From: Verrucomicrobia bacterium LP2A
Lineage (GTDB): Bacteria; Verrucomicrobiota; Verrucomicrobiia; Methylacidiphilales; Methylacidiphilaceae
Reading direction: 5' to 3'
Assembly: GCA_000526255.1 (NCBI GenBank)
Contig: JAFS01000002.1
Coordinates: 558,001-622,000, forward strand
Length of the DNA: 64,000 nt
Below the pieces are notes generated by a model. It was not told the origin of the DNA and did not search any database. It worked only from the letters and a program-made list of their open reading frames with translations. Both the position numbers and the translations under genes were made by a program. Positions 1-64,000 of the stretch are shown here, piece after piece. How positions within the stretch are numbered: the first letter of the stretch is position 1; every line of letters starts with the position of its first letter.

Positions 1-1
1 A

Positions 2-496
2 TCGCAACCAGGGAAAAAGGGAGCTGAAGAAGTGGAGTTTCTTTTTGCGGCCAACCCCGGCCGTCCGCCTCTCCCTCTCCGGGAGACCGCATCGAGCGGC
101 GAAATGGCCCGGTTCATGCTTGCCGTCAAGACCGTCCTCGCCGCGGTCGATCACGTTCCGATCCTCGTCTTCGACGAGATCGACGCGAACGTGGCCGGCG
201 AAACCGCGTGGAAGGTGGGCGCCCACCTCCGAAACCTGGGTAGGCAGCATCAAGTCATCTGCGTGACTCACCTCGCCCCGGTCGCGGCTCAGGGCGACTC
301 GCATTTCCGCGTGAGAAAAGAGCTGTCGGCAGAGGGAGCCTCGGTCTCGTTCGAACGCTTGAGTCCTCTACAAAGAAAAGAGGAGCTGGCGCGCATGTTA
401 GGAGGCAAAAGCGAGGAATCGCTCGCCTTGGCCGAGCGCATGCTTTCGGGAGCTCTGCGTCCGGCATCCGCCTCCGTTCGACGGCAGGATGACTGA
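2..496 (+). CDS. recN: DNA repair ATPase RecN, C-terminal part (truncated by the window edge)
   Basis: The frame is already open at base 2, so only the last ~164 residues of the gene are present; the GTG at 32 is internal. RecN is an SMC-like ATPase acting at double-strand breaks. What is seen is the C-terminal ATPase head: a VEFLFAANPG segment, a signature-like SSGEMARFMLA stretch, the Walker B strand ILVFDEIDANVAG, and the downstream VICVTHLAPVAAQGD histidine-switch region, all in the order expected for RecN. The middle coiled coil and Walker A lie upstream of the window. The stop is 13 bases from the convergent ferritin-VIT gene. The family assignment is firm; the full length cannot be judged. 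Confidence 0.93.
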   Translation, partial: SQPGKKGAEEVEFLFAANPGRPPLPLRETASSGEMARFMLAVKTVLAAVDHVPILVFDEIDANVAGETAWKVGAHLRNLGRQHQVICVTHLAPVAAQGDSHFRVRKELSAEGASVSFERLSPLQRKEELARMLGGKSEESLALAERMLSGALRPASASVRRQDD

Positions 497-509
497 GATT
501 GTCCGGCGG

Positions 510-1664
510 CTACGCGTGGACGCGAAAGAGAAGGCCAAGCGTGTACGTCGCGACCGCCTCCAACACACCAACCGCTGTCATCTCGAGCCCGGAGGACCAC
601 CAGGGACGAGTCGTAATCAGGGATTTGGCCGCACCGACGAGGAAATGAGCGATCAGGCTGATGGCAAACGAGAGCGAGATCGCCCAAAGGCCGCCGCAAA
701 AGAAGAAGGGAAGGAGCGGAACCAAGGCGCCGATCCCCGTGGAGATCGATGCAGAAAGGCAGGCGGTCGCTGGGCGGGGAAACGACTCTTCGGAAAGCCC
801 CAGCTCCGACCGAGACATCGCTGCCAGAAACTGGTCGGGACGGGCAAAGAGCTTCCCCGACATGGCTTGCGCCTCCTCCCGATCGAAGCCCTGGAGCTCA
901 TAAAAGAGCGCCATCTCTTCCTTTTCTTCCTCAGGGTGTCGTGCAATCTCTTCGGCTTCCCGAGCCATTTCCGCCTCGTAGACCTCCCGTTCGCTCTTTG
1001 CCGCGAGATAGGCACCCGCACCCATCGAAAGAGCCGAGGCGAGCATGCCCGCTAATCCGGAAAGGAGCACATAGTGGGTCTGGTTCTCCGTGGCGCTCGC
1101 CACTCCGGAAACGATCCCGAAGACCGCACCCAAACCGTCGTTTACGCCGTAGATCGCGTTGGCCACCCATCCGCCGCCCCGCTTATGCCAACGTTCCCGG
1201 GCAAGAATCCCCTCGGCGACGCTCTTGGGCCGGCTTGACGCTCCGAGCGCCTGCAAGACCTGGGAGTGGGAGCGCTCTTCTGCCGCCATCTCTGCGTAGG
1301 CGGCGCTCAACTCCTCGGGGATCAGGCCGGCCTTCCGGTGCCCCAGGTATTCCTCCTCTTGTCGATCCTCGGCCCTTTCCAAATTCCGGATGACCAGGGC
1401 CGGTTCGACCGCCCGTCGCCACCAGCGACGCCACTCCCGTCGCCAGCCGCCCGAGAGACCGGGCGGCGAAACTCCCCGTGCGTGCAGCTCTTCCTCCCAC
1501 CGGGCCGCGTGTCTCTCCTCGGCTTCCGCCAGGCGGAGGAAGACTTCCCTTCGGTGGAGGTTGCTCTCCTGTTCGGCCAGATCCCGATAGGCCTCCGCAC
1601 TTCTCTTCTCGGCCAGCCAGTACTTCCGCAGCAAGCCGGTGTCGTCCTGCTTCCCGCTCTTCAC
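510..1664 (-). CDS. Ferritin-like/VIT fusion membrane protein (MbfA/CCC1 type iron or manganese transporter)
   Basis: About 384 residues. The N-terminal ~145 residues form a rubrerythrin/ferritin-like helical domain with EERH (about residues 49-52) and EERSH (about 129-133) metal-ligand patterns. The C-terminal ~230 residues are a VIT1/CCC1 domain with the IYGVNDGLGAVFGIVSG signature near 171-187 and four or five hydrophobic segments. Known relatives (MbfA) export iron in the inner membrane and help resist peroxide or acid-iron stress; that role here is inferred. I chose GTG at 1664 because it overlaps the TGA of the upstream gene (GTGA, 1661-1664); the open frame runs on to 1763 but that part lies inside the upstream gene. 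It is the last gene of a three-gene minus-strand run with two exported proteins. Confidence 0.88.
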   Translation of the reverse strand: MKSGKQDDTGLLRKYWLAEKRSAEAYRDLAEQESNLHRREVFLRLAEAEERHAARWEEELHARGVSPPGLSGGWRREWRRWWRRAVEPALVIRNLERAEDRQEEEYLGHRKAGLIPEELSAAYAEMAAEERSHSQVLQALGASSRPKSVAEGILARERWHKRGGGWVANAIYGVNDGLGAVFGIVSGVASATENQTHYVLLSGLAGMLASALSMGAGAYLAAKSEREVYEAEMAREAEEIARHPEEEKEEMALFYELQGFDREEAQAMSGKLFARPDQFLAAMSRSELGLSEESFPRPATACLSASISTGIGALVPLLPFFFCGGLWAISLSFAISLIAHFLVGAAKSLITTRPWWSSGLEMTAVGVLEAVATYTLGLLFRVHA

Positions 1665-2194
1665 GGTCCATAGCCTAAGCGGCCGAATTCCCGCGGGAGC
1701 ATGCCCAGTTCCCGATACGCCGCCAACTGCCACGGAGTCATCAAATGGGGCCGGGAAAACCACATGCGCGCCCAGTCCCGATCCTTGAACTCGCTCTTTT
1801 CGAATCGCGCGAAAACAAGGGCGATCATCCGCTTTTCCCCATCGCTCAGCCGAAAGCGATCCGGGATGCGGTAGGGCAGATCATCGAGGAAGAGGAACCG
1901 GGCATCGGTCGCCGTCGTTTCGAAGACCATGACCCCACAACTCGATTCGGTAGCCAACTCGATCTCGACGATCGACTTCCCTGCCACGTCCGGAACAGCG
2001 CCGGTCCCGATCAGGTCGTAGGAGAGCTCAGCGCGGAAGCGCCGCGCGATCTCCTGCTGCGCTTTCAGGGGCAGCTGCTGCAAATACCGCGCCAACCGAG
2101 GGGTCGTGTTGGGCAACAGAATGGACGACTCATCGGCCAGAGCTTGGCGGCAAAAGACCGAAAAGAGGACGGCGGCGGCAATCAAGACTCTCAC
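1661..2194 (-). CDS. Exported protein of unknown function
   Basis: 177 residues starting at GTG 2194, which is preceded by a strong AAGGAG eight bases upstream. The N-terminus is a typical signal peptide (MRVLIAAAVLFSVFC then QALADES), so the product is probably periplasmic. The mature part has no motif I recognise; it contains one Cys (in SSCGVMVFETTATD) and a charged C-terminal third. It overlaps the upstream gene by about 65 bases and the downstream ferritin-VIT gene by 4, suggesting translational coupling of all three. A role linked to the metal transporter is only a context guess. Confidence 0.75.
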   Translation of the reverse strand: MRVLIAAAVLFSVFCRQALADESSILLPNTTPRLARYLQQLPLKAQQEIARRFRAELSYDLIGTGAVPDVAGKSIVEIELATESSCGVMVFETTATDARFLFLDDLPYRIPDRFRLSDGEKRMIALVFARFEKSEFKDRDWARMWFSRPHLMTPWQLAAYRELGMLPREFGRLGYGP

Positions 2195-2810
2195 GGGGTT
2201 CTCCTTGTTCCTTCTCCGGGCTACGAATCACGCGAAAAAAGACCACGTCGAGCCCCAGTCGGGTTTCGAAATACTGTTTCCACTTCCGGAGAGACCAGCT
2301 CGGGACAAAAAGATGATTCTGCGCCCAGTTCGCATAGATCTCGAAATCGGGATAGCTGCTGATACTTCTTCCGATGATTCCCGCTTGGCCCGCGACGGTG
2401 AGCGAATGGGGCGAGAGGATAATGTCGCCTGGTTGCAATTGGCGCATGTCCGCAATCCGCTTTCCGTTCGCCTCCAGCCACTGCTCGAGCTCCGAGAGAT
2501 AGGGGCTTACCTTGGGCGAGCCGAGAACCCGGTTCAACACGAAGCAGACCGCCGACGCGCACGAAAAGCTCCCCCCCCCCGGCAAGCTCCCCGTATCCAT
2601 GCCGGCGCTATAGATCGCCTCCCGATAGATCCGTGCGCTGAAATCCCGTGCGGGGCCCGCCCCAGCTTCCGGTCCCGGAAGCTGGGCTCCGGGAACCACG
2701 GGTGGTGCCTGCTCGGGCAAAAAGTCCGCGTGCGTTGCCGGCGTCCCAATCGCGAAAATCGAGAAGCCTACGCTTAACGTCCATAGCAGATTGATCAACG
2801 GCTGCAGCAT
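2130..2810 (-). CDS. Exported cysteine-containing protein, NlpC/P60- or CHAP-like layout
   Basis: 226 residues. An N-terminal hydrophobic segment (residues 7-24, ending near THADF) looks like a signal peptide, followed by a Pro/Gly/Ala-rich linker (30-56). The core has SFSCASAVCFVLNR with Cys84 and Cys89, then LQPGDIILSPHS with His135 and AGQAGIIGR at 140-148. This order resembles NlpC/P60 or CHAP amidases (Cys, then a GD turn, then a GHVGIV-type strand), but the usual His of that strand is Gln142, so activity is doubtful unless His135 substitutes. First gene of the three-gene run; its last 65 bases overlap the next gene in another frame. The family call is tentative. Confidence 0.6.
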   Translation of the reverse strand: MLQPLINLLWTLSVGFSIFAIGTPATHADFLPEQAPPVVPGAQLPGPEAGAGPARDFSARIYREAIYSAGMDTGSLPGGGSFSCASAVCFVLNRVLGSPKVSPYLSELEQWLEANGKRIADMRQLQPGDIILSPHSLTVAGQAGIIGRSISSYPDFEIYANWAQNHLFVPSWSLRKWKQYFETRLGLDVVFFRVIRSPEKEQGEPRESLDCRRRPLFGLLPPSSGR

Positions 2811-2863
2811 AAACGGCCCTCACCATACGAGGTCGCCCTCCCGACCGCAACCCGAAGGGAGCG

Positions 2864-3640
2864 TCACCAGCCGAAAAGCGGCTCCTCCGGCGCAATCCGT
2901 CTGGCGACCTCCTCCAAGGCCGGAAGGGAGACCTCCGGCGGCTCCGGTAGAGGTCGCGCTTCGACTCTTCCGACAAGAGAGGCCCTCCCGATCAACCGAA
3001 TTTGCGGAGTGAGAATGCGCGCCGCCCGAAGGCTCCCTCCGTCCTCCACCTCCAGGCCGCGCAACGCCACGATCCGACCGCTTTCCAACCGTCCCGCAAC
3101 CCGCAAGGAGCAGGCAACGATGGAGGCGGCGGAGGCACTCGTCCGAGAACAGACCTCCACGTCGGGGGCAACGACTCCTCCCTTGACGTCTCCCTCCTTC
3201 CGGAACTGAACGGCTTGGCTTCCCCGCACCTCCGCGTCGATCCAGCCGCTGATCCGCACCTGACGCGCCTCCACTCGAGGCCCACGATACTGGCAGCCCG
3301 GATAAAATTCGACATCCCCGAGCGTTCTCAGCCGCTCCGAAGCCCTGCCGCGAACCCGGTAATTGACCAGGTTCAGGTCACTCCCGCAGGCGATGCATCC
3401 TGAGGAGAGCGCGGCGGAGTAGACATACTGGCCCGCCCCGCAGCCGGGGCAGCGGACGAACCGGTCCCGCACCGGTCGGCCTTTGCGAGAGGACTCGCCC
3501 CCCAGCTTCGGAGAGAGCGAGATATATTGATGGCACTTCCGACACATGGTCGAGAGCGCGGCGGGCGCCTCCCACTGCTCCTGTCCGCAATGAGGACAGC
3601 AGATCTGCTTTTGGCCGATCCGAGTTTTCCTATCGGTCAT
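2864..3640 (-). CDS. Zinc-ribbon protein with a bactofilin-like C-terminal half
   Basis: 258 residues from ATG 3640, whose ATGA overlaps the stop of the small bactofilin upstream. Two CxxC zinc ribbons lie in the N-terminal third: Cys15/Cys18 with Cys33/Cys36, and Cys64/Cys67 with Cys82/Cys85. From about residue 105 the chain becomes a series of short beta strands with repeated V-x-G/A-x-V patterns, as in bactofilins (polymer-forming cytoskeletal proteins, DUF583). Bactofilins polymerise and scaffold envelope or morphogenesis factors; a zinc-ribbon version may bind a partner or nucleic acid, which is inference. The open frame extends 11 codons further upstream, but that part overlaps the preceding gene and lacks support. 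Confidence 0.72.
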   Translation of the reverse strand: MTDRKTRIGQKQICCPHCGQEQWEAPAALSTMCRKCHQYISLSPKLGGESSRKGRPVRDRFVRCPGCGAGQYVYSAALSSGCIACGSDLNLVNYRVRGRASERLRTLGDVEFYPGCQYRGPRVEARQVRISGWIDAEVRGSQAVQFRKEGDVKGGVVAPDVEVCSRTSASAASIVACSLRVAGRLESGRIVALRGLEVEDGGSLRAARILTPQIRLIGRASLVGRVEARPLPEPPEVSLPALEEVARRIAPEEPLFGW

Positions 3641-3909
3641 TCGGGCCTCTCCGCTTCCCGGTACCGCCTCCATTCCTCGATCCCATGAGGACCGATGAAG
3701 AAGATACCCTCGATGCGAGCGCCCCGCTCGACATCGATGCTGCCTGCGACAAGCACCCCTCGCACCTCAGCCGACTGGGAAACCACCAGCCTCCCGGCAA
3801 CGACCAGAGTACCGGAGAACTTCCCGCCGACCCAGCCATCCCGCTTGGCAAAGAGCTCGCCCTGGAGATCGGACCCCGGCATGAGGCTCATTCGTTCTGC
3901 GCGATCCAT
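3637..3909 (-). CDS. Small bactofilin (polymer-forming cytoskeletal protein)
   Basis: 90 residues. ATG 3909 is preferred over the upstream TTG 3945 because an AAGGAG lies 9 bases before it. After a short leader (MDRAERMSLMPG) nearly all of the chain is one bactofilin beta-helix: SDLQGELFAKRDGWVGGKFSG, then TLVVAGRLVVSQSAEVRGVLVAGSI-type alternating strands, then a short charged tail. It is translationally coupled (ATGA, 3637-3640) to the zinc-ribbon bactofilin, so the two probably co-assemble. Divergent from the LuxE-like gene across 90 bases. Confidence 0.75.
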   Translation of the reverse strand: MDRAERMSLMPGSDLQGELFAKRDGWVGGKFSGTLVVAGRLVVSQSAEVRGVLVAGSIDVERGARIEGIFFIGPHGIEEWRRYREAERPE

Positions 3910-3976
3910 CCCCACAAGCTCCTTCTCTGCGTTGCTCGGTAGCAAATTTCCCCACTCCGCAGAGGGGATGCCTTGC

Positions 3977-3982
3977 TATGAT
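3977..3982 (+). promoter_or_regulatory. Possible -10 element for the LuxE-LuxC-like operon
   Basis: TATGAT matches the sigma-70 -10 consensus at five of six positions and lies 17 bases before the ATG at 4000. No good -35 is visible 16-18 bases upstream, so it would need an activator or is spurious. The leader would be very short. Confidence 0.28.
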
Positions 3983-3999
3983 CGCCGAGAGGACGAAGA

Positions 4000-5082
4000 A
4001 TGGCAAAAGAGAAAAGCGGACCGATTTCGCTCTGGGAGCTTCTTGGCGGCCCGGAGGGCCGAAGGCGCTGGGGCGAGCTCCTTTTAGCCCTGGGAGCGGG
4101 TGAGGAGAACCGCTTCCGTCGTCTGGCGCTCACCCTCTGCGAGGCGCAGGCGAGGCATGTTGCGCCCCTAGAGCGCCTGTTGCGGGCCCAGGGCGACGCC
4201 CCCCGCGATTGGCGTGAGATCCCGCCTCTCCCCCAAGAGCTCTTCAAGCAGGCGTCCCTTTTCGCACATGCGCCCCGGACTCCCCAACGAGTCTTCGAAA
4301 CGAGCGGAACGACCGCCCGAGATCGCGGACACCACTCCCTCATCGACGTCGATCTCTATCGGGTCGTGAGCACCGAAGGAGCCAGAAGAGCGGGCGTCCC
4401 CTGGGAGGCCGTCGACCTCCACTTTCTCGTCGCTTGCCCGGAAGAGGCTCCTCGCTCTTCGCTATCGGCGATGTTTGGATTTTGGGCGGAAGCCAGCCCT
4501 CAGCCGTCCCATTTCTGGATTCATCGGGGTCTCCTCGATGAGACGGGGCTGCGAACCGCGCTCACAGGCGCGGTTCGGGAGGACCGGCCGGTGGGGCTTT
4601 GCGGGACCGCCTTTGCCTTCGTCCCTCTTCTCCAGGGCGAAAAGGGCGCGCCCCTGCCGCTGCCCCGGGGAAGCTTTCTCTTGGAGACCGGCGGGTTCAA
4701 GGGCCGGACCCGCGAGCTCTCCAAGCGCGACTTTTATCACGCGCTCGAAGCGACGTTCGGCATCCCGGCAAGCGAAATCTGGAGCGAATACGGAATGACC
4801 GAGCTCTCGAGCCAGGCCTACGCTCAAGGCGTGGAAGGAATCCATCGGACTCCGCCCTGGGCCCGCGTCTGGGTCGTCGATCCCCTGACCGGCCAGGAAT
4901 GCCCGATCGGAGCGAGGGGCTTGGCGGCCTGGATCGACCTCGCCAACATCGATTCGGTTCTCGGGGTCCAAACCCAGGACGAAGCGATTGCTACTGCAGA
5001 CGGATTCCGCCTCCTCGGTCGATCCGGTGCCATACCCTTGCGCGGCTGCTCCCTCACCGTCGAGGATCTTCGATCGCAATGA
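4000..5082 (+). CDS. LuxE-family acyl-protein synthetase (AMP-forming)
   Basis: 360 residues. LuxE-type enzymes activate a fatty acid with ATP to acyl-AMP, load it on a Cys of themselves or a partner, and pass it to the LuxC reductase. Visible motifs are FETSGTTARDRGHHS (about 103-117, the ATP-binding loop), LLETGGFKGRTRELS (about 226-240), and SEYGMTELSSQAY (about 262-274), the hallmark of the adenylate-forming fold, plus a C-terminal DGFRLLGR. Start ATG 4000 has a weak GAGG upstream. The ATGA overlap with the next gene fits a two-enzyme reductase complex. No luxA, luxB or luxD is nearby, so bioluminescence is not implied; aldehyde or alcohol production for a lipid is more likely. Confidence 0.83.
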   Translation: MAKEKSGPISLWELLGGPEGRRRWGELLLALGAGEENRFRRLALTLCEAQARHVAPLERLLRAQGDAPRDWREIPPLPQELFKQASLFAHAPRTPQRVFETSGTTARDRGHHSLIDVDLYRVVSTEGARRAGVPWEAVDLHFLVACPEEAPRSSLSAMFGFWAEASPQPSHFWIHRGLLDETGLRTALTGAVREDRPVGLCGTAFAFVPLLQGEKGAPLPLPRGSFLLETGGFKGRTRELSKRDFYHALEATFGIPASEIWSEYGMTELSSQAYAQGVEGIHRTPPWARVWVVDPLTGQECPIGARGLAAWIDLANIDSVLGVQTQDEAIATADGFRLLGRSGAIPLRGCSLTVEDLRSQ

Positions 5083-6191
5083 CGGCTGCGGATCGCATCC
5101 AAGAGCTGGCGCCGATCTGCCGTCTCTTCCCGGAGCTCGGAATCTCGGCTCCCAAAGATCTCCGCACGCTCCTGGAGACCGCCTTAGGGAGCCCGGAAGC
5201 TCTCGACGGCTTCGTGCCGCATGGCGACGGCTGGAGCCACGCGATCGCACCGCGACGGATTTACCATGTCTTGGCGGGCACCCTTCCCGTTTCGGGATGG
5301 CGCTCTCTCCTGGAGGGTCTGCTCCTGGGCTCCGAGAATCTTCTCCAGTGTCCCGCAGAGCAGCAGGGTGCGATGGCCCGTTTTCGGGCGGCTCTCCCCC
5401 CGGCTCTCCGGAAGCGCGCCCGGATTCTGCCGTCGTATTCCGAGGAGATCCTCGCCTCAGCCGACGCCGTCGTGGTTTTCGGGCGGGACGAGACCATCGA
5501 CCTCTTCCGGTCGCGCTGCCGCAAAGAGCAGATCTTCGTCGGCTACGGGCATCGAGCGAGCCTGCTCTGGCTCGGCATGGTCCGCCGTCCGACGGCCGTC
5601 CTCGCGAAAGCCGTCGCTCGAGACCTGACGGCCTACGATCAGCTGGGCTGCCTCTCCCCGCAGAGCCTCATCCTCGAGCCTGGAGCCGCGGTCTTCTCCT
5701 TGGCGAAGCTCTTGATCCGTGCGCTTTCCGAGGAGGCTCGGGCTCGACCCGTTCGCCGTCGCGCCGAGGAGGCCGCCCGGATCCGCGAAGCCCGCACGGT
5801 CGCCCGAGCGCTCGGCTGGCCCATCTGGGACGACGGGGAGGAGCTCCAATGGACCCTCGCGGTCCGCGATCTGCCCCAATTTCAGCCCACCTGCGGCCAT
5901 CGGGTACTCTACCTCGACCCGGTTCCGAGAAAACGGCTCGCGGATTGGCTGGCTCCGCTCCAGGGCCATCTCTCCGCAGTCGGAGTCGGCTCGCCGCTGC
6001 CGGCTTCCCTCCGCAAGCTCTTTTGCCATCTTGGAGCGAGCCGCTTCTGCCCGGCGGGAACGATGCAGTCTCCCCCTCCCCTCTGGCATCACGACGGAAG
6101 GCCGCCGCTGACCGACCTGATCCGCTGGATCGATTGGGAAGGATCCCGCCCGCCGGCTGGCGCAGAAGCAAGAGTCGGAAGTGGCCGCTAA
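5079..6191 (+). CDS. LuxC-family acyl-CoA/acyl-protein reductase
   Basis: 370 residues from ATG 5079 (ATGA overlap with the LuxE-like gene). LuxC proteins reduce acyl thioesters to aldehydes with NADPH and belong to the aldehyde dehydrogenase fold. The sequence shows a nucleotide-binding strand VVVFGRDETIDLF (about 131-143), FVGYGHRASLLWLG (153-166), and the conserved YDQLGCLSPQS (186-196), in which Cys191 is the probable acyl acceptor. Near the C-terminus is RFCPAGTMQSPPPLWHHDGR, a block typical of this family. It is shorter than Vibrio LuxC (about 480 residues) but complete at both ends. Ends facing hisI. Confidence 0.82.
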   Translation: MTAADRIQELAPICRLFPELGISAPKDLRTLLETALGSPEALDGFVPHGDGWSHAIAPRRIYHVLAGTLPVSGWRSLLEGLLLGSENLLQCPAEQQGAMARFRAALPPALRKRARILPSYSEEILASADAVVVFGRDETIDLFRSRCRKEQIFVGYGHRASLLWLGMVRRPTAVLAKAVARDLTAYDQLGCLSPQSLILEPGAAVFSLAKLLIRALSEEARARPVRRRAEEAARIREARTVARALGWPIWDDGEELQWTLAVRDLPQFQPTCGHRVLYLDPVPRKRLADWLAPLQGHLSAVGVGSPLPASLRKLFCHLGASRFCPAGTMQSPPPLWHHDGRPPLTDLIRWIDWEGSRPPAGAEARVGSGR

Positions 6192-6193
6192 CC

Positions 6194-6228
6194 GCGCTCT
6201 TCCCAGGCGCTCTTCAAAGGCGCTCTTC
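6194..6228. repeat. Three direct copies of a 9-base word at 13-base spacing
   Basis: GCGCTCTTC occurs at 6194-6202, 6207-6215 and 6220-6228, exactly 13 bases apart, in the 72-base gap between the convergent LuxC-like gene and hisI. It is not a strong hairpin. It could be a slipped tandem duplication or a binding-site array; function unknown. Confidence 0.6.
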
Positions 6229-6263
6229 CAAACGGGAAACGGAAGCCCGCGCCCCCTTTCCGC

Positions 6264-6701
6264 TCAGGGAGCTTGTCGGTAGACCTTCTTGGGATCGAAG
6301 ACCTTTTCGAGCTCGACGAACTCGAGATCGCCCGCAGTGCCCGGCTTGAGCCGTCGGTAGAAGCAGCTCCGATAGCCCACATGACAAGAGGCCCCGCCCT
6401 TCACGGAAACCTTCAGCAAAACGCAATCCTGGTCACAGTCGACCCGCAGCTCCAGGACCCGCTGGACGAAGCCCGACTCTTCCCCTTTCACCCAGAGCTT
6501 CCGGCGCGAGCGGCTATAATAGGTCGCCAAGCCCGTGCGAATCGTCTGATCGAGCGCCTCCCGGTTCATGTAGGCAACCATGAGCACCTCGCCCGTCTCG
6601 GCGTCCACGGTGATGCAAGGGATCGTTCCGGCCGCGTCAAACCGGGGTTGGAGGCGGCTACCCTCCTCGATTTCCGAACCGACGCTCATACGATGCCGCA
6701 T
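6264..6701 (-). CDS. hisI: Phosphoribosyl-AMP cyclohydrolase HisI
   Basis: 145 residues. Opens the adenine ring of phosphoribosyl-AMP, the third step of histidine synthesis, in the cytoplasm. The conserved core is present: [13 protein letters not shown] (about 70-82), the Mg-binding [11 protein letters not shown] (88-98) and the Zn-binding [14 protein letters not shown] (104-117). It is a stand-alone HisI with no HisE domain. ATG 6701 is used; ATG 6689 ([10 protein letters not shown]) is an alternative, neither with a strong ribosome site. It lies 68 bases downstream of mutS on the same strand, away from other his genes. Confidence 0.93.
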
Positions 6702-6769
6702 CGTCGCATCGGCTCCGGACCGGGACAAGGAGAAAGCCGTGCGGGGCCTCTCCAGAGGAGCGGTCGACC

Positions 6770-9334
6770 TCATCCGACGCGATCTCCCTCCTTCCCGTTC
6801 TGTCGCTGCCAGCCGGGGAAGAGGGGGAGATCTTCGGCCTCCTCGCGGCGCCGCCGCCGACGAGCCTCCATCGCCTTGCTCCTCGGATCCTCCTCCTCGG
6901 CTTCGAGCCCCGAAAGCACCTCCGCCGCTCGGGCGATCGTCCGCTCGGGCAAGCCCGCCAGCCGGGCCACCTGGAGTCCATAGCTCTTGTCGATGACCCC
7001 TTCGACCACCTTCCGCAGATAGACCGCCTCCCCGTCGATCTCCCGGACCGCCAGGGAGAGATTGCGCACCGCACTCCGGTTCCGGGCCAGCTCGGCCAGC
7101 TCGTGGTAATGGGTGGCAAAGAGAGTGAGGCAGCGGTTTCGGTCGCAGAGCTCCTCGGCCACTGCCCAGGCGATGGAGAGGCCGTCGAAGGTGCTCGTCC
7201 CGCGGCCCACCTCGTCCAGAATCACCAGGCTTCTTTCGGTGGAGTGGCGGAGAAGATTGGCGGTCTCCTGCATTTCGACCAGGAAGGTGCTCTGGCCGCT
7301 CGCGAGGTCGTCGCTGGCCCCGATCCTCGTGAAGATCCGGTCGAGGATTCCAATCTTCGCTCGCGCTGCGGGGACGAAGGAGCCGATATGGGCGAGCAGG
7401 CAGATGAGGGCGATCTGCCGCAGATAGGTGCTCTTGCCGGCCATGTTCGGTCCGGTAAGAATGGCCAAGCGCGCATGGCGGCCGTCGAGGTAGGTGTCGT
7501 TGGGAACAAAGCGTTCGCCAGCCAGAGCCTGCTCGACAACCGGATGGCGGCCTCCGACGATTTCGACGATCGGCTCTTCCACCATCTCCGGACGAACATA
7601 CCCCCTCTCCCGAGCGAGCTCGGCCAGAGCCGCGGCGACGTCGATCTCGTTCAACGCCCGCGCAGCCCTCTGGAGCGCGGGGAGCCGCTCGCAAAGGAGC
7701 TGCTGCAGGGATCGGAAGAGCTCCCGCTCGAGCTCGCGCGCCCGCCCCTCCGCACCGAGAATTTTCTGTTCCATCTCCTGCAGCTCCGGCCGCGTGAATC
7801 GCTCCGCATTCGCCAGGGTCTGCCGCCGGACATAGTTCGAGGGGACATGCGCGAGCTGGCCGCGAGGCACTTCCAACAGGTAGCCGAAGACCGGATGGTA
7901 GCGGAGCTTGAGCGACCGGAGGCCCGTTCGCTCCCGTTCGCTCCGCTCGAAGGCCAAAAGCCACTGTTTTCCGCTCTCGGCCGCTTCGCGCAGGGCGTCC
8001 AAGGCAGGGTCGAAACCCGATTGAAAGATGCCTCCTTCCCGGCAGGAGAGAGGGAGGTCGGCCACAAGGGCCCGCTCGATCTCCGCTACCAGGTCGTCCT
8101 GCGGCTCGAGATCGCCCCGCCGGCCTGCCCACTCTCCGGAAAGAGCCAGAAGATCGCGGATCTTCGAGAGGGGCTTGAGAGAATCCTTGATCGCTCCAAT
8201 CTCCCGGGGGCTCGCCGATCCCTGCGCAACCCTCGCAAGCAGCCGCTCCAAATCCCGGATGCTCGGAAGAAGCTCCCGAAGCTCCCGCCGGCTCCGATCT
8301 CGCTCCGCCCAAAACGCGATGCCATCCTGGCGGGCCTGAATCCTCGTCCGGTCGCCGAGAGGCTCGCAGACCCACTGGCGCAAGAGCCTTCCCCCTCCGG
8401 GAGTGAGCGTCCGATCGATGGCCTCGAGAAAGCTCTTTCCTTGGCCCAGGGCGGAGAGAAGCTCCAGGGTACGCTGCGCCACGGCGTCCAGGACGAGCAG
8501 GTCGGCCCGGCAGATCGGGGCGATGTCCCGCACGTGAGAGAGATCTTGCCGGAGCTCCTCCCGCAGGTAGTGAAAGAGCCCCCCCGCGGCCGATAGAGCC
8601 AGCGGGGCCGCAGCCAGCCCGAATCCCGCCAGGGATTTCGTTCCGAAATGAGAGAGCAAGAGCGTCGAAGCATGCTCCTCCGTGAAGGCCCACTTCTTGT
8701 GCCGGGTCAGCACGGGCTTGGCGCAGGCTCCGAGAAGGGCTTGGAGCCCCTTGTCCCGAGTCCGGCCCGTCCGCGGATCGGTCGCCTCTTCCGGCAGGAG
8801 GATCTCGCTCGGCCGCAGGCGGCAGAGCAGGTCGGCCAGCTCCCCCTCTCCTCCCAGCTCCCCCGCGCGAAACTCGCCTGTCCCCAAGTCGATGGCTGCC
8901 GCGCCGATCCGATGGCGACCGGGAACCAGAGCCAGGCAGAAGTTATTCTCCTTCGAGCGGAGCGAGCTCGGGTCGAGCAGGCTGCCCGGGCTGATGACCC
9001 GCGTGATCTCTCGCCGGACCAGCTTTCCGGGCCTCGGCGCTTCCACCTGCTCGCAGACCGCTACCCGCCTCCCCGCCTCGACGAGCCGGGCGATGTAGCC
9101 GTCTGCTGAATCGACGGGCATTCCGCACATCGGCGTCTCTTGCCTGTGGGTGAGAGCCAGGCCCAGAAGGCTCGCCCCCGCTTGGGCGTCTTCCCCGAAA
9201 AGCTCGTAGAAATCCCCCAGCCGGAAGAGGAGCAGGACATCCGCGGGCAGCTCGGCTTTCCTTTCACGGTACTGCGCCATCATGGGCGTTTCGGGCGAAC
9301 CCTTGAGCTCTTGTTGGGATTGTGACGATCTCAT
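6770..9334 (-). CDS. mutS: DNA mismatch repair protein MutS
   Basis: 854 residues, the usual MutS1 length. Recognises mispairs and recruits MutL (also in this window at 43438). The mismatch-binding motif GDFYELF is at about 40-46 (Phe42 and Glu44), followed by connector, lever and clamp domains. The ABC ATPase has Walker [14 protein letters not shown], then the [16 protein letters not shown] block, Walker [18 protein letters not shown] and LFATHYHEL. Start ATG 9334 has TAGGAG five bases upstream. It is divergent from thyA with only 29 bases between the start codons, so the promoters must lie within that gap or inside the neighbouring coding sequences. Confidence 0.97.
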
Positions 9335-9363
9335 TCTTCTCCTACAGTCGGCTCTGGCCCGGC

Positions 9364-10158
9364 ATGAGAAATTATCTCGAGCTACTGAAAACCGTTCTCC
9401 GCGAGGGCGCCTATCGCCCGGATCGCACGGGAACCGGCACCTATTCTCTTTTCGGCGCCCAGCTCCGATTCGACCTAACCACCCACTTCCCTCTCCTGAC
9501 CACCAAGAGAATCCATTGGAAGTCGGTCGTCCATGAACTTCTCTGGTTCCTCCGTGGGGAAACCAATGTAGCCAGCCTGCGAGCGAACGGGGTCACGATC
9601 TGGGATGAATGGGCCGATGCCGAAGGGAATCTGGGTCGGATTTACGGGGCGCAATGGCGCGACTGGCGCGGCTCCGACGGAAGCGCGATCGATCAGATCC
9701 ACGAGCTCCTGGAGCAGATCCGCGGCAATCCGTCCAGTCGACGTCTCCTGGTCACCGCTTGGAATCCCGCCGAGCTCGCCCAGATGGCGCTTCCTCCCTG
9801 CCATGTCCTCTTTCAATTCTATGTGCAGGAGGGCCTTCTCTCCTGCCAGCTTTATCAACGGAGCGCCGATCTTTTCCTCGGCGTACCGTTCAACATCGCC
9901 TCCTATTCCCTGCTCACCATCCTGATTGCGCATGTCTGCAGCCTCCGACCCAAGGAGTTTGTCCACACCTTCGGCGACGTCCACCTCTATGTCACCCATT
10001 TGGAACAGGCCCGAATCCAGCTCGGCCGCTCCCCAAGGCCCCTGCCTCGCCTCGAGATCGCTCCCAAGATCCGCCGGCTCGAGGACATCCATTACGAAGA
10101 CATTTCGCTGATCGGCTACGATCCCGAGCCCTCGATCCGCGCTCCTGTCGCCGTATAG
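9364..10158 (+). CDS. thyA: Thymidylate synthase ThyA
   Basis: 264 residues from ATG 9364, the same length as the E. coli enzyme; the open frame reaches back to 9322 but would overlap mutS. Converts dUMP to dTMP with methylene-tetrahydrofolate. Motifs: [14 protein letters not shown] (18-31), [20 protein letters not shown] (44-63, split here across the folate site), the catalytic [12 protein letters not shown] with Cys146, and [19 protein letters not shown]. No folA follows, unlike many genomes. Head-to-head with mutS. Confidence 0.97.
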
Positions 10159-10197
10159 CAGAGCGTAATCTATCCGAATGTAACCCGGGCGGATGTC

Positions 10198-10602
10198 ATG
10201 GCGACTGTGCGCAGAAAGGTGGATCTGGAGGTGAGTGCGGACGTTGCGTGGGCAGCGCTCCGACGGTTTGGCGATGCGCACCGCATCTTCGCGGGCGTGC
10301 TTGTCGACTGCCGGGTCGACGGGAATGTCCGCACCGTGACCTTCTCAAACGGACGGACGGTCAAGGAACGGCTGATCACGCTGGACGATCAGGCTCGGCG
10401 GCTCGTCTACACGGTGCTGGACGGCCCGTTCACCCAGCATAGTGCTTCGATTGAGGTTCTCCCGCAGGGAGAAGGAAGCTGTTTGGTCTGGACCTCCGAC
10501 TTCCTGCCGGAACAAGCCACGGAAATGGTCGCGCAACTCTCGGACGCCGGCTGCGCTGCCGTTCGCCACAGCCTGTCGGGAGGTCGCAAAACAGCGGCGT
10601 AG
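10198..10602 (+). CDS. SRPBCC (START/Bet v1-like) family protein
   Basis: 134 residues with the typical SRPBCC opening, VDLEVSADVAWAALRRFGDAH, then an IFAGVLVDCRVDGNVRTV-type strand region, RLITLDDQARRLVYTV and a C-terminal helix (LPEQATEMVAQLSDAGCAAV). These proteins form a hydrophobic pocket and bind or modify small ligands; the ligand cannot be read. Codon use is a little less GC-biased than in thyA, and the gene sits at the left edge of the foreign-looking patch that follows, so it may belong to it. Confidence 0.7.
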   Translation: MATVRRKVDLEVSADVAWAALRRFGDAHRIFAGVLVDCRVDGNVRTVTFSNGRTVKERLITLDDQARRLVYTVLDGPFTQHSASIEVLPQGEGSCLVWTSDFLPEQATEMVAQLSDAGCAAVRHSLSGGRKTAA

Positions 10603-10909
10603 TTCGGCGGCTGGGCTCTTTGCACTCCAGCTCCTGCAGCTTGCGATCTCGAAGAGCGCAAGGTCGGGCTCGGCATCGTCGGTCGGCGGTAGCAGGCAAC
10701 CCAGCGCGATGGCGCGCACCAGCATCAGGGACTTCCTGCCCTTCCAGCAGGAACCCAAACCCCTCAGGGTCTGCGCCGCCATCATCTTGCGTTCTGCCTG
10801 CGCCTGGAAGGGCACCTTCTGCGCCGGAAAGACCCTCTCGATCAGGGCCCGGGCTTCTTTGAGGACAAAAGGGATGAGGCCAGCTTGTTGGGAGGAGTGG
10901 ATGTATGGC
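10603..10909. other. 307-base stretch without a recognised gene
   Basis: Lies between the SRPBCC gene and the PIN toxin. On the minus strand a frame is open from about 10918 down past 10603 (it contains ARALIERVFPAQKVPFQAQ and GSCWKGRKSLMLVRAIALG) but lacks a good start and runs antisense into the SRPBCC gene. It reads more like a remnant of a mobile or accessory gene than a live gene; I cannot name it. Confidence 0.4.
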
Positions 10910-11317
10910 TCACACTTGGCGGATCGAGCGCATGGCGATCGACCTCACGCGGAACATGGGCTTGGTGGGTTTCTCTGCACTGACGAATTCATCCACACCT
11001 GCTGCGAGCGCATGCGCCACGTGGATGGCGTCCATGGCATCGATGCCATGGGTTTCGGCAAGCGCCTGGGCTTGGCGCAATGCATTGGCATTCCAGCCGA
11101 GATTTTGCGCATCCGCGAAGACCGCTTCATAGAACTCAACTTCCTCTTGCTGGCAGTGGTAGCGCGGCTTCGGCAGCACCTCCAGTCGAACCGCGTCGCT
11201 GACAACCAAGATGCGGTCTGGATCATCAAGGACTGCCAAGGCCTTGCGTCCAATGTCATCTTCACCCCGGAAGGCCGCTATCAGCAGGCAGGTATCAATA
11301 TAGGTTCGCTTAGGCAC
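10910..11317 (-). CDS. PIN-domain ribonuclease toxin (VapC-like)
   Basis: 135 residues, a normal VapC length. The PIN acidic set is complete: Asp8 in YIDTCLLIAAF, Glu46 in SDAVRLEVLPK, Asp96 in GIDAMDAIHVAHA and Asp109 in VDEFVSAEKP. Such proteins are Mg-dependent RNases, often cutting tRNA or rRNA. It starts at GTG 11317 with GGAG six or seven bases upstream and overlaps the end of the antitoxin-like gene by 8 bases, the usual antitoxin-first order. It is the third gene of an operon led by a TIGR04255-like protein. Base composition is clearly less GC-rich than the flanks, suggesting acquisition. Target unknown. Confidence 0.85.
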   Translation of the reverse strand: MPKRTYIDTCLLIAAFRGEDDIGRKALAVLDDPDRILVVSDAVRLEVLPKPRYHCQQEEVEFYEAVFADAQNLGWNANALRQAQALAETHGIDAMDAIHVAHALAAGVDEFVSAEKPTKPMFRVRSIAMRSIRQV

Positions 11318-11636
11318 GGTTTACTCCGCCTCGGCGCAAACGCAACTCTTCCTCCAATCCCTCAGCCGATAAAAGCTGGCCGCCGCTTTGCACGTAGGCC
11401 TGACGCAGTGCCCAAAGTCGCTTGCCGAGCTCCGTCCTGGGCTGAAAGCTGAGTTGGGCGTTTTCACGCGGCTCCAAGCTAGAGTGTGCTGTTGTCACGG
11501 CATCAGCATGGTAGTGTATGGTCCAGTCGTTGTGAGGCTGGCATTCCCACGGCTGTCTCTGAGGCTCCTGCCGATAGGCGATGACCGGTGTATCGGAGCG
11601 CGGGAATGGCGGCATGTCCAATGCGAGGTCCCACAT
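11310..11636 (-). CDS. Antitoxin-like protein preceding the PIN toxin, possibly fused to an unrelated N-terminal part
   Basis: About 108 residues from ATG 11636 (GGAG eight bases upstream); GTG 11642, overlapping the preceding stop as GTGA, is the alternative. The C-terminal ~45 residues (SFQPRTELGKRLWALRQAY, then GLEEELRLRRG) look like the toxin-wrapping tail seen in short antitoxins paired with PIN toxins. Those are usually 60-80 residues, and a GTG at 11498 would give a 62-residue protein of that type. The N-terminal half (MWDLALDMPPFPRSDTPVIA onward, Trp- and His-rich) has no DNA-binding domain I recognise and may be a companion of the TIGR04255 protein joined in frame. Confidence 0.65.
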   Translation of the reverse strand: MWDLALDMPPFPRSDTPVIAYRQEPQRQPWECQPHNDWTIHYHADAVTTAHSSLEPRENAQLSFQPRTELGKRLWALRQAYVQSGGQLLSAEGLEEELRLRRGGVNRA

Positions 11637-11638
11637 CG

Positions 11639-12379
11639 TCACTGCTCCGGTTCGAGTTTCTGGATCGTTTCTTCCGTCAGAATTTGTTGGAAGAACAATG
11701 CCCTGGATCGGTCATGCAATGCGTCGAGCTGCTCACGCAAGACATTCCAGTTATCCGGCGTGTTTGCGGGCAACGTCTCCAAGTCGATGATGGAGCCCGG
11801 TATTAGCTCCCCTCCCAAATTGGCTTGTGCCCCGGTGGCGATTTGTATGACGTGCAGATACTCTGCGTCGGCGATTTCCAGGCGCATCTGGACACGATCC
11901 CTGATCTCATGATCGCCAAGATTCATGCGCAACTTGAGCGCTGCGAGATCGCCAGCCAATTCGCCCGTCAGCAAGTCGATGTAGCGCAGCGAGTGACGCT
12001 GAGGGTGAGGAATGAGTCCGCTACCTTCGACAATGTGCGTCAAGGCCACCACGGTTTCCTTGAATCTCTCCCAACCGACGTAGGGCTTGCGGCAGTTGAG
12101 GGTGAGCACTCGATCCCCCACCTGCCAGGCAAATGGCCCACCACGATCTTCCATGAGCATCTTCGGAGCAAGACGCAGGTTTGGATCGAATTGCGCGATC
12201 TGCGCTGGAATGTCGGCCGATGGCAGGCGCCGCAGTTGGAGCGCGGCATGTTTTTTCCTCAGCTTAGTGAAAAGGATGCCAGGCAACACGTCGCCCATGC
12301 CCTGTTCAACCTCGAACTGCACCTGCCAAATTACTTCGATCAGGGGCTCTTTTTTCAGCCTCTTGGGTAATGGCTTCAT
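11639..12379 (-). CDS. TIGR04255-like family protein (sporadically distributed, function unknown)
   Basis: 246 residues from ATG 12379; the frame is open to 12445 but the upstream part has no support. The N-terminus (KEPLIEVIWQVQFEVEQG) and the later HSLRYIDLLTG block, followed by a long C-terminal region ending in a helix (NVLREQLDALHDRSRALFF), resemble the TIGR04255 family, which I recall as scattered, often beside toxin-antitoxin or defence genes. There is no signal peptide or membrane segment. It overlaps the antitoxin-like gene (GTGA at 11639-11642) and so heads a three-gene operon. The biochemical role is unknown. Confidence 0.65.
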   Translation of the reverse strand: MKPLPKRLKKEPLIEVIWQVQFEVEQGMGDVLPGILFTKLRKKHAALQLRRLPSADIPAQIAQFDPNLRLAPKMLMEDRGGPFAWQVGDRVLTLNCRKPYVGWERFKETVVALTHIVEGSGLIPHPQRHSLRYIDLLTGELAGDLAALKLRMNLGDHEIRDRVQMRLEIADAEYLHVIQIATGAQANLGGELIPGSIIDLETLPANTPDNWNVLREQLDALHDRSRALFFQQILTEETIQKLEPEQ

Positions 12380-12643
12380 TGGGTTGTCCCATTTGGGTTG
12401 AGCGATTTTCAATCCAGCCTCGCTCCATAAGCCGACTGGATGCAATGGGAATTTGCCTGGGCGTGAACTGGCGCTTGCGGGGGTTCCCTGCGTGGATGCG
12501 GATGGCTACGTCATCGAGATGACGGGCTCCCTCCCTCTCTGGTCGGCCTTCGTGAGAAATGGCGGCTCATGACCTCAAGCATGGATCTGGCCGTACGAAC
12601 AGTCGCTGCGACAGCCAAATCATTCGGATTCGGAGAAGGCGGT
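12380..12643. other. 264-base gap upstream of the TIGR04255-like operon
   Basis: No gene, hairpin or convincing promoter was found. It should hold the promoter of the minus-strand toxin operon and the 3' boundary of the foreign-looking patch, since composition returns to the chromosomal norm within the PfkB gene. Confidence 0.4.
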
Positions 12644-13765
12644 CTAAAGGGTCTGCAGGAAATGGATGAGCTGCTCGCGGGTCGGGCTTGCCGCATGCCG
12701 GACATAGAAGCTGGCGCAGGCGATTCCTAGCTGCAGGCAATGGCCGGCCTTCCAGCCGAGAAGCCGGCCGGCGGAAAATCCGGCATTGAAATGGTCTCCG
12801 GCTTGAGATGCGATTTTTGGCTTTGCCGTATGGGGGCATTCCAACCCCTTCTCGCCTTCTCCGTCGGCGGCGACGGCATACCTTGGAGAGTGGATAACGA
12901 CGGTAGAGATCCCGATCTTTTCCCGGATGGTCGCGGCCAGGGAGAGCGCACTCGCAAGATCGAGGGCGATTCTGGGGAGGTGGAGAACGCGAGCGACCGT
13001 TTCGCTTTCTTGATCGTTCAAGCTCAAGATCACGTCGTGGCGCGCCTGAAACTCCTCAAGAATCTTGAGCACCGACAGGAGGTCGGCGTCGGTCGGGTGG
13101 CGAAGATCCCCCAGGTCGAAGAGGAGGAGCTTCCGCGGGGCGCCGGACGCATGGCAAAGCTCGGAAAGCAGCCGTCTCCAGAGGAGAGAAAGATGGGTGA
13201 GGCGCGACCAGTTCAGGAACGCTCCGAGATCCGCCTTGGCCCAGAGATCGCGCAGCGCCGCTTCCCCGACACGCTCCTCCACGAGCTCCCAGGTGATCTC
13301 CTCCAAGGGGCGGTAGTCGCCAAAGGAGATGCGCTCGTCGCCGAATTCCAGGACCCGCTCATAGGCGGGGGGAGCCACGGGATGAACCGAGGCCCGCTTC
13401 TCGACCTCGGTAAACGCCCCATGGACGCATCCCGGCTTTCCGCAGGCGCCGAGGAAGTGGACTTGAGCTCCCAGAGTGCCGAGAGCCGAGGAGAACCAGG
13501 GAGCGCTCCCGCTCATACGGGTACGGCCCTCGACCAGCTCGAAAGCCGGATCCCCTCCTTCTTGCTCCTCGCCGCGGAGCCGCGCCAAGAACTGTCCGAC
13601 CGAAGCGAGAACGGAGTATTGCTCCTGCGAGCGGCGATGGTCGATCACTCGAAACGACTCCTGCACCAGGCCGTCGAAGCCCACCAGGCAAAGCCGCTTG
13701 AGGAGCTGCGCGCGAGCTCCCAAGAGCCGTTCCCGGGTCTGTCGGGCGATCTGTCGCTGGGACAT
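12644..13765 (-). CDS. PfkB-family carbohydrate/nucleoside kinase
   Basis: 373 residues. PfkB (ribokinase) enzymes phosphorylate sugars or nucleosides. The signature AGDHFNAGFSAG (322-333) carries the catalytic base Asp324 and the anion hole, and the Rossmann-like core contains SLNDQESETVARVL (248-261) and ISTVVIHSPRYAVAADGE. An LGACGKPG segment (105-112) matches the substrate lid region. The N-terminus (1-30, basic) is longer than usual. Substrate cannot be inferred. A good promoter sits just upstream, leaving a leader of fewer than ten bases and no ribosome site, so translation may be near-leaderless. Confidence 0.8.
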   Translation of the reverse strand: MSQRQIARQTRERLLGARAQLLKRLCLVGFDGLVQESFRVIDHRRSQEQYSVLASVGQFLARLRGEEQEGGDPAFELVEGRTRMSGSAPWFSSALGTLGAQVHFLGACGKPGCVHGAFTEVEKRASVHPVAPPAYERVLEFGDERISFGDYRPLEEITWELVEERVGEAALRDLWAKADLGAFLNWSRLTHLSLLWRRLLSELCHASGAPRKLLLFDLGDLRHPTDADLLSVLKILEEFQARHDVILSLNDQESETVARVLHLPRIALDLASALSLAATIREKIGISTVVIHSPRYAVAADGEGEKGLECPHTAKPKIASQAGDHFNAGFSAGRLLGWKAGHCLQLGIACASFYVRHAASPTREQLIHFLQTL

Positions 13766-13779
13766 GGCGATTCTGTTCT

Positions 13780-13808
13780 GCTATATGCGCTTGCCGACCT
13801 CTTGACAA
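13780..13808 (-). promoter_or_regulatory. Sigma-70-type promoter for the PfkB-family kinase
   Basis: On the minus strand, TTGTCA (13808-13803), a 17-base spacer, and TATAGC (13785-13780). The -10 ends 14 bases before the ATG at 13765. The same bases read on the plus strand give TTGACA at 13802-13807, but no good plus-strand -10 follows. Confidence 0.5.
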
Positions 13809-13918
13809 TGCTGCGGCGGAAGGAAATGGCTCGGTCTTCGATCACGGGCTCGGAGGGCGCAAAATCGGCTCGACAGGGGAGGCCAACCTCACGGACAAAT
13901 CTCGCAACAGGACATCCT

Positions 13919-14293
13919 ATGAATCGTTTTCGAGGGTTCTTCGCCGGCCTGCTCGGTTTTCTGGGGATCGCCGCGGCGACGTACGGCGCGCACCGGCTCT
14001 CCGTCTCTCCCCTTCTGCCCCATGCCCAGGAAACCTGGAAAACGGCCGTCTTGTACCAGTTTGTCCATACGCTCGCCCTGCTCTCCCTGAGCCGATATCC
14101 GAAAGGCTTTGCCGTCGCCTCCCTCTGCTTCCTGATCGGCGTCCTCCTCTTTTCCGGGAGCCTCTACGCATGGATTCTCACCGGAAACGCCGGATGGACC
14201 CGAGTGACCCCGTTTGGCGGCAGCCTCCTGGGCATCGGCTGGCTCGCGTTCGCACTCGAGGCTCTCTTCCGCAGGTCCGATCCGACGGGCTAG
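13919..14293 (+). CDS. DUF423 family membrane protein (YgdD-like)
   Basis: 124 residues, the family's usual size. Four hydrophobic segments are visible: about 6-24, 42-58, 64-85 and 98-114. Characteristic motifs are AATYGAHRLS (19-28), YQFVHTLALL (46-55) and FSGSLYAW near 78. It is an inner-membrane protein of unknown function. ATG 13919 is chosen; no strong ribosome site. Followed at 76 bases by clpB on the same strand. Confidence 0.85.
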   Translation: MNRFRGFFAGLLGFLGIAAATYGAHRLSVSPLLPHAQETWKTAVLYQFVHTLALLSLSRYPKGFAVASLCFLIGVLLFSGSLYAWILTGNAGWTRVTPFGGSLLGIGWLAFALEALFRRSDPTG

Positions 14294-14318
14294 CCGCCTG
14301 GAGGCCATTGTAAAAGTT

Positions 14319-14348
14319 TTGCGCTTTCCCGTCGGCGTCCGCTAAGTT
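14319..14348 (+). promoter_or_regulatory. Weak candidate promoter for clpB
   Basis: TTGCGC (14319-14324), an 18-base spacer and TAAGTT (14343-14348), ending 21 bases before the clpB ATG, which has GAAGGGAG as ribosome site. No clear heat-shock (sigma-32) promoter or CIRCE inverted repeat was seen. Confidence 0.3.
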
Positions 14349-14369
14349 GCCGAAGGGAGCCTTTTTCCT

Positions 14370-16976
14370 ATGAATCGATTCACAGAAAAAGCGCAGGCGG
14401 CCATCGCCGAAGCGCAAAATCTCGCGGTTCGCCACTCACACCAGTCGGTGGACGTCGAGCATCTCTGCGAGGCTCTCCTGGCGGAAGGGCAGGGGCTCGT
14501 TCCCCGCTTACTCGAGCGCGCGGGAGTCGATGTCGGCGGGCTGCGGGAACGCCTCGGTCAGGAGCTGCTGCGGCTGCCCCGCGTTACCGGGGCCAACACC
14601 GGGGCCTATGTCACCCAGCGTCTTCGCGAGGCCTTGGTCAAGGCTCAAGAGGAGGCGAAGCGGTTAAAGGACGAATTCGTTAGCGTCGAGCACCTCATGC
14701 TCGCTCTCCTGGACGAACCCTCCGCCACGGTCACCGGACGTCTTCTTCGCGAAGCGGGAATCAACCGGGAGACCTTTCTCCAATCGTTGACGGAAGTGCG
14801 GGGCCACCAGCGGGTGACCAGCCCCAACCCCGAAGAGACCTACGAGGCGCTCCAGAAGTATGGGCGCGACCTGACCGAGCTCGCGCAAAAGGGAAAGCTC
14901 GATCCGGTGATCGGGAGGGATGCGGAAGTCCGGCGGACGATCCAGGTCCTGTCCCGACGGACGAAAAACAACCCCGTCCTCATTGGCGAGCCCGGGGTCG
15001 GCAAGACCGCCATCGTCGAAGGGCTGGCGCAGCGCATTGTGGCGAGCGATGTTCCGGACAGCTTGAAAAGCAAGCGGATCGTGCAGCTCGACATGGGGGC
15101 GCTGATCGCGGGAGCCAAGTACCGGGGAGAGTTTGAGGAGCGACTCAAGGCGGTCCTCAAGGAAGTGACGGCGTCCGAAGGACAGATCATCCTCTTCATC
15201 GACGAGATCCATACGATGGTGGGCGCCGGGAAGGCAGAAGGGGCGATCGACGCGGGCAACATGCTCAAGCCCCTCCTGGCGCGGGGCGAGCTCCACTGCA
15301 TCGGAGCCACGACCCTCGACGAGTATCGGAAGTACGTGGAGAAGGACGCCGCTCTCGAGCGCCGTTTCCAGCCCGTCCTCGTCTCCGAGCCGACCGTGGA
15401 GGATACGATTTCGATTCTCCGCGGGCTGCGCCAGCGGTACGAGCTCCACCACGGGGTGAGGATTCAGGACAGCGCCCTGGTGGCGGCGGCGATGCTCTCC
15501 CATCGGTACATCACCGATCGCTTCCTCCCCGACAAGGCGATCGATCTGATGGACGAGGCAGCGGCCAAGCTGAAGGCCGAAATGGAAAGCATGCCGGAGG
15601 AGCTCGAAGGACTCGAGCGGCGCGTGCTCCAGCTGGAGATCGAAAAGGAAGCTCTCCGGAAGGAACGCGACGACGCCTCTCGAAAACGGCTCGAGATCCT
15701 CGACGGAGAGCTCGCTAACCTGCGGAGCGAGAGGGATCGGATCCGTGCCCAATGGCAAGAGGAGAAGGGATCGATCGGCGGGCTACAGAAGGTGCGCGAG
15801 GAGCTCCAAGCCGCTGAGCACGAGATGGAGATCGCCCAGCGGGCGTACGATCTCAACCGCGTGGCCGAAATCCAGTACGGGAAAATTCCTGAGCTCAAAC
15901 GGCGCCTCCAGGAACAAGAGGAAAAGCTCGCCAAGGGACAGGCGGGCGGAGGGCTGCTTCGCGAGGAAGTGACCCCCGAGGAAATTGCGGAAGTCGTCGC
16001 GCGATGGACCGGGGTCCCCGTTTCCAAGCTCCTGGAAGGCGAAAAGGAGAAGCTGCTCCGGCTCGATTCCATTCTCCACGAGCGGGTGATCGGTCAAGAC
16101 GAGGCGGTTGCCGCCGTGGCCGACGCCGTGATTCGCGCTCGCTCCGGCCTCAAGGATCCCAAGCGCCCGATTGGCTCCTTCTTCTTTCTGGGACCCACGG
16201 GCGTCGGAAAGACCGAGCTCGCCCGAGCTCTGGCGGAAGCGCTCTTCGACAGCGAGGAGAACATGATCCGCCTCGACATGAGCGAATACATGGAAAAGCA
16301 CCAGGTCGCCCGCCTCATCGGTGCCCCACCGGGATATGTTGGATTCGAAGAGGGAGGCCAGCTGACCGAGGCGGCGAGGCGCAAGCCCTACAGCGTCATC
16401 CTGGTCGACGAGGTGGAGAAGGCCCATGCCGATGTCTTCAACGTCTTCCTCCAGATTCTCGATGACGGCCGGCTCACCGACAGCCAGGGCCGCACGGTCG
16501 ACTTTCGCAACACAATCATCATCATGACTTCCAACATCGGAAGCGTCTACCTGACCGAAGGAATCGAGCCCTCGGGAGAGCTCCCGGAATCGGTACGGGA
16601 CCGCGTGATGGAGGAGCTCCGAGCCCATTTCCGTCCGGAGTTTCTCAACCGTCTGGATGAGATCGTGCTCTTCAAGCCCTTGCAGATGCCCCAGCTTCAG
16701 AAGATCGTCGATTTGCAGCTCGAGGAATTGCGCAAGCGACTGGCGGAACGATCGATCACCGTGGAGCTGACCGCCGCCGCCAAGGAGCATCTCGCCCGCA
16801 TCGGCTATAGCCCGGTTTATGGGGCACGCCCACTGAGGCGGGTCATCCAGAAGGAGATCGAGACCCCGCTCTCCCGCAAGATCGTCTCGGGAGAGATCCA
16901 GGAGAAGACGGCGCTCGCCGTCGATTATGCTGGCGGGCAGCTCATCTTCCGTGCAGAGCCGGAGGCTGCCGCATGA
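14370..16976 (+). CDS. clpB: ATP-dependent disaggregase ClpB
   Basis: 868 residues, full length. Works with DnaK to rescue aggregated proteins. Order: N-terminal repeat domain (1-150, [16 protein letters not shown] start), first AAA module with Walker [10 protein letters not shown] (about 207) and Walker [13 protein letters not shown], the long coiled-coil middle domain (about 400-530) that separates ClpB from ClpA/ClpC, and the second AAA module with [14 protein letters not shown] (about 610) and VDEVEKAH. No ClpP-binding IGF loop is evident, as expected for ClpB. It is translationally coupled (ATGA) to a small unknown gene and then ppx. Confidence 0.97.
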
Positions 16977-17323
16977 AACGGTTTCCCCGGTTGCTTGCGC
17001 GGCCGAGCGGATCGAGCGAAGTGGAAGAGGGCTTGGCCTCCCTCTCCTTTCTGCTCGAGGAGACCGCCGCGCACTACGTGGCACGCTTGCAGCGAGAAAT
17101 CCGTCAGCTCATCCTGATCGCCCGTGAGCTAGAGCGCTCCGACGACCCGCTGAGGAAGCGGGGGCAGAGGCTCTTGGCCAAGGTCGCCGCCAAGCTCGTA
17201 TCCTTGCCGATCGCCCCCGAAAAAGGCCGCAGGAAGGACTTGCGAAAGATCGACCAGTTGATCGGCGAGCTCGAGGAGCTGCTCGAAGAAGCCTCTCGGG
17301 AAGGAGGAGCGAGATCGCCGTGA
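16973..17323 (+). CDS. Small helical protein of unknown function
   Basis: 116 residues, start ATG 16973 overlapping the clpB stop by ATGA and ending in a GTGA overlap with the Ppx/GppA gene. The middle ([27 protein letters not shown]) and the C-terminal third ([18 protein letters not shown]) are strongly helical and charged, suggesting a coiled coil. No signal peptide or transmembrane segment. I do not recognise a family. Tight coupling to both neighbours argues that it is real and expressed with them. Confidence 0.7.
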
Positions 17324-18324
17324 CGATCGAACCTCTCCGCCCCGCTTATGAAGGAGGCGGGCAAGAGCTTCCTCGGACGCCCACTCCCCTGCAGACGGTG
17401 CCAGCTTCGCCCCGCTGCGCGGTCTTCGACATCGGGAGCAATTCGGTCAAGTTCCTCGTCGCCGAATGGGACGGCGGCGATCTTCGGACGCTCGATCATT
17501 GCAGCTTTACGACCCGCTTGGTCGAAGGAGTCCTCACCACGGGCGAGCTCGCAGAAGACGCCGTGGAACGGACCGAGGCGGCACTCCAAACGCTCCGCGC
17601 GGCCGCCGATCAATGGCGGGCCGAGCGCCGCATCGCGGCAGCGACTAGCGCCGTTCGCGACAGCCGAAACCGAAAGGGCTTTCTCAGGCGGGTCGGACAT
17701 CTGCTCGACTGTCCGGTTCTTTTGCTTTCCGGTGAAGAAGAAGCCGCGATCACCTTTCAGGGCGTTGCCGCAGACCGTGCCTTCCACAACCAAGAGCTTC
17801 TGGTCACGGACGTTGGGGGTGGGAGCTCGCAATGGACGCAAGGCCGGGACGCGGCCATCGGCGCCCGGTTGAGCCTTCCTCTGGGCTGCATTCGCGTCCG
17901 CGACCGCTTCGTCTCGGGATTTCCGATCGGCGGGAAGATCCTGGCGTCGATGCTCCTCACCCTGGAGAGGCAGATCCGGGAAGCACTCCGGGACTTTTCC
18001 GCTCGCAATCGCACCCTGATTGCCGTCGGAGGAACCGCAACCGCCCTCGCCGCACTGGTGCAGGAGCTTCCGCGATTCGACGCGGAGAAGATCCATAAGT
18101 TCTCTATCTCCGCCGACACACTGGAGCGCACCCTGGAAGACCTTGCGCGGCTTGATCTTTCGCGATTGCAAGGTCTTCCCGGAGTTCCCGCCAGGCGGGC
18201 GGACATCTTCGTCCCGGGAGTCGCCGTTCTCTTTTCCACGCTCGCAGCCTTGAGCACCGATCGCTTGACCGTCAGCGTACGCGGCCTTCGCCATGGCTTG
18301 GTCGAGCGACTTCGCAACGCCTGA
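17320..18324 (+). CDS. Ppx/GppA-family phosphatase
   Basis: 334 residues from GTG 17320. Members hydrolyse polyphosphate ends or pppGpp. ASKHA-fold motifs: VFDIGSNSVKFLVAE (about 36-50, phosphate 1), TSAVRDSRNR (about 108), LSGEEEAAITFQG (about 134-146), TDVGGGSSQW (about 156-165, phosphate 2) and AVGGTATALAAL (about 231-242, adenosine motif). It has the single-domain short form with no C-terminal HD domain, so exopolyphosphatase versus pppGpp phosphatase cannot be decided. Lies 24 bases before gadB and is probably co-transcribed with it. Confidence 0.88.
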   Translation: MTIEPLRPAYEGGGQELPRTPTPLQTVPASPRCAVFDIGSNSVKFLVAEWDGGDLRTLDHCSFTTRLVEGVLTTGELAEDAVERTEAALQTLRAAADQWRAERRIAAATSAVRDSRNRKGFLRRVGHLLDCPVLLLSGEEEAAITFQGVAADRAFHNQELLVTDVGGGSSQWTQGRDAAIGARLSLPLGCIRVRDRFVSGFPIGGKILASMLLTLERQIREALRDFSARNRTLIAVGGTATALAALVQELPRFDAEKIHKFSISADTLERTLEDLARLDLSRLQGLPGVPARRADIFVPGVAVLFSTLAALSTDRLTVSVRGLRHGLVERLRNA

Positions 18325-18348
18325 CCGCCTACCAAGAGGTTCATCCCC

Positions 18349-19740
18349 ATGCACAAGGTCATTTTCCACCCTCAGGACGCCCCGGAATCCTTCCTTTCCC
18401 CCGCTTACGCGCGGAGAGCCATGAGCCAGCCCGCGCCGAGCCATCGCCTGCCGGAAGGAGAGATGCCCCCCGAGGTCGCCTATCAGCTAATCCACGACGA
18501 GCTCTTGCTGGACGGGCAGGAGAGGCTCAACCTCGCCACCTTTGTCACGACCTGGATGGAGAAGGAAGCCCGCGACCTCATGGTGGAGAGCTTCCCCAAG
18601 AACCTGGTCGATAAGGACGAATACCCCCAGACCGCGGAAATCGAGCAGCGCTGCGTCAGCATCCTCGCCCATCTCTTCCATGCCCCCGCTTCCGGGGAGC
18701 CGATGGGGACCTCGACGATCGGCTCCTCGGAAGCGGCGATGCTCGCAGGCTTGGCGCTCAAATGGCGCTGGCGGCAGCGACGGCGGGCGGCCGGGTTGCC
18801 GACCGATCGACCGAATCTCGTGATGGGCGCGAACGTCCAGGTTGTCTGGGAAAAGTTCTGCCGCTACTTCGAGGTCGAGCCGAAGCTGATCCCCATGACC
18901 CCCGGCTGTTACGTCACGACCCCGGCCGGGGTCTCCACGCAGATCGACGAAAACTCGATCGGCGTGATCGGCATTCTGGGAACGACCATGACCGGAGAGT
19001 ACGAGCCGATCGAGGAGATCCACGATGCCCTGGTCGCCTCGGCGAGAACCACTGGGTGGGAAGTTCCTCTTCACATCGATGCGGCGAGCGGAGGGTTCGT
19101 CGCTCCCTTCCTCGACCTGCACCTCCGTTGGGACTTCCGTCTCCCCCTCGTCCAGTCGATCAACGTGTCGGGTCACAAATACGGCTTCGTCTATCCCGGC
19201 GTGGGATGGGTGCTTTGGCGCTCCCAGGAAGCGGTGCCCGAAGAGTTGATCTTTCGCGTCAACTATCTCGGAGGAGAGATGCCGACCTTCGGCCTCAACT
19301 TCTCGCGGCCCGGCGCTCCGGTCATCGGCCAGTATTACAACTTTCTGCGTCTCGGCCGCGCCGGATACACCCGTGTCTTAAAGGCGATGCGGGAAACGGC
19401 CCTCTTCCTTTCCGATCAAATCGCCAAGATGGGCCCCTTCGCACTGGTCAGCGATGGCTCACAGTTGCCGACCTTCGCCTTCAAGCTCAAGGAACCAGAG
19501 CCGATGTCCGCGTTTGTCCTGTCAGAACGCCTCCATGAACGGGGCTGGCAGGTGCCGGCCTATACGATGCCCCCCGATGCCGAGATGGTTTCGGTTCTCC
19601 GCATCGTCGTCCGTGAGGGATTTTCCCGAGATATGGCGGACCATTTCCTGAGAGATCTCCACTGGGCCATCCAAACCGGCGAGGGGAAGCCCGCAACGCA
19701 TCCCGGAAGGCGAAAGCGGGCGACCCGCTTTTGTCACTAG
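18349..19740 (+). CDS. gadB: Glutamate decarboxylase
   Basis: 463 residues, close to E. coli GadB (466). Converts glutamate to GABA, consuming a cytoplasmic proton, and protects against acid. The PLP lysine is Lys277 in INVSGHKYGF; HIDAASGGFVAPF (242-254) holds the cofactor Asp; GSSEAAMLAGLALKWR (125-140) and GTTMTGEYEP (211-220) are typical of the family. The last residue is His, near the place of the C-terminal His that closes the E. coli active site at neutral pH. Start ATG has AAGAGG upstream. No gadC antiporter is in the window. The product also fits an acidophile's housekeeping. Confidence 0.95.
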   Translation: MHKVIFHPQDAPESFLSPAYARRAMSQPAPSHRLPEGEMPPEVAYQLIHDELLLDGQERLNLATFVTTWMEKEARDLMVESFPKNLVDKDEYPQTAEIEQRCVSILAHLFHAPASGEPMGTSTIGSSEAAMLAGLALKWRWRQRRRAAGLPTDRPNLVMGANVQVVWEKFCRYFEVEPKLIPMTPGCYVTTPAGVSTQIDENSIGVIGILGTTMTGEYEPIEEIHDALVASARTTGWEVPLHIDAASGGFVAPFLDLHLRWDFRLPLVQSINVSGHKYGFVYPGVGWVLWRSQEAVPEELIFRVNYLGGEMPTFGLNFSRPGAPVIGQYYNFLRLGRAGYTRVLKAMRETALFLSDQIAKMGPFALVSDGSQLPTFAFKLKEPEPMSAFVLSERLHERGWQVPAYTMPPDAEMVSVLRIVVREGFSRDMADHFLRDLHWAIQTGEGKPATHPGRRKRATRFCH

Positions 19741-19767
19741 GCGCTGGGATGCGATTAGGCCGCATCG

Positions 19768-19796
19768 GCTCTTCGCACCGCTCTCGCACGAAGAGC
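19768..19796. terminator. Inverted repeat after gadB, possible terminator or tRNA trailer hairpin
   Basis: Perfect 8-base arms GCTCTTCG (19768-19775) and CGAAGAGC (19789-19796) with a 13-base loop. The right arm runs into the 3' end of the minus-strand tRNA-Gly. There is no T run on either side, so function as an intrinsic terminator is uncertain. Confidence 0.35.
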
Positions 19797-19864
19797 GGGT
19801 GAAGGGAATCGAACCCTCGCATGCAGCTTGGAAGGCTGCCGTTCTACCATTGAACTACACCCGC
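19794..19864 (-). tRNA. tRNA-Gly (anticodon TCC)
   Basis: Cloverleaf read on the minus strand: acceptor GCGGGTG pairing with CACCCGC, anticodon stem GCAGC/GCTGC with loop CTTCCAA (anticodon TCC), T arm with GGTTCGATTCC, and T as discriminator. CCA is not encoded. It is 13 bases downstream of tRNA-Arg, probably in one transcript. Confidence 0.95.
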
Positions 19865-19877
19865 AGTATCTCCCGCC

Positions 19878-19951
19878 TGGGCCCTGTAGGATTTGAACCT
19901 ACGGCCTTCTGATCCGTAGTCAGACGCTCTAATCCACTGAGCTAAGGGCCC
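19878..19951 (-). tRNA. tRNA-Arg (anticodon ACG)
   Basis: Minus-strand cloverleaf: acceptor GGGCCCT... with the matching AGGGCCC, D arm GCTCAGTGGATTAGAGC, anticodon stem TCTGA/TCAGA with loop CTACGGA (anticodon ACG, normally edited to ICG), T arm GTAGGTTCAAATCCTAC, discriminator A, no encoded CCA. Its first 10 bases are also the end of the lytic transglycosylase gene. Confidence 0.96.
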
Positions 19952-20682
19952 TGCGACCGCTCATCCATCATGCACCGGGCAGCGAGCTTGGCAACCCGAT
20001 TTTCTCGTTTCCGCTCTGTCCCGGAAAGGGGAACGCTCCCCGAGAGGCTCTGCGGCCAGCCTGCGACGGCCGCCTCCTTCCTTCCCTCGACGCCGCCCGC
20101 CCGGGAGAAAAGACTCCCGTAAGACCTCCAGGGCAGACATCCGCGGTAGAGGGCATAGCGGCCCAGGATTTCGCGGACGTACTCCCTCGTCTTCGGAAAA
20201 TCGATTCGCGCGAGAAAGGCACGGCCGCTTTTCGGGCGAGCGGGATCGACCCAGCGCATGGCGTTCCGGCGCCCGGCATTGTATTCGGCAAGGGCGAATA
20301 CGTAGGGATTATCAGTCTCCTTCCAGTGGCGAAGCGCTCGCGCCAGATACCAGCTGCCGGCCAGGATGCCGATCCGGGGGTCGGCGAGCTGCTCCGGCCG
20401 GAAATCCGCTCGCCTCTCGCCGCGGGCCCAATCGAGTGCGGTCGTCGGACGGACCTGCATGAGACCGAGCTCGCCGACGCGCCCCACCTTGTTGGCACGA
20501 AAACGGGTCTCCTCCCAAATGACCGCGCGGATCAGCAGAGGATCGACCCCGTAGCGTGCGCTCGCCTCCCGAATCTGCGCGTCGTAGCGGCTGTCCTTCC
20601 GCTCGATCGAGCTTCGCCAGGCCCACAGGAGGAGCAGGGAGAGCAAAAGGAGAAGGGCAGCCCATAAAAACGCCCGGCGCAC
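19942..20682 (-). CDS. Membrane-anchored lytic transglycosylase (SLT domain)
   Basis: 246 residues from GTG 20682; the frame is open to 20802, but that would overlap the start of divergent glgA. Cleaves peptidoglycan glycan strands to anhydro-muropeptides. An N-terminal hydrophobic run (about 5-22, mostly Leu) is a signal anchor. The SLT domain has IWEETRF with probable catalytic Glu58, GELGLMQVRPTTA (70-82) and ALAEYNAG (130-137), followed by FPKTREYVREIL, all as in Slt70-like enzymes. The TAG stop (19944-19942) lies inside tRNA-Arg, so transcripts of this gene must either be cleaved to release the tRNAs or stop there. Confidence 0.88.
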   Translation of the reverse strand: MRRAFLWAALLLLLSLLLLWAWRSSIERKDSRYDAQIREASARYGVDPLLIRAVIWEETRFRANKVGRVGELGLMQVRPTTALDWARGERRADFRPEQLADPRIGILAGSWYLARALRHWKETDNPYVFALAEYNAGRRNAMRWVDPARPKSGRAFLARIDFPKTREYVREILGRYALYRGCLPWRSYGSLFSRAGGVEGRKEAAVAGWPQSLSGSVPLSGTERKRENRVAKLAARCMMDERSQGP

Positions 20683-20792
20683 CCCGGCATTTTCCGCCGG
20701 CCGCCTGGCCAAGCAAGCCAATTGCGGGAAGGGCTGGGCTCGACAAAAGCTTGCTGCCGCTTTGCCTGCGGGCGGAGAATAGCTCCATAGCC

Positions 20793-22565
20793 ATGAAACC
20801 ATCCGAGCGCTCCAGCAAGAAACAGAGTCGACCGAGCCAGAAGCGAGGGAAGTGGACCGTCGCTCCGGAAAAGGAAGAGGCGGCCCTTCCCGCGAAAGCC
20901 GAGTTGCAAGCCGTGGCGGACGAGGCGCTTCAAGCCGCGAAGGAGAAGCCCGCTCGCAGTCGGAAGACCTCTCCCCAGGTAGCCACCCTTCACCAAGAGC
21001 GGCCTCCCGCTCCCGCTGCGGAAATTCGGCGCAAGATCCTCTTCGTAGCCGCAGAATGCGCGCCCTTGGTGAAGGTCGGGGGGGTGGGCGATGCGGTGGA
21101 AGGGCTGGCGCTGGCTCTGGCCCGACGGGGCCACGACGTTCGCGTCATCCTCCCCTTCTACGCCGGAATCGATCGAGGAAAGGCCGCCGCCTCCCTCTTG
21201 GGCTCGTGCTGCGTCCACATGGGCGCCGGCCAAGAACATTGGATTGCCGTCTGGGAAGCATTTCTCGGCGCGGAGCGGGTGCCGGTCTGGCTTATCGACT
21301 ATCAGAGCTATTTCGGACGGGCCGGCGTCTACGACGAGCCGAGCGGGGAGTACGCGGACAATGCGTTCCGCTTCGCCCTCTTGGCAAAGGCGTCCCTGGA
21401 AGTCTGCAAGTCTTCGGCCTGGATTCCCGACGTCTTTCATGTCCATGACTGGCCGGCAGCACTCGTCCCGGTCTTCTTGAAAGCCTGGCCGCATCTCCTC
21501 TCTCCGTTCCGCGCGAGCGCAAGCGTGCTGACCCTCCACAACGTCGGTCATCAAGGGAAGTACGGATCGGTGGTCTTGCCCTATCTCGGATTGGAGTGGG
21601 AGCGATTCCGGCCGGATTTCATCGAGGACCACGGCCAGATCAACCTGCTCAAGGCGGGAGTGCACGAAGCCGATCTTCTGACCACCGTTTCTCCTTCCTA
21701 CGCCGAAGAGATCCTGGAGCCGGTCGGCGGCTGCGGGCTCGCCCCGTTTTTCTCCGAGCGGAAGGCCCTCCTGCGCGGGATCTTGAACGGAGTCGACGAG
21801 TCGCGATGGGATCCGACCTCTGATCCCCTTCTTCCGGCCCACTTTTCGGCGCATGACTTGGCGGGCAAGAGCCGCTGCAAGGAAGATCTCCAGCGCCATT
21901 TCGGCCTGCCCGCCAGCCCCGACCTGCCCCTCTTCGCCATGGTCAGCCGCCTCCACCTGCAAAAAGGAATCCACCTCGTTCGGGATGCCCTGCCCTCCCT
22001 TCTCCGTGAGGAGTCGATCCAGTGCATCTTCCTGGGCTCGGGAGAACGGGAGTTCGAGGAGTTTCTCCGCGGGCTCGCCCGGGAGTTTCCCGACAAGGTG
22101 GCCGCTTCGATTGGTTTCTCGGAGGAGCTCAGCCATCGGATCTTCGCGGGAAGCGACTTCTTTCTCATGCCTTCCCTCTACGAGCCTTGCGGCCTGAGCC
22201 AGCTCTATGCGATGCGCTACGGCTCAATCCCCATTGCACGGGCTACGGGAGGAATCAAGAATACGGTGATCGACACCGAAGACCCGCGAGGGAAGGGGAC
22301 AGGGCTCCTTTTCTTCGATCCGACAGGAGAAGGGCTCGGAGCCGCCTGCCGGCGCGCGCTCCAATTCTGGAAAGGCTCGCCGTCGACCCTCGCCGCGCTG
22401 CGCGCCGAGGGGATGAAGGGACTCTTTTCCTGGTCCGAGACCGCACGGCAGTACGAAGAGATCTATACCGAAGCCCTGCGCAGCCGCCGAGCGGCCGCAG
22501 ATTCCTTGAAACAAGGGGGGGATGCGCTTCGCTCGATCCCATTCCGGGGAGTGATGCGCCCATAG
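20793..22565 (+). CDS. glgA: Glycogen (starch) synthase, GT5 family, with an N-terminal extension
   Basis: 590 residues against about 480 for typical GlgA. Residues 1-78 are an added Lys/Ala/Pro-rich, low-complexity extension; the GT5 domain starts at ILFVAAECAPLVKVGGVGD (82-100), with the KVGG ADP-glucose loop at 94-97. The C-terminal Rossmann half has MVSRLHLQKGIHL, FLGSGEREFEEF and the retaining-enzyme block SLYEPCGLSQLYAMRYG, then ATGGIKNTVID. The enzyme elongates alpha-1,4-glucan from ADP-glucose. ATG 20793 is the first Met in frame in the noncoding gap; an internal start near residue 75 is possible. No other glg genes are near. Confidence 0.93.
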   Translation: MKPSERSSKKQSRPSQKRGKWTVAPEKEEAALPAKAELQAVADEALQAAKEKPARSRKTSPQVATLHQERPPAPAAEIRRKILFVAAECAPLVKVGGVGDAVEGLALALARRGHDVRVILPFYAGIDRGKAAASLLGSCCVHMGAGQEHWIAVWEAFLGAERVPVWLIDYQSYFGRAGVYDEPSGEYADNAFRFALLAKASLEVCKSSAWIPDVFHVHDWPAALVPVFLKAWPHLLSPFRASASVLTLHNVGHQGKYGSVVLPYLGLEWERFRPDFIEDHGQINLLKAGVHEADLLTTVSPSYAEEILEPVGGCGLAPFFSERKALLRGILNGVDESRWDPTSDPLLPAHFSAHDLAGKSRCKEDLQRHFGLPASPDLPLFAMVSRLHLQKGIHLVRDALPSLLREESIQCIFLGSGEREFEEFLRGLAREFPDKVAASIGFSEELSHRIFAGSDFFLMPSLYEPCGLSQLYAMRYGSIPIARATGGIKNTVIDTEDPRGKGTGLLFFDPTGEGLGAACRRALQFWKGSPSTLAALRAEGMKGLFSWSETARQYEEIYTEALRSRRAAADSLKQGGDALRSIPFRGVMRP

Positions 22566-22644
22566 CAACGGGTGCCTTGATTCGGCGGCTTGTTTGCTTT
22601 TTTCTTATGCCCTAAACCAAAGCTCTACGAAAGGAGACTCCAGC

Positions 22645-23202
22645 ATGCTGACAGTAGGCGATCATTTTCCCAAGTTTAGCCTGAAAGCCGTCCAGGGGGG
22701 GCCGGAAGGTCTGAAGCTCGATACGGCCTTTACGGACATTTCCGACGAGACGCATAGCGGCAAGTGGAAGGTCCTCTTTTTCTGGCCGAAGGACTTCACC
22801 TTCGTCTGCCCGACCGAGCTCGTCGGATTCGGCAAGCTGACGAAGGAGTTTTCCGATCGCCACGCCGTGCTCTACGGCGTCTCGACCGATAGCGAGTTCG
22901 TCCATCTCAATTGGCGGCTCCACCATCCGAGCCTCAAAGGGCTTCCCTTTCCGATGCTCGCCGATATCAAGCGCGAGCTTTCGAACGCGCTCGGCATCCT
23001 GGACAGGACCGAAGGGGTCGCGCTCCGGGCGACCTTCGTCGTCGATCCGCACAACGTCATTCGGTTCGTGTCGGTCAACGATCTTTCGGTCGGCCGCAAC
23101 CCTGCGGAGGTCGTGCGCGTGCTCGACGCCCTGCAATCGGGCGAGCTCTGTCCCTGCGACTGGGAGAAGGGCGAGGAGTTCCTTCGGCCGGCAGCGGTCT
23201 GA
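22645..23202 (+). CDS. ahpC: Peroxiredoxin, AhpC type
   Basis: 185 residues from ATG 22645, which follows AAAGGAG at a good distance; the open frame starts 51 bases earlier. Reduces H2O2 and alkyl hydroperoxides. Peroxidatic Cys55 is in KDFTFVCPTELVGFG. The C-terminus has SGELCPCDWEKGEEF, with two Cys, as in AhpC proteins that use AhpD rather than AhpF. WRLHHPSL and LADIKRELSNALGIL are also typical. Neither ahpD nor ahpF is adjacent, so the reductant is unknown. A single-gene transcript facing priA. Confidence 0.93.
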   Translation: MLTVGDHFPKFSLKAVQGGPEGLKLDTAFTDISDETHSGKWKVLFFWPKDFTFVCPTELVGFGKLTKEFSDRHAVLYGVSTDSEFVHLNWRLHHPSLKGLPFPMLADIKRELSNALGILDRTEGVALRATFVVDPHNVIRFVSVNDLSVGRNPAEVVRVLDALQSGELCPCDWEKGEEFLRPAAV

Positions 23203-23241
23203 ACGGAACGGCCCCAGGGTTGACCGGGCGCGACCATCGGG

Positions 23242-25521
23242 CTACAGGAACTCGACCGGGTCGACGTCTACGACGAGATCAGCGTCCGCACGGCGCCCTC
23301 GCTCCTCCGTCCACCGCTTGAGCAGCCGAGCGGCCTCCGCGATCCGAGGCGTCTTGAGGAGCAGTTGGTAGCGGAAGGCGCCCTGAAGCCGCGCGATCGG
23401 AGCGGGCAGGATCTCCCCGGCCTCCGCCACGCCCGCGAGCCTCCGGCGAATCTCCTCGGCCTCGACTTCCGCCACCTGCCGGCAGAGACCCTCGTTCGGA
23501 CTCTTCCAGACGAGAAGGACCAGCCTGACTGCGGGCGGGTAGCCGAGCGATCTTCGAAATTCCAGGTCCTGCTCAGCAAAGCCCCGATAGTCATGATGGC
23601 GAGCAAACTGGATCGCCGGGTGAACCGGGCAGCGTGTTTGGATCAAGACCACTCCCCGCTCTTCCCCGCGCCCGGAGCGGCCCGCGACTTGGAGAAGCTG
23701 CTGGAAAGCCCTTTCCGCCGAGCGGAAGTCAGGCATGTGGAGCAGCCCGTCGATCTGGACGACCCCGACCAGGGTGACGCCGGGAAAGTGGAGCCCCTTG
23801 GCGACCATCTGCGTGCCGACCAAGATGTCGAAACGGCGCTCGGCGAAAGTCCGCAACGCCTCCGGGAGAGAGCCCTTCCTGGCCATCGAGTCCGAATCCA
23901 TGCGTAAGATCCGAGCCGTGGGGAAAGCCTCCTCCACCGCCTCGACCACGCGTTCGGTTCCGGTTCCGAGTGGATCGAAGTGCGCGCGATGGCAAATCGA
24001 GCATGCCTTGGGATAGGGCTCGAAATGGCCGCAGAAGTGACAGCGGAGGCTCTCTCCCGCGCGATGATAGGTCAAGGCGACGCTGCACTGAGGGCACTCT
24101 CTTACGGCACCGCAGTCGGCGCATTGGAGCACTCGCGCATATCCCCGCCGATTGACATAGAGAATGGCCTGCTCCTGCCGGGCGAGTCGCTTGCCCAGCT
24201 CCTCCCGAAGCTCGCGGGAAAGCCAGGGGCTTTCGGTCACACCTCCGGCCGCAGCCGCCTTCCGCCGCCTCCCCCGCCCGCGGAGATCGACGATACGGAC
24301 CCAGGGGAGAGACCGATCCTCGACGCGGCTGCTCAATTCGAGAAGACGATATTTTCCGGCGAGCGCGTTGGCGTAAGACTCCAGGGACGGGCAGGCTGAG
24401 CCCAAGAGCACGGGAATCCCTTCCCGGCGGGCGCGCATCACCGCGACATCCCTCGCATGGTACCGCGGAGTCTCCCCTTGCTTGTAGGCGGGCTCGTGCT
24501 CCTCGTCTACGACGATGAGCCCGAGGTCTGGCAGCGGGGAGAAGACGGCGGAACGCACGCCCACGACGATGCGGACACGACCCGAGCAGACATCCCGCCA
24601 CTGGTCATGTCGCTCTCCGGCCGAAAGCCGGCTATGCCAGAGAGCCACCCTTCCGGGGAGATCGCCGAAACGGCGCTGCACCTGCTCCACCAGCTGCGGG
24701 GTCAGGGCGATCTCCGGGACCAGGACTAGGGCGGAGCGGTTATGGGCAAGTGCTTCCGCCACAGATCGGAGATAGACCTCCGTCTTTCCGCTGCCGGTCA
24801 CTCCGAAGAGGAGAAACGGCGAAAACCCGCTCTCCCGAATGGCCGAGCGAACCTCTTCGCAGGCTGCGGCCTGGTCCTCGGTCAAGACCGGAAGCGCCGC
24901 CCTTTCCGGAAGAAGATCGATTAACGGATGCCTCGATCTCTCCGCTTTCCGCAAATCGGCGAGTCCCCGCTTCGCGAGCCGCTTCCAGACCTGCGGTCCG
25001 ATTCCGGTGCCGGCGCAAAGCTCGGAGAGCCAAGTCGGCCCGAGCGCGTGCAGCCGCGTCCACGCCTGCTTCTCGCGAGGGGAGCAGCCCAATCGATCGA
25101 GCTCCTCCTCCCCCTGCTGCGGAAGACAGCTCACCAGCAGCTGCTCCCGCGTTCGCGCCCGCCTCACTGGAGCGGGCAGAAGGCAAGCGAACGTGGCGGC
25201 CAGAGGGGCGCAATAGTAGCCGGCGGCCCATTCGGCAAGCGCCAAGAGGGTCGCGGGAAGAGGAAAGGGTTCGGCGGGAATCCCGGCAAGGTCGCGCAGG
25301 CCCTCGACGGCGGGCTTCGCCGGGAAACCGATCACCCAGCCCGTGGCCTGCCCTCCCCGCAACGGCACCCGGACGTGGGAGCCGATCCCGATCTGATCCG
25401 CCAACCGTTCGGGAACGGCATAGTCAAGCAGGCAATCCCGCTTTCTCTCCAGGAGCACCCGGGCGATGGCGCCTCGCCGTTCCGGCCGGAACCCCTGACC
25501 CTCGAAAAGCTCGCTTGCCAT
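23242..25521 (-). CDS. priA: Primosomal helicase PriA (PriA/N')
   Basis: 759 residues from ATG 25521; the frame runs to 25755 but that part crosses the mnmE start. Restarts collapsed replication forks. Order: N-terminal 3'-DNA-binding domain (YAVPERLADQIGIGSHVRV, then PLRGGQATGWVIG), winged helix, helicase lobe 1 with Walker A LLFGVTGSGKTEVYLR and DEEHEPAYKQ, then the two zinc-binding Cys groups (CADCGAVRECPQC and CHFCGHFEPYPKACSIC), and lobe 2 with ILVGTQMVAKGLHFPGV and QVAGRSGRGEERG. Complete and unremarkable. Confidence 0.96.
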   Translation of the reverse strand: MASELFEGQGFRPERRGAIARVLLERKRDCLLDYAVPERLADQIGIGSHVRVPLRGGQATGWVIGFPAKPAVEGLRDLAGIPAEPFPLPATLLALAEWAAGYYCAPLAATFACLLPAPVRRARTREQLLVSCLPQQGEEELDRLGCSPREKQAWTRLHALGPTWLSELCAGTGIGPQVWKRLAKRGLADLRKAERSRHPLIDLLPERAALPVLTEDQAAACEEVRSAIRESGFSPFLLFGVTGSGKTEVYLRSVAEALAHNRSALVLVPEIALTPQLVEQVQRRFGDLPGRVALWHSRLSAGERHDQWRDVCSGRVRIVVGVRSAVFSPLPDLGLIVVDEEHEPAYKQGETPRYHARDVAVMRARREGIPVLLGSACPSLESYANALAGKYRLLELSSRVEDRSLPWVRIVDLRGRGRRRKAAAAGGVTESPWLSRELREELGKRLARQEQAILYVNRRGYARVLQCADCGAVRECPQCSVALTYHRAGESLRCHFCGHFEPYPKACSICHRAHFDPLGTGTERVVEAVEEAFPTARILRMDSDSMARKGSLPEALRTFAERRFDILVGTQMVAKGLHFPGVTLVGVVQIDGLLHMPDFRSAERAFQQLLQVAGRSGRGEERGVVLIQTRCPVHPAIQFARHHDYRGFAEQDLEFRRSLGYPPAVRLVLLVWKSPNEGLCRQVAEVEAEEIRRRLAGVAEAGEILPAPIARLQGAFRYQLLLKTPRIAEAARLLKRWTEERGRRADADLVVDVDPVEFL

Positions 25522-25645
25522 AGCCTGGGAGCCGGTATCGTACTCCGCTACAACTCCCGCACCAATCTTCTTATCCGCCCGCTCGAGCGCAAAACCGGGA
25601 GATGACAGACGGGAGCAGAGGCTCCACATTGGACCAGGAAATTCC

Positions 25646-26974
25646 ATGAACGCCACCATTGCGGCCCTCGCCACCCCGGCGGCACCAGCTGCCCTGGCCG
25701 TGATCCGCGTGAGCGGCCCCCGGTCGCGAGAGATCACCGACCTTTTGCTGCGCAAGCCGGTCCGGTGGCATCCCCAGAAAGCGTGGCATCGGGAACTCTG
25801 GGACGGCGCGGAACGATTGGACGACGTCGTCCTCCTCTATTGGCAACAGCCCCGCTCGTACACCGGGGAAGAGATGGTCGAGGTCTCCTGCCATGGGAAT
25901 CCCCTCCTGGTCGACCGGATCCTGGCCACCTATTTCACCCACGGCGCCCGCGCAGCCCTTCCCGGAGAGTTCACTCAGCGCGCCTTTCTTCACGGCAAGC
26001 TCGACCTGACCCAGGCGGAGGCGATCGCGGATCTGATTCACGCCGGTAGCCTGCGCAGCCTGGCGGTCGCCCAAGAGATGAAGGAGGGAAGGCTGGGCCG
26101 GATCCTGGTGGAGGCGCGCACGACACTCCTGGAGCTCGTCGCGCACGCGGAGGCCTTCCTCGATTTTCCAGAAGAGGATATCGATCCTGAGGTCGGGGAG
26201 GAGATGCTCCTTCGCATCGACCGGTTGAGGAACGAGCTGCTCGGCTTGGCGGGCAGCGCGCCGACGGGCCGCCTGCTTCGGGAGGGGATCGCCGTCGTTC
26301 TGGCGGGTCGGCCGAACGTCGGAAAGTCGAGCCTTTTCAACGCGATCCTGCGGCAGAGCCGAGCGATCGTCTCTCCCCATCCCGGAACGACTCGGGATAC
26401 GATCGAATCCCTCTGCCAGATCCATGGCTTTCCCGTCCGCCTCATCGACACGGCAGGTCATCGGACCGCCGAACACCCGGTCGAAGCGGAAGGAGTTCGC
26501 CGGGCAGAGGAGGCCCTGCGCTCGGCGGATATCGTCGTCCACGTGTCGAGCGCACCGGAGCCGCCGGAAGCCGATCCAGTCTCCCGCGCTCCCCTCCTTC
26601 CCCATCAACGGCTCCTGCTCGTGGGAAACAAGTGCGACCTGGGCGTCCACCCGGAACGCCGGTCGCAGATCTGCGTCTCGACGCTCACCCGCCAAGGCTT
26701 GCCCGAGCTCGATCATCTCCTCCATCAAGAAATCGCCGCCCTCGCTCCCGATGCGTCCGCCGGGAGTGCCGTCAATGCCCGGCAGGAAGCCGCCTTCCGG
26801 CGCGCTGCGGCGGCATTGGAGCGGGCCTCCGCCGCCTTCCGAATGGGCCTGGCCTGCGAGCTCTGGTGCCTGGAGCTGCGCACGGCCCTGCAAGCCGTGG
26901 GAGAGGTGATGGGGGCGGTCACCAGCGAAGAAATTCTCGACGAGGTCTTTCGGCGCTTTTGCATTGGAAAGTGA
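25646..26974 (+). CDS. mnmE: tRNA modification GTPase MnmE
   Basis: 442 residues. With MnmG it adds the aminomethyl-type group to U34 of tRNAs. N-terminal folate-binding domain (IAALATPAAPAALAVIRVSG, GEFTQRAFLHGKLDLTQAEA at 107-126), G domain inserted in the helical domain with G1 GRPNVGKSSLFN (221-232), DTAG, and GNKCDLG, and the C-terminal FCIGK whose Cys is conserved. Slightly short of the usual 450-460. mnmG is not adjacent. Start ATG 25646 is 124 bases from divergent priA. Confidence 0.96.
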   Translation: MNATIAALATPAAPAALAVIRVSGPRSREITDLLLRKPVRWHPQKAWHRELWDGAERLDDVVLLYWQQPRSYTGEEMVEVSCHGNPLLVDRILATYFTHGARAALPGEFTQRAFLHGKLDLTQAEAIADLIHAGSLRSLAVAQEMKEGRLGRILVEARTTLLELVAHAEAFLDFPEEDIDPEVGEEMLLRIDRLRNELLGLAGSAPTGRLLREGIAVVLAGRPNVGKSSLFNAILRQSRAIVSPHPGTTRDTIESLCQIHGFPVRLIDTAGHRTAEHPVEAEGVRRAEEALRSADIVVHVSSAPEPPEADPVSRAPLLPHQRLLLVGNKCDLGVHPERRSQICVSTLTRQGLPELDHLLHQEIAALAPDASAGSAVNARQEAAFRRAAAALERASAAFRMGLACELWCLELRTALQAVGEVMGAVTSEEILDEVFRRFCIGK

Positions 26975-27133
26975 ATCCAGGTCCTCTTTGGCGCTTTCGA
27001 GAAGTTCTTCGTTTGACCGGTCGGCCGGCCGGATCGGCGAACAACGAGGCCGATCGCGCGGCTTTCCTCCCGATCCGCTCGCTTCCTGATCCTGTCCAGT
27101 CCATAATTTCCTCGAGGACTCCAGCGGGTAACG

Positions 27134-28228
27134 GTGGTTTCAGAGTCAGAAATCGGTGCGGCGGTCGCCGAGAAAAAGGCGAAGCGAGAATCCTTCGGCG
27201 GCTGGGAATATGTCCGCCTTCTCCACGATTGGCAGGGATGGCCCCGCGGCACGATCCTGGCGGAGGGCCGGGTCATTCCCGGCTATCCGAAGATCGGACG
27301 GGTACAGACCCTGGTGGGCATCCCCGCCCTCTTTCACGCCCCGTTCTGGGCCGAGGAAAAGGTCGACGGCTACAATGTGCGCCTCTTTCGGGCAGGGGAT
27401 TCCCTCTACGCCGCCACCCGTGGGGGCTTGATCTGTCCCTTCACGACCGACCGGCTGGCCGATCTGATCGATCCCGCTCTGTTTTCCGCGCATCCGGAGC
27501 TGATTCTCTGCGGAGAAGTGACCGGGCCTGAAACGCCCTACATCGAAGGCACATCGCCCTTGGTGGCCGAAGGGGTCGGGTTCTTCCTCTTTGATCTGAT
27601 GCGGCAAGGAGTGGAGGGCTTTCTCTCGATCGAGGAGAAGAGCTCGCTCGCCCGCTCGTTCAGGCTTCCCACGGTGCCCGCTTATGGCTGGATCGATCCG
27701 AAGGATCTCGGCGCTTTCCGGGAGATCGTGCGCCAGCTCGACGAGCAGGGCCGGGAAGGAGTCGTCCTCAAGGAGAACTCACCCCGCAGCTTCCGCGTCA
27801 AATATGTGACGGGTAGTGCCGAGCTCGCCGATATTGCCTCGATGACCCAGCGTTACCTCGACGTCCCTCCGGAGTATTTCACCGAGCGGGTCTTGCGGCT
27901 GGCTCTCTTTCTCGAGGATATGGAGGCGACGGATCGGGAAGGGTGGAGCCGCCGGTTGGGAGAGGCCTTCCTCACCGCTCTTCGGGAGCGAATCGGCTCA
28001 GCCCGACGAGGGCAATGCGTCGGCTCCTTCCGCTGCCGCTTCCACTCCCGAGAAAACGCCCTCCGGCTGCTCGACTCCCTAGCGCAGATCCGTGGCCACG
28101 AAGGGGAAACCCGCCTGGTCGACCTCCGGGCGGAAGAGGGATTTTGGGTTCTCCGATTCGAAAAGCTCTACCGTTCAACCTCGGGTTTTCTCCGCAACGC
28201 CCTCGGCGGTTCTCTTCGTTTCGATTAG
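27134..28228 (+). CDS. Archaeal-type ATP-dependent RNA ligase (Rnl3/Pab1020 family)
   Basis: 364 residues, matching the ~370-residue archaeal family. Nucleotidyltransferase motifs are all visible: motif I EEKVDGYNVRL with AMP-accepting Lys76, motif III LILCGEVTG (about 123-131), motif IV EGVVLKEN (208-215) and motif V FRVKYV (220-225), followed by a ~135-residue helical C-terminal domain that such enzymes use to dimerise. The family joins RNA 5'-phosphate and 3'-OH ends, including circularisation; the cellular role is unknown. Start GTG 27134 is tentative. The 3' end overlaps by 54 bases the convergent gene for its usual partner protein. Common in archaea, patchy in bacteria. Confidence 0.85.
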   Translation: MVSESEIGAAVAEKKAKRESFGGWEYVRLLHDWQGWPRGTILAEGRVIPGYPKIGRVQTLVGIPALFHAPFWAEEKVDGYNVRLFRAGDSLYAATRGGLICPFTTDRLADLIDPALFSAHPELILCGEVTGPETPYIEGTSPLVAEGVGFFLFDLMRQGVEGFLSIEEKSSLARSFRLPTVPAYGWIDPKDLGAFREIVRQLDEQGREGVVLKENSPRSFRVKYVTGSAELADIASMTQRYLDVPPEYFTERVLRLALFLEDMEATDREGWSRRLGEAFLTALRERIGSARRGQCVGSFRCRFHSRENALRLLDSLAQIRGHEGETRLVDLRAEEGFWVLRFEKLYRSTSGFLRNALGGSLRFD

Positions 28229-28783
28229 GTGGCAGAGCAGCTCCCGAAAATGGCGCGCATCGACGACTGTCACCCCCATCCGATCCGCCCACTTGCGCAT
28301 CCCCTCGTCGGCTGCGACCAGGCTGCCGTCGAGCTCGAAGGAGAGCAGCACCACGTCGACATCTCCTCGGCTGTCGAGAATTCCCCTCCGCAGCGATTCC
28401 CGATAGCGCTCCCGGAGCTGGTGCAGCAGCTGCCCGATCTCGGCCGCCTCTCCTGCCCGCTTGGCATGTTCCTCGGCGATCCGCAGCCCATGGTCGATCC
28501 GCTTCCGGACCTCGTCGATAAAGTCGTAGAGAAAGTCCCCGGGGATCTGCAGGTCCGATCTCCGCGGGGAGCGGATCCGAATCACCGACTCGAAGTACCC
28601 GATCAGCGAGTCGAGATCGCGCATCTTCCGCAGCTCTTCGTAGACGGAGAGCGGCATATAAAACTCCGCAGGGACCTTTCGCGCCAGATCGAGAAAGCTT
28701 CCCACCGCCGCCTCGTCTTCTCCGAACTGAGAGGCGACGTCCGGATTGGTGAAGATGCTGGTATCCAGGACGAACCGGTGCAT
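28175..28783 (-). CDS. RNA ligase partner protein, PIN domain (MJ0950-like)
   Basis: 202 residues from ATG 28783, which has AAGGAG six bases upstream; ATG 28798 is possible but lies within that ribosome site's reach. PIN-fold acidic residues: Asp7 in HRFVLDTSIFTNPD, Glu49/Glu50 in SVYEELRKM, Asp141/Asp143 in SRGDVDVVLLSFEL and Asp159 in LVAADEGMRKWADRMG. This matches the family known as RNA ligase partner, which accompanies Rnl3 ligases. A cut-and-reseal pair (RNase plus ligase) is a natural inference. The tail-to-tail overlap with the ligase means the two transcripts are complementary at their 3' ends. Confidence 0.82.
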   Translation of the reverse strand: MHRFVLDTSIFTNPDVASQFGEDEAAVGSFLDLARKVPAEFYMPLSVYEELRKMRDLDSLIGYFESVIRIRSPRRSDLQIPGDFLYDFIDEVRKRIDHGLRIAEEHAKRAGEAAEIGQLLHQLRERYRESLRRGILDSRGDVDVVLLSFELDGSLVAADEGMRKWADRMGVTVVDARHFRELLCHLIETKRTAEGVAEKTRG

Positions 28784-28860
28784 GATCTCCTTCCGCATCC
28801 TAGACTAGGATGCCTGGCACCGGCAATCCAGCCGTTTGTTGCTCCTTCCGCTTCTGAGGC

Positions 28861-29913
28861 TTGCGGATTGTCAACGCTTCCCCACTTCCCGAAACTACCC
28901 TTGTGCTCTACCGCTTGATCCTTCGCCGTTTGCTCTTTTTTCTTCCTCCGGAAAGCGCGCATCATCTCGCCCTCTCTCTCTGCGCAAAGGGCTGGACGGA
29001 ACGCCTGCTGCGGCGGCTCTTCCCGCCTCTCCCCTCGGGTCTCGAACGGACAGTATGGGGACTCCGTTTTCCGAGCCCGCTCGGGCTCGCCGCCGGATTC
29101 GACAAGAACGGGATCGCCCTCGGCGCGTGGGAGGCGCTGGGGTTCGGATTCTGCGAGATCGGCACGGTGACTCCCGCCCCGCAAGGTCCGAACCCCCCTC
29201 CCCGCCTCCGCCGCCTCCCCCGGTCGGAGGCCCTCTGGAACCGACTGGGATTCCCAAGCGAGGGGGCGGAGCGGGTCGCTCGCCGGCTGGCACGCCGGCG
29301 CACCGAAGGACGATGGCCTCGATTTCCGGTGGGGATCAACGTGGGGAAATCGAGGCAGACGGAGCTCGACCGGGCTGCTGAGGATTACGCGCGCGCCTTC
29401 TCCCTCCTCCGCGCCTACGGCGACTTTTTCGTGCTCAACCTGAGTTCGCCGAACACCCCCGGGCTCCGCTCCCTTCAGCAGGAAACCCACTTGCGATCGG
29501 TGCTTGCCGCGGTCGCCGCGGCCAACCCCCCTCCCGCGAAGCCCGTCTTGGTGAAGATTGCTCCCGACCTCGAGGAAAAAGCACTCGGGCGAATCCTGGA
29601 GGTGCTTCTTTCCAGCCGCTGCGACGGCCTGGTCGCCACGAACACGCTGCCGACCCCGGATCGAGGCGGCGTCATGGGAGGGCTGAGCGGCAAGCCTCTG
29701 ACCCAGCGAAGCACCGAGGTCATCCGCTTCCTGGTTCGGGAGAGCGGCGGCCGACTGCCTATTATCGCCGCTGGCGGAATCTTCGATGGCGCGGATGCCC
29801 GGGAAAAGCTCGATGCGGGCGCAAGCCTCCTCGAGGCATACACCGGCTTTGTCTTCCGCGGAGCAGGATTTGCCCGCGATATCGAGCGCGATCTCTTAGG
29901 AACCGTTCCGTAA
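28861..29913 (+). CDS. pyrD: Dihydroorotate dehydrogenase, class 2 (quinone-linked)
   Basis: 350 residues counting from TTG 28861; GTG 28903, just before [16 protein letters not shown], is an equally likely start. Oxidises dihydroorotate to orotate using quinone at the inner membrane. The N-terminal amphipathic helices typical of class 2 are present, then [13 protein letters not shown] (FMN site), [19 protein letters not shown], the catalytic [14 protein letters not shown] with Ser as base, and [15 protein letters not shown] near the C-terminus. The 3' end overlaps the convergent thioredoxin/DUF255 gene by 18 bases. Confidence 0.94.
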
Positions 29914-32028
29914 GCGCATCCGGAGGGTTTCCGGGTCGGAAATTGGCTCCGAGCAGGAAAAGGATTGGCAGAGGTAGGCGACTGGCGTTCCGCTCGGCAA
30001 GGGCAGCGAGAGGTAGAACCCCTCCTTTTCCCCCAAAAAAGGGAAGCGCCGGCCCGGCTCGATGCCGAGAAGCAGCCTTCTCCAGGAAAGCAGACTCGCC
30101 CCGGCGGCCAGAAGAGCACGGGTCCGCGGATCGGATCGGGCGCCCACGACAGCCACTGATACGGGCGGTCGGGTCGAGTCAAGATAGGCCGCGAGAAGTT
30201 GCGGCAGAGCGGTGGGGCCGTGGACGAGCTGGTCCGCCTCCGCACCGAAGAGGGCATCGATCCGCCCTGGCCATCGTTCTTCCGGAAGAAGCGCGGAAAA
30301 GCGAAGGAGGTTAGCCGCTGCCAGCGAGATCGGCGCCGGCTCCGCACCGTCATATTCCTCTCGCATCCGGAAAGGAACGGCTCCCGGCTCCTCCCCGTCG
30401 GCTCCGCTGGTCCAATAGGCGCCGGATTCCGGATCCCGGAACAAGGCTTCCATTCGGTCTTGAAAAAAGACCGCCTTTTCGACCCACCCGGCCTCCTGCG
30501 TCAGCTCGAAGAGATCGAGGAGCGCTTGCACAAGCATCGCGTAGTCTCCCGCAAAGGCCTCGACCTCGCCTCGCCCCTCCCGATAGAGGCGAAAGAGCTT
30601 TCCGGTTGCCGGCTCGAAGAGCGTCGAAAGAAGGAAGTCGACCGTCCGCTCTGCGGCTGCCCGATAACGCTCCTCACCCAGGAGCAGTCCTGCGCGGGCA
30701 AGAGCCGAGGCAGCGAGGGCGTTCCAGCCGAGCACGACCTTGTCGTCCTTCGCGGGCCGCGGCCGTTGCCCCCGTGCGTGGAAGAGCTTGGCGGCCGCGC
30801 TCTTCCGGATCCGCTCGGCTTCTTCCCGGGAAAGACCGCGCCGGGCGGCGATCCCCTCGATCGGCTCCCGCTCGAAAAGAATATTCCTGTCGGCCAGCTC
30901 CTGGTGCGGATCGGCATCCGCCGGGATGTTTCCTTCCGGCCGCACTCCCCAAAGATCGGCGGCCAAGGCCAATTCCGCCGGCTCGAGAATTTCCGAAAGC
31001 TCGTTCTGCGTCCAAAGATAGAAAGCGCCTTCCCGGGCCGGGCCGCCTTCTGGAGGGAAGCTGTCCGCATCCTCAGCAGAGGCGAATCCTCCGCCGGGAA
31101 GCTCCAGATCGCGCAAGAGATAGTCGAGAACCTCCCGAACGATCCCCTCCGAACGGGCGTCCCCTTCGGCTCCGAAGCTTTCCAGGTAAATAGAGGCCAG
31201 CTGCGCCTGGTCATAGAGCATCTTCTCGAAATGGGGCACCCGCCAGAAGCGGTCTACCGAATACCGGTGGAAGCCTCCGCCGATCTGATCCCGGATGCCC
31301 CCACGGGCCATCGCTTCCAGGGTTTGCTTGGCAATCAACCGGGCGCGCTCCCCCTCGGGCCGATGGGAACGGCTCGCGCCATAGCGCAGGAGGAAGTGGA
31401 GTGCCGCGGGTCGCGGAAACTTGGGTTTGGGACCGAACCCGCCCCACTCGGGATCGAAGGCTCTCGAAAACTCCTCGAAGGCCCGTTCCACCACCCGCTC
31501 TCCATCCACGATGGCTGGACGGCTTCCAGCCAAGGACTCTCGGAGCCGCCCCGCGATCTCCTCGGCTCGGTGCGCCAGCTCCTCCCGATGGCGGGACCAG
31601 AGCTCCGCGATCTGCTCCAAGACAGAAAGGAATCCCACGAGCCCCCACCGGTCGCTTTTCGGGAAGTAGGTTCCTCCATAAAACGGCTGAAGATCCGAGG
31701 TCAACCAGACGCTCATCGGCCATCCCCCCTGTCCCGTGGTTGCCTGGACGAAGGCCATGTACGCCTGGTCCACGTCCGGTCGTTCCTCCCGGTCGACCTT
31801 CACCGGCACGAAGGCGCGGTTGAGGAGCTCCGCGACTTCGGGATCCTCGAAGGACTCATGGGCCATCACATGGCACCAGTGACAGGTGGCATAACCGACC
31901 GAGAGAAAGATCGGCTTCCCCTCGGCCTTGGCCTTGGCGAAGGCTTCGCTCCCCCACGAATACCAGTCGACCGGATTCGCCGCATGTTGCCGGAGGTACG
32001 GGCTCTTGGCCGTCGCCAATCGGTTCAT
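29896..32028 (-). CDS. Thioredoxin-fold/DUF255 protein (YyaL/SSP411 family)
   Basis: 710 residues from ATG 32028, which has GGAGGGG upstream and overlaps the UPF0173 stop (ATGA). N-terminal thioredoxin-like domain: [20 protein letters not shown] start, then [18 protein letters not shown] with Cys49-His-Trp-Cys52, then [19 protein letters not shown]. The rest is an (alpha/alpha) barrel of the six-hairpin glycosidase type, with [12 protein letters not shown] and [14 protein letters not shown] conserved. Family members are widespread but their reaction is unsettled; a redox or sugar-related role is often guessed. Forms a two-gene unit with the UPF0173 hydrolase. Confidence 0.88.
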
Positions 32029-32738
32029 TTCCCCTCCGAGGAGAGGTCGGCTCGCGAAACGCTCAGCGTTCCACCAATCGGCAGGAGATGGAGATTGAGC
32101 TCCGCCCCCGAGAAGGCCTCCCGCGCCGCGCGCCTGTCGATCCGAATGCCCTCGAAGGTATCGTAATGAACACCCATCACGTTCCGGCAATCGAGAAGCT
32201 CCGCCGCCCGAATCGCCTCCTCCACCCCCATGGTGAAGGTATCTCCGATCGGAAGAATGGCGAGAGCGATCGGATGATGCATCTCCCCCAGCAGCTTCAT
32301 GTCTCCGAAAAGGGCGGTGTCCCCGGCATAGTAGACCGTCCCTTCAGGCGCGTGGATGACGAAGCCCCCCGCCGGGCCGCCGTAGCCACCGTCCGGAAGG
32401 CTGCTGGAATGGAAAGCGGGAACGTAATGGACGACCCCGAATGGCCACCTCTTCTTCCCTCCCAGATTCATGGCGAAGACATGCTCGACCCCCTGCCGGA
32501 GCAGCCACTCCGCCACTTCGAAGCTCGACACGACGAGCGCCCCCGTCCGCTTCGCGATGTCGGGGCCATCGCCGATATGGTCCGCATGCCCGTGGGAGAG
32601 GAAGAGATAGTCTGCGGGAATCTCTTCGGCACGCAAACCGGCCGCGAGGGGGTTTCCGGTGAGAAAGGGATCGAAGAGCAGGCGCGTCCCGCCGATTTCC
32701 AGCCCGAAGCAGGAATGCCCATAGTAGGTGACCTCCAT
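32025..32738 (-). CDS. Metal-dependent hydrolase, UPF0173 (YtkL-like)
   Basis: 237 residues from ATG 32738; the longer open frame to 32888 has no ribosome site and an unnatural leader. Metallo-beta-lactamase fold: [17 protein letters not shown] start, [10 protein letters not shown], the zinc motif [11 protein letters not shown] (48-57; His49, His51, Asp53, His54), a later [12 protein letters not shown] with conserved His, and [13 protein letters not shown]. Substrate unknown for the family. Coupled to the DUF255 gene by a 4-base overlap. Confidence 0.9.
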
Positions 32739-32940
32739 GCACCTCACTCTATCCGGTGCGCCGGGGTCCGAACAAGGGCGGGGGCAAGCAAGACTCCTTC
32801 GCAAGTCGCCGCACGAGGCGTTAACCACCCGCAAACCCAAAGATCCTTCGGATGGGGCCCCTCCTTCTTTTCGAGGTGCGAAGACCACCGCCCGTCGATC
32901 TAGGGGGGAATCCCGAACCTAGTCCGGGAGTGAGGTCGAT

Positions 32941-32970
32941 TTGACACCGCCTGCACGCCCTGGGTAGCAT
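32941..32970 (+). promoter_or_regulatory. Strong sigma-70 promoter for the alcohol dehydrogenase gene
   Basis: Consensus TTGACA (32941-32946), an 18-base spacer and TAGCAT (32965-32970), giving a leader of about 43 bases to ATG 33020, which has GGGAG. Twelve bases upstream of the -35 is a short inverted repeat, TCCCG (32911-32915) and CGGGA (32925-32929), that could be an operator. Confidence 0.6.
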
Positions 32971-33019
32971 TGGCGGCGACGCAACGGCGAACTTGCGAAA
33001 CTGGAATGGGAGATGACTC

Positions 33020-34069
33020 ATGAAGGCGTTTGTCATGCGCAAGATCGGGGAAGTCGGTTTCGTGGACAAGCCCCTCCCGAGACCGGGACCGACGGATGCG
33101 GTGATCCGGACCACGGCCGCGTTGATCTGCACCTCCGACGTCCACACCCTCCACGGCGCGATCGGCCCGCGGCAGGATTTGACCCTGGGGCACGAAGGGG
33201 TCGGGGTGGTCCATGAGGTGGGGAGCCACGTCAAGGACTTCCGCCCGGGCGACCGAGTCCTGGTGGGAGCCATCACTCCAGACTGGAGCGACCGCGCTTC
33301 CCAGGCTGGCCACTCTTCTCAGTCCGGGGGAGCGCTCGGCGGCTGGAAGTTTTCTAACATCAAGGACGGAGTCTTCGCCGAATATTTCCACGTCAACGAC
33401 GCTGACGGCAACTTGGCCCGCATCCCGGGCAAGCTAAGCGACGAAAGGGCGGTTTATTGCGCCGACATGATGAGCACGGGCTTCATGGGAGCCGAAAACG
33501 CGAACATTCCGATCGGCGGAACCGTTGCGGTCTTCGCCCTCGGGCCGGTCGGGCTGATGGCGGTGGCCGGGGCCCGGCTACGCGGGGCGGGGCTGGTGCT
33601 CGGAGTCGATTCGGTGCCGGGGCGCCTCGAGCTTGCTAAATACTATGGAGCGGATGAGGTCGTCGACCTAAACCAGGGCGACCCGGTCGTCCGCATCCTC
33701 GAGATCACCGGAGGCGAGGGAGTCGATGCCGCGATCGAAGCGGTCGGAATGGATGCCGCTTTTCAGAACGCCGTGCGGGTGACCAAGCCGGGAGGAACCA
33801 TCTCGAACGCCGGATACCATGGCTCCGGCGAGTTCGTCCACATCCCGCGGACGGCATGGGGAGTCGGGATGGCGGAAAAGACAATCCGCACGGGCCTCTG
33901 CCCCGGCGGCCGTCTGCGGATGGAGCAGCTCCTCCGCGTCTTGCAGAGCGGCCGGCTCGATCCATCGCGATTGACGACCCACCGTTTCCCCTTCGAGGAG
34001 ATCGATCGCGCCTTCGAGATCATGGCCAAGAAGCTCGACGGCGTCCTCAAGCCGCTCATCACGTTTTAG
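33020..34069 (+). CDS. Zinc-dependent alcohol dehydrogenase, secondary-alcohol (TbADH-like) type
   Basis: 349 residues, close to the 352 of Thermoanaerobacter and Clostridium secondary ADHs. Catalytic zinc ligands: Cys37 (ICTSDVH), His58-Glu59 (TLGHEGVG) and Asp149 (YCADMMSTG), a set characteristic of that subgroup, which also lacks the four-Cys structural zinc loop, absent here too. Rossmann motif ALGPVG (173-178) is followed by VLGVDSVPGRLELA; Asp197 at the ribose position suggests NAD rather than the NADP of TbADH. Probable oxidation of 2-propanol or similar to the ketone. Own promoter upstream; a PNPOx-family gene follows after 60 bases. Confidence 0.87.
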   Translation: MKAFVMRKIGEVGFVDKPLPRPGPTDAVIRTTAALICTSDVHTLHGAIGPRQDLTLGHEGVGVVHEVGSHVKDFRPGDRVLVGAITPDWSDRASQAGHSSQSGGALGGWKFSNIKDGVFAEYFHVNDADGNLARIPGKLSDERAVYCADMMSTGFMGAENANIPIGGTVAVFALGPVGLMAVAGARLRGAGLVLGVDSVPGRLELAKYYGADEVVDLNQGDPVVRILEITGGEGVDAAIEAVGMDAAFQNAVRVTKPGGTISNAGYHGSGEFVHIPRTAWGVGMAEKTIRTGLCPGGRLRMEQLLRVLQSGRLDPSRLTTHRFPFEEIDRAFEIMAKKLDGVLKPLITF

Positions 34070-34129
34070 CCCGCCTCGGGGGCGATCTGCCGCTTGCCTT
34101 TCCTCGCCCGCTCTGGCTCGTTTTGCGTC

Positions 34130-34672
34130 ATGGGCAAACGATACCCGAACCTCTCCCCAGAACTGATCGACTTCATCGCAGCGCAGAAGCTCTTCTTCGT
34201 CGCGACCGCAGCCGCGGAAGGACGGATCAACCTTTCGCCGAAAGGATTGGATACCTTTCGCGTCCTCTCCCCTTCGCAGGTCCTCTGGCTCAATCTGACC
34301 GGGAGCGGGAACGAGACGGCCACCCATCTCCGGGAAGACGGACGGATCACGATCCTCTTCTGCGCCTTTGACGATCCCCCGCGCATCGTCCGCCTTTTCG
34401 GCCGGGGGCGAGCGATCCATCCGCGCGATTCCGAGTGGGTCGCTCTCTCCCGACTTTTCCCCCCGTTTGCAGGAGCCCGTCAGCTCATCGACGTGAGCGT
34501 CGACCTGGTCACGACCTCCTGTGGCTTCGGCGTTCCCTTCCTGCGCCATGAACGAGACCGGCCGACGCTTCCGCAGTGGGCCGAAGCCAAGGGGCAAGAA
34601 GGGATCCGCCGCTACTGGCACGAGAAGAACGCGCGCACGCTCGATGGAAAGCCGACCGGCATCGAGCCGTGA
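34130..34672 (+). CDS. Pyridoxamine 5'-phosphate oxidase-family (flavin-binding split-barrel) protein
   Basis: 180 residues from ATG 34130. The chain opens YPNLSPELIDFIAAQKLFFV, followed by GRINLSPKGLDTFRVLSPSQ and WLNLTGSGNETATHLREDGR, the FMN-binding strand pattern of this superfamily, and ITILFCAFDDPPRIVRLFGRG. True PdxH enzymes are longer with a different C-terminus, so this is a general flavin or deazaflavin oxidoreductase rather than the vitamin B6 enzyme. Stop is 7 bases from convergent lptD. Confidence 0.8.
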   Translation: MGKRYPNLSPELIDFIAAQKLFFVATAAAEGRINLSPKGLDTFRVLSPSQVLWLNLTGSGNETATHLREDGRITILFCAFDDPPRIVRLFGRGRAIHPRDSEWVALSRLFPPFAGARQLIDVSVDLVTTSCGFGVPFLRHERDRPTLPQWAEAKGQEGIRRYWHEKNARTLDGKPTGIEP

Positions 34673-34679
34673 GCTCCCC

Positions 34680-37097
34680 CTACTGGCTGCCCATGCTGTA
34701 ATTGGGCTTGAGCGAGGGAAAAGCCTTCAAGGTCGCGCCGATCGATCCCATGATAATCGACTGGGCTCCAGGAAAACTGTAATCCTGGAAATTTAACGAG
34801 AGCATCCAGTCCCCTAGATCCCGATAAATCGAGACCGTTTTCATGATCACGGCACCAACTTCGCTCATGTACAGCAGGCTCCCGCTCACCTGCCAATTCT
34901 CATTGAGCCTCCAGAAATCCGACAGATAGATGCTGCTCTGCGTGTTGGGAGAAATTTGCGCCAGGATCGGCAGAATGTTATTGATCGGGAGATACCCGCC
35001 CCCGATCTGCTGCACCGGGAAAAAGCTGCTCGGAATCGTCACATGATTCAGGTACTGGTAGCCGACCGTGATCATGTTCGATTTGTCAAAGTTCCAGGAC
35101 ACGCTGTTATTGATATTGGTAAATCCTTGGTCATACGTGGGTAGTGCCAGATCGGCGTGGTACATCAACCAGGGCACGGGCATGAAGTCGAAGGTACCGT
35201 AGACCTCGTTCACGGTATCGGTCGTCGGCATGAGAAGCGTATTGTATTTCCGGTCCCAGTTTGCATCCGTGAAGAGGGTCAGCTCCGCCAGATCGTAGTT
35301 CTGGCCATTACGCTTGGTCTGAATCCGCTGGGTCATCCCCGCGCGCAGGTAGGTCATGCCAAAAAAGGAGTCGACCGACGGATAGTCCATTGGATTGATG
35401 AGCGAAGGGGTAATCGTCGGCATGAGGCTGTCGAATCCCAGGATGTCGTAGGGATTGCCGTAGGGGTTCGGGATATACTGGAAGGTCGCAAAGGGCTGCA
35501 TCACGTGGCGCAAGCCATGGATCCCCAATGCCTCGCTCTCCACGTCATTCCAGGTCTTCGACAGCTTGAAGGACGCATCCAATCCCCCAATGAGCAGGCC
35601 GCGATCGAAGGTGAGCTGCGATTGATTCATCAGCGGCAGCAGCATCGGTGCATTCGCGTTGTTTAGGAACGCGTTGCCGTAGACGTTCTGATCCGACCAG
35701 TAGGTTCCCTCGACGCCGACACGGGGGGTGAGGGAAAGCCAATGGAAATACTCCCTTGGGTAGGAGATCTGCTGCAAAGTGTCCCAGCGCCAGCCGCCAT
35801 AGTTGCTGAGGAGGTAGGCGTTCCCCAACCCCTGCTGCTGATAAAACCGATTGAGGGGAAACCAGGGGTAATACATCCCGAAGAGATTCCCTTGCAGCGG
35901 ATTCAAGTTGGAGAACTGCTGTTCGAAATTGACCATGCTCCAGCGGCTTTCGTAAGCGATCGGGCTGTGGAAGATCTTCGAGCGATTGGTTTCGAAGTCG
36001 AGCTCCGGCAAGCGGTTGAGCCCGTTGAAGAAGGACATCAAGTTGTCTTGGACGAGGAGATCGAGCGTGAAGCCGGTATGATAGTAGTTGAGCCAGACTA
36101 CGTTGTTCGGCTGCCGATTGTACGGATAGAGTCCGTAAAAAAAATCCTCCATGATGTAGGGATCGGTCCAATAGTTCAAATCGGTCGTCAGCGTGAGATC
36201 CTGGCCGAGCTCATACCGCTGCTGCAGGCTCGCCATGAACCGATTGGGACCTACGTCGTAGCGCGGTAGCGACGAATAGTTGAGGAGGTAGCCGTAGTCG
36301 TAAGGCAAGCCGAAGAAGCGAAGATCCGCATAACCGTTCTTGGGCCGATACCGGACGAGGCCGCCGAGCCCGATGCCACGGTCTTGATAGTAGGTCAGAT
36401 TAAACCGCGCGGAGAGCTCCTGGTTAAATTTCCAGGTGTACAGGACGGAGGCGAACCAACCCCAGTAGGCATTGTCTCCGGCCGTAAAAAAGATGGTTTC
36501 CTGATCGCTCTCGAGCGATTGGCTGACGGCGGGAAGCCAGAGGATCGGAACGTGGCTCACGTAGATGACGACATCACGCATGACGATCCGGTCCCCGGAA
36601 TAGATATCCATCGTCCGGGACTTTACCTGGAGCGAGGGATGATCTCGATTCTGCACCGTGTACATGCCGTGATCGACGTGATAATGATCGGTTTCCGGTG
36701 TCGTGAGCTTTTCCCCACTCGCCAGGAGCGGAAGGTCGACCGAGCCCCAGTCGTTCGCTGTAATCGACTTGGTATCGATGTTGAAAACCATGTGTGCGGC
36801 TCGGAAGATCTTTTCGCCCGTGTAGACGCGGACGTTCCCGTCGGCGAAGATGTTGCGCGTCCGGTTATCGAAGCTGACCCGGTCGGCGTACAGAGTGGTG
36901 TCTCCGTAATGGACGACCGCGTTCCCCTCCGCGGTCGCGATTCCCCCGACGAAGTGGGTCTCCTGCGCGTTGATTTCAATCGGCACCTGCCCTGGCGGCG
37001 TGTTGGGATCGGTCGCCGGGAGAGCCGGCGCGGAGCTGGGGAGCTCTCCGAGCCAGACCGAGAGGACGAGAAGGAGCCAGCCAAACACAACCCGCAT
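34680..37097 (-). CDS. lptD: LPS-assembly outer membrane protein LptD (OstA)
   Basis: 805 residues from ATG 37097; the upstream open frame is rejected because a clear signal peptide starts here (MRVVFGWLLLVLSVWLGELP, cleaved near Ala). An OstA/LptA-like jellyroll follows (about 35-180: INAQETHFVGGIATAEGNAV, YADRVSFDNRTRNIFADG), then a long Tyr/Trp/Asn-rich beta-barrel to the C-terminus. It inserts lipopolysaccharide into the outer leaflet together with LptE. The coding sequence is visibly less GC-rich than its neighbours, in part because of the aromatic and Asn-rich barrel. No lptE is evident nearby. It follows the nucleotide-sugar operon on the same strand after 133 bases. Confidence 0.88.
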   Translation of the reverse strand: MRVVFGWLLLVLSVWLGELPSSAPALPATDPNTPPGQVPIEINAQETHFVGGIATAEGNAVVHYGDTTLYADRVSFDNRTRNIFADGNVRVYTGEKIFRAAHMVFNIDTKSITANDWGSVDLPLLASGEKLTTPETDHYHVDHGMYTVQNRDHPSLQVKSRTMDIYSGDRIVMRDVVIYVSHVPILWLPAVSQSLESDQETIFFTAGDNAYWGWFASVLYTWKFNQELSARFNLTYYQDRGIGLGGLVRYRPKNGYADLRFFGLPYDYGYLLNYSSLPRYDVGPNRFMASLQQRYELGQDLTLTTDLNYWTDPYIMEDFFYGLYPYNRQPNNVVWLNYYHTGFTLDLLVQDNLMSFFNGLNRLPELDFETNRSKIFHSPIAYESRWSMVNFEQQFSNLNPLQGNLFGMYYPWFPLNRFYQQQGLGNAYLLSNYGGWRWDTLQQISYPREYFHWLSLTPRVGVEGTYWSDQNVYGNAFLNNANAPMLLPLMNQSQLTFDRGLLIGGLDASFKLSKTWNDVESEALGIHGLRHVMQPFATFQYIPNPYGNPYDILGFDSLMPTITPSLINPMDYPSVDSFFGMTYLRAGMTQRIQTKRNGQNYDLAELTLFTDANWDRKYNTLLMPTTDTVNEVYGTFDFMPVPWLMYHADLALPTYDQGFTNINNSVSWNFDKSNMITVGYQYLNHVTIPSSFFPVQQIGGGYLPINNILPILAQISPNTQSSIYLSDFWRLNENWQVSGSLLYMSEVGAVIMKTVSIYRDLGDWMLSLNFQDYSFPGAQSIIMGSIGATLKAFPSLKPNYSMGSQ

Positions 37098-37230
37098 GGA
37101 GGCTTCTCGCCGGAACGGGAGAGAATAGGTTCCGCCCCCCTCCACGGGTGCTCGCCTTAGGGCTCGCATGGCTGCCATCGGTTCTCTTCCCTCTCGCGAA
37201 ATGCCGGAAGCGACGGGCGCCCCTCCCTTT

Positions 37231-38424
37231 CTACGCCGTCCTGACCGGGCGCGAGGCAAAGCGAACGGTGAGATCAACCACACGGCGGATCTCGTCGGGC
37301 GTCAGGCCGGGAAAGATCGGAAGGGCGAGCGACTCACGGGCGAGGAGCTCGGCTACCGGAAGCTCCTCGACTTCCCGCTCCTTGTCAAGAAAACAGGGCT
37401 GCCGATGGAGCGGCAAGGGATAGTAGACCTCCGTCTGCACCCCTTCTTCCGAGAGGAACCGGCGGAGCCCATCCCGGTCCGCTGGATAGCGGATCACGTA
37501 TTGGTTCCAGGTGTGCTCGCCCCGTACGTTGCGCGGCAAGAGGATCGGGCAGGCGATCCTCGGAGCCCCCGTCTCCTCCCCGTGGCAACGGCAGGGATCG
37601 GGACAGGGAGCGGCCGCACCACTCGCCAGGAACGCCTCCTCATAGAGGGCGGCATTTCGCCGGCGCACCTCGAGCGCGGAATCGACATTCGGCAGTCGCG
37701 CCCGAAGAAACGCCGCCTGGAGCGCATCGATGCGAAAGTTCCCTCCGATCCATTCGTGCCGATACTTGACGCGGGAGCCGTGAACGCGGAGGGCGCGAAT
37801 CTTTTCGGCGAGCGCCCCGTCCTGCGTCGTAACGAGGCCCGCATCGCCCAAGGCTCCCAGGTTTTTCGTCGGGAAAAACGAGAAGCAGCCCAAGAGCCCT
37901 TGCCCGCCCACCGGCTTCCCTTCGGAGCGGGCCCCGAAGGCTTGCGCCGCGTCTTCGATCAGCGCCATGCCGGTTTCCTGGCTCAGCGCAAGCAGGCGGC
38001 TCGTCGCCGCCGGCTGACCGAAGAGGTGGACCGGGATCATCGCCCGGGTCTTCGGGGTCCGCTTCCGCACAACCTCCTGCGGAGAGAGATTCCAGCAGCC
38101 GGGGCAGGAGTCGGCGAAGACGGGCTTCGCCCCCGTCCGAGCGATCGAGCCCGCCGTGGCAAAAAAGGTGTAGGCGGGGCAGATCACCTCGTCACCGACG
38201 CCGATCCCCAAGACCTCAAGCGAGAGGAGCAGCGCGTCGGTTCCGGAGGAGACGCCGATCGCATGGGCTACGCCTAGAAAATCCGCGCACTCCCTCTCGA
38301 AGGCGGCCACCTCCTCTCCCAGGATGAACCGTCCGCTTCCGAGCACCCGGCGAAAGGCTTCCTCCAGCCTCCCTCTTTCTTCAGGAGCCATCCGGCCGAA
38401 ATCGAGCAAGGGAATTCTCATCAT
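37231..38424 (-). CDS. DegT/DnrJ/EryC1/StrS-family sugar aminotransferase
   Basis: 397 residues. Transfers an amino group from glutamate to a nucleotide-linked keto sugar. PLP lysine is Lys187 in FSFFPTKNLGALGDAG; VSSGTDALLLSLEVLGIG (58-75), CPAYTFFATAGSI (82-94) and IEDAAQAFGA (156-165) are diagnostic. There is an unusual Cys-rich stretch (ASGAAAPCPDPCRCHGEETG, about 267-286) where relatives have a shorter loop. ATGA overlap with rfbA upstream. With rfbA and rfbB it should act on dTDP-4-keto-6-deoxyglucose or a reduced or isomerised form of it. Confidence 0.9.
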   Translation of the reverse strand: MMRIPLLDFGRMAPEERGRLEEAFRRVLGSGRFILGEEVAAFERECADFLGVAHAIGVSSGTDALLLSLEVLGIGVGDEVICPAYTFFATAGSIARTGAKPVFADSCPGCWNLSPQEVVRKRTPKTRAMIPVHLFGQPAATSRLLALSQETGMALIEDAAQAFGARSEGKPVGGQGLLGCFSFFPTKNLGALGDAGLVTTQDGALAEKIRALRVHGSRVKYRHEWIGGNFRIDALQAAFLRARLPNVDSALEVRRRNAALYEEAFLASGAAAPCPDPCRCHGEETGAPRIACPILLPRNVRGEHTWNQYVIRYPADRDGLRRFLSEEGVQTEVYYPLPLHRQPCFLDKEREVEELPVAELLARESLALPIFPGLTPDEIRRVVDLTVRFASRPVRTA

Positions 38425-39323
38425 AAAGACTCCGCGGACCTCCGATCGTCTTCCTCCACGAGCTTCCGGAGATAGTCTCCATAGGCCGAGCTCCCCATCC
38501 TCCGAGCTTGGGCAAGCACTGCTTCGCGGTCAATCCACCCTTTGCTCCAGGCGATCTCCTCCAGGCAAGCGATCTTCAATCCCTGGCGGTGCTCGATCGC
38601 CCGGACGAAGGCGCTCGCATCCGCGAGCGCATCATGGGTTCCCGTATCGAGCCAGGCGATTCCCCGGCCCAGGACTTCCACCCGAAGCGTTCCTTCCGCC
38701 AGGTAACGGCGGTTGAGATCGGTGATCTCGAGCTCCCCCCGGGCTGAAGGGAGAAGGGCACGGGCAAATTCCGCAGCCCTTCCGTCGTAAAAATAGACGC
38801 CGGGGATTGCATAAGGCGACTTGGGCCGCTTGGGCTTTTCCTCGAGCGAGAGCACCCGTCCGCTCTCGTCAAACTCGACGACACCGTAGGCGGTGGGATC
38901 GGAAACCCGATAGGCGAAGATGGTCGCCCCCTCGGAAGCCTCGGAGATTCGGCCAAGGATCCCGCTCAGGCTGTGCCCGTAGAGGAGATTATCTCCGAGC
39001 ACGAGGCAGGCGGGCCTCCCTGCCAGGAACTTCTCCCCGATCACGAACGCCTGTGCCAGGCCTTCCGGACGCGGCTGCTCCGCGTAGGAGAAGCGGAGGC
39101 CGAGCGCCCTTCCGTCCCCCAGAAGCCGCTCGAAGAGGGGCCGATCGTGCGGAGTCGAGATGATCAAAATCTCGCGAATGTCGGCGAGCAGGAGAACCGA
39201 CAGGGCATAGTGGATCATCGGCTTGTCGTAGATCGTCAGGAGCTGCTTGCTGACCGAAAGGGTGGCCGGATAGAGACGCGTCCCAAGCCCCCCGGCGAGT
39301 ACGATCCCCCTTCGCTCTCCCAT
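38421..39323 (-). CDS. rfbA: Glucose-1-phosphate thymidylyltransferase RfbA/RmlA
   Basis: 300 residues. Makes dTDP-glucose from dTTP and glucose-1-phosphate. Signature GIVLAGGLGTRLYPATLSVSKQ at the N-terminus (split: GGLGTRLYP nucleotide loop, SKQLL), KPMIHYALSVLL, GLAQAFVIG, LVLGDNLLYGH, the FAYRVSDPTAYGVVEF block and EEKPKRPKSPYAIPGVYFYD, and GIAWLDTGTHDAL. Complete. Third gene of the sugar operon, 7 bases after rfbB and overlapping the aminotransferase by 4. Confidence 0.95.
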   Translation of the reverse strand: MGERRGIVLAGGLGTRLYPATLSVSKQLLTIYDKPMIHYALSVLLLADIREILIISTPHDRPLFERLLGDGRALGLRFSYAEQPRPEGLAQAFVIGEKFLAGRPACLVLGDNLLYGHSLSGILGRISEASEGATIFAYRVSDPTAYGVVEFDESGRVLSLEEKPKRPKSPYAIPGVYFYDGRAAEFARALLPSARGELEITDLNRRYLAEGTLRVEVLGRGIAWLDTGTHDALADASAFVRAIEHRQGLKIACLEEIAWSKGWIDREAVLAQARRMGSSAYGDYLRKLVEEDDRRSAESL

Positions 39324-39330
39324 ATCAGCC

Positions 39331-40401
39331 TCAAAGAAGCCCTAGCCGCTCGCGCGCAAAACCATCCCGCCGGACCCCCTCGCGCCAGACTCCATTCCCG
39401 CAGTACCAATCGATCGTTTTGCGAAGGCCGTCTTTCAGGGTTTCTCGCGGCTTCCAGCTCAGCTGTTGCCGGATCTTGCTCGAATCGACCTCGTAGCGGA
39501 AGTCGTGTCCCGGCCGGTCGGTCACGTAGGTGATTAGTTCGCGGTAGGATCGCCCCGAGAGGAGGGGCCGGATCTCTCCCATCAGATCGCAGAGCTGTTC
39601 GACGAGCTCTCGGTTCGAGCATCCGGCGCCGCTGCCGATATGATAGGTCTCCCCGGGCTTTCCCCGGAGGAGCACCTCGCGGAGCGCACGGCAGTGATCC
39701 GCGACGTAGAGCCAATCCCGCCGATTGCGGCCGTCGCCGTAGACCGGTAGCGGTTTTTGCTCAAGGAGGTTGAGGATCATGAGGGGAATCATCTTCTCCG
39801 GGAACTGCCGGGGCCCGTAGTTGTTCGAGCAGTGGGTCACCATGGCGGGGAAGCCGAAGGTCTTGGCGTAGGCCCGCACGAAATGGTCCGACGCCGCTTT
39901 CGACGCGGCGTAAGGGCTCGATGGGTCGTACGGGGCCCCCTCCCGGGTCGGCGTTTCCTCCGCATCGAGCGACCCATAGACTTCGTCGGTGGAGACATGG
40001 AGGAAGCGAAAGCGCTCCCGTTCTTCCCCTCGGAGCTCCTTCCAATAGCTCCAGGCCGATTCGAGGAGACGCCAGGACCCAACGACATTGGTGTCGACGA
40101 AGGGCTCTGCACTCTCGATCGACCGATCGACATGGGTTTCGGCCGCAAAATGGACGATGGCTCCGATCCGGTTCTCCCGCAAGAGACGGTCCACGAGCGC
40201 CCGATCCCCAATCTCGCCCTGCACGAACTCGTGGCTCTGATCGGGGAGGCCGGTCAGATTCTCCCTTCTTCCCGCATAAGCGAGCTTGTCGAGCGTCACC
40301 GCTTTCTCGGGTCGCGGCCCCTCGCGAAAAAGAAGATGGAGGAAGTTCGACCCGATGAATCCAGCCCCACCCGTTACCAGCCAACGACCCGTTCGCCCCA
40401 T
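39331..40401 (-). CDS. rfbB: dTDP-glucose 4,6-dehydratase RfbB/RmlB
   Basis: 356 residues from ATG 40401, which shares one base with the upstream stop (TGATG). Converts dTDP-glucose to dTDP-4-keto-6-deoxyglucose. Extended SDR: WLVTGGAGFIGSNF (7-20, NAD), HFAAETHVDRSIE, HVSTDEVYGSL, the catalytic SPYAASKAASDHFVRAY with Tyr-x3-Lys, NNYGPRQFPEKMIP and VYGDGRNRRDWLYV. Complete and typical. Confidence 0.95.
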   Translation of the reverse strand: MGRTGRWLVTGGAGFIGSNFLHLLFREGPRPEKAVTLDKLAYAGRRENLTGLPDQSHEFVQGEIGDRALVDRLLRENRIGAIVHFAAETHVDRSIESAEPFVDTNVVGSWRLLESAWSYWKELRGEERERFRFLHVSTDEVYGSLDAEETPTREGAPYDPSSPYAASKAASDHFVRAYAKTFGFPAMVTHCSNNYGPRQFPEKMIPLMILNLLEQKPLPVYGDGRNRRDWLYVADHCRALREVLLRGKPGETYHIGSGAGCSNRELVEQLCDLMGEIRPLLSGRSYRELITYVTDRPGHDFRYEVDSSKIRQQLSWKPRETLKDGLRKTIDWYCGNGVWREGVRRDGFARERLGLL

Positions 40402-41333
40402 CACCCGCCTTTCCTCCCCTGCGTCGCCGCCTCGGGCTGCCACTGATTCCATGCCCGCTCCACCGCTTCGTGAACCTCCTCCAGAACAATTCCAAGGCTC
40501 AGGAGCTTCGAGCTATCGAGCACGCAATTGGAGCGCGGTGCGCGTGCCACCCTGCGAAACTCCTCTTCATCCGAGAAAAAGACGAAGCGCTTGCCTGCGG
40601 CAACCAACTTCCGACCGAAGGGAGATCCCTCCAGGAGCTCGATGACCTCCCGCGTCGTCACTGAGCCCGGGTTGACGACATTGTAGATCCCGAAGGGAGC
40701 GCGCCGCTCCCAGCATTCGAAGGCCGCCCGAACGAAGTCGTCGAGCTGCGAGAGCGAGTTACGGGCGTCGAGGAGCCGTTCATAGCGCACCAGCTTGGTC
40801 AGGTAGTTCTTGGAGGAATCGACCCCGCTGAAGGGGATGCGGAGTCTCCAGAGATAGCAGCTCCCGTCGGCCGCCAGGATTTCCTCCCCGAGCGCCTTGG
40901 TTCCGCTGTAGAAGCTGCCGTTGTTGGTCCGGAAGCAGAAGTTGGGGGGATCCTCTTCCCGGAAACCGAGCCGCTCTCCGTTCAGCCCGACACCCCGATC
41001 GCCTGTGTAGAGGCAGCCTGAGGAAACATGGCCCCAGGGAAGCCCCCGCTCCGCGCAGACGCGAGCCAAGACTCCGGGAAGCACCGCGTTTCCCAGGAGA
41101 CATTCGCTCTTATGGTCCTCGCACGCATCGACGTTGGGTCGGCCGGTGTATCCTGCTGCATTAATGAGGAAGGTCGGCTTGACCTCGTCGAGAAAGCGGG
41201 CGATGGATTCGGGGTGCAGAAGGCCGACCTCCTTGCGGGAAGGTGCTGCGTAGGGGAGCTCCCGGCGGCGGAGATACCGCTGGAAGGCGCTTCCCACGTA
41301 TCCCGAACCGCCGAAGAGCACAATCTTGTCCAA
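40401..41333 (-). CDS. RmlD-like NAD(P)-dependent sugar-nucleotide reductase/epimerase
   Basis: 310 residues from TTG 41333, chosen because AGGAGG lies about ten bases upstream and the Rossmann strand follows at once (LDKIVLFGGSGYVGSAFQRY); longer starts at 41381 and 41429 lack a ribosome site. Short-chain/extended SDR with LINAAGYTGRPNVDACEDH, HVSSGCLYTGD and NNGSFYSGTKALGEE (Tyr-x3-Lys). The opening and the D-ACED block resemble RmlD (dTDP-4-dehydrorhamnose reductase), but the fit is loose and no RmlC is present, so the substrate is uncertain. First gene of the four-gene minus-strand sugar operon. Confidence 0.75.
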   Translation of the reverse strand: MDKIVLFGGSGYVGSAFQRYLRRRELPYAAPSRKEVGLLHPESIARFLDEVKPTFLINAAGYTGRPNVDACEDHKSECLLGNAVLPGVLARVCAERGLPWGHVSSGCLYTGDRGVGLNGERLGFREEDPPNFCFRTNNGSFYSGTKALGEEILAADGSCYLWRLRIPFSGVDSSKNYLTKLVRYERLLDARNSLSQLDDFVRAAFECWERRAPFGIYNVVNPGSVTTREVIELLEGSPFGRKLVAAGKRFVFFSDEEEFRRVARAPRSNCVLDSSKLLSLGIVLEEVHEAVERAWNQWQPEAATQGRKGG

Positions 41334-41489
41334 TTCCGTCTTTCCTCCTGATCTTCCGACAGTTCCAGGCCAGTCCGCCATCGGAGCGGACCATTCTCTC
41401 CAAGAGCTCTCCTCCACGCAAGCCGCCATCGCTGAGGAAGGAATTGCCTCCTCTGGCTAAATCGCTTATCTCTTAGAGCAGCAAACGGT

Positions 41490-42593
41490 ATGTTGCGCGC
41501 CGGAATCGTCGGACTACCCAACGTGGGGAAGAGCACGCTCTTCAACGCGCTCACGAAAAGCCACAAGGCGGAAGCGGCCAACTACCCCTTCTGCACCATC
41601 ACTCCCAACGTCGGCGTCGTCGAGGTGCCCGATCCTCGGCTCGATCGGCTCGCCGAGCTCTTCCGCTCACAACGTATGATCCCGGCCGCGATCGAGCTCG
41701 TCGATATCGCGGGGCTCGTGGCGGGAGCCAGCAAAGGAGAGGGCTTGGGAAATCAGTTCCTTGCGCATATTCGCGAGGTCGACGCCGTCATCCATCTCGT
41801 CCGCTGCTTCCCGGGTGCGGAGGTCCATCACGTGGCGGGCTCGATCGACCCGGTCCGCGATGTCGAGATCATCCACACGGAGCTCGCGCTGGCCGATCTG
41901 GCCGCCCTCGATCGTCAGCGGGAGAAGAGCCGGAAAGCCCCAGGCCGCATGGACGCACGCGCCTCGCTTCGGAACGAACTGCTGGAGAGGGCGATGGAGA
42001 TTCTCAACCGGGGGGTTCCGCTTTTCTCCGAGAGATGGACGGTCGAAGAAAGGGACGCCCTGCGGCCCTTTACCCTTCTCACGATAAAACCCACTCTCTA
42101 CGCATGCAACGTAGGGGAGGAGGAGCTTGCCCAGGGAGCAAAGAACCCTCGGGTCGAGGCCCTCACCCGGTTCCTGGGAGGCCGAAGCGATTCCGAGCTC
42201 GTCGTTCTCTCCTCTCAACTGGAGGCCGAGCTCCCTAACCTCCTTCCGGATGAGCGGCGATCCTACCTCAAGGCTCTCGGCGTCTCCGAGAGCGGCGTGG
42301 AAAGCCTGATCCGCGCGACTTATCGCCTGCTCGGCCTTCGCACCTACTTTACCGCGGGCGAAAAGGAGGCAAGGGCTTGGACGATCCGCGCCGGGGATCG
42401 AGCCCCGCAAGCCGCCGGGGTGATCCATTCCGACTTCGAGCGTGGATTCATCGCCGCCGAATGCGCCTCGTTCGAGGAGGTAGAGCGGTTCGCCTCCTTT
42501 CCGCGCCTCCGGGAAGCAGGGAAGCTCCGCGTCGAGGGCAAGGACTACGTCGTCGCGGACGGCGATGTGATCGAGTTTCGTTTTAACGTCTAG
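41490..42593 (+). CDS. ychF: Ribosome-associated ATPase YchF/OLA1
   Basis: 367 residues, family length about 363. Obg-related but ATP-preferring. Motifs: [19 protein letters not shown] (4-22, P loop), [18 protein letters not shown] (29-46 region), [22 protein letters not shown], a coiled-coil arm around 130-200, and the C-terminal TGS-like part with [26 protein letters not shown] and [18 protein letters not shown]. Unremarkable; single gene followed closely by an L,D-transpeptidase. Confidence 0.96.
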
Positions 42594-42605
42594 GCCCGCG
42601 TTCCG

Positions 42606-43433
42606 ATGTCCGCCTTCCGTCTTTCCCGCCGGTACAGGGTGCCCCTCGCCCTCGTCCTGACGCTCTCCTTCCAGGCTCTTTGGAGCACGGTCCTCGCCGA
42701 TCCCCCTCTCCCCTCGGCCGCCCCAGTGGAGAGCGACGGGGTCGATGCCGAGACGCTCCGCAAGCTGGAAAAGCGGGCCGAGCAGCAGAGGGCTCGGCAG
42801 GAAAAAGAGATGCGGAAGATCGCGGAGCGTGAGCGGAAGCGCTTGGAGAAGGAACGCCAGAAACAGGAGAGGGAGCTGCACCTCCATCCGAAGCCACCCC
42901 CCCCTGGCCAGCCTCAGGTTCGGGTGGCCATCCCGGTGGGGCCTGTAGGGCCGCAAGCCCCTCCCCGGATCCTCGCGGCAATCTGGTCGCAACTGGTTCC
43001 CTCGCAGAAGATCTCCTCCCTGGTCGTCCATGTGCGAGCGCAGAAGCTCTATGCCTACCAAGGGAAGAAGCTCGCCGCCATCGTGCCCATCTGCACCGGG
43101 AATGCCACGCATCCGACGCCCGTGGGTCGATTCACCATCATTCAGAAGGACCGCAACCACCTTTCGAGCCATTACGGCTGCTTCGTCGACAACACGACGG
43201 GCCGAATCGTCGACGGGAACGCCGTGATCGGGCAGCGCCCGCCTCCGGGCACGCACTACGAAGCGGCCGAAATGCCCAACTTCTTGCGGATCACCTCGGA
43301 CGGGGTGGGGCTTCATGGCGGCTACCTTCCCGGGTTCGCCGCCTCGCACGGCTGCGTCCGGCTGCCCAAGAGCTTCGCCTCCGAGCTCTTCGAGCTCGTT
43401 CAGGACGGCACTCCCGTCACGGTCGTCGAGTAG
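42606..43433 (+). CDS. L,D-transpeptidase (ErfK/YbiS family)
   Basis: 275 residues. Signal peptide at 1-31 (hydrophobic VPLALVLTLSFQALW), then a highly charged coiled-coil segment (about 48-92, Lys/Glu/Arg repeats), a Pro-rich linker, and the catalytic YkuD domain. The active-site block GLHGGYLPGFAASHGCVRLP places Cys250 as nucleophile with the nearby His. It would form 3-3 peptidoglycan links or attach proteins to the wall in the periplasm. The coiled coil is unusual and might tether it to a partner. Twelve bases after ychF; faces mutL. Confidence 0.9.
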   Translation: MSAFRLSRRYRVPLALVLTLSFQALWSTVLADPPLPSAAPVESDGVDAETLRKLEKRAEQQRARQEKEMRKIAERERKRLEKERQKQERELHLHPKPPPPGQPQVRVAIPVGPVGPQAPPRILAAIWSQLVPSQKISSLVVHVRAQKLYAYQGKKLAAIVPICTGNATHPTPVGRFTIIQKDRNHLSSHYGCFVDNTTGRIVDGNAVIGQRPPPGTHYEAAEMPNFLRITSDGVGLHGGYLPGFAASHGCVRLPKSFASELFELVQDGTPVTVVE

Positions 43434-43437
43434 GCGA

Positions 43438-45228
43438 CTATCCAAGCAAGTCGCAGCCGCCGGGGGAGCCGGCTCTCCCGAACCGACGCTCCAACTCCCC
43501 GTAGGAGAGTTCGATCCAGGTCGGGCGCCCATGGGGACAGGTATCCGGGTTCCGGCAGGCAAAGAGATCCGCGAGCAGCCGCTCCACCTCCTCGGAGGAG
43601 AGCTGGTCATGGGCCTTCACCGCTCTTCGACAGACGATCCCGGCCAGCGTCTCCGCCTCCGCTCTTCCGATCGCGCAGGGTCCCTTTCGAGCCGCCAGAT
43701 CGGCTGCCAGCCTTTGCACGAAGGGGATCCAGTCGAGGGCGGCCAACCGGGCCGGGACCGACTCCACCGAAAAGGCTCCCCTGCCCATCTCGTTCATCTC
43801 CAACCCGATGCGGCGCAGAACCGGAAGCTCCTCGCACAAAACCGCGGCATCCCGCGCCGGCAGAGTCACGACGACCGGTTGAAGAAGGGGCTGCATGCCG
43901 CCCGCGCCGCTCTCCCAGCTGGAGAGCAGCCTCTCGAAGAGAACCCGTTCGTGGGCGGCATGCTGATCGACCAGAATCAGCCCCCCGCCTGTCTCCACCA
44001 GGAGGTAGAGCGAGCCGAGGATGCCGAGCGGACGTCCTCCCCTCCTCGGACCTTCCGCCCCTTCTCGCCGGCCGGGTGTGACGAGCGGAGGCAACTCCTC
44101 CTGGATCGTGTGCGCAGAAAGGTCTTCGTCCTCCCGGAATCGGGGGGAGACCTCCGGATCCGCAAACCGGTAGACGGAAGGGGCGCTCTCGGCCACGGCC
44201 CCGGGGACAGCGGGCTCGGGGAACGCGACCGAAGGCTGCCGGCCCAGGCTCTGGCCGACCGCATCGACAACAAGGCTCCAAACTTCCCGTTCCTCGCAAA
44301 AGCGAACCTCCCGCTTGGCCGGATGGACATTGGGATCGATCCGGGCCGGATCGATCTCGAGCCAGAGGACGGCCGTCGGGTAGAGGCCCCGCAGGAGCGA
44401 GTGGCGGTAGCCCTCTTGGAGGGCCGCCGAGAGCATGCGGCTTTCCACAGGCCTCCGGTTGACGAAGAAGAACTGCTCCTCCCGACTCGGCCGCCCGATG
44501 CCCGGGCGGCTCAGAAAGCCGGAAAGAGCGAGGCCTGGCCGATCTCCTTGCAAAGGCAGGAGCGCTTCGATCCATTCGGTCCCGAAGATGGCGGCCAATC
44601 GATCTTCTCGGACGGCGGCCGACGGCCACACCGTCCCCTCTCCTCGGCTCCCGTGCCGGAAGCGAAACGTGGTCGACGGCTGCGCGATCGCCGCGAGGAC
44701 GAGCTGCCGCTGCAGATGCGCCTGCTCCCGAGCGGGGGAGCGGAGAAAGCGGCGGCGGGCGGGGAGACGGGAAAACAGAGAGCGGACTTGAACGGTCGTG
44801 CCCCGATCTCTCCCGATCTCCCGCACCGAGAGCAACTTTCCAGCCTCGACCGCCACCTCGGTCCCGACCGGTTCCTCCTCTTCTCGGGTCCGGAGGAGAA
44901 AGGAGCTGACCGATGCGATCGTGGGAATGGCCTCCCCGCGGAAGCCGTACGAGTGCAGCCGCGTCAGGTCCTCGAAGCGGGCGAGCTTGCTCGTCGCGTA
45001 GCGCTCCAGGCAGAGGAGAGCGTCCTCCCTTCCCATGCCGCAACCGTTGTCTGCAACCTGGATGAGGGCGGATCCGCCGCCCTGGGTGAGCAGCTCGATC
45101 TCCGTCGCACCGGCATCGAGCGCATTTTCCAGGAGCTCCTTGACCACCGACGCGGGCCGCTCGACTACCTCTCCGGCAGCGATCTGAGAGGCGAGGGCCT
45201 CGGGCAGAACGCGAATCTTCCTTGCCAT
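43438..45228 (-). CDS. mutL: DNA mismatch repair protein MutL
   Basis: 596 residues. N-terminal GHKL ATPase: ASQIAAGEVVERPASVVKEL (13-32), ENALDAGAT, VADNGCGM (58-65) and YGFRGEAIPTIASVS (93-107); transducer with DPNVHPAKREVRF. The C-terminal domain has DQHAAHERVLFE (the endonuclease metal motif) and FACRNPDTCPHGRPT near the end, so it is probably a nicking MutL, as in bacteria without MutH. Partner of the MutS at 6770. Start ATG 45228. Confidence 0.96.
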   Translation of the reverse strand: MARKIRVLPEALASQIAAGEVVERPASVVKELLENALDAGATEIELLTQGGGSALIQVADNGCGMGREDALLCLERYATSKLARFEDLTRLHSYGFRGEAIPTIASVSSFLLRTREEEEPVGTEVAVEAGKLLSVREIGRDRGTTVQVRSLFSRLPARRRFLRSPAREQAHLQRQLVLAAIAQPSTTFRFRHGSRGEGTVWPSAAVREDRLAAIFGTEWIEALLPLQGDRPGLALSGFLSRPGIGRPSREEQFFFVNRRPVESRMLSAALQEGYRHSLLRGLYPTAVLWLEIDPARIDPNVHPAKREVRFCEEREVWSLVVDAVGQSLGRQPSVAFPEPAVPGAVAESAPSVYRFADPEVSPRFREDEDLSAHTIQEELPPLVTPGRREGAEGPRRGGRPLGILGSLYLLVETGGGLILVDQHAAHERVLFERLLSSWESGAGGMQPLLQPVVVTLPARDAAVLCEELPVLRRIGLEMNEMGRGAFSVESVPARLAALDWIPFVQRLAADLAARKGPCAIGRAEAETLAGIVCRRAVKAHDQLSSEEVERLLADLFACRNPDTCPHGRPTWIELSYGELERRFGRAGSPGGCDLLG

Positions 45229-45302
45229 CTTTTCTTTCTTCGTCAGCTTCGCGCGGCCGCTCGACTTGTGCGATCCGTTTTTTTTCGCTTCTCTTCTCCT
45301 CG

Positions 45303-45836
45303 ATGTCCCGCTTCCTTTGGCGATTCCTGCTTGCGGCGGCAGCCGTGCTCCTGCTTTCGCCTCCCGGCTTGCCCGGAGCCGTCCCCTCCTCCGATCTTCC
45401 TTCGTTTCGCGAAGCGTTGCTTGGCCGGATCAACCAGCTGCGCATGCAGAACGATCGGCCGCCCCTGGAGGTCGATTCCCGGCTGGAAGCCGCCAGCCAG
45501 GAGTGGGCCGAGCGCCTTGCCGTCGCTCGCCGCTTGCAGCACCGCTCGGACGACTCCCTCTCTTCCCTCTTGGAAGCGGGAGGCTGGGAGACCATCAATG
45601 AGAACCTCTACTATAGCTCCTCCTCTCCCGACCCGGCGCGGATCGTTGCCGATTGGGAGAAGAGCCCTCTGCACAGGAAGAACCTATTGAATCCGGAGCT
45701 CCGCTTCGCAGGTCTCGGAAGAGCGATGACGAGCCGCGGAGCCGCATACGTCGTCTTCAATGGGGCCGGAGGCGAGAGGCGAAAGAGTTGGGAGGATCTT
45801 TGGAAGAAGCTGCCGTTCCTCCCTCGCGAGGAATAA
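45303..45836 (+). CDS. Exported CAP (SCP/PR-1) domain protein
   Basis: 177 residues from ATG 45303 (the frame opens earlier at 45222). Signal peptide 1-27 (FLWRFLLAAAAVLLLSPPG). The CAP fold is seen in FREALLGRINQLRMQNDRPPL, EAASQEWAERLAVARRLQHR, GGWETINENLYYSS, ADWEKSPLHRKNLLNPEL and FAGLGRAMTSRGAAYVVF, the usual bacterial layout. Function in bacteria is unclear; possible wall or lipid binding. Between divergent mutL and convergent parB. Confidence 0.86.
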   Translation: MSRFLWRFLLAAAAVLLLSPPGLPGAVPSSDLPSFREALLGRINQLRMQNDRPPLEVDSRLEAASQEWAERLAVARRLQHRSDDSLSSLLEAGGWETINENLYYSSSSPDPARIVADWEKSPLHRKNLLNPELRFAGLGRAMTSRGAAYVVFNGAGGERRKSWEDLWKKLPFLPREE

Positions 45837-45839
45837 CCG

Positions 45840-46712
45840 CTAGCCGAGCCCGAGAGAGTGGAGCAGCCCGTCGAGCTCCTCCGCCGAAAAATAGCTGATC
45901 TCGATCTTTCCCTTCTCCGCCTCCCCGCGCACCCGCACGCGCGTGCCAAGCCGCTCCCGCAGCCTTCTTTCCAAATCCCTTCGCGCCAGATCCGCTTTGC
46001 GCCTCCGCTCCCGCTCGGGCGGCTCTCGATGGCTCTCCCGGCGGATCTTCTCGACCAGCGCCTCCGCCTGCCGAACGCTCAGCCCCTGGCGCGCAATCGA
46101 CCGGGCGGCACGAAGTCGATCGGATGGGGCCGCCAAGCCGAGGATCGCCTTCCCGTGGCCGCCCGCCAGCTTGCCGCTTGCCAGGAGCTCCTGCACTTCC
46201 TTCTCCAAGGAAAGAAGCCGAAGCGCGTTGGCCACCGTACTCCGATCCTTCCCCACCTTCCGGGCGATCGCTTCCTGGGTGAGAGCAAACTTTTCCTGGA
46301 GGAGCGCATACCCCTGCGCCTCCTCGAGAATCGGCAGATCGCTGCGCTGGAGATTCTCCACGAGCGCGAGCTCGAGCATCTCCTGATCGCTCGCCGAGCG
46401 GACGATCGCCGGCACCTCAGAAAGCCCGGAGCGCACGGCTGCACGCCACCGGCGCTCGCCGGCGATGATTTCGTACTTCTCGTCGACCCGGCGGACGATG
46501 AGCGGCTGCAGGATCCCCCGCTCCCGGATCGAGCGGGCCAACTCCTCGAGCGCGTCCTCGGCGAAGGTCTTTCTCGGCTGAAACGGGCCGCTGACCAACC
46601 GGTCAATGGGAAGAAGCTCGATGCACTCCCCGCTCTCCCGATCCGGTTGGGCTGCTGAGACAGCGCGAGAGAGAAGCACCTCCAATCCACGGCCAAGTCC
46701 TCTCTGTGCCAT
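45840..46712 (-). CDS. parB: Chromosome partitioning protein ParB
   Basis: 290 residues from ATG 46712 (start MAQRGLGRGLEVLLS is the family's usual opening; the frame is open to 46859). Binds parS and spreads by CTP-clamping. Domain order: CTP/N-terminal domain with IRERGILQPLIVRRV and YEIIAGERRWRAAVRSG, the ENLQRSDL segment, helix-turn-helix region LTQEAIARKVGKDRSTVAN, and a short C-terminal dimer domain. No parA is on the downstream or upstream side within the window: tRNA-Val lies immediately behind it. Confidence 0.94.
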   Translation of the reverse strand: MAQRGLGRGLEVLLSRAVSAAQPDRESGECIELLPIDRLVSGPFQPRKTFAEDALEELARSIRERGILQPLIVRRVDEKYEIIAGERRWRAAVRSGLSEVPAIVRSASDQEMLELALVENLQRSDLPILEEAQGYALLQEKFALTQEAIARKVGKDRSTVANALRLLSLEKEVQELLASGKLAGGHGKAILGLAAPSDRLRAARSIARQGLSVRQAEALVEKIRRESHREPPERERRRKADLARRDLERRLRERLGTRVRVRGEAEKGKIEISYFSAEELDGLLHSLGLG

Positions 46713-46873
46713 ATTCCCTGCCGCTTCTCCCTGCTCTGGACTCGAAAGTGTGCGCGGGAAAGCGCCTCCTGGCAAGGCAAGAGGAGACGCATGCGCATTC
46801 TCCGCGAGCCTCGGGTCCATGGATTCGCCCTTGCCGATGCTCCAGAGCTGTGGCATCAAGGGGGAGAGGGTAG

Positions 46874-46945
46874 GCGCGGTTAGCTTAGTGGTAGAGCGCT
46901 CGCTTCACACGCGAGAGGTCATAGGTTCGAACCCTATACCGCGCA
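46874..46945 (+). tRNA. tRNA-Val (anticodon CAC)
   Basis: Acceptor GCGCGGT pairs with ACCGCGC, D arm GCTTAGTGGTAGAGC, anticodon stem CTCGC/GCGAG with loop TTCACAC (anticodon CAC), T arm ATAGGTTCGAACCCTAT, discriminator A, no encoded CCA. It lies 10 bases before the stop of the convergent acyl-CoA synthetase gene and is divergent from parB. Confidence 0.96.
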
Positions 46946-46955
46946 AGGAGCGGGA

Positions 46956-49727
46956 TCAGGTGGGCTCGCCTCCCGGACCTTTCCCTTCTCCCGGCAACCG
47001 CAAGGCAAGAACCGCCTCGTTCTCCCCCGTTTCTGCGTTCCTCCGAACCTGATAGCCCAGGGAGAGGCAGATCCGTTTCATCCGCTCGTTTTCCGGACGG
47101 ATCCTCCCGATGATCCAGCGAAGACCTTCCCGTCGACCGATTGCGGTCAGCCGTTCCAGGATCATCCGTCCGATGCCCTTTCCTTGCCACCGGTCGACCA
47201 CTAGAAGGGCGAACTCCGCGGCTGAAAATCCGTGCAGCTTCCCCAGGCGCCCGACCGCGACGATCTCTCCCGCTTCCGAATGGGGCGGAAGAATCTCCGC
47301 CACCAGCACCGTCTCGATATTGTAGTCGGCCAGGCAGATTTGGGCGAGGCGCTCATGCGCGATCCTCTGCTCGAGCTTCAGATGCTCGAAATAGCGGGAG
47401 AAAACGCTCTCTTCGGAGAGCCCCCGATGAAACGCGATCATCTGCGGCTCGTCCTCGCCCCGGATCGGCCGGAGTCGGAGCAAGGTTCCGTCCTCCCATC
47501 GGATCGTCTCGATCTGGTCAATGGGATAGGGCCGGATCGCGGGACGCGGAAGGTCGCGCGCGGGGACGCGGCAAGGGAAAAGCACCATGCGCGCGTCGAG
47601 GGCCGTGATCTGGCCACCGCCCGAAGCCAAGAGCGGATTGATATCGATCTCTCGGATCCGGGGAAGGGCGAGAGTGAGCGCGCTGAACCGAATCAAGATC
47701 TCCTCGAGAGCCGCCTCGTCTACCGGAGGGATCCCCCGCATCCCGCGCAGGGCGCGCGCGACCCGCGTCCCCTCGATCATCCGACGGGCCGAGGTCGTGT
47801 TGAGTGGGGGCAGGCCCGTCGCCCGATCTTGCAGGAGGTCGACGAAAATCCCTCCCGCGCCGAAGACCAGAAGCGGTCCGAGCTGTGCGTCTGCGGCACT
47901 GCCCAGGATCAGCTCGATCCCCCGGCCCGCGGCCATGGCCTGGACCGTCACCCCGAGGAACGCATCGGCGCCCGAGTGCGCGGCGACGGCCGCACGGATC
48001 TCCCGGAAGGCGTCGCGCACGCTCGTTTCCTCCCCAAGCCCGAGGCGTACTCCCCCGATATCGCTCTTGTGGGAGAGCTTGTGGGAACGGAGCTTCACGG
48101 CTACGGGAAACCCGAGCGCCCGCGCTTGCGCTACCGCCTCCTCCTCGGTTTCCGCGAGTCGGGTGGCGATCACGGGGATCCCGAATGCGCGGAGAATCTC
48201 CTTCGATTCCCACTCGTCGAGCAAGACGCGGTCCTCCCGTTCCGCCCGACCGAGGATCTCCTCGCTGCGGCGGATCGCCTCGCCCAGGGTCTCCGGGTCC
48301 ACCTGCAGACGAGGCGTTTCGTAGAGAAGCTCGAGGTTGCGACGATGTTGCCAGATGAGCGAGAAAGCGCGCGCGGGGGCCTCCGGATAGCCGAAACAGG
48401 GGATGCCGGCACGATGGAAGGCCGCTCTTCCCTCCTCTACCGCCTCCCCACCCATCCAGGCCGCGAGGACGGGCTTCCCGTAATCTTTCACCGCCTCGCA
48501 GAGGAGCTCTGCCGTCCGCGTGGGTTCGGTCATCGCCTGCGGACAGAGGAGAACGAGCATCCCGTCGCTCTGCGTCTCCTGCGTGAGCAGCTCAGCCGCT
48601 TGCCGGTAGCGATCGGCATCCGCGTCTCCGAGGATGTCCACCGGGTCGTTGCGGCTCCAGCTCGGGGGCAGGACCCGATCGAGCTCCTGCCGGGTCTGCT
48701 CGGAAAGGGGGGCGAGCTCTCCGCCGGAAAGAAGCAGGGCGTCGGTCGCCAAGACGCCGGCCCCGCCGGCGTTTGTCAGGATGGAGAGGCGGGGACCGGC
48801 GGGCCGAGCGTTGCCGCCCAGAGCCTCCGCCAAGGAAAAGAGCTCTTCCACCGTCTGGGCGCGGATCACGCCGACCCGACGGAAGGCCGCATCGAGCGCT
48901 TCGTCGCTGCCGGCGAGCGACCCGGTATGCGAGAGAGCCGCCTGGGCCGCCGCCTTCGTCCTGCCAACCTTGAGGACGACGATCGGCTTTTGGCGGCCCA
49001 TTGCCCGGGCGGCCGAGAGGAAGGAGGCCGGATCGCCAATCGACTCCATGTAGAGGACGACGCTGCGAGTCCTCGGATCGTCCGCCAGGAAAAAGAGGAC
49101 ATCCCCCCAATCGACGTCCGCCATCGAACCGAGGGAAAAGAAGGCGCTGAAGCCGATCTTTTCCTGGAGGCTCCAATCGAGGATCGCCGTCCCCACGGCA
49201 CCGCTTTGACTCAGGAAGGCGATGCTTCCGGGCAGAGCCGCCTTCGCGGCAAAGGTCGCGTTGAAACGCGCATGCGGGAGCATCAGTCCCAGGCAGTTCG
49301 GTCCGATCAGCCGCATCCCTCTGGCTCGGGCGGTCGCGACCATCCGCTCTTCCCGCTCTTTTCCGGCCGGACCCGTCTCCTTGAAGCCCGCGGAAAGGAT
49401 CAAGGCCGCCTTCACTCCCGATTCCGCGCACTCCTCGACAATCCCAGGAACGGTCGGCGCCGGGGTGGCGATGACGGCCAAGTCGGGAGCGGGCGAGAGA
49501 TCCCGGACGCTCGGGTAAGCGGGGATGCCCAACACCTGGGTATGCCGGGGATTGACCGGAACCACCTTCGCGGCGCCCTCCGACAAGTTCTCGAGCACAG
49601 CTCGGCCGACGCTCCCCGGGCGCTCGCTTGCTCCGATGACCGCCACCCGCCGGGGCGGAAGGAAGGCGGCCAACCCGTACGCACCCGCGGAGAGCTCTGA
49701 TGCCAGATCTTCTCCTTCGGGCCCCAT
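46956..49727 (-). CDS. ADP-forming acyl-CoA synthetase fused to a GNAT acetyltransferase (PatZ-like)
   Basis: 923 residues. Order: CoA-binding domain (VAVIGASERPGSVGRAV near 28), succinyl-CoA synthetase-like domains with ALSHTGSLAGSDEALDAAF carrying the likely phospho-His, an ATP-grasp domain (LDEWESKEILRAFGIPV onward, with FGAGGIFVDLLQDRATGLPP), and a C-terminal GNAT domain (about 755-915: LRPIRGEDEPQMIAFHRG, VVDRWQGKGIGRMILERL). This is the architecture of the lysine acetyltransferase Pat/PatZ, whose synthetase part is often inactive; here His is kept, so acyl-CoA formation is possible. It begins right at the ppsA stop and may be co-transcribed. Confidence 0.9.
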   Translation of the reverse strand: MGPEGEDLASELSAGAYGLAAFLPPRRVAVIGASERPGSVGRAVLENLSEGAAKVVPVNPRHTQVLGIPAYPSVRDLSPAPDLAVIATPAPTVPGIVEECAESGVKAALILSAGFKETGPAGKEREERMVATARARGMRLIGPNCLGLMLPHARFNATFAAKAALPGSIAFLSQSGAVGTAILDWSLQEKIGFSAFFSLGSMADVDWGDVLFFLADDPRTRSVVLYMESIGDPASFLSAARAMGRQKPIVVLKVGRTKAAAQAALSHTGSLAGSDEALDAAFRRVGVIRAQTVEELFSLAEALGGNARPAGPRLSILTNAGGAGVLATDALLLSGGELAPLSEQTRQELDRVLPPSWSRNDPVDILGDADADRYRQAAELLTQETQSDGMLVLLCPQAMTEPTRTAELLCEAVKDYGKPVLAAWMGGEAVEEGRAAFHRAGIPCFGYPEAPARAFSLIWQHRRNLELLYETPRLQVDPETLGEAIRRSEEILGRAEREDRVLLDEWESKEILRAFGIPVIATRLAETEEEAVAQARALGFPVAVKLRSHKLSHKSDIGGVRLGLGEETSVRDAFREIRAAVAAHSGADAFLGVTVQAMAAGRGIELILGSAADAQLGPLLVFGAGGIFVDLLQDRATGLPPLNTTSARRMIEGTRVARALRGMRGIPPVDEAALEEILIRFSALTLALPRIREIDINPLLASGGGQITALDARMVLFPCRVPARDLPRPAIRPYPIDQIETIRWEDGTLLRLRPIRGEDEPQMIAFHRGLSEESVFSRYFEHLKLEQRIAHERLAQICLADYNIETVLVAEILPPHSEAGEIVAVGRLGKLHGFSAAEFALLVVDRWQGKGIGRMILERLTAIGRREGLRWIIGRIRPENERMKRICLSLGYQVRRNAETGENEAVLALRLPGEGKGPGGEPT

Positions 49728-52175
49728 TTAGCGTCGCTCCTGCAGAAGCTCTTTCTCTTTCCGGAGAACCAGCAGAGTGGTCTTGACCACCGTGTCGGGA
49801 TTCAAGGAAATGCTATCGATCCCCTGCTCGACGAGGAACTCCGCGAATTCGGGATAATCGCTCGGCGCCTGTCCGCAAATCCCGATCTTCCGCCCCTTCG
49901 CCTTGGCGGTCTGGATCACCTGCGCGATCATTCGTTTCACGGCTTCATTCCGCTCGTCGAAGATGGGTGCGACGATCTCCGAATCCCGATCCACCCCGAG
50001 GACGAGCTGGGTGAGGTCATTGGAACCGATGGAGAACCCATCAAAGATCTCGGCGAACCGTTCCGCCAGGATCACGTTGCTCGGGACCTCGCACATCATG
50101 TACACCTCGAGCCCGCGCTCCCCTCGCACCAGTCCGTTCTTCTCCATCTCTGAGAGAACCCGTCGTCCCTCCTCGACGGTTCGCACGACCGGCACCATGA
50201 GCTTGAGATTGGCCAGCCCCATCTCATCGCGCACTCGCTTGGCGGCGGCGCATTCAAGCGCAAAGCCTTCCTGGTAGCGGGGATTGTAGTATCGGGAGGC
50301 GCCCCGAAAGCCGACCATGGGATTTCGCTCCACGGGTTCGAACTGCTTTCCTCCGATCAGATTGGCGTATTCGTTGGTCTTGAAGTCCGAAAGCCGGAAG
50401 ATGACGTCCTTGGGATAAAAGGCCGCGGTGATCATCCCAATTCCCTGGGCGAGCTTCTCGATGAAAAACTCCCGCTTGTCCCCGTAACCGGCCGTCAGCC
50501 GCTCGATCTCGGCCTTCGCCTCCCGATCCTCCAGCCGATCGAAGTGAATGAGCGCCAAGGGATGGACCCGGACATAGGTGGTCAGAATGAATTCCATCCT
50601 CGCCAGCCCGACCCCATCGTTCGGAATAAAGGAGAGCGAAAATGCCTGCTCGGGATTCCCCACGTTCATCAGGATCTTGGTCTTGGGCCGCGGCAGCTCC
50701 TGCAGGTCGACGCGCTCCACCGTGAAGGGAAGCTTCCCCTCGTAGATCGTCCCGACCTCGCCCTCGGCGCAGGAAACCGTCACGGCCTGACCGTCGCGGA
50801 GGACCTCCGTGCCGTTCTCGGTGCCCACGACCGCCGGTACTCCGAGCTCCCGGCTCACGATGGCGGCATGACAGGTGCGCCCGCCCCGGTTGGTGACAAT
50901 CGCCGCGGCCCGCTTCATCACCGGCTCCCAATCGGGATCGGTCTTCTCGGTGACGAGAATCTCCCCGTCCCGAAAGTCATGAAGGAGTTGAACGCTCTGG
51001 ATCACCCGCGCCCTGCCGCTGGCCACCTTCTCACCGACGCTTCGCCCCCGGACGAGCGGCTTGCCCTGCTCCTGCAGCCGGTAGACCTCGAGAACGTTCC
51101 GATTTTTCTGGGATTGGACCGTTTCCGGCCGGGCCTGCAGGATGAAGAGCTCGCCCGTCAGCCCGTCCTTCCCCCACTCCATGTCCATCGGAGTGGGCTT
51201 CCCGCGCTTCTTGCCGTAATGCTCCTCGATGACGCACGCCCACCGGGCGAGCTGCAGGATTTCCTCATCCGAGATCGCGTACCGCCGCCGCTCTTCGGGC
51301 GGAACCGGCACGTTCTTGACGAACTTCGAGCCGCCGAGATCGTAAACCAGCTTGAACTCCTTGGAACCTATCGCCTTTTGAAGGATCGGACGAAAGCCGT
51401 CGTGCAGGGTCGGCTTGAACACGTAGTACTCATCGGGGTTGATCGCCCCTTGGACCACGTTTTCGCCGAGTCCGTAGGAGGCATTGATCAGCACCGCGTT
51501 CGAAAATCCGCTCTCGGTGTCGATCGAAAACATGATTCCCGAGGCCGCCAGATCGGATCGGACCATTTTCTGGATCCCGATCGACAGCGCGATCCGAAGA
51601 TGATCGAACCCCTTGTCGATCCGGTAGGAGATGGCCCGATCGGTAAAGAGGGAGGCGAAGCAGCGCTTGCAAGCGACCAGCAGCTGGTCCTCCCCCTGGA
51701 TATTCAGATAGGTCTCCTGCTGGCCCGCGAAGCTCGCCGTCGGAAGGTCTTCGGCGGTGGCGCTACTGCGGACGGCGACGTCCGCTCGCTGCCCGCCATT
51801 CCCATCGAGCTTCCGATAGGCCTCCCGGATCGCCTCGGCCAAGTCCGCCGGCATTTCCGCGGAAAGGATCGCCTGCCGCGCCTGCTTGCCCCGCCTGCGC
51901 AGGTCGTCCAAGTCGCGGCTGTTCACCTCCCGGAGGATTTCCTTGAGCTGCTGGTCGAGCTCCGCCTTTTGCAGGAAGTAGCGGTAGGCTTCCGCCGTGG
52001 TCGCAAAGCCGTTGGGAACCTTCACCCCTTGAGCCGAAAGCTCTCGGAACATCTCCCCGAGCGAGGCGTTTTTTCCGCCGACGCTCGGCACGTCTTCAAT
52101 GCCGATCTCCGAAAACCAGCGGATGAAGGAATCTTGGGCGGCGGGCGTCTTGGGAGAGGATGGATCGGCTTTCAT
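49728..52175 (-). CDS. ppsA: Phosphoenolpyruvate synthase PpsA
   Basis: 815 residues. Makes PEP from pyruvate and ATP, for gluconeogenesis. N-terminal ATP-grasp-like domain with SVGGKNASLGEMFREL (about 31-46) and VRSSATAEDLPTASFAGQQE, the phospho-His swivelling domain with TNRGGRTCHAAIVSRELGVP (His near 430), and the C-terminal PEP-binding barrel ending in GICGQAPSDYPEFAEFL. Complete. Followed directly by the acyl-CoA synthetase/GNAT gene and divergent from the Aas-like gene over 193 bases that show no clear operator. Confidence 0.96.
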   Translation of the reverse strand: MKADPSSPKTPAAQDSFIRWFSEIGIEDVPSVGGKNASLGEMFRELSAQGVKVPNGFATTAEAYRYFLQKAELDQQLKEILREVNSRDLDDLRRRGKQARQAILSAEMPADLAEAIREAYRKLDGNGGQRADVAVRSSATAEDLPTASFAGQQETYLNIQGEDQLLVACKRCFASLFTDRAISYRIDKGFDHLRIALSIGIQKMVRSDLAASGIMFSIDTESGFSNAVLINASYGLGENVVQGAINPDEYYVFKPTLHDGFRPILQKAIGSKEFKLVYDLGGSKFVKNVPVPPEERRRYAISDEEILQLARWACVIEEHYGKKRGKPTPMDMEWGKDGLTGELFILQARPETVQSQKNRNVLEVYRLQEQGKPLVRGRSVGEKVASGRARVIQSVQLLHDFRDGEILVTEKTDPDWEPVMKRAAAIVTNRGGRTCHAAIVSRELGVPAVVGTENGTEVLRDGQAVTVSCAEGEVGTIYEGKLPFTVERVDLQELPRPKTKILMNVGNPEQAFSLSFIPNDGVGLARMEFILTTYVRVHPLALIHFDRLEDREAKAEIERLTAGYGDKREFFIEKLAQGIGMITAAFYPKDVIFRLSDFKTNEYANLIGGKQFEPVERNPMVGFRGASRYYNPRYQEGFALECAAAKRVRDEMGLANLKLMVPVVRTVEEGRRVLSEMEKNGLVRGERGLEVYMMCEVPSNVILAERFAEIFDGFSIGSNDLTQLVLGVDRDSEIVAPIFDERNEAVKRMIAQVIQTAKAKGRKIGICGQAPSDYPEFAEFLVEQGIDSISLNPDTVVKTTLLVLRKEKELLQERR

Positions 52176-52368
52176 GGGAATCTCCTTTTGGTGCGAAGAA
52201 TGGATTTACGAGGTGCGAGGAACGCAAGGAGTCTTCCCCGCGTCCCCCGCGATTCTACCGCCGGGCCTTCCGCAGCGGCAAGCTTTGCCCCGGGCACCCG
52301 GTTTTTTAGCTCGTGAGCGGACGTCTCCCTTCCTTATCGTTCTTTCCTGGGGAAGAGAGACGCCGGCC

Positions 52369-54543
52369 ATGGCCATCGAGAAGGCGCAAAACTCCAGGCT
52401 GGCGTCCGTCGCGCAGTCGATCGCCAGGATTCTGGCCCGCTTCCTCTTCCATGTGGAGGTCCGCGGCTCCTCGGAGTTGCCCTCCCGGGCCATTTACGTC
52501 GCGAACCACCTCTCTCTGATTGATGCTCCCATCCTCTTTCTTTTCCTCCCGGTTCGGCCGGTGTTCGTGGTCTACGCGGGGCTTCTCCTCAACCCCTTTT
52601 ACCGGTGGGTCATCGGTCAAGCCGACCGCTTTCTCATCGACGGAGGCCGTCCGTTCGCCTTCAAAGAACTCTTCGGCGTTCTCCGCCGCGGCCATTCGGT
52701 TCTGATCTTTCCCGAGGGGCGCATGTCCCTTACGGGAAGCCTGATGAAGATTCAGGAGGGCGCTGCGTTCCTCGCTCTCCGCAGTGGAGCTCCCGTTGTT
52801 CCGCTGATCTTGCGGGGGACCGATCGCTTTCTTTGGGGCAGTCCCGCTCCGATCGCCAAAAGGCTCTTTCCGAAAGTCTCGATTACGGTAGGCCGCCCCG
52901 TCCCGATCGAGGCTCGGGCCGGCGTCGGCCGTCGAAAAGCGCGTCGGCTCGCCTTCCTCCGCCTGCAGGAGATCATGGAGGCAGGCTTCTTCCAAAGCAC
53001 AGAGCTTCTTCCTCTCTTCGAGGGGGTGCAACGGGCGGCGCGCCTTTCCGGGTTTTCCCGGATCGCCCTCGAGGATCCGATCGTGGGCTCCTGCTCCTAT
53101 GACCGCCTCCTGACCCTATCCGCCCTGCTCGGCCGTTCCCTCGGCCGGCGCAGCAAGCCGGGAGAGAGGATCGGGATTCTGCTTCCCACGAGCGTCGCCG
53201 GAGTGGCGACGGTTCTCGGGCTCTGCATGCGGCGGAGAGTGGCCACCCTGCTGAACCCGGCCACCGGGCCAGCCGGCCTTCGACACGCGGTAGCCATCGC
53301 GTCCCTGCGCCTGGTGGTGACCAGCCGGCGGATGCTCGCCGAGCGCGCACTTGCCGGAGTAGGTGAAGACCTTTCGGCCATCCCCGGACTCTCGCTCCTC
53401 TTCCTCGAAGATCTGCAGGAAGAGATTCGACTCCCGGAAGCCCTTTTGGCTCGGCTCGAAAGCCGCGTCTCTCCAGCCGGGACGAACAGGCCTCTGCTCG
53501 ACGAGCCGGCGGTGATCCTGTTTACCTCCGGCTCCGAAGGCCCGTCCAAGGGAGTTCTGCTCAGCCACCGAGCTCTGGCAGGCAATGCCGCCCAATCTCT
53601 CGCCGTCGCGGGGGTAGGCGCTGGCGACAAGCTCTTCTCCCCGCTGCCCCTCTTTCATGCCTTTGGGCTCACCGTGGGAGCGCTCGTGCCTCTTCTCGGA
53701 GGCTTCCCCAGCTTCCTCTACCCTTGGGTTCTCCGCTCCCACGCCATCCCGCAGGCCTGCTATGCTTCCGATGCGACGATTCTCCTCGGCACGAACACCC
53801 TTCTCTCCTACTGGGGCCGGTATGCAGCCCCCTTCGACTTCGCGCGGATCCGCATGGTCATTGCGGGAGCGGAGGTGCTGCGCCCCGAAATACGGCGATT
53901 CTGGTCGGAGGAGCTGGGCTTGCGGCTTCTCGAAGGCTATGGGGTGACCGAAGCCGCTCCCATGGTCGCCGGCAACACGGTCGCCCTCTCGAAAATCGGC
54001 ACCGTCGGGCGGCTGCTTCCCGGAATCGAAGCTCGCTTGGTCCCGGTTGCGGAGATCACCGAAGGCCAGGAACTCTGGATCCGGGGCCCGAACTTGATGA
54101 CCGGCTATCTCCCGGGGGGAATCACCGGGAACGGCATCCGGGAAGGCTGGTATGCCACAGGCGATCTGGTCGAGCGAGATGACGAGGGCTTCCTGCGGAT
54201 CGTCGGCCGGGTGCGTCGCTTTGCCAAGATCGCGGGCGAAATGATCTCTCTCGACCTCTCCGAAGAGCTCGCGCGGAAGATCGCTCCGCAATCGACCCAC
54301 GCGGCGGTCGCTCTCTCGTCTCCGGAGCGCGGGGAGGAAATCCTCCTGGTTACGACCGATCCCTCGCTTACGCTCGCCGATCTGCGGCAAGCTGCGGACC
54401 GGCAGGGGGCGCCGCATCTCGCTCTCCCCTCCCGGCTTCTCCGCCGGAATGCCCTGCCCCGTCTTCCCAACCAAAAGATCGATTACCCCGCCTTGAGCTC
54501 CTGGTTGAAGGAAGCCCTCGCCTCAGGCCCGGGGCGTTCCTGA
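52369..54543 (+). CDS. aas: Bifunctional acyltransferase/acyl-ACP synthetase (Aas-like)
   Basis: 724 residues, close to E. coli Aas (719) with the same domain order. N-terminal PlsC-type acyltransferase with NHLSLIDAP (His47, Asp52) and LIFPEGRMSLTGS (112-124). C-terminal adenylate-forming domain with LFTSGSEGPSKGVLLSHRAL, EGYGVTEAAPMVAGN and GWYATGDLVERDDEGFLRIV. It would reacylate lysophospholipids using fatty acids loaded on ACP, at the inner membrane. The frame is open to 52099, but ATG 52369 is the natural start by comparison. An LplT transporter, which usually accompanies Aas in enterics, is absent. Confidence 0.9.
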   Translation: MAIEKAQNSRLASVAQSIARILARFLFHVEVRGSSELPSRAIYVANHLSLIDAPILFLFLPVRPVFVVYAGLLLNPFYRWVIGQADRFLIDGGRPFAFKELFGVLRRGHSVLIFPEGRMSLTGSLMKIQEGAAFLALRSGAPVVPLILRGTDRFLWGSPAPIAKRLFPKVSITVGRPVPIEARAGVGRRKARRLAFLRLQEIMEAGFFQSTELLPLFEGVQRAARLSGFSRIALEDPIVGSCSYDRLLTLSALLGRSLGRRSKPGERIGILLPTSVAGVATVLGLCMRRRVATLLNPATGPAGLRHAVAIASLRLVVTSRRMLAERALAGVGEDLSAIPGLSLLFLEDLQEEIRLPEALLARLESRVSPAGTNRPLLDEPAVILFTSGSEGPSKGVLLSHRALAGNAAQSLAVAGVGAGDKLFSPLPLFHAFGLTVGALVPLLGGFPSFLYPWVLRSHAIPQACYASDATILLGTNTLLSYWGRYAAPFDFARIRMVIAGAEVLRPEIRRFWSEELGLRLLEGYGVTEAAPMVAGNTVALSKIGTVGRLLPGIEARLVPVAEITEGQELWIRGPNLMTGYLPGGITGNGIREGWYATGDLVERDDEGFLRIVGRVRRFAKIAGEMISLDLSEELARKIAPQSTHAAVALSSPERGEEILLVTTDPSLTLADLRQAADRQGAPHLALPSRLLRRNALPRLPNQKIDYPALSSWLKEALASGPGRS

Positions 54544-54670
54544 GACGGATCGACCGCCCGCGTCCGGTTGTGCCCCATTTCCCCACGGGTGGATTGCAGA
54601 AGCTCCGTCCCGCCCTCGACTCTTAAGAAACCAGCTCCCGGACCGACGCCACTCCCAAAACCAACTCCCG

Positions 54671-55309
54671 TCAACGCTCGCGCCGCAGGCTGTGCTCCAC
54701 GAGCCCCTCGACCGCGCTATACTCCTTCGGCTCGAGGTTCTGCCACCTGGCTAGCTCCATCCCGTACCGATCGTAGACCGTCGCCCGGAGCCGCCCCCGA
54801 TCGGCCCGCCAGCCGAGGCTGCGGACCGTCCGTCCGTTAAAATCCGGAATGGCGCAGACGAAGGGATGCCAGCCGGGATGCCTCGCATCCTTCGCGCTCA
54901 ACATCTGCATCCGGGCTGCCTCTCGCCGAAGATCCTCCTGCATCCGGCGCGACACATACCCCGGCATCCAGGCGGCGACCGAGCCGTGCAAATCGACCAG
55001 CACGATCAGCCGAAAGCCCGGCGTCGTCTGAAAATGGTCAAGCGTCCCGGCTGCGCGCCGCGTGGCCTGCTGCGTCTTCTCGGTGGAGCTCAGCACGACC
55101 GTCACATAGCCGGGGGCATTGAGCACCACCTCTCGGCCGAAGGCATCCCGCGCCGCGATCGGGACGCTCGCCCGCGGAGCGGAAGCACCGATCCCCCATT
55201 CCGAGGAGAGGAGAAGGCAGGCGAGGATGAGCGCCCCTCCAGTTCGGGAGAGGAGCCCCCGGAGTCGAAGCCGCCCGCTTGGCCGGATGGCCCGACATTG
55301 GCCGCGCAT
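54671..55309 (-). CDS. Exported or anchored protein of unknown function
   Basis: 212 residues. Basic N-terminus then a hydrophobic segment (about 20-36, TGGALILACLLLSSEWG), so secreted or membrane-anchored. The body has a beta strand APGYVTVVLSSTEKTQQATR followed by LIVLVDLHGSVAAWMPGYV and a C-terminal YDRYGMELARWQ; the layout vaguely recalls thioredoxin-like or YtfJ-type proteins, but there is no CxxC. Unknown family. It stands alone between the Aas-like gene (tail to tail) and the beta-barrel gene's terminator. Confidence 0.65.
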   Translation of the reverse strand: MRGQCRAIRPSGRLRLRGLLSRTGGALILACLLLSSEWGIGASAPRASVPIAARDAFGREVVLNAPGYVTVVLSSTEKTQQATRRAAGTLDHFQTTPGFRLIVLVDLHGSVAAWMPGYVSRRMQEDLRREAARMQMLSAKDARHPGWHPFVCAIPDFNGRTVRSLGWRADRGRLRATVYDRYGMELARWQNLEPKEYSAVEGLVEHSLRRER

Positions 55310-55433
55310 TGCGCTAACCTAAACGGAGCCGCCTGGGGAGCGCAAGCACCGAGAACGCGGCCGCTCCCCCTTCAGCCCTTCGTCCACGCACCAGCTTACG
55401 AGGAAAATGGCCTGGGATACCGGAGCAAGCAGA

Positions 55434-55468
55434 GAGGGCGGCGAGCCCTTTTGAGACCCGTCGCCCTC
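55434..55468 (-). terminator. Stable hairpin downstream of the beta-barrel gene
   Basis: A 14-base stem with one mismatch and two wobble pairs (arms start GAGGGCG and end CGCCCTC), closed by a 7-base loop. It lies about 50 bases beyond the stop of the outer-membrane protein gene. There is no long T run after it, so it may protect or define the 3' end rather than act as a classical terminator. The gap 55310-55519 holds nothing else I recognise. Confidence 0.5.
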
Positions 55469-55519
55469 TTCCCGCCACCACCCCACCGGGCGATAGCTTG
55501 TAACTCTTGCGAGCGTCCT

Positions 55520-56329
55520 TTAGAACGCGTAACCGATATTCATCATGACGACAGGCTCGTAGAGGTAGGAGCTACCGGTCGTCAGGTTCGTCGTCGTGGC
55601 ACCTCGGCTAAAGCCATTCATATCGCCCATGAAGATGAACAGGGCCTCCGCACCGATGAACCAGTGGCTGTTCGGAATGAAGTAGCGCATGCCGACGGCA
55701 GGCGAGAACCAGTAGCCGAAGACGTTCCCCATGTTGCCACCGACCCCGACGCTATTAGTAGCACTGACGTTGCCGAGCGCGCCGCCGCCGTAGAACCCGA
55801 CGAAGGGCTCGAAGGACTTGGCGATCCGGTAGCCGAGCGTTCCACCCATGCCGAGCAGGCCAACGTTGAGACTCGCGCTGCTCGCGCCCAGGCCACCGGA
55901 AGCACCCATAAAGGCACCGGAATAGAGCCCGATCGCCTCTGCGCTGAAGCTCAGGTTGCCCCACTTGTCGGGATCATGCCAGTAGTAGCCGCCCTGCAGG
56001 CCGCCAGTAAAGACCTGGCTCGCATTGACTCCTCCCTGGGGGCCACCAACCCCACCCGTGACGTTCTGAGCCCCATCGGTCTGCGGCCAGCCCATGCCTG
56101 CGGCGCCTGCCATGAACCAGGCTCCGGACTTGTGCTCTTCCTTCGGAGCCTCCTTCATCTGCTCCTTGGCCGCCTCGTAGGCCTCCTTGTGGCCCTGGGG
56201 CACGGTCACTCCGTCTTCCTCGTTCTCCTGGGTAGCGGCCGTTCCCGCACGCAGCGGCAGAGCCCCCAGCGTCAACAAGCAACTCACCCCGGCGAGCAGG
56301 GCCGTTGCTTTCCATGTTCGTCGCTTCAT
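55520..56329 (-). CDS. Outer-membrane beta-barrel protein
   Basis: 269 residues from ATG 56329, which has a perfect AAGGAGG ribosome site; this and its own promoter suggest high expression. Signal peptide 1-29 (ATALLAGVSCLLTLGALPLRAG). A short charged helix follows (about 38-66, HKEAYEAAKEQMKEAPKEEH), then alternating Gly/aromatic strands to the end, finishing in MNIGYAF with terminal Phe, the BamA recognition pattern. About eight strands are likely. Many Gly, Asn and Ser give it a composition unlike its neighbours. Resembles small OmpW/OmpA-like barrels; ligand or function unknown. Confidence 0.82.
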   Translation of the reverse strand: MKRRTWKATALLAGVSCLLTLGALPLRAGTAATQENEEDGVTVPQGHKEAYEAAKEQMKEAPKEEHKSGAWFMAGAAGMGWPQTDGAQNVTGGVGGPQGGVNASQVFTGGLQGGYYWHDPDKWGNLSFSAEAIGLYSGAFMGASGGLGASSASLNVGLLGMGGTLGYRIAKSFEPFVGFYGGGALGNVSATNSVGVGGNMGNVFGYWFSPAVGMRYFIPNSHWFIGAEALFIFMGDMNGFSRGATTTNLTTGSSYLYEPVVMMNIGYAF

Positions 56330-56404
56330 TTCTTTCCTCCTTCGTTCCCTCATTCTTCGATTCGTCCGCCGGCTCTTTCCACCTGCGGCTCCGCATCGGT
56401 GATG

Positions 56405-56428
56405 CTCAATAGCCTCCGAGCGATTGAG
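56405..56428 (-). promoter_or_regulatory. Inverted repeat in the leader of the beta-barrel gene
   Basis: Arms CTCAAT (56405-56410) and ATTGAG (56423-56428) flank 12 bases and lie just downstream of the predicted start point, about 75 bases before the ATG. It could be an operator or a leader hairpin affecting mRNA stability. Confidence 0.3.
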
Positions 56429-56435
56429 TGATACG

Positions 56436-56464
56436 ATTCTATTTTCTTCGACCGCCGTCAACAA
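56436..56464 (-). promoter_or_regulatory. Sigma-70-type promoter of the beta-barrel gene
   Basis: Minus strand: TTGTTG (56464-56459), a 17-base spacer and TAGAAT (56441-56436). The leader is about 100 bases. The surrounding DNA is locally AT-rich against a GC-rich background, which supports it. The remaining part of the 309-base gap up to opgH (56465-56638) shows no gene. Confidence 0.55.
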
Positions 56465-56638
56465 CAATTTTGCTCAGCCCTTCCCGCGCCCAGCGATGGC
56501 CCAGGGTTCCGCGACCCCCGTCGTGTCGTTGCCGCCCTAAGGTTTCTCCTCACTCCCTTCCCTATTACCGGAGGAGCCACTCGTTGGCAAATCCGGAAGG
56601 GCACCCGTGGGGCGAAGCCAGGGTTTGCTTGCGCCATC

Positions 56639-58759
56639 TTAACAAGAAGAAGATCGGCTCCCGTCCGCTCGGGCAGGCGGCGGAACAAAGGCCGATTCCC
56701 AGGCCGGGTGAAGCTGGCTTTGTGGCTGCGTCCAGAGGCGGGCGTGCAAGGATCGGACGGAAGCCGGGTCGGAAAGGAGGGCGGCGAGCTCGCGAGGAGC
56801 CAGTGCCCCCGGGCCTTCTTCCAAGAGACGCCTCTCCAAGGGCCGCAGGGCCTCCCTCGTCCGCTCGGACCGTTTCCCCCTCTTCCCCAGGAGCGCCAGG
56901 TGGAGGGCATTGGCGAGGGGATCGGCCATGAGGGAGAGGAGTGCTTGGACATTTTCTCTCCCCTCCTTGTCCCCCAGCAGATCGAGCCCGGCGAGCTCGG
57001 CGGGCGGAGTCGTCTCCTCCGGTGTGAGGAAGAGGCCCGCCTTCCGGGCAAGGTCCCCGAGGCGGGAGCCGCTGGTGAGCCACGCCAAGGGGACCGCACA
57101 GAGCCAGGCGAAAAGAATGGGAAAGAGCGGCCAGAAGAAGAAGGGCATCCCCCAGCTGACGAGCCCGAGCGCGAGCCCTCCGGTCAAGCTGATGGCGCCG
57201 TAGTCTCGCGCCACCGCTCGGAGCGGCAGAGCCTCCGCCTCGCCCCGGCTCTGGGTCCGCCACGGGATCTGCCGCCCGAGGCTCGCAAGGAGGACGAACC
57301 GGCTGTAAAAGAGCATCAGGACGGGAGCGAGCAGTGCGGAGAAGCAGAGCTCCAGGAAGGCACTGGCGGTCAGGCGCAGGAATCCGCCAAAGCGTTTCCT
57401 TTGGAAGAGCCCGCGGATCAGCCCGAAGAGCTTGGGTAAGAAAAGGAGAAGAAGGGTAAGTCCCAGGAGCTCGGCGGTCGCCCGGTCGGCAAGGCTGCCG
57501 GAGCGGCGCACGAGCGCGCCCAAGGCGGCGAAGCGCTCCACGTCGTAGGCCTCCCAGGTCGTCAGCCCGAGAAAGAGGAGCCAGAGCGGGGAGCTCAGGT
57601 AGGAAAGGAGCCCCACATAGACGTGGATCCGGCTCGAGAAGCGGAGTCCGGGGGCAAAGAGGAACCAGAAGTGCTGGAGATTCCCCTGGCACCAGCGCCG
57701 ATCCCGCCCCAGGCTTTCGGTCAGGTGGGGGGGGCCTTCCTCGTACGAACCCTCCTGGGCATAGGCGAGCCAGGCCTGGTAGCCCGCCTTCCGCATCAGG
57801 GCGGTCTCCACGGTGTCGTGGCTCATGATGTGAAGCCGCAGCCTCCCGGGCCCGGGAAGATCGGGAAGCGCGCACGAGGCGATGAAGGGAGCCAGCCGGA
57901 GGATGGCATTATGGCCCCAGTAGGGTCCGCTTGCGAAGTGCCAGTAGTGGGAGCCCGCGGCGAAGAGCGGCCCCATGAGGGATGCCGAAAACTGCTGGAT
58001 TCTCCGGAAGAGGGTCCGCCCATGCACCAGCCTGGGCACGGTCTGGATGATCCCCGCCTTGGGATTGGCCTCCATCGCCTCGACCATCCAAGCCAAGAGC
58101 TTTCCAGAAAGAACGCTGTCCGCGTCGAGAACGACCATATACCGGTACTGGCTCCCCCATCGCCGACAGAAGTCAGCGATGTTGCCGCTCTTCCCGTGGG
58201 TCGAGAGCCGCCGCTTCCGATAGAAGATCCTCCCGAAGGCATCCTCCTCCTTGCAGAGGGAGAACCATGCCTGTTCCTCGGCGGCCCAGATTTCCGGGCT
58301 CCTCGAGTCGCTCAGCACGAAGAAGTCAAAGCCCCCGCCTCGGCCGCTGGCGGCCAGCGAGCGCCACATATTCCGGATGGCGCCGAAGACGCGGGCGACC
58401 GGCTCGTTGCAGATCGGCATCACGATCGCCGTAGCCGGCAAGGCCAGCTCGCCTCCGGCGGATCCTCCACCCAAGAGCCGGGAGGGCTCGTAGGCGTCCC
58501 CGCCTCTCGCCCACTCGAGAAAGCCAAAGAGGGCCAGGCAGCCGCCGAAGACGACCTGCGCAAAGAGGAAGACGAAGAGCCCCAGCAGGAGAAGACGCCG
58601 GACGCCGAAGCCGGGCGCTCCCAGGGCTTCGAGCATGAGCCAGGTGCCGACGCCGACCAGCAGGAGGAAGAGTCCGAAGAAGAGGGAGCGTCGGACGGGC
58701 AGGACATCCCGGGGAACGAGCATGGCCGGGGAGGAGGAATCGTCGGGATGGCCATTCAT
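56639..58759 (-). CDS. opgH: Glucans biosynthesis glucosyltransferase H
   Basis: 706 residues, shorter than E. coli OpgH (847), mainly at the N-terminus. Inner-membrane GT2 enzyme that makes the beta-1,2-glucan backbone of periplasmic glucans. Two N-terminal transmembrane segments (about 22-42 and 50-75), catalytic domain with ATAIVMPICNEPVARVFGAI, VVLDADSVLSG (DxD), MSHDTVETALMRKAGY and RDRRWCQGNLQH, then several C-terminal membrane spans. ATG 58759 is 7 bases after the preceding stop; ATG 58723 (MLVPRDVLPVRR) is possible. Last gene of an opgG-unknown-opgH operon. Confidence 0.9.
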   Translation of the reverse strand: MNGHPDDSSSPAMLVPRDVLPVRRSLFFGLFLLLVGVGTWLMLEALGAPGFGVRRLLLLGLFVFLFAQVVFGGCLALFGFLEWARGGDAYEPSRLLGGGSAGGELALPATAIVMPICNEPVARVFGAIRNMWRSLAASGRGGGFDFFVLSDSRSPEIWAAEEQAWFSLCKEEDAFGRIFYRKRRLSTHGKSGNIADFCRRWGSQYRYMVVLDADSVLSGKLLAWMVEAMEANPKAGIIQTVPRLVHGRTLFRRIQQFSASLMGPLFAAGSHYWHFASGPYWGHNAILRLAPFIASCALPDLPGPGRLRLHIMSHDTVETALMRKAGYQAWLAYAQEGSYEEGPPHLTESLGRDRRWCQGNLQHFWFLFAPGLRFSSRIHVYVGLLSYLSSPLWLLFLGLTTWEAYDVERFAALGALVRRSGSLADRATAELLGLTLLLLFLPKLFGLIRGLFQRKRFGGFLRLTASAFLELCFSALLAPVLMLFYSRFVLLASLGRQIPWRTQSRGEAEALPLRAVARDYGAISLTGGLALGLVSWGMPFFFWPLFPILFAWLCAVPLAWLTSGSRLGDLARKAGLFLTPEETTPPAELAGLDLLGDKEGRENVQALLSLMADPLANALHLALLGKRGKRSERTREALRPLERRLLEEGPGALAPRELAALLSDPASVRSLHARLWTQPQSQLHPAWESAFVPPPARADGSRSSSC

Positions 58760-58766
58760 GGGGAAA

Positions 58767-59372
58767 TCAGGAGGAAAAGAAGAGAAAGTAGAGCGCGCAG
58801 GCCAATCCGAAGAGGCCGATCCAGAAAACGAGGATCGCACCCACCTCTTTCCAGCCCACCTGCTCCCACGCTTCCCTGGCCAGCCGCGCGAAGGGGCCGT
58901 AGTCGATCGGCCTCGAAACCATGTGCGAAATCCGGAGGGCCGGCCCGGCTTGAAAGGAAGGCTCGCGCAACCGCTGGGCAAGCTCGGGTGGAATGTCCGG
59001 GGAGAGAAAGACGCGCGGCCACCGGTCCAAGCCACCGTTCCGCGCGAGGCTCAAGGCGGCAACGGCAGCCCGCTCGAGGCTTCCCTCCTCCGACGCCGAA
59101 GGGAGCCCTTCGAGCCAGTCGGTTACTCTCTCCTGCGCAAGCTTGAGGGTGAGCTCGACGGGCGGATGGCCCGGACTCCTCTCCTGCTCCCGGATCGCCA
59201 GCGCCAGGAGGCTGGCTCCCACGATCCGCTGGTAGAGCGGGTCCGCAAGCTTCCAGTAAGCCAGGTAGGCATCGAGCCGTGCCGCCGCCTCCCGCCAATC
59301 AGCGAGGGTCTCCCTCGGCAGCCGAGCCGAATCGACCGCTTCCACAGTCAGGGAAAGAAAGGGTAGATCCAT
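58767..59372 (-). CDS. Unknown protein with C-terminal membrane anchor, between opgG and opgH
   Basis: 201 residues. The first ~170 residues are soluble and helical (ARLPRETLADWREAAARLDA, ELTLKLAQERVTDWLEGLPS), and the last 25 form one transmembrane helix (VGAILVFWIGLFGLACALYF) with only FFSS after it, so a tail-anchored topology is expected. The start codon lies 25 bases inside opgG and the stop is 7 bases before opgH, so expression is tied to both. I know of no such gene in the E. coli opgGH operon. A regulatory or scaffolding role in glucan synthesis is a context guess. Confidence 0.72.
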   Translation of the reverse strand: MDLPFLSLTVEAVDSARLPRETLADWREAAARLDAYLAYWKLADPLYQRIVGASLLALAIREQERSPGHPPVELTLKLAQERVTDWLEGLPSASEEGSLERAAVAALSLARNGGLDRWPRVFLSPDIPPELAQRLREPSFQAGPALRISHMVSRPIDYGPFARLAREAWEQVGWKEVGAILVFWIGLFGLACALYFLFFSS

Positions 59373-60880
59373 GTTTCGGTCAGCGTCTCTTGCTCGAGCT
59401 CAAGCCGGCACCGGAGCCGGACAGGCGAGGAGGAGGAGGAGGCCCGCCCGGCGGTAAAGATTACCCTCCAGGACTGGTCGACCGGGTTCTTCAGGACATG
59501 GATCTCCCCGATCTCCGCCGAGGGCTCGCTTTCCACGACGGCGCGCAGCGGGGCGTCCTCTGCCAAGGCGCGGAGCCGGTTCCCCCCGAAATCAAGGACG
59601 AAGCGGGGGAGAGAGTCCCCGACGACCCGCTCCACACGGGTCGAGAGGCAGCGGCCCATGGGAGGAAGCTGCGGACTGTCCAGGAACCAGTGCAAGGTGT
59701 ACTCCAAGGCAAACGGTACGCGGGGCTTCGGCCGCTCCTCGGGAACGAAGTAGGCAACGATGTTGTCGAGGTTCGCATCGACGGTCGAGAGCTCGACCAG
59801 GCGGACCTTGCCCGAAGGCCAGCTCCCTCCCGGCTCCACCCAGCAGCTCGGCCTCCGCTCGTAGAGCATGTCGGGGTCGTCGTAATGCGCAAGCTCCCGG
59901 TCGCGCTGGAGAAGTCCGAAGCCGCGAAGGTCCTCCGCCGGAAAGTCGCTCACCCTTCGCTCCTTGCCCGATTCGAGCGGGCACCAATACCAGCGATCCT
60001 CTCCCTGCCGAAAGAGAAGACCGTCCGAATCATGAACCTCTGGATGGCGGTTGCCGACCGGGATGTTTGTATTCTCTCCGTACCAGAACATGCTGGTCAA
60101 GGGGGCGAGCCCGATCTCCTCGCGGTCGCGTCGGAGAAAGAGAACCGCCCGAACGTGGAGAAGGGTCTCGGCCCCCGGCTCGAGCTCAAACCGGTAGGCT
60201 CCGGTTACGGAGGGCCCATCCAGGAGGGCGTAAAAGAGCAGGCTATGGGCGCTCGACGAGGGCTCGCAGAGCCAGAAGCGGGTAAAGGCGGGGAACTCCT
60301 CGCGGTGCTTGGCCACCGTGTCGACCGCGAGCCCACGGGCCGAAAGTCCGAAAGCCATGTTCTTTCCGACCATCCGGAAGTAGCTCGCTCCCAGGAACGA
60401 AGCCACTTCGGCCAAGCGATCCCTCTTCTCCAGGGGATAGTAGATGCGAAACCCGGCATAGCCCAGGTTCGCGGGCAGCTTCTGCAGGGGCACCCCTCCG
60501 CCGAAATCGAAGAACCGCGGCAGATAGGGGATCGGCTGCACTCCCTTCCGATCGACCTCGAAACAGCGGATCGGCTGGTTGAAGAGATAGCCGGGATGGA
60601 AAAACCCGACCTGGAACGGCAGGGCCGCATCCCGCCAGAGGAGGTCCTCATCGCGCCAGCGAATCTGCCGGTACTGGTCGAAGCTGAGCGCCGAGAGGAA
60701 GGCGGGCACGGTCGCCGCGGCATAGGGCTCCGAGCACTTTTTCCTGGCCTCCTCGATCACATCCTCGAAGCGAAGCGGTGGGCGGTAGCGGGTCTCCCGG
60801 ACAATGAAGAGAAAGAGCAAGAGTGCGGCCGTTCCGAAGACCAAGTGGATCTTGAACGTCTTTCGGGACAGGAGCGCCAT
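59348..60880 (-). CDS. opgG: Glucans biosynthesis protein G
   Basis: 510 residues from ATG 60880, equal to E. coli OpgG (511). Periplasmic protein that trims or branches the glucan made by OpgH. N-terminal hydrophobic segment (about 12-29, IHLVFGTAALLLFLFIV) without an obvious cleavage site, so it may stay anchored. Then FEDVIEEARKKCSEPY, FDQYRQIRWRDEDLLW, FQVGFFHPGYLFNQPI, GYAGFRIYYPL, FWYGENTNIPVGNRHPEVHD and RPSCWVEPGGSWPSGKVRLVE, all typical MdoG blocks. Head of the three-gene operon. A 14-base palindrome (60902-60915) lies 21 bases upstream of the start. Confidence 0.93.
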   Translation of the reverse strand: MALLSRKTFKIHLVFGTAALLLFLFIVRETRYRPPLRFEDVIEEARKKCSEPYAAATVPAFLSALSFDQYRQIRWRDEDLLWRDAALPFQVGFFHPGYLFNQPIRCFEVDRKGVQPIPYLPRFFDFGGGVPLQKLPANLGYAGFRIYYPLEKRDRLAEVASFLGASYFRMVGKNMAFGLSARGLAVDTVAKHREEFPAFTRFWLCEPSSSAHSLLFYALLDGPSVTGAYRFELEPGAETLLHVRAVLFLRRDREEIGLAPLTSMFWYGENTNIPVGNRHPEVHDSDGLLFRQGEDRWYWCPLESGKERRVSDFPAEDLRGFGLLQRDRELAHYDDPDMLYERRPSCWVEPGGSWPSGKVRLVELSTVDANLDNIVAYFVPEERPKPRVPFALEYTLHWFLDSPQLPPMGRCLSTRVERVVGDSLPRFVLDFGGNRLRALAEDAPLRAVVESEPSAEIGEIHVLKNPVDQSWRVIFTAGRASSSSSPVRLRCRLELEQETLTETWIYPFFP

Positions 60881-60901
60881 CGTGATCGTGCCGGTTCGTC
60901 C

Positions 60902-60915
60902 GAGCCTGGAGGCTC
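60902..60915. promoter_or_regulatory. 14-base palindrome upstream of opgG
   Basis: GAGCCTGGAGGCTC: perfect 6-base arms with two central bases, 21 bases before the opgG start. Could be an operator half-site pair or a small leader hairpin. Nothing else in the gap 60881-61033 was identified. Confidence 0.3.
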
Positions 60916-61033
60916 CCAAGGGAGATGACAGGAAAAAGACCGCCGGCAAGAAGAAAATGACCGAGGACTCCCCCTGGGCTCTTCTTCCGACGGCCCTGCT
61001 CCTTTTCCTGATTGTTACCAGGCTACCCCCGCG

Positions 61034-62260
61034 CTATCTCCTCTCGACCAGGCACCCCTTGAGGTATTCGGTTTCCGGGATGGTGAGCAGGATCGGATGG
61101 TCCGAGGACTGGCTGAGGGTTTTCCGAAGGCGAAGGGCCACATCGGCCTCCCAGGAAGCCCGGCCGATCATCTCCTTCCATTCGGCAAGACCGAAGTGGT
61201 GGGAACAGCAGAAGCTGGCCAGGACTCCGCCCGGAGCCAGCAACCGCAGGGCCCGCAGGTGGAGCTCGTGATAGCCCCGGAGTGCTGCCGCGCGTTGGGC
61301 CTTGGTCTTCGTAAACGAAGGGGGATCGAGGGTGATCAGGTCGTACTGCTCCTTCGCCCGCTGCGCTCTTCGCAGCCAGTCGAACACATTCTCCTGCACC
61401 CAATCGATCGCAATGCCCGCCTTTTGCGCCGCCGCCCGGCCGGCCTGAAGGGCGGCATCCGACTGGTCGACCGCCGTGCAGGAAATCGCACCCGCCGCGG
61501 AGCAGAAAAGAGCGAAGGCCCCCTGGTAACAAAAGAGGTCGAGCACCCGCCGCCCTGCGGCCAACGCCCCGACTTCGGCATAGTTTGCGCTCTGATCCAA
61601 GTAGAGCCCGGTCTTTTGCCCCTCGAGGAGCCGCGCGGGCAGCAAAACCCCGTTTTGCCGGATCCAGAGCGGGTCGTCGTAACTGCCGGACAGCACCTTC
61701 TTCTCGAGAGGGAGGTTTTCCTGCAGCCGGACCGGCGCGTCATTGCGCAGGATGACGCGGGAGAGTCCCGTCTTTTCCTGGAGCAGGGAGACGACCTCAC
61801 CAGCTCTCCGCTCCATGCCGGCAGTGAGAAACTGCGCGACCAGCCAATCCTGATAGCGATCGACGACCAGCCCCGGAAGACCGTCCGACTCCGACCAGAC
61901 CAGACGCGCCGCATCGGCTGCCTGCGGCTTCAAGAGGCCGAGAGAATTCCGAAAGGCGAGGGCGGCATCAAGCCGCCGGGAAAGGAGAGGGCCGTCGAAG
62001 GCTTCCTCCCGACGCGAATAGAGCCGGATCGAGATCTGCGAGCGGCTGCTCCAGATGCCGCAACCGATCCGGTCGCCCCGGGCACTCTTGACCTCGACGC
62101 AGTCCCCATCGACCGGATCGCCCTCGATCTGGGCCAGTTCGCTCCGATAGATCCAGGGGTGCCCCTGAAGAGATCGGTGCGTCCCCTGCTGCTGGAGCAG
62201 GACTCGGCCGGAAATCCCCGGGGGAAGAGGAGGCCGGATCGGCGGTAAATCAGCGGGCAC
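61034..62260 (-). CDS. rlmI: PUA-domain class I SAM-dependent rRNA methyltransferase (RlmI-like)
   Basis: 408 residues from GTG 62260. N-terminal PUA domain (SGRVLLQQQGTHRSLQGHPW, IYRSELAQIEGDPVDGD), an EEHEP-like central beta domain with LVWSESDGLPGLVVDRY, then a Rossmann methyltransferase with QTGLYLDQ-type loop (KTGLYLDQSANY), VLDLFCYQGAFALFCSAAG (SAM binding) and LITLDPPSFTKTK (motif IV), and a C-terminal SFCCSHHFG with paired Cys. Closest to RlmI, which makes m5C1962 in 23S rRNA. Same strand as opgG but 153 bases upstream, and 40 bases from the kamA stop. Confidence 0.9.
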   Translation of the reverse strand: MPADLPPIRPPLPPGISGRVLLQQQGTHRSLQGHPWIYRSELAQIEGDPVDGDCVEVKSARGDRIGCGIWSSRSQISIRLYSRREEAFDGPLLSRRLDAALAFRNSLGLLKPQAADAARLVWSESDGLPGLVVDRYQDWLVAQFLTAGMERRAGEVVSLLQEKTGLSRVILRNDAPVRLQENLPLEKKVLSGSYDDPLWIRQNGVLLPARLLEGQKTGLYLDQSANYAEVGALAAGRRVLDLFCYQGAFALFCSAAGAISCTAVDQSDAALQAGRAAAQKAGIAIDWVQENVFDWLRRAQRAKEQYDLITLDPPSFTKTKAQRAAALRGYHELHLRALRLLAPGGVLASFCCSHHFGLAEWKEMIGRASWEADVALRLRKTLSQSSDHPILLTIPETEYLKGCLVERR

Positions 62261-62300
62261 GAGCCTTCTTGCTTCCTATTCCCATCCGGAGATGCGCGCT

Positions 62301-63479
62301 TCAGGAAGCGGGATCGGGCTGTTTCTCCCCGGACTTCTCCCGAAAGAGACGGGGAGAGGGATACCGATACTCTCTCCCCAGGAAATTTCGGAGGAGGATC
62401 TGCCCTCCCTCTTCCCCGACGATATATTCGGGGTTGAGCGGGATCTTGCCCCCGCCGCCCGGTCCGTCCACGACGTACTGCGGGACGGCGAAGCCGGTCG
62501 TATAGCCCCGAAGCTGCCGAACGATCTGGATGCCCTCCTCGATCGGCACGCGCAGGTGGTCGGTCCCCTCGATCAAGTCGCACTGGTAAAGGTAGTAGGG
62601 GCGGACCCGTGCCCGAACCAATTTGTGAACCAGATCGCGGACGGCGTCGACCGAGTCATTGACGCCGCGCAGGAGAACCGACTGGTTGCCGAGGGGAATA
62701 CCCGCATCCGCCAGACGCCCGAGCGCATCGCGAACCTCCGCGGTCAGCTCGGCGGCATGGTTGGCATGGATGTTGATCCAGAGCGGATGGAAGCCCCGCA
62801 GAAGATCGCAAAGGCTTTCCGTCACGCGGTGCGGGAGGAAGATCGGGACCCGGGTGCCGATTCGCACGATCTCGATGTGGGGGATCTCCCGCAGGCGGCC
62901 GAGCAGATCCCGCAGCCGAGCGTCGGAGAGGAGTAGCGGATCCCCTCCGGAGAGCAGGACGTCCCTGACTTCCCGGTGCTCCCACAGGTAGGCCAGCGCC
63001 CGGTCGACGTCGACCGCCAGATGCTGCTCGCCCACCCCGCTCACGATCCGCGAACGGGTGCAGTAGCGGCAGTAGCTCGCGCAGCGATCGGTAACCAAGA
63101 AGAGAACCCGATCGGGATAGCGGTGAACGAGCCCTGGAGCCACCATGTTCCCATCCTCGCCGCAGGGATCGCTCATCTCGTAAGGAGCGCGGAGAAGCTC
63201 TTCGGCTCGTGGAATGACCTGGCGCCGGATGGGGCAGTCGGGATCGTCCGGGGAGAGGAGCGTGAAGAAATACGGAGTGATGGCCAGAGCCAGCTTTCTC
63301 GACGAAGCGAGCAGGATGCCCTTCTTTTCGGAGTCGGTCAGCCGCAGGCGCCCTTCGATCTCCTCGAGCGACGTGAGCCGGTGACGAAGCTGCCACCGCC
63401 AATCGTTCCACTGCTCGTCCGGAGTGTCGGCCCAGAAACCTTTACCCGCCGATCGAAAATCGCAATCGCGGCAGCTCAA
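62301..63479 (-). CDS. kamA: KamA-family radical SAM protein (lysine 2,3-aminomutase type)
   Basis: 392 residues from TTG 63479, chosen because AAGGA lies seven bases before it and because the family opening (ADTPDEQWNDWRWQLRHRL) follows; the frame is open to 63800 but would run through tRNA-Tyr antisense. Radical SAM cluster DRCASYCRYCTRSR (Cys133, Cys137, Cys140), then VLLSGGDPLLLSD, NIHANHAAELTAEV and the PLP-Lys region DGPGGGGKIPL. It isomerises L-lysine or a related beta-lysine substrate, or could be an EpmB-like modifier; no beta-lysine acetyltransferase or EpmA is near. PLP and an iron-sulfur cluster are required. Confidence 0.87.
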   Translation of the reverse strand: MSCRDCDFRSAGKGFWADTPDEQWNDWRWQLRHRLTSLEEIEGRLRLTDSEKKGILLASSRKLALAITPYFFTLLSPDDPDCPIRRQVIPRAEELLRAPYEMSDPCGEDGNMVAPGLVHRYPDRVLFLVTDRCASYCRYCTRSRIVSGVGEQHLAVDVDRALAYLWEHREVRDVLLSGGDPLLLSDARLRDLLGRLREIPHIEIVRIGTRVPIFLPHRVTESLCDLLRGFHPLWINIHANHAAELTAEVRDALGRLADAGIPLGNQSVLLRGVNDSVDAVRDLVHKLVRARVRPYYLYQCDLIEGTDHLRVPIEEGIQIVRQLRGYTTGFAVPQYVVDGPGGGGKIPLNPEYIVGEEGGQILLRNFLGREYRYPSPRLFREKSGEKQPDPAS

Positions 63480-63507
63480 GAGAAGGTCCTTCCGTACACA
63501 GAAGCCA

Positions 63508-63535
63508 AAGCTAAGTCTTTTAGCATCCTTGTCAA
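63508..63535 (-). promoter_or_regulatory. Candidate promoter for the KamA-family gene
   Basis: Minus strand: perfect -35 TTGACA (63535-63530), 16-base spacer, TAGCTT (63513-63508) as a weak -10. The leader to TTG 63479 would be about 20 bases and contains the AAGGA. The gap up to tRNA-Tyr (63536-63749) contains no gene I can support. Confidence 0.42.
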
Positions 63536-63749
63536 CCGCCCGTTGCCTCAAAAAGGGGAAGCTGGTTGCTTCGTGCCAAGGGGTCTCCGTCGATGCGGAC
63601 CCGAGGAACCCGCACCCGGAGGGCGAGGGGAGCCGAACGGTGCCGACGCCTTCTTCCTCCTTGCCAAGCCGATGCCAAGGTGCTTTGCTAACCCTCCATC
63701 GCTCGAGAGAGAGGGGATCCACCGCCTTCTTTTCTCCCTCGGCAAGACG

Positions 63750-63832
63750 GGCAGATACCGAAGCGGCCAAACGGGGCAGACTGTAAATCTGCTGGCTCAC
63801 GCCTTCGCTGGTTCGAATCCAGCTCTGCCCAA
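63750..63832 (+). tRNA. tRNA-Tyr (anticodon GTA)
   Basis: Acceptor GGGCAGA with TCTGCCC, anticodon stem GCAGA/TCTGC with loop CTGTAAA (anticodon GTA), long variable arm (class II), T arm GCTGGTTCGAATCCAGC, discriminator A, no encoded CCA. Runs opposite to kamA and to the partial gene after it. Confidence 0.95.
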
Positions 63833-63846
63833 GAAAGCGGCTCTGC

Positions 63847-64000
63847 TTACTCCGAAGAAGCTTCCCGTTCCTCGGTCTCTTCCTCTAAAGCTCGCCGCCA
63901 GTGCGGGGAAAGGAGCGGCCGGACGATCCCGAAGAGGAAGTAGGCAAGGAAGTCCACGGCGAGCATCCATTTATAATAGACGACCGTCAGGGCGACGGTC
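63847..64000 (-). CDS. C-terminal end of a membrane protein (cut by the window edge)
   Basis: The last 50 codons of a minus-strand gene whose start lies beyond the window; stop TAA at 63849-63847. The visible part has a hydrophobic stretch (TVALTVVYYKWMLAVDFLAY, then FLFGIVRPLL) followed by a basic turn and an acidic tail (EEETEEREASSE). This is the pattern of a last transmembrane helix with a cytoplasmic tail. Family unknown. Confidence 0.6.
   Translation of the reverse strand, partial: TVALTVVYYKWMLAVDFLAYFLFGIVRPLLSPHWRRALEEETEEREASSE

What the first reader, a model, noticed from the sequence alone, without database searches (positions are those of the whole stretch)
10910..12379. Three-gene overlapping operon: TIGR04255-like protein, antitoxin-like protein and PIN toxin
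Seen: three minus-strand genes joined by a 4-base overlap (GTGA, 11639-11642) and an 8-base overlap (11310-11317), in a patch of clearly lower GC than its flanks, next to a gene remnant. Known: PIN toxins with short antitoxins are type II toxin-antitoxin pairs; TIGR04255 proteins are scattered and of unknown function. Inference: the TIGR04255 protein could be a third component (sensor, chaperone or effector) of a tripartite toxin or defence module.
Basis: partly seen in the sequence, partly recalled or inferred. Interest (0 to 1): 0.72.

Follow-up and report, generated by a model that had tools for sequence, protein, structure and literature searches.

The report
Three-part toxin module with swappable toxin
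Three overlapping bacterial genes look like a toxin, its antidote and a never-studied third protein that recurs across bacteria as the constant first part of many such modules, often inside anti-virus gene clusters, while the toxin is exchanged for others.

Summary
The three-gene unit is real and conserved. The same trio, with the same 4- and 8-base overlaps, occurs in a second genus; the same gene order with a PIN toxin occurs in two further genomes. It sits in a 2.48-kb insertion absent from two close relatives. The neighbouring "gene remnant" is the N-terminus of an anti-phage DUF1156 DNA methylase, and close relatives of the trio lie inside intact BREX-related (ATPase/PglZ/DUF1156) operons. 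In 75 surveyed loci TIGR04255 is almost always the first gene of a tight three-gene operon, and the last gene is PIN, MazF/PemK, HEPN-like, a predicted ADP-ribosyltransferase fold or an unknown family. The middle protein is a chimera: its N-part follows the TIGR04255 lineage, its C-tail follows the toxin. This resembles toxin-antitoxin-chaperone systems, but TIGR04255 shows no sequence relation to SecB. Most likely it binds the antitoxin N-part, stabilises it, and acts as the trigger. Binding, neutralisation and phage defence are untested. No paper in the held library mentions the family.

The parts
11639..12379 (-). TIGR04255-family protein (246 aa), first gene, constant component; predicted alpha+beta fold, no known enzyme signature
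   Evidence: NCBIfam TIGR04255.1 E 2.6e-31; AlphaFold model pLDDT 95.8, pTM 0.92; only Y100 and F229 reach 90% conservation in 71 sequences
11310..11642 (-). Middle gene (110 aa): chimeric antitoxin-like adaptor, 4-base overlap with TIGR04255 and 8-base overlap with PIN
   Evidence: homologue in L009 45% identical
11439..11642 (-). N-part of the middle protein (residues 1-68): follows the TIGR04255 lineage, proposed docking segment for TIGR04255
   Evidence: N-part alignment z 11.8 with L032 although L032 carries a MazF toxin; z 2.2 and 0.2 with PIN-bearing L040 and L056
11313..11438 (-). C-tail of the middle protein (residues 69-110): PIN-antitoxin tail RTELGKRLWALRQAYVQSGGQLLSAEGLEEELRLRRGG
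   Evidence: tail z 24.0, 22.4, 16.5 with the other three PIN loci, -1.0 with MazF locus L032; same tail in two-gene PIN antitoxins of cyanobacterial plasmids
10910..11317 (-). PIN-domain RNase toxin (135 aa), the four acidic positions D8, E46, D96, E115 present
   Evidence: PF01850 E 6e-11; the four residues are invariant in 7 relatives
10648..10872 (-). Remnant: N-terminal fragment of an anti-phage DUF1156 DNA methylase, directly downstream of PIN (protein match extends to 10944)
   Evidence: blastn 76% to the DUF1156 gene of plasmid pTs485, E 8e-38; tblastn E 5e-25
10164..12643 (.). 2,480-bp insertion between thyA and a ketohexokinase-like gene that carries the module; 54 bp and 36 bp stand there in two relatives
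   Evidence: blastn to L106 (G004) and L110 (G003)
10198..10602 (+). Polyketide_cyc2/SRPBCC-like gene inside the insertion, probably a passenger
   Evidence: PF10604 E 4e-15

Best explanation
A tripartite toxin-antitoxin module that works like a toxin-antitoxin-chaperone (TAC) system but uses a different third protein. The PIN protein is an RNase toxin. The middle protein is the antitoxin: its C-terminal ~40 residues bind and block the PIN enzyme, and its N-terminal ~68 residues are a segment recognised by the TIGR04255 protein. TIGR04255, a non-enzymatic binding protein, holds and stabilises the antitoxin; when a phage component, or loss of its own supply, removes it, the antitoxin fails and the PIN toxin acts. 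The toxin and the matching antitoxin tail can be swapped (PIN, MazF) while TIGR04255 stays. The window copy arrived by insertion next to, or as part of, a BREX-related defence operon whose methylase has since decayed to a fragment. Shown: gene architecture, recurrence, swapping, insertion, defence context, identity of the remnant. Inferred: binding, neutralisation, stabilisation, triggering.
For: Same trio with the same overlaps in another genus; PIN trios also in L040 and L056. Survey of 75 loci: second gene within 20 nt of TIGR04255 in 71 of 75 (61 overlapping), third within 20 nt in 66 of 72. Control: same-strand upstream gene within 30 nt in 3 of 74 and almost no shared upstream families; a fourth gene by the same rule within 20 nt in 22 of the 72 loci that have a third gene, with only one shared family. 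Third genes: PIN, PemK/MazF, HEPN-like, and in the commonest class an ART fold. Swap test: N-part z 11.8 / tail z -1.0 between window and L032 (MazF, TIGR04255 74% identical), and N-part z 2.2 / tail z 22.4 between window and L040 (PIN). Toxin type changes several times on the TIGR04255 tree. Close relatives lie between PglZ-like and DUF1156 methylase genes in five loci, and after ATPase-PglZ on a sixth, cut contig; L056 lies beside a type I R-M and an ABC-3C system; a DUF1156 remnant follows the window trio. TAC precedent: transferable, sequence-variable chaperone-addiction segments on different antitoxin families (PMC5105189) and phage sensing by the third component in CmdTAC (PMC11618068).
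Against: No interaction, toxicity or defence experiment. TIGR04255 has no detectable sequence relation to SecB and its fold matches nothing confidently. Only 3 of 75 surveyed loci have PIN. A hydrophobic chaperone-addiction-like stretch is seen in only a quarter of middle proteins and not in this one. The PIN-tail pair exists without TIGR04255, so TIGR04255 may be dispensable for neutralisation.
Confidence: 0.55

Rival explanations
1. Three-component TA with a separate regulator (like omega-epsilon-zeta or PaaR-PaaA-ParE): TIGR04255 is the operon's DNA-binding repressor, replacing the DNA-binding domain the antitoxin lacks.
For: Gene order regulator-antitoxin-toxin; the middle protein has no recognisable DNA-binding domain; weak resemblance of the model to TATA-binding protein in Foldseek (best E 2e-3, TM-scores about 0.3-0.4).
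Against: TIGR04255 proteins are acidic (median net charge -6, window -3); no helix-turn-helix family found; in one class the second gene has its own HTH; a repressor does not explain why the middle protein's N-part tracks the TIGR04255 lineage.
Confidence: 0.17
2. Plain two-component PIN toxin-antitoxin addiction pair that stabilises a defence island; TIGR04255 is an auxiliary rider that changes little.
For: PIN-tail pairs without TIGR04255 exist on cyanobacterial plasmids and in L118, one of them inside a DISARM operon; in the window the TA is intact while the methylase is a fragment.
Against: TIGR04255 is followed by tightly coupled gene pairs in nearly all 75 loci across unrelated toxin types, and the antitoxin N-part is matched to it.
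Confidence: 0.2
3. TIGR04255 is itself a catalytic effector or co-toxin rather than a binding partner.
For: Function unknown; VIA-align rows at Z about 8 are guanido kinases, though Z at this level is common for unrelated folds.
Against: No conserved catalytic set: in 71 proteins only Y100 and F229 reach 90%; third genes already supply enzymes.
Confidence: 0.05
4. Chance neighbours without functional link.
For: Compact genomes have many overlaps.
Against: Recurrence in distant lineages with controls.
Confidence: 0.03

Closest known systems
Toxin-antitoxin-chaperone (TAC) systems, including Mtb-TAC (HigB1-HigA1-SecB) and CmdTAC
   Same: Three adjacent genes; third protein associated with several different antitoxin and toxin families; antitoxin carries a transferable segment matched to the third protein; CmdTAC toxin is an ADP-ribosyltransferase, as the commonest third gene here appears to be by fold.
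   Different: Third protein is TIGR04255, not SecB (no profile similarity); it is the first gene, not the last; the matched segment is at the antitoxin's N-terminus, not the C-terminus; no function tested.
Two-gene DUF2281/PIN toxin-antitoxin pairs of cyanobacterial plasmids (pHT582-2 and relatives)
   Same: Homologous PIN (36-42% identity) and the same antitoxin C-tail.
   Different: Antitoxin N-terminus is DUF2281 instead of the TIGR04255-linked segment; no TIGR04255 gene.
BREX-related (BR) systems with DUF499 ATPase, DUF1156 methylase and PglZ, and their auxiliary nucleases (PMC12839542)
   Same: Relatives of the module sit inside such operons; that paper lists HEPN and PIN RNases among auxiliary effectors.
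   Different: The paper does not mention TIGR04255, SecB or MazF; the tripartite cassette is not described there.
Three-component TA systems with a separate regulator (omega-epsilon-zeta, PaaR-PaaA-ParE; from general knowledge)
   Same: Gene order third component, antitoxin, toxin.
   Different: No DNA-binding signature in TIGR04255; acidic protein.

Membership tests
Type II toxin-antitoxin with PIN (VapC-like) toxin | PIN domain with its acidic active-site residues | tested here: met
   PF01850 E 6e-11; D8, E46, D96, E115 invariant in 7 relatives; assignment of the fourth acid is by comparison with VapC from general knowledge
Type II toxin-antitoxin with PIN (VapC-like) toxin | Antitoxin gene directly upstream, co-transcribed arrangement | tested here: met
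   8-base overlap; C-tail shared with antitoxins of two-gene PIN pairs
Type II toxin-antitoxin with PIN (VapC-like) toxin | PIN is toxic and the upstream protein neutralises it | not testable with these tools
   needs expression experiments
Toxin-antitoxin-chaperone (TAC) | Three-gene operon of toxin, antitoxin and a third protein | tested here: met
Toxin-antitoxin-chaperone (TAC) | Third protein belongs to the SecB family | tested here: not met
   none of 71 TIGR04255 proteins matches Pfam SecB; profile-profile comparison with SecB proteins gives probability 0.2%; fold comparison did not list SecB, which alone is inconclusive
Toxin-antitoxin-chaperone (TAC) | Antitoxin segment that makes it depend on the third protein | tested here: inconclusive
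   a segment that co-varies with TIGR04255 exists, but binding and dependence are untested and its position is N-terminal
Three-component TA with separate regulator | First gene encodes a DNA-binding repressor | tested here: inconclusive
   no DNA-binding family, acidic, weak TBP-like fold rows
BREX-related (BR) defence system | ATPase, DUF1156 methylase, helicase, with PglZ in type 3 | tested here: not met
   in the window only an N-terminal DUF1156 fragment was found beside the module; intact ATPase, PglZ and methylase flank relatives L034, L035, L040

The most novel reading that the evidence does not exclude
TIGR04255 is a large, undescribed class of non-SecB antitoxin chaperone-sensors: the constant part of a modular immune device present in roughly 1 in 18 bacterial species sampled, which plugs PIN, MazF, HEPN, ADP-ribosyltransferase and unknown toxins into one infection-sensing scaffold and guards BREX-related and restriction systems.
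Probability: 0.35. Interest if true: 0.86.

Novelty: new variant of a known kind. Interest (0 to 1): 0.73.

Why it matters
It gives a testable function to a protein family that no paper in the held library mentions, found in 65 of 1,177 genomes sampled from three phylum-level groups. If right, TAC-like control of toxins is not tied to SecB: a second, unrelated protein family does the same job with a wide choice of toxins. The natural swap between 74%-identical TIGR04255 proteins (PIN in the window, MazF in L032) marks the docking and toxin-binding halves of the antitoxin and so makes domain-swap tests straightforward.

Tried and rejected
SecB homology of TIGR04255: no sequence signal, and SecB not listed among fold rows. 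Known fold for TIGR04255: no PDB match at E <= 1e-3; TBP-like rows in Foldseek and guanido kinases in VIA-align (Z about 8) disagree and are not used as evidence of function. Internal duplication of TIGR04255: halves give probability 0.8% in hhalign. A general hydrophobic addiction stretch in middle proteins: present in 24% of first-50-residue segments against 2-7% elsewhere in gene 2, but absent in the window protein. A first alignment of 10 diverse TIGR04255 proteins was too varied to scan with. PIN relatives in viral contigs: none. L040-type methylase against the window remnant: no match; the remnant is of the other DUF1156 type. Remnant elsewhere in the own genome: only itself. PADLOC models: none match the trio. 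Promoter/terminator scan: no excess over shuffles.

Full report
1. The observation. TIGR04255 is confirmed by NCBIfam (E 2.6e-31) and PIN by Pfam (E 6e-11); the middle protein matches nothing. GC is lower than the window's long ORFs (0.557, 0.598 and 0.583 against 0.634 +/- 0.027). The own genome holds four TIGR04255 matches (one partial) and five PIN genes; only here are they together.

2. It is an insertion. In relative G004, whose ketohexokinase-like gene is 92% identical, thyA and that gene are separated by 54 bp where the window has 2,480 bp (10164-12643). In G003 the gap is 36 bp. The insertion holds the trio, the remnant and an SRPBCC-like gene on the other strand.

3. The remnant is an anti-phage methylase. 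A blastn match of 76% over 225 bases pointed to the "anti-phage-associated DUF1156" gene on plasmid pTs485. tblastn aligns its residues 9-95 to window 10944-10648, minus strand (58% identity, E 5e-25, 104 bits; best of 20 shuffled windows 29.6 bits). So right after PIN, in the same direction, stand the first residues of a DUF1156 methylase. In a betaproteobacterial relative (L040) an intact, though differently typed, DUF1156-related methylase follows PIN at the same place.

4. The trio recurs. L009 (another genus of the family) has TIGR04255 68% identical, middle 45%, PIN 63%, with both overlaps kept. L040 and L056 add two more PIN trios. A genome scan found ten close TIGR04255 relatives. Nine have the whole gene with a ~95-120 aa middle gene and a toxin behind it; eight carry a MazF/PemK toxin (L032-L039) and L040 a PIN (PemK Pfam matches). 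L041 is cut off by its contig end.

5. Defence setting. L034, L035, L036, L037 and L040 carry the cassette between a PglZ-like gene and a DUF1156-related methylase, preceded by a ~930-aa ATPase; L041 shows ATPase-PglZ-TIGR04255 before the contig ends. This gene set corresponds to the BREX-related systems of PMC12839542, where PIN and HEPN RNases are listed as auxiliary effectors but TIGR04255 is not mentioned. L056 lies beside a type I R-M gene and ABC-3C genes; L009 beside a DUF2971 gene. Four relatives (L032, L033, L038, L039) show no such neighbours. The PIN pair without TIGR04255 sits between PglX and DrmA of a DISARM system in Planktothrix and near a DUF1156 gene in Geminocystis.

6. What TIGR04255 does across bacteria. 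Family searches found it in 18 of 388, 26 of 397 and 21 of 392 genomes of three phylum-level samples. In 75 loci from these searches the second gene begins within 20 nt in 71 and overlaps in 61; the third begins within 20 nt in 66 of 72. Controls: a same-strand upstream gene within 30 nt in 3 of 74, and only three pairs of shared upstream families; a "fourth gene" by the same rule within 20 nt in 22 of 72, with one shared family. Third genes fall into families: one of 26 loci, one of 8, one of 7, HEPN-like 4 (L002: Pfam HEPN E 5e-4, just under its cut-off), PIN 3, and others. The commonest has no Pfam or NCBIfam match, but its AlphaFold model (pLDDT 93.2) aligns best to ADP-ribosyltransferases: nearly all of the first 25 rows by my reading of the titles, KptA Z 7.7 at 2.5 A over 88 residues, Tse2 6.3, DarT 5.5; unrelated folds start at Z 3.2. 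Foldseek alone gave no significant match. The fold is therefore likely, the activity unproven. PIN is thus one toxin among several.

7. The middle protein is a chimera. Between the window and L032 (TIGR04255 74% identical, but MazF toxin) the N-part aligns with z 11.8 and the C-tail with z -1.0. Between the window and L040 (PIN, more distant TIGR04255) the N-part gives z 2.2 and the tail z 22.4; with L056, 0.2 and 16.5. On a TIGR04255 tree L032 (MazF) nests with the window and L009 (PIN) at 99/98 support, and L040 (PIN) lies among MazF loci; well-supported branches alone force at least three changes for PIN and two for MazF. The PIN tail is also the C-terminus of two-gene antitoxins on cyanobacterial plasmids, where the N-terminus is DUF2281. 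Hence: tail = toxin binding, N-part = matched to TIGR04255. Binding itself is inferred.

8. The TIGR04255 protein. The model is confident (pLDDT 95.8) but the fold has no clear relative. Only two positions are 90% conserved in 71 proteins, and the proteins are acidic. This speaks for a fast-evolving binding protein, not an enzyme or a typical DNA binder. There is no sequence relation to SecB.

9. Mechanism and comparison. The nearest working model is TAC: a third protein stabilises an antitoxin through a transferable, sequence-variable segment (PMC5105189), and in CmdTAC phage capsid protein draws the chaperone away and frees an ADP-ribosyltransferase toxin (PMC11618068). The unit here differs in its third protein, in gene order and in the position of the matched segment, so it works like TAC but is not filed as TAC. 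The repressor and plain-addiction rivals stay open. Survival of an intact TA beside a decayed methylase fits addiction as well as defence.

10. Limits. No complex prediction, no experiment. Defence-island counts are solid only for the close clade. Gene calls in the survey are mechanical. No paper in the held library names TIGR04255, but preprints and subscription papers are mostly not held, so priority cannot be claimed.

Noticed in passing
L083 2727-3116 and 25 related third genes: Commonest third gene after TIGR04255 has a predicted ADP-ribosyltransferase fold (KptA, Tse2, DarT-like rows) and no family annotation.
   Followed up: partly
L102 1708-2408 (Planktothrix agardhii plasmid p1): DUF2281-like antitoxin + PIN pair, related to the window's, sits between PglX and DrmA of a DISARM system.
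   Followed up: partly
L042 1345-2935 (viral contig): TIGR04255 + 93 aa + 199 aa cassette directly after an integrase-like gene on an IMG/VR contig.
   Followed up: no
L104 2929-4644 (Phocaeicola massiliensis plasmid): Same class of cassette (TIGR04255 + 115 aa + 209 aa) after an integrase-like gene on a 15-kb unannotated plasmid.
   Followed up: no
own genome C1:345426-346148 (L003), C1:594713-595456 (L008), C1:315861-316100 (L011): Three further TIGR04255 matches of the own genome with other or broken partners (L003: unknown gene + DUF7689).
   Followed up: partly
L121 1989-2638 (Thiodictyon plasmid pTs485): An unrelated VapC pair lies inside a DUF499/DUF3780/DUF1156/phospholipase-D anti-phage operon, another TA embedded in a BREX-related system.
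   Followed up: no
second genes of TIGR04255 loci, e.g. L040, L006, L064, L068: About a quarter of the middle proteins have a strongly hydrophobic stretch in their first 50 residues; not present in the window protein.
   Followed up: partly
L006, L013, L018, L008, L086 third genes: Families with a QGD...CD signature (about 184-265 aa) and no Pfam family recur as third gene; function unknown.
   Followed up: no
window 10198-10602: SRPBCC/polyketide-cyclase-like gene inside the insertion, opposite strand, absent at this site in two relatives.
   Followed up: partly

Follow-up and report, generated by a model that had tools for sequence, protein, structure and literature searches.

In Verrucomicrobia bacterium LP2A, an acidophilic methane oxidiser, the gene for HARP, a minimal protein-only RNase P, lies tail to tail with the gene for an Rnl3-type RNA ligase, and the recurrence of this layout in bacteria, together with the survival of the pair through gene moves within the Methylacidiphilaceae, suggests that the two genes work as one unit. 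We analysed them in a 64,000-nt stretch of contig JAFS01000002.1 (assembly GCA_000526255.1, positions 558,001 to 622,000), hereafter the window, to which all coordinates refer. We give about even chances to the reading that HARP and the ligase act together as one cut-and-seal RNA unit, which most likely repairs or circularises a structured RNA other than bulk tRNA.

The pairing itself is already known, and the Methylacidiphilaceae pair adds a member to it. Linkage of HARP and Rnl3 was published in 2025, with an orientation described as ‘typically bidirectional’ and co-occurrence in 665 of 751 HARP genomes (Seshadri and Gopalan, mBio, PMC12153264); our literature search found this study alone to treat the pairing. 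The pair described here shares with the published one both protein families, close linkage on opposite strands and coexistence with the ribonucleoprotein (RNP) form of RNase P, which was reported outside Aquificaceae. In contrast to the broad term ‘bidirectional’, our analysis resolves the bacterial layout as tail to tail, measures the overlap and finds the pair intact in three genomic neighbourhoods; the main text of PMC12153264 mentions neither the tail-to-tail layout, nor the overlap, nor relocation with the pair intact, though its supplementary table may hold them.

The ligase gene (27134..28228, plus strand) starts with GTG and encodes an ATP-dependent enzyme of 364 aa. Its product matches the full length of the TIGR01209 model with 301.8 bits (cut-off 136.9), and the Pfam RNA_ligase (nucleotidyltransferase) and Lig_C domains both exceed their cut-offs. 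K76, V77, D78, G79, R207, E208, G209 and K213 are invariant in 10 of 10 rows of our ligase alignment (A1), with the motif I lysine (K76, in KVDG) and motif IV (REGVV.K) preserved, in agreement with the Rnl3-type assignment made in the initial annotation. Among solved structures, 3qwu scores highest (305 bits), followed by 8uce (196 bits) and 2vug (PAB1020; 192 bits). Both 3qwu, deposited as ‘DNA ligase’ (42% identity), and 2vug (33% identity) belong to the same family and carry the same motifs, whereas the window ligase ends in FD, as do most other bacterial members, and lacks the archaeal tail. Rnl3-type ligases are reported to join 5′-phosphate and 3′-hydroxyl ends (PMC5599603), and loss of the Thermococcus ligase is described as leaving fewer C/D-box circles while aberrant rRNA fragments remain (PMC9014305); the same end joining and circularisation are predicted for the window ligase from its sequence. 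As RtcB was found in 10 of the 13 Methylacidiphilaceae genomes, Rnl3 is not the sole RNA ligase in the family.

On the minus strand, the partner occupies 28175..28783 (202 aa). Its ORF can begin at 28798 (28175..28798, 207 aa), but the ATG at 28783 is the start common to relatives (MHRFVLDTS). The product scores 202 bits with PF08745 (cut-off 27), 208 bits with TIGR03875, ‘RNA ligase partner protein’ (cut-off 95.3), and 279.5 bits with NF003344 (cut-off 241), and a PDB search returned seven sequences at E <= 0.001, every one named ‘RNA-free ribonuclease P’, the best at about 1e-65 to 4e-65. These family profiles and the match to solved RNA-free ribonuclease P identify the partner as HARP. Membership in the ligase-partner family, as initially annotated, is thereby upheld, and so is the general reading of a nuclease beside a ligase, which nevertheless missed that the nuclease is a protein-only RNase P. 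The complete PIN acidic set noted earlier is also present: the catalytic residues D12, D142, D146 and D164 do not vary across the 16 rows of the HARP alignment (A2), nor do R129 and R133, which correspond to R125 and R129 in the spike helix of Aquifex aeolicus HARP (Aq880). Aq880 is 55% identical to the window protein in the same alignment and shares the catalytic aspartates and key arginines, and changing a catalytic aspartate or Arg125/Arg129 is reported to abolish or cripple its activity (PMC8266387, where the last catalytic aspartate is numbered 161, against 160 in the chain sequence used here). RNA cutting is a predicted activity of the Methylacidiphilaceae HARP.

The named records closest to the window belong to Methylacidimicrobium and other Methylacidiphilaceae. 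HARP was detected in 13 of 98 sampled relatives, comprising all 13 Methylacidiphilaceae and none of the 85 other members of the order and class, and the ligase, found in 13 of 26 genomes tried, occurs in the same 13. Because both genes are present in every family genome and both are under purifying selection, the pair is not a product of chance, and the joint conservation on which the first interpretation depended is complete within the family. The layout is tail to tail in all 13 genomes, at loci whose G+C content spans 0.34 to 0.65, with overlaps of 54 nt in genus g1 (seven genomes), 39 nt in g2 (five) and 42 nt in g3 (one). Across the window and five relatives, we distinguished three genomic neighbourhoods, and the pair is unbroken in each. 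That of g1 reads PriA-MnmE-pair-PyrD-DUF255 gene; its window members mnmE (25646..26974, plus strand) and pyrD, for a quinone-dependent dihydroorotate dehydrogenase (28861..29913, plus strand), were named by profile matches and serve as context only. By tblastn, the g1 flanking genes are absent beside the pair in g2 and g3. In g2, the pair follows what we take to be dnaA, dnaN and nadA and precedes genes presumably encoding a UDP-sugar dehydrogenase and PurA, and in g3 its neighbours are presumably mnmA and clpX. In a Verrucomicrobia MAG whose ligase falls outside the family group (L087), HARP is also present but not linked to the ligase.

Beyond the family, we searched ligase flanks of up to 5 kb for HARP at 80 loci, the best of 174 that were confirmed, a sample in which distant bacteria and most archaea are under-represented. 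Within it, all 51 clear adjacent pairs are convergent and none is divergent or tandem; one HARP fragment of 63 residues, lying at the end of its contig (L103, 44 bits), was left out, which lowered the count from 52. The loci are related, and 51 of 51 therefore does not equal 51 independent events. By label, the pairs belong to Pseudomonadota (20), Aquificota (18), Verrucomicrobiota (4), Myxococcota (3) and Planctomycetota (3), with a single pair under each of three other labels. The genes overlap by 4-54 nt in 35 pairs, are separated by 1-25 nt in 14 and lie 187 and 1070 nt apart in the remaining two. Among the best 80 of 174 loci, the convergent layout is thus the bacterial rule for the pair, and not, as the initial annotation had it, a peculiarity of the window genome. 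The survey of orientation proposed at that stage gave a different picture in archaea, where two linked pairs, one from a Halocatena plasmid and one from a Natrinema plasmid, have a head-to-head layout with 98 and 121 bp between the genes. Adjacency in more than one orientation, albeit in two archaeal cases, speaks for a functional link and against the idea that overlap of the 3′ ends is its essence. On three other haloarchaeal plasmids that carry HARP, no ligase lies closer to it than about 4 kb; all three of these HARP genes (L132, L133 and L134) lie near HalOD1-domain genes.

Linkage is not universal in the same sample. HARP was not nearby in 28 of the 80 loci, some of which have short upstream flanks; at four of the 28 the contig ends at the ligase, and at the other 24 it runs on past the ligase. 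The 27 genomes with unlinked loci encode HARP elsewhere in 23 cases, and it was not found in four, all draft MAGs (L045, L049, L065 and L108), contrary to the printed claim that all ligase-positive genomes have HARP. On the ligase tree, from which L103, L104, L107, L108, L110, L130 and L131 were omitted, the distribution of linked and unlinked states needs nine changes, six of them forced by strong branches. We rejected the idea that linkage tracks the absence of RNP RNase P, as convergent pairs occur both with rnpB and without it (the latter in 19 of 32 Aquificota-type genomes) among these loci. Most of the neighbouring genes common across loci proved to be antisense shadow ORFs. Regulators of the NtrC (sigma-54) type are found divergent from HARP and next to it in Aquificota (L047, L048, L052, L058, L061, L068, L073 and L097) and near the ligase in Thioalkalivibrio (L063, L069 and L096); they are of differing kinds, and their proximity is perhaps due to chance.

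In the window, the two genes share 54 nt at 28175..28228, as initially annotated from the ORF ends, a region that belongs to both strands and in which 17 HARP codons plus stop lie opposite 17 ligase codons plus stop, with the codons in register. Six g1 sequences show how it evolves: outside the overlap, HARP diverges by 0.061, 0.026 and 0.319 at the first, second and third codon positions, and inside it by 0.306, 0.039 and 0.020. Since the first codon position of HARP is free there, it is the ligase frame that is conserved, and the HARP tail merely follows it; selection on this tail as the keeper of the overlap was accordingly rejected, the tail not being constrained as protein. Ligase third positions diverge by 0.306 in the overlap and 0.398 elsewhere, and 17 of 313 windows are equally low.

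These patterns bear on the explanation that the overlapping 3′ ends are themselves the point of the arrangement, the two mRNAs pairing and regulating each other. The overlap in 13 of 13 family pairs (39-54 nt) and in 35 of the 51 clear bacterial pairs speaks for it, as does the junction, where no terminator-like site was found, so that transcripts may enter the opposite gene; terminators around the pair are at chance level, and no promoter was found there. However, 16 of the 51 pairs are gapped, the two haloarchaeal pairs have a head-to-head layout, conservation in the overlap is confined to the ligase frame and the third positions of that frame vary only a little less there than in the rest of the gene. 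Moreover, a second convergent overlap lies 1.7 kb away, where pyrD (plus strand) and a thioredoxin-domain (DUF255) gene (minus strand) share 18 nt (29896-29913). Strand complementarity is automatic and thus uninformative on antisense pairing, nothing observed at the overlap favours a special antisense function, and we regard mutual regulation as improbable.

The genomic background of RNA processing bears on the choice of substrate. In the family, rnpB is present in 13 of 13 genomes (12 above the cut-off, and one as a fragment where a contig ends) and rnpA in 12, the exception being a 230-contig draft. Among 77 genomes with such ligases, in which about 15 rnpB candidates were scored per genome, rnpB was detected in 2 of 3 Thermococcus genomes, in none of the 31 labelled Aquificota, in 0 of 1 labelled Acidobacteria and in 37 of the 42 remaining bacteria; the HARP and ligase of the Acidobacteria-labelled genome (L060) group with those of Aquificota, and it is probably mislabelled. 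HARP is thus the only RNase P found in Aquificota, whereas the window organism has both rnpA and rnpB. Its RNase P RNA (438 nt) was considered as unusual and dropped, the scores and lengths being like those of other Verrucomicrobiota; in the 64-kb window, Rfam detected four tRNAs only. As for the C/D-box machinery, Nop5 was found in 0 of 13 family genomes, and the best fibrillarin match in the window genome reached 21 bits, below the cut-off of 27; two of the 13 family genomes attained the cut-off with partial matches that we judged to be other methyltransferases. The published archaeal circularisation model is consequently not directly transferable, and a substrate other than C/D-box RNA is to be sought.

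It is conceivable, though rather unlikely, that the two genes serve parallel needs in hot, acid or salty habitats, HARP as a spare RNase P under stress, should the RNP form fail, and the ligase in independent RNA repair; they would then stay together only through their usefulness in such places and by moving as a cassette. HARP seems to suffice as the RNase P of Aquificota, and in the Methylacidiphilaceae HARP is under purifying selection alongside the RNP form. CCA does not directly follow the match in 25 of 30 examined tRNA genes (L152-L181; 45 found) and does in five, as judged by eye (7 of 30 in a looser automated count), which suits the published preference of HARP (PMC12153264). On the other hand, independent utility fails to predict the survival of the pair in three neighbourhoods of one family, and the Methylacidiphilum infernorum HARP is reported, as relayed in PMC12153264, not to cleave pre-tRNA. 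The spike helix also differs: Lys119 and Arg123 of Aq880 are both Gln in the window HARP (residues 123 and 127 of the 207-residue ORF). A basic residue (Lys or Arg) occupies position 119 in 19 of 19 Aquificota-type, 5 of 20 Pseudomonadota and 0 of 11 Methylacidiphilaceae rows, the last all having Gln, and position 123 in 19 of 19, 9 of 20 and 5 of 11, respectively. Both positions are therefore basic where HARP is the sole RNase P found and mostly non-basic where the RNP form is retained, a lead rather than a test, because Aquificota form one clade.

A toxin-antitoxin-like or defence pair, in which HARP, when the cell is attacked or stressed, would cut RNA while the ligase would repair or restrain the damage, is among the possibilities that the published study brings up (PMC12153264), and the PIN domain, the pairing and the patchy spread are in keeping with it. 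A toxin-antitoxin module would be a small co-directional operon with growth arrest and rescue; HARP and the ligase are convergent. We think this reading very unlikely, given that the pair occurs in every sampled family member, like a core function, and that a pattern scan of viral contigs for relatives of either protein gave matches of which none was confirmed; the Thermococcus kodakarensis ligase knockout is, as cited in PMC12153264, reported to grow normally.

We return to the cut-and-seal unit. RNase P-type cleavage yields 5′-phosphate and 3′-hydroxyl ends, the very ends that Rnl3 joins, so that no end-healing step would be needed. HARP, a PIN metallo-nuclease, would cut a structured, tRNA-like RNA, and the ligase, with ATP, would join the resulting ends, usually within one molecule, as published for archaeal members. 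Bulk pre-tRNA 5′ maturation in the window organism would most likely fall to the RNP enzyme; with this enzyme present and the C/D-box machinery missing, another structured RNA is the likeliest substrate, which the unit would repair or circularise, perhaps under stress. We infer the joint action on one RNA, and the choice of that RNA; in favour of the proposal, we count the gene identities, the conserved active sites, the co-occurrence, the linkage through relocation, the presence of rnpB and rnpA and the absence of Nop5. Against it, we count that co-retention could reflect parallel needs, that the two genes are no longer neighbours in several lineages (24 loci among the best 80 of 174), that HARP stands without a nearby ligase on three haloarchaeal plasmids and that the M. 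infernorum enzyme is reported inactive on pre-tRNA. The published proposals are C/D-box RNA maturation and circularisation, removal of 5′-adenylated leaders, or independent stress roles (PMC12153264), and the first of these is inapplicable as such to the window organism, which lacks Nop5. A bolder version, which we consider unlikely, is that bacterial HARP-Rnl3 is a movable tail-to-tail cassette for a separate cut-and-reseal pathway producing circular or repaired structured RNAs, neither pre-tRNA nor C/D-box, and that Aquificaceae later promoted HARP to sole RNase P.

The HARP-ligase pair bears on the question of why a protein-only RNase P persists in cells whose RNA-based enzyme works. The Methylacidiphilaceae, whose sampled members combine the RNP form, HARP and the ligase with no C/D-box machinery, are a clean test case, all the more so as other workers have already purified HARP from M. 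infernorum.
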